Assembly (NCBI GenBank): GCA_040757115.1
Contig: JBFLYA010000064.1
Coordinates: 1-18,800 of the forward strand
Direction of reading: 5' to 3'
Length of the DNA: 18,800 nucleotides
From: a bacterium
GTDB taxonomy: Bacteria > UBA9089 > CG2-30-40-21 > SBAY01
The position numbers were made by a program, and so were the translations under genes. Shown piece by piece: positions 1 through 18,800 of the stretch; position 1 is the first letter of the stretch, and the number at the start of each line of letters is the position of its first letter. The notes beneath the pieces were generated by a model, which was not told the origin of the DNA, did no database searches, and saw nothing but the letters and a program-made list of their open reading frames with translations.

Positions 1-128
1 ATCTTTTCAAATCGTCCTTCCATCTTTTCAAATCGTCCTTCCATCTTTTCAAAGCGCTCATCAATCTTTTCAAATCGTCCTTCCATTTTTTCAAAGCGCT
101 CATCAATCTTTTCAAATCGCTCATCAAT
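1..128 (-). repeat. 21-bp tandem repeats encoding coiled-coil heptads
   Basis: Units of 21 bp, built around ATCTTTTCAAATCGTCCTTC and a variant containing AAAGCGCTCATCA, repeat about six times up to the window edge. Each unit is exactly seven codons (RFEKMEG or RFEKIDE on the minus strand). The array is therefore in-frame coding sequence that can grow or shrink by heptads. Unit types are mixed in order rather than strictly alternating. Confidence 0.85.
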
Positions 129-302
129 CAATATTCGCAAACTAGAAAGTTCCTTGTCAAGATGAAGGATATGGTTAAATTGTGACTGCAACAGTAATGG
201 AATAGCACTCTCTACTGTTAATTTGCCTTCTTCTTCTATCTGTCTTTTTGCGTTTTTTACAGCATTATTCAGGAAATTTTGTAATATTTCATCTTCTAAC
301 AT
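1..302 (-). CDS. N-terminal part of a heptad-repeat coiled-coil protein (runs off window)
   Basis: An open frame starts at ATG 300-302 and stays open to the window edge, so at least 100 residues are visible and the C-terminus is missing. It begins MLEDEILQNFLNNAVKNAK. An amphipathic N-terminal part of about 55 residues precedes a run of 7-residue units alternating RFEKMEG and RFEKIDE. Phe and Met/Ile are spaced 3 and 4 residues apart, the a/d pattern of a parallel coiled coil. No signal peptide is visible, so it is probably cytoplasmic. AAGG lies about 9 nt before the ATG, a moderate ribosome binding site. It is collinear with the giant gene, 189 bp downstream of that gene's stop. I do not recognise a named family. 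The repeat makes oligomerisation or a structural role likely, but function is unknown. Confidence 0.72.
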   Translation of the reverse strand, partial: MLEDEILQNFLNNAVKNAKRQIEEEGKLTVESAIPLLLQSQFNHILHLDKELSSLRILIDERFEKIDERFEKMEGRFEKIDERFEKMEGRFEKMEGRFEK

Positions 303-353
303 AATCTTTTACCTTATACTCGAGTAAAGATTCATCCTAATTATTTAGCCTTC

Positions 354-459
354 TGAAGTGATATAATAGTTGGTAGTTTCACGATTCAATTGAGCACGGT
401 AGAAAAATAAGCTCCTCTGCTCCTTGTTCCTTGCTTCTTAAACCTACTATCTCACTTCA
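354..459. repeat. Imperfect inverted repeat in the 303-491 intergenic region
   Basis: TGAAGTGA followed by an AT-rich arm and TTGGTAGTTT (354-379) is mirrored by AAACCTACTATCTCACTTCA (440-459). The outer 8 bp match perfectly and the inner part matches with a short indel. The loop holds purine/pyrimidine-biased sequence (GAGCAAGGAACAAGGAGCAG on the minus strand). This fills most of the gap between the giant gene's stop and the coiled-coil gene. It could be a degenerate miniature element or a large RNA hairpin helping to end or process the giant transcript. I found no target duplication and no U-tract terminator. A weak promoter-like TTGAAT near 385-390 (minus strand) is not convincing. Confidence 0.4.
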
Positions 460-491
460 TCCGGGTAAATTAATTACGCTTTACATTACCT

Positions 492-3400
492 TTATTTCAC
501 TATCCCAATTGCGTGTGTTTCAACCTTCATCCTACCACCAATTTGTGCTACCTTAATCTGATAGACATAGATACCATTTTCAGTAATCTCACCACCATTG
601 GTTCTTCCATCCCAGATAGCCAATACTCGACTTGCTCCTGCTGTAACTAATGTCCTTGGTAGTTCTCTTACCTCTTCACCGGTAGTATCGTAAATTTTAA
701 CGGTAATATACGAATCTCTACCTAAATCACCATGAAATTCGGTGAAATTACTACCACTTGGAGCAAATGGATTTTCAGTCAAAACTAAGTTAGCCAGAAT
801 AGTATCCGGGTCAACATCCCGACCTGCTATCCCCTGGTCTTTTATCCCAATGGCAAATTTACCTGTATGATTTATCTTCGCCATTACAGTCCTTGAAGCA
901 ATGTTAACTACACTGGGCAACATCATCCAATCATAACCATCGAAATAGTAAATTCGTAAGTCTTCTGCTTTAAGCGGTTGTTTCTGGAAATTGTTAATGT
1001 CACACTCTTCTACCAGACCATCCTGGTCAGCATCTGCATACCAGATAGTTAAAGTACCTTCCTTATTGAAAAGTTTCTTTGGAGTTATTTTATAAGCTGT
1101 GCCCGCAATACCAACAAATCCATTCGGGATTTCGGCTAAAGATGCTGGTTCAACCTTAAACTCAACATTCGCCCCTAAAGCACCGGCCTGGATATTAAGT
1201 GTAATATCATTTACCTCACCAAGAATGCCGCCGTTGGCACCAATTGTTTGTGTCTTCGTAAGTTGCTTATACACTACAGTAACTTGAATAGAAGCAGGAA
1301 CTGTACTCGTATTATTATTATCATCCACTACATTCAAATAGACTGTATATAGCCCTGGATTAGCGAAGGAATAGGTAATAGCAGAAGTAGTAGTTGCAAC
1401 TATCTGTGTTCCATTACCCGCAAATTCCCAAATATATGTTTTGATAATCCCATTATCCGTTGATTTGCTACCATCAAAGATAACTGCCGCATCTTCTTCA
1501 ACTGGCTTAGGATTTTGGTCAATTCCACTGTTGTTACAGTTAATATGAGGAACTGGAGTCTCTTTATCCTTCACAACTATACTTGTCTGGGTAGAAGCTT
1601 TATTTCCGGCATTATCCTGAACCTCTAATTTAACTGTATATGTCCCTATGTGGGTATATCTATGTGTACATTCCCAACCTGGTAAACTCAAGATATCTCC
1701 ATCGCCAAATGTCCAGGTATATGTTACTATCTTTATATTATCTGTTGAACTCCCAGCATTAAATGTTACTATTTGATTTTGTTCTGGAGTAATTGGACTA
1801 TAGGTGAAAACCGCTACTGGATTCTCATCATCTGTTATCGTTATCTCCCTGATACTGCTCTCTGATATATTTCCATCATCATCTCTTGCCTCAATGGAAT
1901 ATCTTATCTTCCCAACACTATTGTTATTCGCCGTAAATGTCAATGTCCCGGTCCAGGTTCCTACATTTGCTACCGTTGAGGTCGAATACTCATTCCCATC
2001 CTGATAGTAATGTAAGATTATACTGGTTACCATATTATTATCCGTTACGGTTACTGGCACAAATACAGGGTCTCCGGTCGTCCCTTTCCTATCTCCTAAC
2101 CCAGAAATTACTGGCTTCTCTGAATCTCCGACAACTACATTTTGACTCGTCAAACTACCATTTCTTGCTGCATCCTTAACCTCTAATGTTACCGTGTATG
2201 TCTTTTTCTCTGCAAAACGATGTGTCACTACCCTCCCTGTAGCAGTCGCTCCATCTCCAAATCCCCAGTAATAACTTACTACACCTATGTTATCATTCGA
2301 CCCACTCGCATCAAATGTCACATCCTCATCCTGCTTCGGTGAACTCGGATCATAACTAAATGCTGCTGTCGGATCATCATTGTCTGTTATCTTTATATAC
2401 CACTTACCGCTAACTAATGTATTACCATCATAATCACTTGCCTCTACATAATATTCTATATCACTTACACTCGTATCAGTCGCAGTAAATGTAAATGTCC
2501 AATTCCAATTCTTCCCACTTCCTACTGTAGTCGTCGAATACTCATTTCCATCCTGACTGTAATGTACCGTCACTGTCGCTACCTCATTATTGTCTGTTAC
2601 TGTCACTGGTACTGATACCATATCCCCTGTGTTTCCTTTCCTGTTCGCTAACCCTGATATTACAGGCTTCTCTGAATCTCCTACCACTACATCCTGACTT
2701 GTCGAACTACCATTCCCTGCTGCATCCTTAACCTCTAATGTTACCGTGTATGTCTTTTTCTCTGCAAAACGATGTGTCACTACCATCCCTGTAGCAGTCG
2801 CTCCATCTCCAAATCCCCAGTAATAACTTACTACACCTATGTTATCATTCGACCTACTCGCATCAAATGTCACATCCTCATCCTGCTTCGGTGAACTTGG
2901 ATCATAACTAAATGCCGGAGTAGGTGGCGTAACATCATTTACTGTAGCAAATGGGCTATTTGAAATATTACTTTCATTCCCAGCGGCATCTTCTGATATA
3001 ACAGCATAATAGAAAGTCTTCCCTTCATCTGATGCAATACCCACATCATCATATTCAGTAGCAGTAGTCGTCCCTCTAAAAACAGCCGTAGATGTAGCAT
3101 AAATAGGAGATGTCGCTCGATAAACGGTATAAAGTGTTACCCCTACATTATCTATTGGTTCTAACCATGTCAATTTCACCGTTCTACTTCCTGCAATTGG
3201 TTGAGCATCCAAAGTAGTAATTGCCTGCGGTGGTGTAGTATCAAGCACTGTTACAACAGTATTCACACCAATAGAAATAGCACTCTTATTACCTGTTCTA
3301 TCTACTGCTATAACTGCATAGGCATAGGTCTGTCCTACAGTAACAGCACTATCAATGTATTGGAAATGATAAGTATATGTCCCTGGTAAATCCTCAGTAA

Positions 3401-6400
3401 TATTAACCGGGTTATAATCTACTTGTGCTATTTGATTAACATCTATTAAATCAGCATCTACTAAGTTAGTTCCTTGCGCCTTGCGATAGACGAGGTAATA
3501 ATCCATTTCATCGTTATCTATCTTCTTATTCTTAGTAGTTTGTGTTCCCTGTAGTAAAACACTCGAATTAGTTGTCATAGTAGCATTAAATTTAGTCACA
3601 ACCGGTGGAGGAGTCATATCGTTTATGTATACTAATACTGGTGGTGAAAGTGGAGCTATATTCGGTCCTCTATCATCAGTATTTGGATATTCCACATCCC
3701 CATCTCCATCAATATCGCCAGGTATAGAATTAATATATTTATTTAGTCCTGGCTCAATAATAGTTGTATATGTGGCTCCTGGTTGAGACCCAGTTCCTGA
3801 AGCTACAAATGTATCATCATATCCTATTTGTGGGTATGTTTCAATTACCGAATCACCACCATCATATATAATCTCCTCATCCACCGCCGCTACCCAGAAC
3901 CAGTATCTACCTTCTACATTTACTAAATATCGCCATACAGTATATGTCCCACTTGGTACAAAATTAGCCACTGCATTCTTATCTGGTGCTGCAGGTGGTG
4001 GATTGTAAGGGTCATCATCATCTGATTTAGCGTATATTCGATATCCACAAATACTCCCTGAATTATCATAAGGTACTCCATTATCTGTCCAATCCAGCAC
4101 AACATCCTTTGTTCCCTGTGGCGACTTACCCTCAACATCTCTAATTTGCTCTGGTGGTGTCACATCTCGTATTCCGCCAGGTAACCATGGATCATATACA
4201 TTACCTGCCTCATCATATACAAATGTTACAATCCAGAACCCACCTGGTGGAAAGGTAGTAGGATCCCAATTGATAGAATAAGTCGCAACCGCAGGTGCAG
4301 GAGTTTGTGAAACAATATAACTACCAATATATATAGGATTAAGAGCTAAAAAGGCTGGGTCTGTCTCTGATGCATAGGGATAACCAGACGGACTATCATC
4401 TGGAATATTTTCCCCTGCATGTATAAAGTATGCCACTACCTTCCTTACCCCACTCATCCATAATGGGTTGGTAACTCCATCTCCTATAACACCTGATATA
4501 GTTCCAGGTTCTACTGGTACCATTGCACCCCAAGCAGGTGAACTAATATCCGTCCCCGTACCTTGCGTTTCAGGATTAGTTGTATCAATCCAAAGAGCCG
4601 ATTTAGTAGCTGCTGCTCCAGGAACGCTTAACATATCATACATGGTTATAGTTAAGGTATAAGTTCCTTCATTGGCAATAGTATTAGTTAAAGTTACTAC
4701 CTCAGATCTAATACAATCTGTTCCAGGAGATATATTGCCAATTTGAGTAAATGATCCAATTTCTCCTAATGGACCTGCAAAAGTAATTGTAAAAGAAGCT
4801 GGATTTTGCTCCGTATATGAAAACACAACCTCAATCTTCCCACCTTCACAAGCCCATGTCTTTGTCCCATAACCTGTTGGTGAAATAATAGTTACAATAG
4901 GTGGCTGGGCATCTATAATAAGTGCATCTTGTTGAGTACTACTACCTACATTACCAGGTATATCACTTAATTCTATTTTTAGTGAATATGTTACATTTGA
5001 TAAACCAGTAAATGGAAGTGTTACAGTACCTTGATGCACACCCGGTCCTCCAACTAAATTGGTAGTAGAAGTAGAAATTCCTGTACCTACAATCGTTATA
5101 GTAGCCATCTCTGGATTTGCCTCTGTATATGTAAAAACTACCTTTATTGAACCAGTTCCGGTACCGTAGGCAGGACTATTTGTAGTAGGTGAAATAATAG
5201 TTACCTCTGGTAGAATAGTATCCACTATTATAACCGCATCTGGGTGTGTAGTAACTGTACTATTATTTGCTTTATCTATCATTTCCACCTGTATTGAATA
5301 TGTACCATCAGATACACTATTAAGTTGAAGTGTAAGTGTGCCTTGCAAAGAGGTATTTGTCCCCGTGGGGGTTAAAGTAGTAGTAAGAGTAAATGCAGAT
5401 ACGGCTCCCGATGTACCTATTAGTCTTGCAGTAATAGTTCCTGGATGTATTTCTGTATATGTAAATATTACTTTAACCGTATCTGTTGCCATAGTATAGG
5501 TTACCGTAGCAGGAGAAATCATCTTTAATACTGGGTCTGTAGTATCTATTATAATCGCCTCTCTTTGAGTAGCAGTACCTAATTTATTCACTATATCTCT
5601 CATCTCTACCTTAACAGAATATGTTCCTTCACTTGCAGTATTATAATTAAATGTTGCACTGCCAATTCCAATTTCTTCTGCAACGGTTGTACTTATTGTT
5701 GTCTGTATGGTTCCATCAAATGTCGATATTATTACTACACTCGTTCCATAATTTTCTTCAGTAAACGAAAAAGTAATAGTAAATGTCCCATCAGCTTGGC
5801 CATAGAAAGGATTTCCATTTGTAGGATAGAGTAATGTCACATTTGGCTTAGTATCGTCTATAGTTAACGCACTCTCCTTATAAGCATTTCCTACATTCCC
5901 TGGTGTATCAACTGCAATTACCCCTACTGTATAAGTACCATCAAGAGTTCCATTACCAGCGGGAATACTTACCGTCCCACGACCTTTTAAAGTTGTCACA
6001 GTAGAAAATAGAGTAGTTGTAGCTATTCCAGAAATAGTTATAGTCGCATAAGCAAAAGGTGAGGCATCTTCATAATCAAAGAGAACTACTCTATTTACTG
6101 GAGTAGTAGTATAACTTCCAAGTGGATTAATTATTGTTACCTTTGGACCACTGTCATCTATAATTACTGCATCTGTCTGACTATTTGTACCAATCGCCCC
6201 TACCTTATCCTCTAATTCTATAAATAATGTGTAAGTCCCTTCTGCTAATCCATAAAACGGTAGAGTTAAAGAACCTTTTACTGGCTGTGATGGTATTGTT
6301 GTTGTTGCAGGATACACAGTTTGTGTAGAGTATTCCATGGTAGAAGTACCTATACCAATAGTAAGTGTCCCTGGATATTTCTCAGTAAAGCTAAATGTTA

Positions 6401-9400
6401 CAACAACTGAATCTGTTCCTTTTTTATATGCTTTATTTGAAGTAGTTGGATTAATTATCTCTACCTTTGGTCCAGTCATATCTACAACTACTACACCCCA
6501 GATAACAGGAGTTTGAGTCCCCAAACCGCATTTATCTGTCATTGTTCCTACTACAGAATATGTTCCTTCTGGAAGATCTTTAAAATCTAAACTAACTGTC
6601 CCTATGGTAGTCCCCGTTCCAGGTGGAAGATTAAAATTTAGCCCCCTAAATAGAATTGTAGAGGTACCTATACCTACACACGCTCCATAAGGATTGGCTT
6701 CAGTATATATAAATCTGGGTACAATAGTATCTGTCCCCAGAGCATAAGCTAAATTATTCTCTGTCGGATATACAATAGTCATCGCTGGCTTAGTATCGTC
6801 TATAGTTAACGCACTCTCCTTATAAGCATTTCCTACATTCCCTGGTGTATCAACTGCAATTACCCCTACTGTATAAGTACCATCAAGAGTTCCATTACCA
6901 GCGGGAATACTTACCGTCCCACGACCTTTTAAAGTTGTCACAGTAGAAAATAGAGTAGTTGTAGCTATTCCAGAAATAGTTATAGTCGCATAAGCAAAAG
7001 GTGAGGCATCTTCATAATCAAAGAGAACTACTCTATTTACTGGAGTAGTAGTATAACTTCCAAGTGGATTAATTATTGTTACCTTTGGACCACTGTCATC
7101 TATAATTACTGCATCTGTCTGACTATTTGTACCAATCGCCCCTACCTTATCCTCTAATTCTATAAATAATGTGTAAGTCCCTTCTGCTAATCCATAAAAC
7201 GGTAGAGTTAAAGAACCTTTTACTGGCTGTGATGGTATTGTTGTTGTTGCAGGATACACAGTTTGTGTAGAGTATTCCATGGTAGAAGTACCTATACCAA
7301 TAGTAAGTGTCCCTGGATATTTCTCAGTAAAGCTAAATGTTACAACAACTGAATCTGTTCCTTTTTTATATGCTTTATTTGAAGTAGTTGGATTAATTAT
7401 CTCTACCTTTGGTCCAGTCATATCTACAACTACTACACCCCAGATAACAGGAGTTTGAGTCCCCAAACCGCATTTATCTGTCATTGTTCCTACTACAGAA
7501 TATGTTCCTTCTGGAAGATCTTTAAAATCTAAACTAACTGTCCCTATGGTAGTCCCCGTTCCAGGTGGAAGATTAAAATTTAGCCCCCTAAATAGAATTG
7601 TAGAGGTACCTATACCTACACACGCTCCATAAGGATTGGCTTCAGTATATATAAATCTGGGTACAATAGTATCTGTCCCCAGAGCATAAGCTAAATTATA
7701 CTCTGTCGGATATACAATAGTCATCGCTGGCTCAGTATCGTCTATAGTTAGAGCACTCTCCTTATAAGCATTTCCTACATTTCCTAGTATATCAACTGCA
7801 ATTACCTCTACTGTATAAGTACCATCAAGAGTTCCATTACCAGCGGGAATACTTACCGTCCCACGACCTTTTAAAGTGGTCACAGTAGAAAACACCGTAG
7901 CTATTCCAGAAATAGTTATAGTCGCATAAGCAAAAGGTGAGGCATCTTCATAATCAAAGAGAACTACTCTATCTGCTGGAGTAGTTGTATAACTTCCCAG
8001 TGGATTAATTATTGTTACCTTTGGCCCACTGTCATCTATAATTACTGCATCTGCCTGACTATTTGTACCAATCACTCCTACCTTATCCTCTAATTCTATA
8101 AATAATGTGTAAGTTCCTTCTGCTAATCCATAAAACGGTAGAGTTAAAGAACCTTTTACAGGCTGTGATGGTATTGTTGTTGTTGCAGGATACACAGTTT
8201 GTGTAGAGTATTCCATGGTAGAAGTACCTATACCAATAGTAAGTGTCCCTGGATATTTCTCGGTAAAACTAAATTCCACAACAACTGAATCTGTACCTTT
8301 TTTATATGCTTTATTTGAAGTAGTTGGATTAATTATCTCTACCTCTGGCCCAGTCATATCTACAACTACTACACCCCAGATAACAGGAGTTTGAGTCCCC
8401 AAACCACATTTATCTGTCATTGTTCCTTTTACACTATATGTTCCCTCTTGGAGATTTGCAAAATCTAAACTAACAGTCCCTATAGTAGTTCCATCTCCGG
8501 GTGGAAGATTAATTGTGGTTCCAACACATACATAACCCGCTTGAGCAGATGTACCCATACCTACACTGGCTTGATAAGGATTAGCCTCAGTGTATGTAAA
8601 TCTCGGTACAATAATACCTGTCCCCGTAGCATAAGCCAAATTATACTCTGTCGGATATACAATAGTCATCGCTGGTGCAGTATCATCTATCGTTAATGCC
8701 TCATCTTTAGTATCCGTGTCTTTATTTCCTATCTTATCAGTTAAAGTCACTTCTACCGTATAGGTGCCATCAAGAGTACCACTACCGGCGGGTATAGTTA
8801 TTGTTCCCTGTCCCCAATTTCCATAAAATGTAGTAGTCGTTGTAGCAAATACAGTCTCAGTAGCTACTCCAGTAATAGTAATAGTTGCAAAATCAGGATT
8901 TTGCTCAGTATAAGTAAATATCACTACTCTATTATCAGGAGTAGTTGTATAACTACCAAGTGGATTAATTATTGTAACTTCTGGTGAGATATTATCTATA
9001 ATTAACGCATCTGTCTGACTATTTGTTCCAATCTTACCTACCTTATCCTGTAATTCTATAAATAATGAATAGGGACTATCTCCTAATCCCTCAAATGGTA
9101 GTGTTAAAGAGCCAATTGTTGGTATCTGTGCTGGTGTTGAGGTAGAAGGATAGACAGTTTGAGTAGAAAATGTGGTACCTTCTATACTAATCGTAAGTGT
9201 CCCTGGATATTTCTCAGTAAAGCTAAATGTTACAACAACTGAGTCTGTACCTTTCTTATACGCCTTATTTAAAGTAGTGGGATCAGTTATCTCTACTATT
9301 GGTGGAGTATCATCTAACACCACCACTCCCCAGATAATATCAGTCCATGTTCCCACCCCACATTTATCCATCATATATCCTCTTATGGAATATGTTCCTT

Positions 9401-12400
9401 CTGGAAGATTTTCAAAACCTAAACTAACTGTCCCTATAGTAGTCCCTGTTCCAGGAGGAAGATTAGTATTTGTCCCAGCAAACAGAGAACTAGATGTACC
9501 CATATATACCACCGCTATATCAGGATTAGCCTCAGTGTATGTAAATCTTACTATAATAATATCTGTATTAGTAGCATAAGCTAAATTATTCTCTGTCGGA
9601 TATACAATAGTCATTTGTGGAGGAGTATCATCTATAATCACTGCCTCCTCTTCAGTATCAGTAGTTGACCCTATGCTTTTATCACTCATCAGGACACTTA
9701 CAGTATATGTCCCTTCTTTGTTACCAGCATTAGTAAAGGTCAATGTATAAGTAGCCTGTGTAGGAACAGGAGCAGAAGGTATATTGGGAGTAGTAGTAGT
9801 AGTCTGTGTGAGCACTCCATATATTTCAGAGTTTATCGTTATTGTTAATGTAGCTGGATAAACTTCAGTATAGGTAAATACAACTGTAACTGTCCCTTCA
9901 CCTCTCTGATAGACTTTATCTTGTGTAGTAGGTGAAATAATATTTATCTGTGGTGGTTGATTATCAACTACTGTTACTATCGCAGGTGATGTAGCTGTAT
10001 TTCCTGCCTGGTCATATGCAATGCAAAATAAGTCTTTTATTCCATTACCAGTTGCATTCCATACAATAGTATGCGTTCCAAGTTTTGAAGGTGAACTATC
10101 TGTTCCACTGGTATCAAGCCCAGTATCTCCCCAGTAAAATTCTACCTTATCAATTCCAGTTTCATCATCCTGTGCAGTTGCTCTAATAGTTACGGTTCCA
10201 CCCACAGATATAGTTCCAGTTATATTTTCCTCATTTCCATTAGTAAGTACTGCCACAATAGTAATGGTACCTGGAACTGTATTATCTACCCAAACCGCGC
10301 CCAATTCCTCATCTTCATCAGTTTTTCCTACCCTGTCACTCATAACAACCTTCACATTATATGTACCATTGGCTGGGGTAGGAGGATCTGGAATATATAC
10401 TGAAGCAGTTCCATAACCATCTAATATTTGCACAACTGCACTCTCTGGAGTGCCCGTAGCACTACCAATCACAGTAGTTGTACCAATTGTAACAGTGATA
10501 GTAGCAGGATTATCTTCTACATAGGTAAAGGTAACAGTAATAGTTGCTGGAGTTTGGGTATAAATAGTCCCACCAAGTGGCGATGTAATATTTATCTCTG
10601 GAGCTTTATTATCTAAAGTTACTGTACCAGGAGCTGTTCCCGAATCACTTAAATTTACCTTATCAGTAACAGTAACTGAAACAGAATAAGTACCATCTGC
10701 ACCTGATACCTGAACATCTACTGTTTTTTGTCCATCTGGTGTAGTTAATGTTCCTTCAGCAGAACCAACTGTTCCAATAGTAATAGTATATGTTGCCGGA
10801 TTTAGCTCACTATAAGAAAAAGTAACGCTAACTGTACCACCATTTTCTCGATATACATCAACAGATGGTTCTGTTACCTCCACTTCAGGAGCTTTATTAT
10901 CTAAAACTACTAAGCCAGTGGCAGTACCATACCCTGCATGATTAAGTTTATCTGTTACCTTTACCTGAACTGAATATGTTCCATCTGTAGCTCCAGATAC
11001 CTGGATATTTACAGTTTTTGAACCCTCTGGAGTAGTCAAATTGCCTGTTTCACTTCCGATTTCAGTTGCACCCTGGTAAATTCGGACACTATAAGTATTT
11101 GGATTAGGCTCACTATATGTAAAATAAACAGTCACAGTACCGTTATTCTTACGATATACATTATTCGCCGGTTCATTCACTGTTACTACTGGCTCCCCAA
11201 CATCTACTACCACCGCACTATCCCATACAGATTCACCTTCATTATCCCCTTCATCAATGATAGTTACCTTAACAGAGTAAGTTCCATCAACTCCATTTAT
11301 TGTTACCGTACCCGTAATAGTCAACGTACCATCATTAGGAATTGTAAGAGTTGAGGTAAAAGAGCCAATACTATTTATTCCCATCTCATCATTATATATA
11401 TTTATGATATATTTATCTGGATTTAATTCATTGTAGGTAAAGCTAACAGTTATTGTCCCAGGTGACTCGGTATAGGTAGGTGTAACATTTGTAATATTAA
11501 CTTCAGGAGGTGTCCAATCTCCTAAGATGACGAGGTCATTAGATATAGGCGACTTCTCTACTCCATCCGACGGGTCAACTATTATAGTTGCAAAAGAATA
11601 CCATAATCCTGAAGTAACACTTCCTTCATAAGAAGTATCAGTGGTAGTTCCAATAAGATAATTACCTGTATTTATAAATTCTTGGGTTAAAGTACCAGGC
11701 AATTGTTTACGATGTATCTCAAAATAATAACCTATCCCTAATGTATTTGTAGCCGCAGACCAGTTTAAAGTAATCGAACCCACCCCTCCAGAACCTGTCC
11801 CGACACCTGTCAGGTCAAGAATAGAAACTATACCTTTTAAATCAATAGTAGCCTGGCCAGCACCAGAGATCTCAGAAACATTACCTGTTGGTGTCCCTGG
11901 TGTCCCTAATGGATAATAAGTAGTAGTATTAGTAGTCCAGACACCAGCAGTATCTACGGTTATAACTGCGTAGGCATATTGAGTTGCCTTTTCTGGTACA
12001 CCCATGTTAGAATTTACCCAGCTATAATATTGCCAATTAGTATCACGAATAGTACCTGTGCCATTAGCATCATAACATGTAAATTGCTGAAGAGCAGAAT
12101 TATTATGAGGATTTATTGCTTTAACTACCGCAAGCAAATTATTATTATTTATCTCACCATTTACCAATTTTCCTGCTTTTGCCTTTCGATATATCATATA
12201 GTAGAGTTGAGAACCATTAGGAGTAGCTGTAGCCTTAAATGGTGGGTCTAAAGGAGCTGTCCATTGAAGTTGTATTGACTTTTGTTGAGCTTGCGAAGTA
12301 ATAATAAGATCATCAATTGACTCGGGTATCGTCCGATCAAGATACCCAAGGGTAATATTAGACCACCCTCCTCCTCCTTCCTCTCTTAATCTGTACCGGT

Positions 12401-12749
12401 AATAAGCTCCTTCTTCACCACTCTCTCCAGTAGCTGTGTCGTATATACTAATAGTACCGGTATAGGTAGCGTAAACCGTAGTTACTGTTGCTGCTGCATC
12501 GGTATTCCAATTTGTTAGATCAATATTTATCGCCCTTTTCAATGTATATGTTGCCCCAGTAGTCACATCCCACTTCAGATACATCTTCCCCCCAGATCTT
12601 AATTCCTGTGTAAGCTGAGGAGCGGCATATACCTTTTCCAACAGCCCAAAACTTAAGCCCATGGTTAATAAAAGCACCCAAGAAAAGTTTATTTTTATTA
12701 GTTTTTTCCTCATTTTACTCCCTTCCTTTATTAAATTTTTAATACTCAT
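492..12749 (-). CDS. Giant secreted Ig/FN3/PKD repeat surface protein with FlgD-type C-terminal domain
   Basis: This 4085-residue protein has a Sec signal peptide (basic stretch MRKKLIK, hydrophobic WVLLLTMGLSFGLL, probable cleavage near VYA-AP, residues 41-43). By sequence reading, residues about 44-410 are FN3-like. About 412-2724 is a run of roughly 22 Ig-like modules with the pattern PxVxIxxP...VxFTYTExNP...GTYSVxVxMTDKxG. Another Ig-like unit runs to about 2863, then three FN3-like domains to about 3274. Next come two PKD plus unknown-domain pairs (3276-3640; PKD marker GFGDGATATG), two more PKD-like domains (3641-3824), a ZU5-like region (3825-3970), and a FlgD-type Ig end (3988-4085; VKIYDTTGEEV, IWDGRTNGG, NGIYVYQI). 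Acidic Ca-binding-like loops lie near 3012 (DIDGDGD) and 3906 (DADQDG). Start 12749 has a strong AAGGAGG site. A second ATG at 12713, also preceded by GGAAGGGAG, would give a shorter signal peptide. Likely a surface filament or adhesin; ligand unknown. Confidence 0.93.
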   Translation of the reverse strand: MSIKNLIKEGSKMRKKLIKINFSWVLLLTMGLSFGLLEKVYAAPQLTQELRSGGKMYLKWDVTTGATYTLKRAINIDLTNWNTDAAATVTTVYATYTGTISIYDTATGESGEEGAYYRYRLREEGGGGWSNITLGYLDRTIPESIDDLIITSQAQQKSIQLQWTAPLDPPFKATATPNGSQLYYMIYRKAKAGKLVNGEINNNNLLAVVKAINPHNNSALQQFTCYDANGTGTIRDTNWQYYSWVNSNMGVPEKATQYAYAVITVDTAGVWTTNTTTYYPLGTPGTPTGNVSEISGAGQATIDLKGIVSILDLTGVGTGSGGVGSITLNWSAATNTLGIGYYFEIHRKQLPGTLTQEFINTGNYLIGTTTDTSYEGSVTSGLWYSFATIIVDPSDGVEKSPISNDLVILGDWTPPEVNITNVTPTYTESPGTITVSFTYNELNPDKYIINIYNDEMGINSIGSFTSTLTIPNDGTLTITGTVTINGVDGTYSVKVTIIDEGDNEGESVWDSAVVVDVGEPVVTVNEPANNVYRKNNGTVTVYFTYSEPNPNTYSVRIYQGATEIGSETGNLTTPEGSKTVNIQVSGATDGTYSVQVKVTDKLNHAGYGTATGLVVLDNKAPEVEVTEPSVDVYRENGGTVSVTFSYSELNPATYTITIGTVGSAEGTLTTPDGQKTVDVQVSGADGTYSVSVTVTDKVNLSDSGTAPGTVTLDNKAPEINITSPLGGTIYTQTPATITVTFTYVEDNPATITVTIGTTTVIGSATGTPESAVVQILDGYGTASVYIPDPPTPANGTYNVKVVMSDRVGKTDEDEELGAVWVDNTVPGTITIVAVLTNGNEENITGTISVGGTVTIRATAQDDETGIDKVEFYWGDTGLDTSGTDSSPSKLGTHTIVWNATGNGIKDLFCIAYDQAGNTATSPAIVTVVDNQPPQINIISPTTQDKVYQRGEGTVTVVFTYTEVYPATLTITINSEIYGVLTQTTTTTPNIPSAPVPTQATYTLTFTNAGNKEGTYTVSVLMSDKSIGSTTDTEEEAVIIDDTPPQMTIVYPTENNLAYATNTDIIIVRFTYTEANPDIAVVYMGTSSSLFAGTNTNLPPGTGTTIGTVSLGFENLPEGTYSIRGYMMDKCGVGTWTDIIWGVVVLDDTPPIVEITDPTTLNKAYKKGTDSVVVTFSFTEKYPGTLTISIEGTTFSTQTVYPSTSTPAQIPTIGSLTLPFEGLGDSPYSLFIELQDKVGKIGTNSQTDALIIDNISPEVTIINPLGSYTTTPDNRVVIFTYTEQNPDFATITITGVATETVFATTTTTFYGNWGQGTITIPAGSGTLDGTYTVEVTLTDKIGNKDTDTKDEALTIDDTAPAMTIVYPTEYNLAYATGTGIIVPRFTYTEANPYQASVGMGTSAQAGYVCVGTTINLPPGDGTTIGTVSLDFANLQEGTYSVKGTMTDKCGLGTQTPVIWGVVVVDMTGPEVEIINPTTSNKAYKKGTDSVVVEFSFTEKYPGTLTIGIGTSTMEYSTQTVYPATTTIPSQPVKGSLTLPFYGLAEGTYTLFIELEDKVGVIGTNSQADAVIIDDSGPKVTIINPLGSYTTTPADRVVLFDYEDASPFAYATITISGIATVFSTVTTLKGRGTVSIPAGNGTLDGTYTVEVIAVDILGNVGNAYKESALTIDDTEPAMTIVYPTEYNLAYALGTDTIVPRFIYTEANPYGACVGIGTSTILFRGLNFNLPPGTGTTIGTVSLDFKDLPEGTYSVVGTMTDKCGLGTQTPVIWGVVVVDMTGPKVEIINPTTSNKAYKKGTDSVVVTFSFTEKYPGTLTIGIGTSTMEYSTQTVYPATTTIPSQPVKGSLTLPFYGLAEGTYTLFIELEDKVGAIGTNSQTDAVIIDDSGPKVTIINPLGSYTTTPVNRVVLFDYEDASPFAYATITISGIATTTLFSTVTTLKGRGTVSIPAGNGTLDGTYTVGVIAVDTPGNVGNAYKESALTIDDTKPAMTIVYPTENNLAYALGTDTIVPRFIYTEANPYGACVGIGTSTILFRGLNFNLPPGTGTTIGTVSLDFKDLPEGTYSVVGTMTDKCGLGTQTPVIWGVVVVDMTGPKVEIINPTTSNKAYKKGTDSVVVTFSFTEKYPGTLTIGIGTSTMEYSTQTVYPATTTIPSQPVKGSLTLPFYGLAEGTYTLFIELEDKVGAIGTNSQTDAVIIDDSGPKVTIINPLGSYTTTPVNRVVLFDYEDASPFAYATITISGIATTTLFSTVTTLKGRGTVSIPAGNGTLDGTYTVGVIAVDTPGNVGNAYKESALTIDDTKPNVTLLYPTNGNPFYGQADGTFTITFSFTEENYGTSVVIISTFDGTIQTTISTTVAEEIGIGSATFNYNTASEGTYSVKVEMRDIVNKLGTATQREAIIIDTTDPVLKMISPATVTYTMATDTVKVIFTYTEIHPGTITARLIGTSGAVSAFTLTTTLTPTGTNTSLQGTLTLQLNSVSDGTYSIQVEMIDKANNSTVTTHPDAVIIVDTILPEVTIISPTTNSPAYGTGTGSIKVVFTYTEANPEMATITIVGTGISTSTTNLVGGPGVHQGTVTLPFTGLSNVTYSLKIELSDIPGNVGSSTQQDALIIDAQPPIVTIISPTGYGTKTWACEGGKIEVVFSYTEQNPASFTITFAGPLGEIGSFTQIGNISPGTDCIRSEVVTLTNTIANEGTYTLTITMYDMLSVPGAAATKSALWIDTTNPETQGTGTDISSPAWGAMVPVEPGTISGVIGDGVTNPLWMSGVRKVVAYFIHAGENIPDDSPSGYPYASETDPAFLALNPIYIGSYIVSQTPAPAVATYSINWDPTTFPPGGFWIVTFVYDEAGNVYDPWLPGGIRDVTPPEQIRDVEGKSPQGTKDVVLDWTDNGVPYDNSGSICGYRIYAKSDDDDPYNPPPAAPDKNAVANFVPSGTYTVWRYLVNVEGRYWFWVAAVDEEIIYDGGDSVIETYPQIGYDDTFVASGTGSQPGATYTTIIEPGLNKYINSIPGDIDGDGDVEYPNTDDRGPNIAPLSPPVLVYINDMTPPPVVTKFNATMTTNSSVLLQGTQTTKNKKIDNDEMDYYLVYRKAQGTNLVDADLIDVNQIAQVDYNPVNITEDLPGTYTYHFQYIDSAVTVGQTYAYAVIAVDRTGNKSAISIGVNTVVTVLDTTPPQAITTLDAQPIAGSRTVKLTWLEPIDNVGVTLYTVYRATSPIYATSTAVFRGTTTATEYDDVGIASDEGKTFYYAVISEDAAGNESNISNSPFATVNDVTPPTPAFSYDPSSPKQDEDVTFDASRSNDNIGVVSYYWGFGDGATATGMVVTHRFAEKKTYTVTLEVKDAAGNGSSTSQDVVVGDSEKPVISGLANRKGNTGDMVSVPVTVTDNNEVATVTVHYSQDGNEYSTTTVGSGKNWNWTFTFTATDTSVSDIEYYVEASDYDGNTLVSGKWYIKITDNDDPTAAFSYDPSSPKQDEDVTFDASGSNDNIGVVSYYWGFGDGATATGRVVTHRFAEKKTYTVTLEVKDAARNGSLTSQNVVVGDSEKPVISGLGDRKGTTGDPVFVPVTVTDNNMVTSIILHYYQDGNEYSTSTVANVGTWTGTLTFTANNNSVGKIRYSIEARDDDGNISESSIREITITDDENPVAVFTYSPITPEQNQIVTFNAGSSTDNIKIVTYTWTFGDGDILSLPGWECTHRYTHIGTYTVKLEVQDNAGNKASTQTSIVVKDKETPVPHINCNNSGIDQNPKPVEEDAAVIFDGSKSTDNGIIKTYIWEFAGNGTQIVATTTSAITYSFANPGLYTVYLNVVDDNNNTSTVPASIQVTVVYKQLTKTQTIGANGGILGEVNDITLNIQAGALGANVEFKVEPASLAEIPNGFVGIAGTAYKITPKKLFNKEGTLTIWYADADQDGLVEECDINNFQKQPLKAEDLRIYYFDGYDWMMLPSVVNIASRTVMAKINHTGKFAIGIKDQGIAGRDVDPDTILANLVLTENPFAPSGSNFTEFHGDLGRDSYITVKIYDTTGEEVRELPRTLVTAGASRVLAIWDGRTNGGEITENGIYVYQIKVAQIGGRMKVETHAIGIVK
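2166..2915 (-). repeat. 552-bp duplicated PKD plus partner-domain unit
   Basis: The segments 2166-2363 and 2718-2915 are 552 bp (184 codons) apart and nearly identical. I count three base differences over 198 bp: two change residues (Arg/Met after GDGATATG and Gly/Arg in the DAS-SND segment) and one is silent. Each unit encodes a PKD domain (FSYDPSSPKQDEDVTFDAS) followed by a beta-rich domain beginning SGL.(N/D)RKG. Outside the PKD part the copies are clearly more diverged. This points to recent local gene conversion rather than duplication of the whole unit. Confidence 0.8.
5845..7728 (-). repeat. Two near-identical 942-bp tandem copies (three Ig modules each)
   Basis: Positions 5845-6786 and 6787-7728 are head-to-tail copies of exactly 942 bp (314 codons). 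On line-by-line comparison I find a single mismatch, 6758 (T) versus 7700 (A), which changes Asn to Tyr in the PTE(N/Y)NLAY motif. The copies encode residues about 1675-1988 and 1989-2302. Each contains three different Ig modules starting AMTIVYPTE, KVEIINPTTSNKAYKKGTD and KVTIINPLGSYTTTP. Such identity within a coding array implies very recent unequal recombination, or an assembly effect. Confidence 0.92.
7729..9618 (-). repeat. Two older, diverged copies of the three-Ig supermodule
   Basis: The same alpha-beta-gamma order of Ig modules continues upstream in two further units of about 945 bp, 7729-8673 and 8674-9618 (residues about 1046-1674). The nearer unit is very similar to the young copies but carries scattered substitutions and indels, for example an extra QAGYVCVG segment and a shorter SGIATVFST. 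The farther unit is substantially diverged and keeps FTYTEQNP where the younger gamma modules read FDYEDASP. Divergence increases toward the protein's N-terminus, so the array appears to have grown toward the C-terminus. Confidence 0.8.
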
Positions 12750-12758
12750 AAAAAGATT

Positions 12759-12765
12759 CCTCCTT
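12759..12765 (-). promoter_or_regulatory. Strong Shine-Dalgarno of the giant gene (AAGGAGG)
   Basis: AAGGAGG on the minus strand lies 9 nt before ATG 12747-12749 and supports that start. GGAAGGGAG also precedes an in-frame ATG at 12711-12713, which directly heads the classical signal peptide MRKKLIK. Two competing or alternative starts are therefore possible. Confidence 0.65.
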
Positions 12766-12777
12766 AAGCTTTAGATT

Positions 12778-12797
12778 ATTGTGACCAGTCGGACAAT
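12778..12797. promoter_or_regulatory. 20-bp interrupted dyad in the giant gene's leader
   Basis: ATTGTGACCAGTCGGACAAT forms a dyad: ATTGT pairs with ACAAT outside, GAC pairs with GTC inside, with a 2-nt GG bulge. It lies 12 bp upstream of the Shine-Dalgarno and inside the predicted 5' leader. It could be an operator or an RNA hairpin near the ribosome binding site. No known motif is assigned. Confidence 0.35.
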
Positions 12798-12821
12798 TTA
12801 GACAAATCTAACCATTCTTTC

Positions 12822-12894
12822 TAAAAAAAATCTCACCCCCTCCCCTCTCAAGTCTATTATTTTAACACCTAAGAAGTTCAATTAGAAGTGAGAT
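12822..12894 (-). promoter_or_regulatory. Possible attenuator-like hairpin in the leader RNA
   Basis: The predicted transcript would begin near A12894 with AUCUCAC. The complementary GUGAGAU occurs at 12830-12836 and runs directly into a U-tract (eight A on the plus strand, 12823-12830). This gives a 7-bp stem closed by a purine-rich loop (GAGAGGGGAGGGGG on the minus strand) and followed by U residues, resembling an intrinsic terminator. The long loop of about 51 nt makes it speculative. Confidence 0.3.
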
Positions 12895-12900
12895 GTTAAG

Positions 12901-12929
12901 ATTTTACACTATAATCTCAATTTTGTCAA
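12901..12929 (-). promoter_or_regulatory. Sigma70-type promoter for the giant gene (TTGACA-N17-TAAAAT)
   Basis: On the minus strand a perfect -35 TTGACA (12924-12929) is separated by exactly 17 nt from -10 TAAAAT (12901-12906, five of six consensus bases). A start at A12894 would give a leader of about 145 nt before ATG 12749. The promoter sits just downstream of the miniature element at 12948-13084, so the giant gene probably has its own promoter. Confidence 0.65.
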
Positions 12930-12947
12930 GTATTTTTTTAAAAAAGC

Positions 12948-13084
12948 CAGCAATTCTCGGTGAAAAAGTTCGCAACTCTTTTATTCTCAATGTGTCCTAC
13001 AATAGATTGTCGCGAAAAATAATTTTGTAGTTATGGGCTAAGTCAAGTGGTTTCAAGGTATCACAAATTCACCGAGAATTACTG
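12948..13084. mobile_element. Probable miniature element with 17-bp terminal inverted repeats
   Basis: CAGCAATTCTCGGTGAA (12948-12964) and TTCACCGAGAATTACTG (13068-13084) are inverted repeats with one mismatch, 13 bp of which are perfect. The 137-bp interior has no coding potential. The flanks TAAAAAAG (12939-12946) and T-A7-G (13085-13093) look like a target duplication altered by one A, with one extra base on the left side. It fills much of the gap between the barrel gene's stop and the giant gene's promoter. The rest of 13085-13170 is AT-rich with two T-tracts on the minus strand but no clear hairpin terminator. Confidence 0.55.
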
Positions 13085-13170
13085 TAAAAAAAGTTTAAAA
13101 TATTTTGGATGACCCAGATTTTAAAACAAAAAAATTCTGCGTAAAAAATCTTGCGTTCTATCTTCTTTAT

Positions 13171-14823
13171 TCAAAACATCTTCGTATATTTAATCATCCC
13201 CCGGTCTGCTTTATAATCAGTTGCAGGGTCCTCCTTATCCTTATTTTTCATCCGCTCATAGGAAAAGGTAAATTGCGAGGTAAAAGAACGATAATAATCT
13301 ACCTCTAATTTTGCTGTCCATTCTTTACTACTATAGTTTTTTTCAATCCGATATTCCTCAAATTCATATCCAGGTTTTAATATCAACTTTTGGGGGATAA
13401 TATCGTAAATTAAATCAATAGTTGTATTAAAGGTATCATCATCTTCATTACCAGTTTTATTTTTGGTATATGAAAGGTAGTTAGCGAGGGTGAATTTTTG
13501 GGCAAATTTTGTATTCAGTGTCAAAGAAATCACATCGGATTTATAATCCTCATATTCAGTGCCATAAGAATCTGAGCTTTTGTCATCAATATCCGACCTC
13601 TGTAAATCAAGCACCAAATCCGTCTCTTTGATAGAGTGACATAATTCTAATGATATTTCTTTTGTAAGTTTATCAAGTTTTGGATACGAGTCGGTATATC
13701 TATCACTTAATTCATCGGTCAACTCACATTCAAGCGTTATTTGTGGATATTTTTCGGGTTTCAGTTCAAATATGGTGCTAATAACCTTTGTTTTGGTAAT
13801 CGGGTATCCTGAATCATTTTCTAAATTATCTTCATAAATTTCACCTTCTAAAATAAAACTACAGATTTCATTTGGTAACCATTCGGCGGTGGTAAAATAT
13901 CCTTTTGCATCCGTTTCTAAATATGGACTACCTGCACTAAAATAATCAGTTCCGAGATAATCATATCCTATTTCAAAGTTCCATTTCTTTTTTTTATCTG
14001 CCTTTAAACTAACTTTATACGCCTTATCGTGGGCTGTAGGACTTCCCACCTCTTCATAACTATTTCTGGCTAATTCTCCAGATAAAGTTAAGAAATGATT
14101 AAAAAAGGAAACTGCGGTATCTATTGCCACTACATCATTTTTAATGGGAAGGGTTGTAACCGTGCCTCGTTCTTCTCTTGAATCCTTATCATCATTTATT
14201 TTAAAATAGGTTATACCGAAAAATGTATTTTTAGTTGGGGATGAAGAAAATCTCATCCCACCCAGCCACTGGTCATAATAAGTATATCCATAATCCCATT
14301 TCTCATTTCCATTTTTATCTTCATTTGCATCCAGCACACCATCTTCATCTTCATCAATTTCATAGACCGATGCCTCTTGTAAGCGACCACCGATAAGCAT
14401 AAATTCTGATTTTTCGCCTAAATTAATCCGACGATTAAATTTTAACCCAAATTTTGGACTGACATCATCAGATAGTGTAAAATCAGATATTTCCTCATAT
14501 ACATCGCCTAACTCAAATATCATCCCTGTCCTGGAAAGACCAAAGGTGAATGATTCAACTATCTCATCCCAATCATCATCGCGGTTATTAAACTTAAGTT
14601 CAATTGAGCTATTAAGGTCTAAATTTAGAAATCTACCATTGACCAGATATTCTACCCCTACAGTTAAATCAGGTGGTATATCTTCAATAGTTTTATTGTT
14701 GATATTAGTTTGAGTCACAGATATTGCCGTATTGCCACTTAAATCGATTTTTTTTGCCAGGACATTTTGTGAAAAAAGCACCAAACTAAGTAGCACTCCA
14801 CTGATTAATTTATTCACTTGCAT
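13171..14823 (-). CDS. Putative outer-membrane beta-barrel protein (550 aa)
   Basis: The product starts MQVNKLISGVLLSLVLFSQNVLA, a clear Sec signal peptide with probable cleavage after ALA-type VLA (residue 23). The mature protein is a series of alternating amphipathic strands separated by charged loops (FMLIGGRLQE, TFFGITYFKIND, KWNFEIGYDYLG, TLANYLSYTKN, KLEVDYYRSFTSQFTFSYE) and ends in Phe, as expected of barrel proteins recognised by the BAM machinery. An Asp-rich segment at about residues 157-177 (DEDEDGVLDANEDKNGNEKWD without its last residue resembles paired Ca-binding loops) is probably a surface loop. ATG 14823 is chosen because of GGAGGT 7 nt upstream. The frame extends 40 codons further, but those come from repeat-element DNA. 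The specific family is not recognised. It lies between the FecR-domain gene and the giant surface protein gene, so it may be a receptor, porin or anchor for the latter. Confidence 0.8.
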   Translation of the reverse strand: MQVNKLISGVLLSLVLFSQNVLAKKIDLSGNTAISVTQTNINNKTIEDIPPDLTVGVEYLVNGRFLNLDLNSSIELKFNNRDDDWDEIVESFTFGLSRTGMIFELGDVYEEISDFTLSDDVSPKFGLKFNRRINLGEKSEFMLIGGRLQEASVYEIDEDEDGVLDANEDKNGNEKWDYGYTYYDQWLGGMRFSSSPTKNTFFGITYFKINDDKDSREERGTVTTLPIKNDVVAIDTAVSFFNHFLTLSGELARNSYEEVGSPTAHDKAYKVSLKADKKKKWNFEIGYDYLGTDYFSAGSPYLETDAKGYFTTAEWLPNEICSFILEGEIYEDNLENDSGYPITKTKVISTIFELKPEKYPQITLECELTDELSDRYTDSYPKLDKLTKEISLELCHSIKETDLVLDLQRSDIDDKSSDSYGTEYEDYKSDVISLTLNTKFAQKFTLANYLSYTKNKTGNEDDDTFNTTIDLIYDIIPQKLILKPGYEFEEYRIEKNYSSKEWTAKLEVDYYRSFTSQFTFSYERMKNKDKEDPATDYKADRGMIKYTKMF

Positions 14824-14830
14824 AAAAAAC

Positions 14831-14836
14831 ACCTCC
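14831..14836 (-). promoter_or_regulatory. Shine-Dalgarno GGAGGT fixing the barrel gene's start
   Basis: GGAGGT on the minus strand is 7 nt before ATG 14823, and the longer in-frame ATG at 14943 has no comparable site. The terminal inverted repeat of the element at 14848 begins only 12 bp upstream of this site, so no native promoter is left between them. Confidence 0.75.
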
Positions 14837-14847
14837 AGACTAAAGAT

Positions 14848-15239
14848 GTAACCGTTCAGGGATATAGCCACAGAGTCACAGAGAACACAGAGGGAATATA
14901 TAACTACGAATGAACACGAATAATAAAAAGATTTGGTAAGCATTCAGGTGGTGTAACAAAAGGAGATGTGGAGATTAAGGAGATAGGGAGATATTATTAA
15001 AAAAATTGAAATTAGTAGAAACTAATAGAAATTTATGGAAATTTGTTGTTTTCCACAATCAATTTCTACCTATTTCTATAAATTTCAATCTATTTCTATT
15101 ATCTTATCTCCATATCGCCCTTATCTCCTTATCCCCTTTCTTACACTTTTGATATATAGCCTGAACGGTTACAAAAAAAGATATTTTCCTCTCTGCGAAC
15201 TCTTGCGTCTCTGCGGTAAAAGATTACCTGAACGGTTAC
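14848..15239. mobile_element. Palindromic CACAGAG-type repeat element, split by an inner element
   Basis: The outer ends are perfect inverted repeats GTAACCGTTCAGG (14848-14860) and CCTGAACGGTTAC (15227-15239). Left-arm sequence (CCACAGAGTCACAGAGAAC) corresponds to the complement of the right arm (CCGCAGAGACGCAAGAGTT), so the element is a long imperfect palindrome of about 155 bp once the inner insertion 14936-15172 is removed. No gene is present. GACTAA occurs just outside both ends but is not flush with them, so the target duplication is unproven. It occupies almost the whole 433-bp gap between the FecR-domain gene and the barrel gene. Confidence 0.6.
14936..15172. mobile_element. Inner palindromic element, copy 1 (237 bp)
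   Basis: The ends are GTAAGCATTCAGG (14936-14948) and CCTGAACGGTTAC (15160-15172), imperfect inverted repeats. Inside, GTGTAACAAAAGGAGATGTG is mirrored by CTTATCCCCTTTCTTACAC, and the centre is a further palindrome of TAGAAATTTATGGAAATTTG type. The same element is found again at 18346-18800, same orientation, with high identity. The flanks AAAAAGATTTG and AAAAAAAGATATT are similar but not an exact duplication. Any frame across it is repeat-derived. Confidence 0.65.
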
Positions 15240-15256
15240 GGACTAACATTTGCTTC

Positions 15257-16615
15257 TTAATTTAACCTTGTTTGTAATCTACGGTGAATTTCCCTTTCTA
15301 TCTTTCTTGGGTCCATAATCTCTGTGGACTCATTTTCAGCCTTATCTATTACCATTAAGTTTAAATCTACTAATAACTTAACTTCTATCACTTTATATTT
15401 TTTGGGTGGTTTTGGTGACTCAGGTGACTCAACTGTTATTCGGACATTTAAAAAGAGAAATCCTTCATAATAATCCTCTTTTATTTTTTTCATCTCTTTC
15501 TCATTGAGATTGAGAAAAACATTCCTGACTCCACTTCCTAAATCCGTGGCTCTAACAAATATAGATACTGGCACTGGTTCCGTTCCTTCAAATTTCCTCT
15601 CATTCCCCTCACAGGCTTCTTTTATCTTCTCTATTAATTGGTCTGGAATTTTAGGGTCTATTCTCCAGTCCTGGATAATCGGTGAAATAGGGTCAAAGAA
15701 AGGGAAATGGACAACCACCGCCCCAACCTCTCCTTTTTCATACCAGGCTTTAATGGCTAATTCATTTGGTCCTGGTTTCAAAAAGGGTTTGAAGCGATAT
15801 TTGGTTATCCCTTTGGGTAATTCGATGGGTCGGTTATCTCCAATCTCTAAAAAGCAAGCTGGCATCTGATTTATATTTACAGGGATAGGTGGAGGAGAGA
15901 TAAAAACGGTTACATCTGGGATTTCATTGATAAAGGGTTTATTTTCGCCTGGGAATTGGGCATAGAGTTTTGGTGCGGGTAATGGTTTAAACTTAGGTAA
16001 TTTTTCTTCCAGAGGTATAAATATCTCCGGCGGTGTAACCTCATCCGGGGTAATACAGTATGCCTTTTCTTTCTCTCTAATCGTTGTCCATTCATCTTCT
16101 GGCTCTTCCAGACCACGCATTCTAACCACACCTGTATGGACTTTACAGGTAGTTTCGCCTTGTTTGCCTACTTCTACCTCAAGTTTAGTGCCACGAATAC
16201 CAATTATCGCTACTGGTGTCTGAATATTAAACTCTGAGTCCCTGGTTTTTAGTTTTTCCACTGTGCCTAAGATTTTACCCAGCCAGAGTTTCATTTCCGA
16301 TTTAGTTTTGCCCGTCTGGGTTTCTTCAAATAATTCCTTAATATCAATCGTTGTATTTTCATACATCTCAATTGTCGTGCCATCGTCAAATTCAATGGTG
16401 GCTTGAGAGATAAACTTTGTGCGGATTCTATCGTTGATATAAAGTCGCATATCCACTTTTGCCTTAATCCATTTCACCTCCCCTGCCCTCAATACCTCGC
16501 ACTCACCGCTCACTTTAGTAATAGTCACTCCTAAATCTTTATTTGCTAATGCCAAACTTGAAAGGAGACTCAAAAATATTACCATAAAAATAAATTGTTT
16601 TTTATACATCATCAT
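15257..16615 (-). CDS. Secreted FecR-domain protein (452 aa)
   Basis: Residues 1-24 (MMMYKKQFIFMVIFLSLLSS then LALA) form a Sec signal peptide. Residues about 57-170 match the FecR domain: IEFDDGTTIEMYENTTIDI, WLGKILGTVEKL and the hallmark TPVAIIGIRGTKLEVEV (133-148). A Pro-rich linker (about 190-250) follows, then beta-rich C-terminal segments including an Ig-like part (about 335-430; VSIFVRATDLGSGVRNVFL, MVIDKAENEST). Classical FecR proteins are inner-membrane anti-sigma regulators. This one has a cleavable signal, no internal membrane helix and no adjacent sigma factor, so it is more likely a periplasmic or surface sensor/scaffold. Three ATGs in a row follow AGGAGGAAGGG; the first (16615) has 5-nt spacing and the second 8 nt, so the exact start is uncertain by one or two residues. 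It precedes the barrel and giant surface genes. Confidence 0.88.
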   Translation of the reverse strand: MMMYKKQFIFMVIFLSLLSSLALANKDLGVTITKVSGECEVLRAGEVKWIKAKVDMRLYINDRIRTKFISQATIEFDDGTTIEMYENTTIDIKELFEETQTGKTKSEMKLWLGKILGTVEKLKTRDSEFNIQTPVAIIGIRGTKLEVEVGKQGETTCKVHTGVVRMRGLEEPEDEWTTIREKEKAYCITPDEVTPPEIFIPLEEKLPKFKPLPAPKLYAQFPGENKPFINEIPDVTVFISPPPIPVNINQMPACFLEIGDNRPIELPKGITKYRFKPFLKPGPNELAIKAWYEKGEVGAVVVHFPFFDPISPIIQDWRIDPKIPDQLIEKIKEACEGNERKFEGTEPVPVSIFVRATDLGSGVRNVFLNLNEKEMKKIKEDYYEGFLFLNVRITVESPESPKPPKKYKVIEVKLLVDLNLMVIDKAENESTEIMDPRKIEREIHRRLQTRLN

Positions 16616-16652
16616 CCCTTCCTCCTCTAATAGATATATATCGTCAAAATAA

Positions 16653-16852
16653 GGTGGTGTCTGAAAATAACGCTAATAGTGAAATCTATTCAGATTTGGT
16701 GTAAAAAAGGGGATAAGGAGATAAAGGGAGATATGGAGATTATTCATTGTAATTTGCAAAATTTTAGAATGAATTTATCTCCTAATCTCCATAATCCCCA
16801 TATCTCCTTTTCTTACACTATTTCAACCTTTATGCTAGATTAAGACACCACC
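16653..16852. mobile_element. 200-bp miniature element with 8-bp target duplication
   Basis: The terminal inverted repeats are GGTGGTGTCTGA (16653-16664) and TAAGACACCACC (16841-16852), one mismatch in 12. Flush on both sides is the exact 8-bp direct repeat CAAAATAA (16645-16652 and 16853-16860), diagnostic of insertion. The interior is an imperfect palindrome: TGGTGTAAAAAAGGGGATAA mirrored by CATATCTCCTTTTCTTACAC. It has no coding capacity and is presumably moved by a transposase encoded elsewhere. It lies between the promoter at 16894-16922 and the FecR-domain start codon. Confidence 0.85.
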
Positions 16853-16893
16853 CAAAATAACTCACTTACTAAAATTAAATATCATGGAGCAAT

Positions 16894-16922
16894 AATATAC
16901 CACAAAATTTTAATATTGTCAA
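16894..16922 (-). promoter_or_regulatory. Sigma70-type promoter (TTGACA-N17-TATATT) for the FecR-domain gene
   Basis: On the minus strand TTGACA (16917-16922) and TATATT (16894-16899, five of six consensus bases) are separated by exactly 17 nt. TGG precedes the -10, giving an extended -10 TGn. The -35 starts 6 bp after the radical SAM gene's stop codon. The first gene downstream is the FecR-domain gene. The resulting leader would be about 270 nt, of which 208 bp are the inserted element and its duplicated target, so the ancestral leader was only about 65 nt. Confidence 0.7.
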
Positions 16923-16927
16923 CTATT

Positions 16928-18334
16928 TTATTTACTCTTCATCACCCTAACTGCGGCTTTGGCATAGCGGAGGAAATCTTTTAGAGACTTCAAGCCTAAC
17001 ATCTGTTTGAGGATAAATTGAGGTCTCACATAAAAACTTTTATAGGCATAGTTTAATAACTCTATTAGTTCATCATAACTTAAATTCTCGTTCCAGACCT
17101 GCGGAATGAAATCTTTAGCAGGATATTGTGCAAATTTTAACCAATAATCTTCTTTAAATATTTTCTTATCTAATCCTAATTGATAGAGGTCGGTATGTGG
17201 ATATGGGGTAGTAATCGTGAATTGGACGAAATCAGGGTTAATTTTTTGGGCAAAGTGGATTGTCTGTAAAATTTCATCTTTAGTCTCACCCGGTGAGCCA
17301 ATCATAAAATCCGCATAGGTAATAAGCCCCGCGGCTTTAGTCAGTTTAAACACATCTATTACTTGCTCTGTAGTTATTCCCTTGCGTAACACCTTGAGGA
17401 TTCTATTAGTTCCTGCCTCAACTCCATAAGATACTCTTATACAACCTGCCTGTTTTAATTTTTGAAGCATCTCTCTATCTACCGTATTTATTCTGGCTCG
17501 AATTTCCCAGACTACCTCTAACTTCCTTTTCATTATCTCATCACATATCCCCATAACCATATCTTTTTTAACCGTAAACAGGTCATCGAAGAAAAATACT
17601 TCTTTTATCCCCAGATTAAGGATTTCTTGAATTTCATCAACGACATTCTCGGGACTACGAAACCTGACTTTTCTGCCAAAGGCATGATAACAAAATAAAC
17701 AATTATACGGACACCCTCTTGAAGAAAACATAGTCGTCATCTGTTCTCTTTGTCCATGAATAGAATAGTATCTATTTAAAGGAAGTAGATGTCTTGCGGG
17801 AAACGGCAGGGTATCTAAATCCTGAACATATTCTTGAAAAGGATTGATAAATATTTTTCCATTACTTTTAAATCCTATCCCTTTAATCTGGGATTTGTCA
17901 TCAGCTAAATGTTTGACCAACTCACAAAAACTAATCTCTCCTTCACCGATTATCACTGCATCAACACTCTCTTGAGATAAAGTTTCTTTTGGATAAATCC
18001 CGCAATGAGGACCTCCTAAAACGACATAAATGTTTTTATTCACATTTTTGACAAGATTAGCAATATTAAAGACATCAATCAAACTAAAGGTAGTCGTAGT
18101 AATACCCACGACATCTGGGGCGGTTTGTTGAATTTGAATTTGTAGTTCCTGTGAGTTCAGGTTTTCGGCTAAGGCATCAATAATTTCTACCTTAAATGGT
18201 GTGTGGTTTTCCAGATAGCCAGCAATCAATGCCAGACCAAGTGGTGGATAAAATCCCCTCTCCTCTTCGACATATTTGGGCAAACAGGTAGTAATCATAT
18301 TTTTTAATGTCGGATTGATTAACAAAACCTTCAT
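16928..18334 (-). CDS. Cobalamin-binding-domain radical SAM protein (468 aa)
   Basis: The start MKVLLINPT is typical of B12-binding/radical SAM proteins. Residues 1-145 form a Rossmann-like B12-binding domain (PPLGLALIAGYLE at 30-42, DVVGITTTTFS at 74-84, VVLGGPHCGIYP at 104-115, VIIGEGE at 127-133). The canonical DxHxxG base-off cobalamin motif is not visible, as in many members. The radical SAM domain follows, with SRGCPYNCLFC carrying the [4Fe-4S] cysteines C208, C212 and C215, then EVFFFDDLFT, VSYGVEAGTNRILKVLRKG, and DFMIGSPGETKDEI. Members methylate or rearrange lipids, cofactors and natural products using SAM and often B12. The substrate cannot be told here. ATG 18334 is preceded by a weak AGGT site, and a repeat element begins 11 bp upstream. 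No functional link to the surface genes downstream is evident. Confidence 0.9.
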   Translation of the reverse strand: MKVLLINPTLKNMITTCLPKYVEEERGFYPPLGLALIAGYLENHTPFKVEIIDALAENLNSQELQIQIQQTAPDVVGITTTTFSLIDVFNIANLVKNVNKNIYVVLGGPHCGIYPKETLSQESVDAVIIGEGEISFCELVKHLADDKSQIKGIGFKSNGKIFINPFQEYVQDLDTLPFPARHLLPLNRYYSIHGQREQMTTMFSSRGCPYNCLFCYHAFGRKVRFRSPENVVDEIQEILNLGIKEVFFFDDLFTVKKDMVMGICDEIMKRKLEVVWEIRARINTVDREMLQKLKQAGCIRVSYGVEAGTNRILKVLRKGITTEQVIDVFKLTKAAGLITYADFMIGSPGETKDEILQTIHFAQKINPDFVQFTITTPYPHTDLYQLGLDKKIFKEDYWLKFAQYPAKDFIPQVWNENLSYDELIELLNYAYKSFYVRPQFILKQMLGLKSLKDFLRYAKAAVRVMKSK

Positions 18335-18418
18335 ATTACCTAATTGTAAGCGTTCAGGTGGTGTAACAAAAGGAGATGTGGAGATTAAGGAGATAGGGAG
18401 ATATTATTAAAAAAATTG

Positions 18419-18647
18419 GTAACTATTCACCATTCACAATTCACCATTCACAATTTCTTCCCTAAATTTCCTTAATAATGGTGAATGGTGAATTGTCAAT
18501 TGTGAATTGTGAATTATCACTCTTCACGGTGTCAAGCAAACTTGGCCCAAGAATTCGATGCACCGCTATAGCGCATCCAATGACTCTATTCGATAATTCA
18601 TCAAATTTCACTTCGTGTTCTCCGTCCCCTTCGTGGTGAATAGTTAC
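18419..18647. mobile_element. Nested 229-bp miniature element with 14-bp TIR and 8-bp target duplication
   Basis: Perfect 14-bp inverted ends, GTAACTATTCACCA (18419-18432) and TGGTGAATAGTTAC (18634-18647), are flanked flush by the exact 8-bp repeat AAAAATTG (18411-18418 and 18648-18655). The uninterrupted copy at 14936-15172 shows the empty site. The left half is a hairpin of CACCATTCACAATT-type units and their complements. The right half contains a GxxExxY gene fragment and a CACGAAG-type stretch. No transposase is encoded. Confidence 0.9.
18525..18608 (-). pseudogene. GxxExxY-family gene fragment carried by the nested element
   Basis: Twenty-eight codons read KFDELSNRVIGCAIAVHRIL followed by GPSLLDTV, matching the N-terminal signature of GxxExxY proteins (usually LSxxVIGAAIEVHRxLGPGLLESVYE, over 120 residues). 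The frame then enters repeat-derived sequence and stops at 18462, so the conserved core ending ExxY is missing and the normally conserved Glu before VHR is Ala. Upstream codons come from the CACGAAG-type repeat. It is a captured gene remnant, not a functional gene. Confidence 0.75.
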
Positions 18648-18800
18648 AAAAATTGAAATTAATAGAAACTTATAGAAATTTGTTGTTTTCCACAATCAAT
18701 TTCTACCTATTTCTATAAATTTCAATCTATTTCTATTATCTTATCTCCATATCACTCTTATCTCCTTATCCCCTTTCTTACACTTTTGATATATAGCCTG

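Follow-up and report, generated by a model that had tools for sequence, protein, structure and literature searches.

A small transposon relic made from pieces of one-gene mobile units

IS66 elements and the intervening sequences of rRNA genes which carry an S23 gene are known systems (PMC12898284, PMC4990558). ISDge4, an experimentally active element of the ISBst12 group, features the ends GTAACTGCTCAGCA/GTGACTACTCAGCA and an 8-bp repeat (PMC12898284). The intervening sequence of Coxiella comprises 428 nt with an S23 gene, i.e., a gene for a four-helix-bundle (4HB) protein, between terminal inverted repeats of 28 bp, and it is regarded as a selfish element (PMC4990558); a mobile-element origin of such sequences was proposed by Ralph and McClelland in 1993, at least according to the citation in PMC4990558. 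Furthermore, heptamer repeats were reported without an owner (PMC4692102, PMC4679880), those of Xanthomonas often occurring as convergent inverted pairs, with 70-75 per genome (PMC4692102).

Many uncultured genomes contain GxxExxY and 4HB genes in multiple copies, but only three of 5.4 million papers searched name GxxExxY or its profiles. No publication linking either gene to matched inverted arrays or to filled and empty sites was found, with preprints and most subscription journals lying outside the search. The analysis of an 18,800-nucleotide stretch of bacterial DNA (the window), which represents contig C64 of the 4.3-Mb genome G000 (462 contigs), supplies the anatomy, the boundaries and direct movement evidence for these genes.

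The insert in the window and its IS66-type ends

Positions 18419-18647 of the window hold a non-autonomous element of 229 bp whose 14-bp inverted ends are perfect. It starts with GTAACTATTCACCA (left terminal inverted repeat, 18419-18432, plus strand), closes with the exact reverse complement of these letters (right terminal inverted repeat, 18634-18647, minus strand) and is bordered by an exact 8-bp target duplication, AAAAATTG, at 18411-18418 and 18648-18655. The interrupted host element (18346-18800, truncated by the contig end) features IS66-type ends and inverted GGAGATA arrays, and its uninterrupted copy of 237 bp is located at 14936-15172, with more copies bearing exact 8-bp duplications elsewhere. 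Without the insert and one duplication, the host element shows 93% identity to this copy over 228 columns, the differences being a few substitutions and otherwise solely a 10-bp gap next to the insertion site. The original prediction of a fully resolved insertion is thereby confirmed, with the refinement that the 14-bp end belongs to the subfamily of this insert and that the end common to all these elements consists of the 11 bp GTAACYRTTCA.

With at most one mismatch, 223 copies of the 14-bp end were counted in the genome (4.3 Mb) compared to three of the reversed control, and the insert itself is represented by about 22 near-complete copies and many partial ones. In a census of approximately 1.35 Mb of non-redundant sequence out of the 4.3 Mb, exact 8-bp duplications accompanied 52 of 378 convergent end pairs vs. 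none of 1,890 offset controls, so that the genome-wide recurrence of the ends together with duplications, which had been proposed as a check, is given. Thus, the insertion is confirmed to be real and not due to chance. The same element family was detected in the sister species G031 (81 matches).

The cargo had been regarded as the 5' part of a GxxExxY gene, which applies to the right half of the insert only. This half contains the first codons of a GxxExxY unit (FDELSNRVIGCAIAVHRILGPSLLDT, 18525-18606, minus strand) and a CACGAAG-type repeat array (CACCACGAAGGGGACGGAGAACACGAAG, 18610-18638, minus strand), which is interpreted as the 5' array of the parent unit and is similar to arrays flanking complete genes. 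The left half (18419-18518) is a hairpin formed by inverted arrays of ATTCACCATTCACAA-type repeats with about 95% identity to DNA adjoining the 4HB gene of locus L169 (contig C126). The expected GxxExxY profile match was not met by the window itself, its 77-aa open reading frame showing no Pfam or NCBIfam match at E 0.001; less-deleted siblings with the same ends do match and exceed the TIGR04256 cut-off (C22:2735 with 58 bits, C18:9960 with 54 bits). By sequence comparison, the remnant is homologous to these siblings, and the insert is chimeric, joining parts of a GxxExxY unit and a 4HB unit. The insertion is a small transposon relic made from pieces of one-gene mobile units.

Further gene-less elements occur in the window. 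The copy at 14936-15172 is enclosed by an outer element (14848-15239) with GTAACCGTTCAGG ends and CACAGAG-type arrays, and an inverted GGAGATA array without IS66-type ends is located at 16699-16818. The 237-bp host element consists of arrays only, both of which match those of GGAGATA-type GxxExxY units (L068); on this similarity, it looks like a gene-less derivative of such units. Besides, the window encodes a 4,085-aa secreted-type protein with bacterial Ig-like and PKD domains (492-12749, minus strand) and a coiled-coil repeat open reading frame with FEKIDERFEKMEGR repeats running off the contig start (3-302, minus strand).

A transposase gene with the same ends, the second structure proposed as a check, was found in the genome: an IS66-type TnpC gene (PF03050) with two internal stops lies between GTAACCGTTCAGG ends in a unit of 1,563 bp (L091). 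Two intact relatives from the same order (L334 and L335, 468 and 522 aa) feature the ends GTAACCGTTCACA and GTAACTACTCAGG, and the terminal repeat of the insert is assigned to the IS66/ISBst12 type by comparison with these three transposase units. An intact IS66-type transposase was not found in the G000 assembly, which contains five degenerate PF03050 matches; such a gene may have been lost, may have escaped assembly or may be silent. The insert meets the features of IS66/ISBst12 elements by its inverted ends, starting with GTAA as at the transposase gene, and by the 8-bp target duplication, and empty sites with a single copy of the duplicated 8 bp were seen for two related units (L167, L160). 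The insert is best read, from its sequence features, as a non-autonomous IS66/ISBst12-type element. Since its ends match those of the IS66/ISBst12-type transposase gene of the same genome, mobilization in trans by an IS66-type enzyme is likely, an inference resting on the shared ends. Such a transposase, acting on GTAACYRTTCA ends, would have put the insert into another element of this kind; the insertion and its 8-bp duplication are observed, the identity of the transposase is inferred.

Complete units and their matched inverted arrays

The GxxExxY profile TIGR04256 yielded 68 matches in G000, about 20 of them full length. At two loci (L061, L062), a complete GxxExxY gene stands alone in a 459-bp unit with extended ends (GTAACTATTCACCGCAGAGACGCAGAGG or near it), i.e., long copies with the full gene and the same kind of ends as foreseen. 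The gene of L061 reaches 161.9 bits with TIGR04256 and 157 bits with PF13366 and hence meets the profile match. No target duplication was found at L061 and L062; the L062 site of G031 holds a 292-bp internally deleted form, and forms of this type are bordered by exact duplications at three sites (L081, L085, L086). The genes of L061 and L062 differ by 8 synonymous and 3 non-synonymous codons, too few for a test. The idea of a larger parental element holds insofar as units with the complete gene exist, but none was found to contain both gene and transposase, which are separate, and the possibility that GxxExxY is the remnant of one large transposon was consequently rejected.

A further 27 matches in G000 were obtained with the 4HB profile TIGR02436. 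An intact 4HB gene (PF05635) forms a 484-bp unit at L160 with a duplicated AATAATTC, and the empty site in G031 contains one copy; an empty site was likewise found for the 546-bp unit of L167. Other ends cap cargo in this genus as well, including a different MITE type with ACCCTACAACG ends and a TA target (L165, empty in G031), CGACCTGTGAAATAG and CTAGTGCTCTGTCGC. A 727-bp repeated unit with CTAGTGCTCTGTCGC ends and a 4HB gene was observed at L173 and L174, CTAG being a possible target. Another 4HB unit, with GGGACTC arrays (L156, C42), is apparently located inside a CRISPR array, with GTAGGAAAATAAGACCTGATGAATAAGGGATTGCGAC repeats on its left flank and a partial repeat on the right. A 1,942-bp unit (L130:4176-6117) features related ends, an exact AAAAAATC duplication, an Rpn gene (PF04754, Transposase_31) and nested smaller ends. 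Rpn as a third regular cargo was rejected: the other six Rpn loci inspected in G000 and the sister species lack such flanking end pairs, which is why the L130 unit is regarded as probably composite.

Regarding the GxxExxY protein, the residues E23, Y26, D63, E73, and K75 are invariant in 50 sequences, as would be expected for a PD-(D/E)XK nuclease. The predicted model (pLDDT 96) resembles Cas4 SSO0001 as the nearest solved fold (Z 9.4), most other entries of the fold search being nuclease-fold proteins with Z 6-8; a solved relative was not detected by sequence. Model and fold search support a nuclease fold only and no function.

Nearly all complete GxxExxY and 4HB genes of G000 are located between inverted short tandem repeats of 7-10 nt, which vary by locus and are identical on both sides of the gene. 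The own 3' array was the best partner of the 5' array at all eight GxxExxY and 10 of 12 4HB loci of G000 as well as at 18 of 27 4HB loci of other phyla. Using a fixed score threshold and same-geometry intervals within the same loci as controls, matched arrays were detected at 74 of 106 loci vs. 2 of 611 control intervals (GxxExxY, 55 of 79 vs. 2 of 395; 4HB, 19 of 27 vs. 0 of 216), leaving about 30% of the loci without detectable matched arrays. The observed pairing was reached by none of 20,000 permutations in three sets; in the fourth, comprising the 4HB loci of other phyla, the observed mean amounted to 38.1 and permuted means never rose above 25.7. The general impression that CACGAAG-type repeats lie near GxxExxY genes is hence borne out and extended, in that such repeats delimit one-gene units in many phyla as inverted arrays of matching sequence.

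The TTCACCACAGAGACACAGAG type predominates among the arrays of 80 GxxExxY loci, which represent more than 12 phyla and include a Methanophagales archaeon; no obvious target duplications were seen at the array ends. Moreover, 4HB genes were present in 26 of 30 GxxExxY-bearing genomes. GxxExxY was not matched in phages and occurred in only eight plasmid records. Co-evolution of protein and array was not supported, array sequence showing no overall tracking of protein similarity (Mantel r 0.02) and arrays being common only to the few pairs with at least 62% protein identity; among these, arrays are shared by a cyanobacterium, a deltaproteobacterium and an acidobacterium, and by an archaeon with G000.

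Filled and empty sites and the identity of the mobilizer

Movement of units without insertion sequence-type caps is directly visible on plasmids of Nostocales, where a 423-bp 4HB unit is present in three (Trichormus variabilis ATCC 29413, strain 0441 and Scytonema NIES-4073) and the site is empty in six, with 98-99% identity. The empty site reads AAAAAGTAATTAACAAATAAATATG and the filled site AAAAAGTAAT, AAATCAGAATTCAGAAGTCAG...gene...CTGACTCCTGAGTTCTTCTTT, GTAATTAACAAAT, so the arrays are the only boundaries, insertion sequence ends are absent and the 5 bp GTAAT are duplicated. A gene-less array remnant occupies the same site on a Brasilonema plasmid. A GxxExxY unit of Verrucomicrobia separates nuoK from nuoL, a junction which is uninterrupted in many genomes of the family and holds gene-less inverted arrays of four other repeats in others. 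At the left border of this unit, 12 positions recur from the beginning of nuoL, one of them mismatched, and this inexact copy suggests, as an inference from the sequence, a longer, imperfect duplication of possibly 12 bp or more. Presence and absence were also found between cas6 and cas4 (Anabaena sp. 90 vs. Dolichospermum) and at nrd (Nostoc vs. Calothrix), the junctions being too diverged or rearranged to be read exactly. The filled and empty pairs show recent insertion and hence mobility of the one-gene units; the mobilizing enzyme is not shown. As the duplication varies by site (5 bp on the plasmids, possibly at least 12 bp at nuoL), the evidence does not establish one defined chemistry of insertion.

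Two further placements were observed. Two distant cyanobacteria have plasmids whose type I-D CRISPR operons contain a 4HB gene, placed between cas6 and cas4 (L400:1471-1839, L445:1177-1536), related plasmids being without it. In two Planctomycetes, a GxxExxY unit (L250) and a 4HB unit (L315) seemingly sit at one and the same junction, which is located upstream of an acetate kinase-like gene.

The most convincing explanation, held with high though not full confidence, comprises two layers, an insert of the non-autonomous IS66 type and a cargo derived from mobile one-gene units. In the second layer, IS66-type ends would carry fragments of units in which a GxxExxY (PD-(D/E)XK nuclease fold) or 4HB (S23/23S_rRNA_IVP) gene is placed between inverted arrays of a short, unit-specific tandem repeat matched on both sides, such units being capped by insertion sequence-type ends in this genus and uncapped elsewhere. 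The arrays are inferred to act as recognition ends and the encoded protein to help move or spread its own unit, and gene-less arrays may be moved in trans, by analogy with the mobilization of REPINs that is ascribed to RAYT transposases. A broader proposal can be put forward only tentatively, at somewhat less than even chance, namely that GxxExxY and 4HB genes define self-spreading elements of one gene each, a widespread class with unit-specific inverted arrays of the heptamer type as ends. In these elements, the protein would recognize its own array, a copying mechanism would keep both ends alike, gene-less arrays would be REPIN-like satellites, and rRNA intervening sequences as well as the heptamer repeats of cyanobacteria and Xanthomonas would be members or relics. 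The identity of the mobilizing enzyme is the weakest step: the duplication is not of constant length, and a common architecture is found for two unrelated proteins, the latter arguing that at most one of them, or neither, need be the mobilizer.

Both genes could instead be passive passengers captured by chance by the MITE ends of several insertion sequence families, with the arrays as ordinary subterminal repeats. The variety of capping ends in this genus (IS66-type with 8-bp duplication, ACCCTACAACG with TA target, CGACCTGTGAAATAG, CTAGTGCTCTGTCGC) would agree with this, but clean empty sites exist for units without a recognizable insertion sequence end, on the plasmids and between nuoK and nuoL, many phyla have matched arrays without such ends, and chance capture would not time and again select these two genes together with arrays that are matched and unit-specific, which renders this explanation unlikely. 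Still less probable is a spread at the RNA level, in which the arrays would form an RNA stem, units would propagate like 23S rRNA intervening sequences, perhaps via reverse transcription, and DNA insertion would be a by-product. The Coxiella sequence indeed has the size and anatomy of the 423-bp plasmid unit; nevertheless, the units sit in ordinary intergenic DNA, the GxxExxY fold is DNA-nuclease-like and no reverse transcriptase is encoded inside or adjoining the inspected units. Regulatory or structural repeats arising by independent slippage around genes, without being unit ends, are hardly credible even though the heptamers of Xanthomonas and Nostoc were interpreted as G-quadruplex elements (PMC4692102) and TAACTGA as possibly regulatory (PMC4679880). 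Slippage can neither generate inverted matching sides across a gene nor remove the gene and both arrays together at one clean site, and is thus contradicted by the filled and empty pairs.

Comparison with known systems

Under the two-layer account, two long-standing puzzles gain a source that can be put to the test, namely where the rRNA intervening sequences with S23 genes come from and how the unexplained intergenic heptamer repeats arose in several phyla. The tiny size of the encoded proteins makes a reconstituted mobility assay feasible. Heptamer arrays are shared with the repeats of cyanobacteria, Xanthomonas (GGGAATC) and Beggiatoaceae (TAACTGA). However, no 4HB or S23 gene is mentioned in PMC4692102 and PMC4679880, and the proposed link includes no Xanthomonas data. 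The ISBst12 group, e.g., ISDge4, is approached by the end GTAACYRTTCA, which is near GTAACTGCTCAGC of ISDge4, by the 8-bp duplication and by the presence, in this genome and its order, of a single-ORF transposase bounded by these ends, whereas elements of the insert type hold repeat arrays and gene remnants instead of a transposase, of which no intact version was detected in the assembly.

The 23S rRNA intervening sequences of Coxiella and Leptospira likewise contain one 4HB gene between inverted repeats, span about 420-430 bp and occur sporadically, and the feature of an S23/4HB gene (PF05635) with inverted terminal repeats is met by the present units. In contrast, the location in an rRNA helix is not met, the annotated units examined lying between protein genes and outside rRNA genes; moreover, their inverted repeats are unit-specific tandem arrays, and a second gene family, GxxExxY, follows the same plan. 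The RAYT-REPIN system resembles the units in combining one gene beside its specific inverted repeats with dispersed intergenic gene-less inverted pairs (PMC3116915), and gene-flanking inverted repeats also occur without a gene here, e.g., at 16699-16818 of the window. Unlike the HUH Y1 transposases of that system, the products are GxxExxY (PF13366) or 4HB (PF05635) proteins, the repeats are tandem arrays, and the units are multicopy per genome, whereas RAYTs are single copy.
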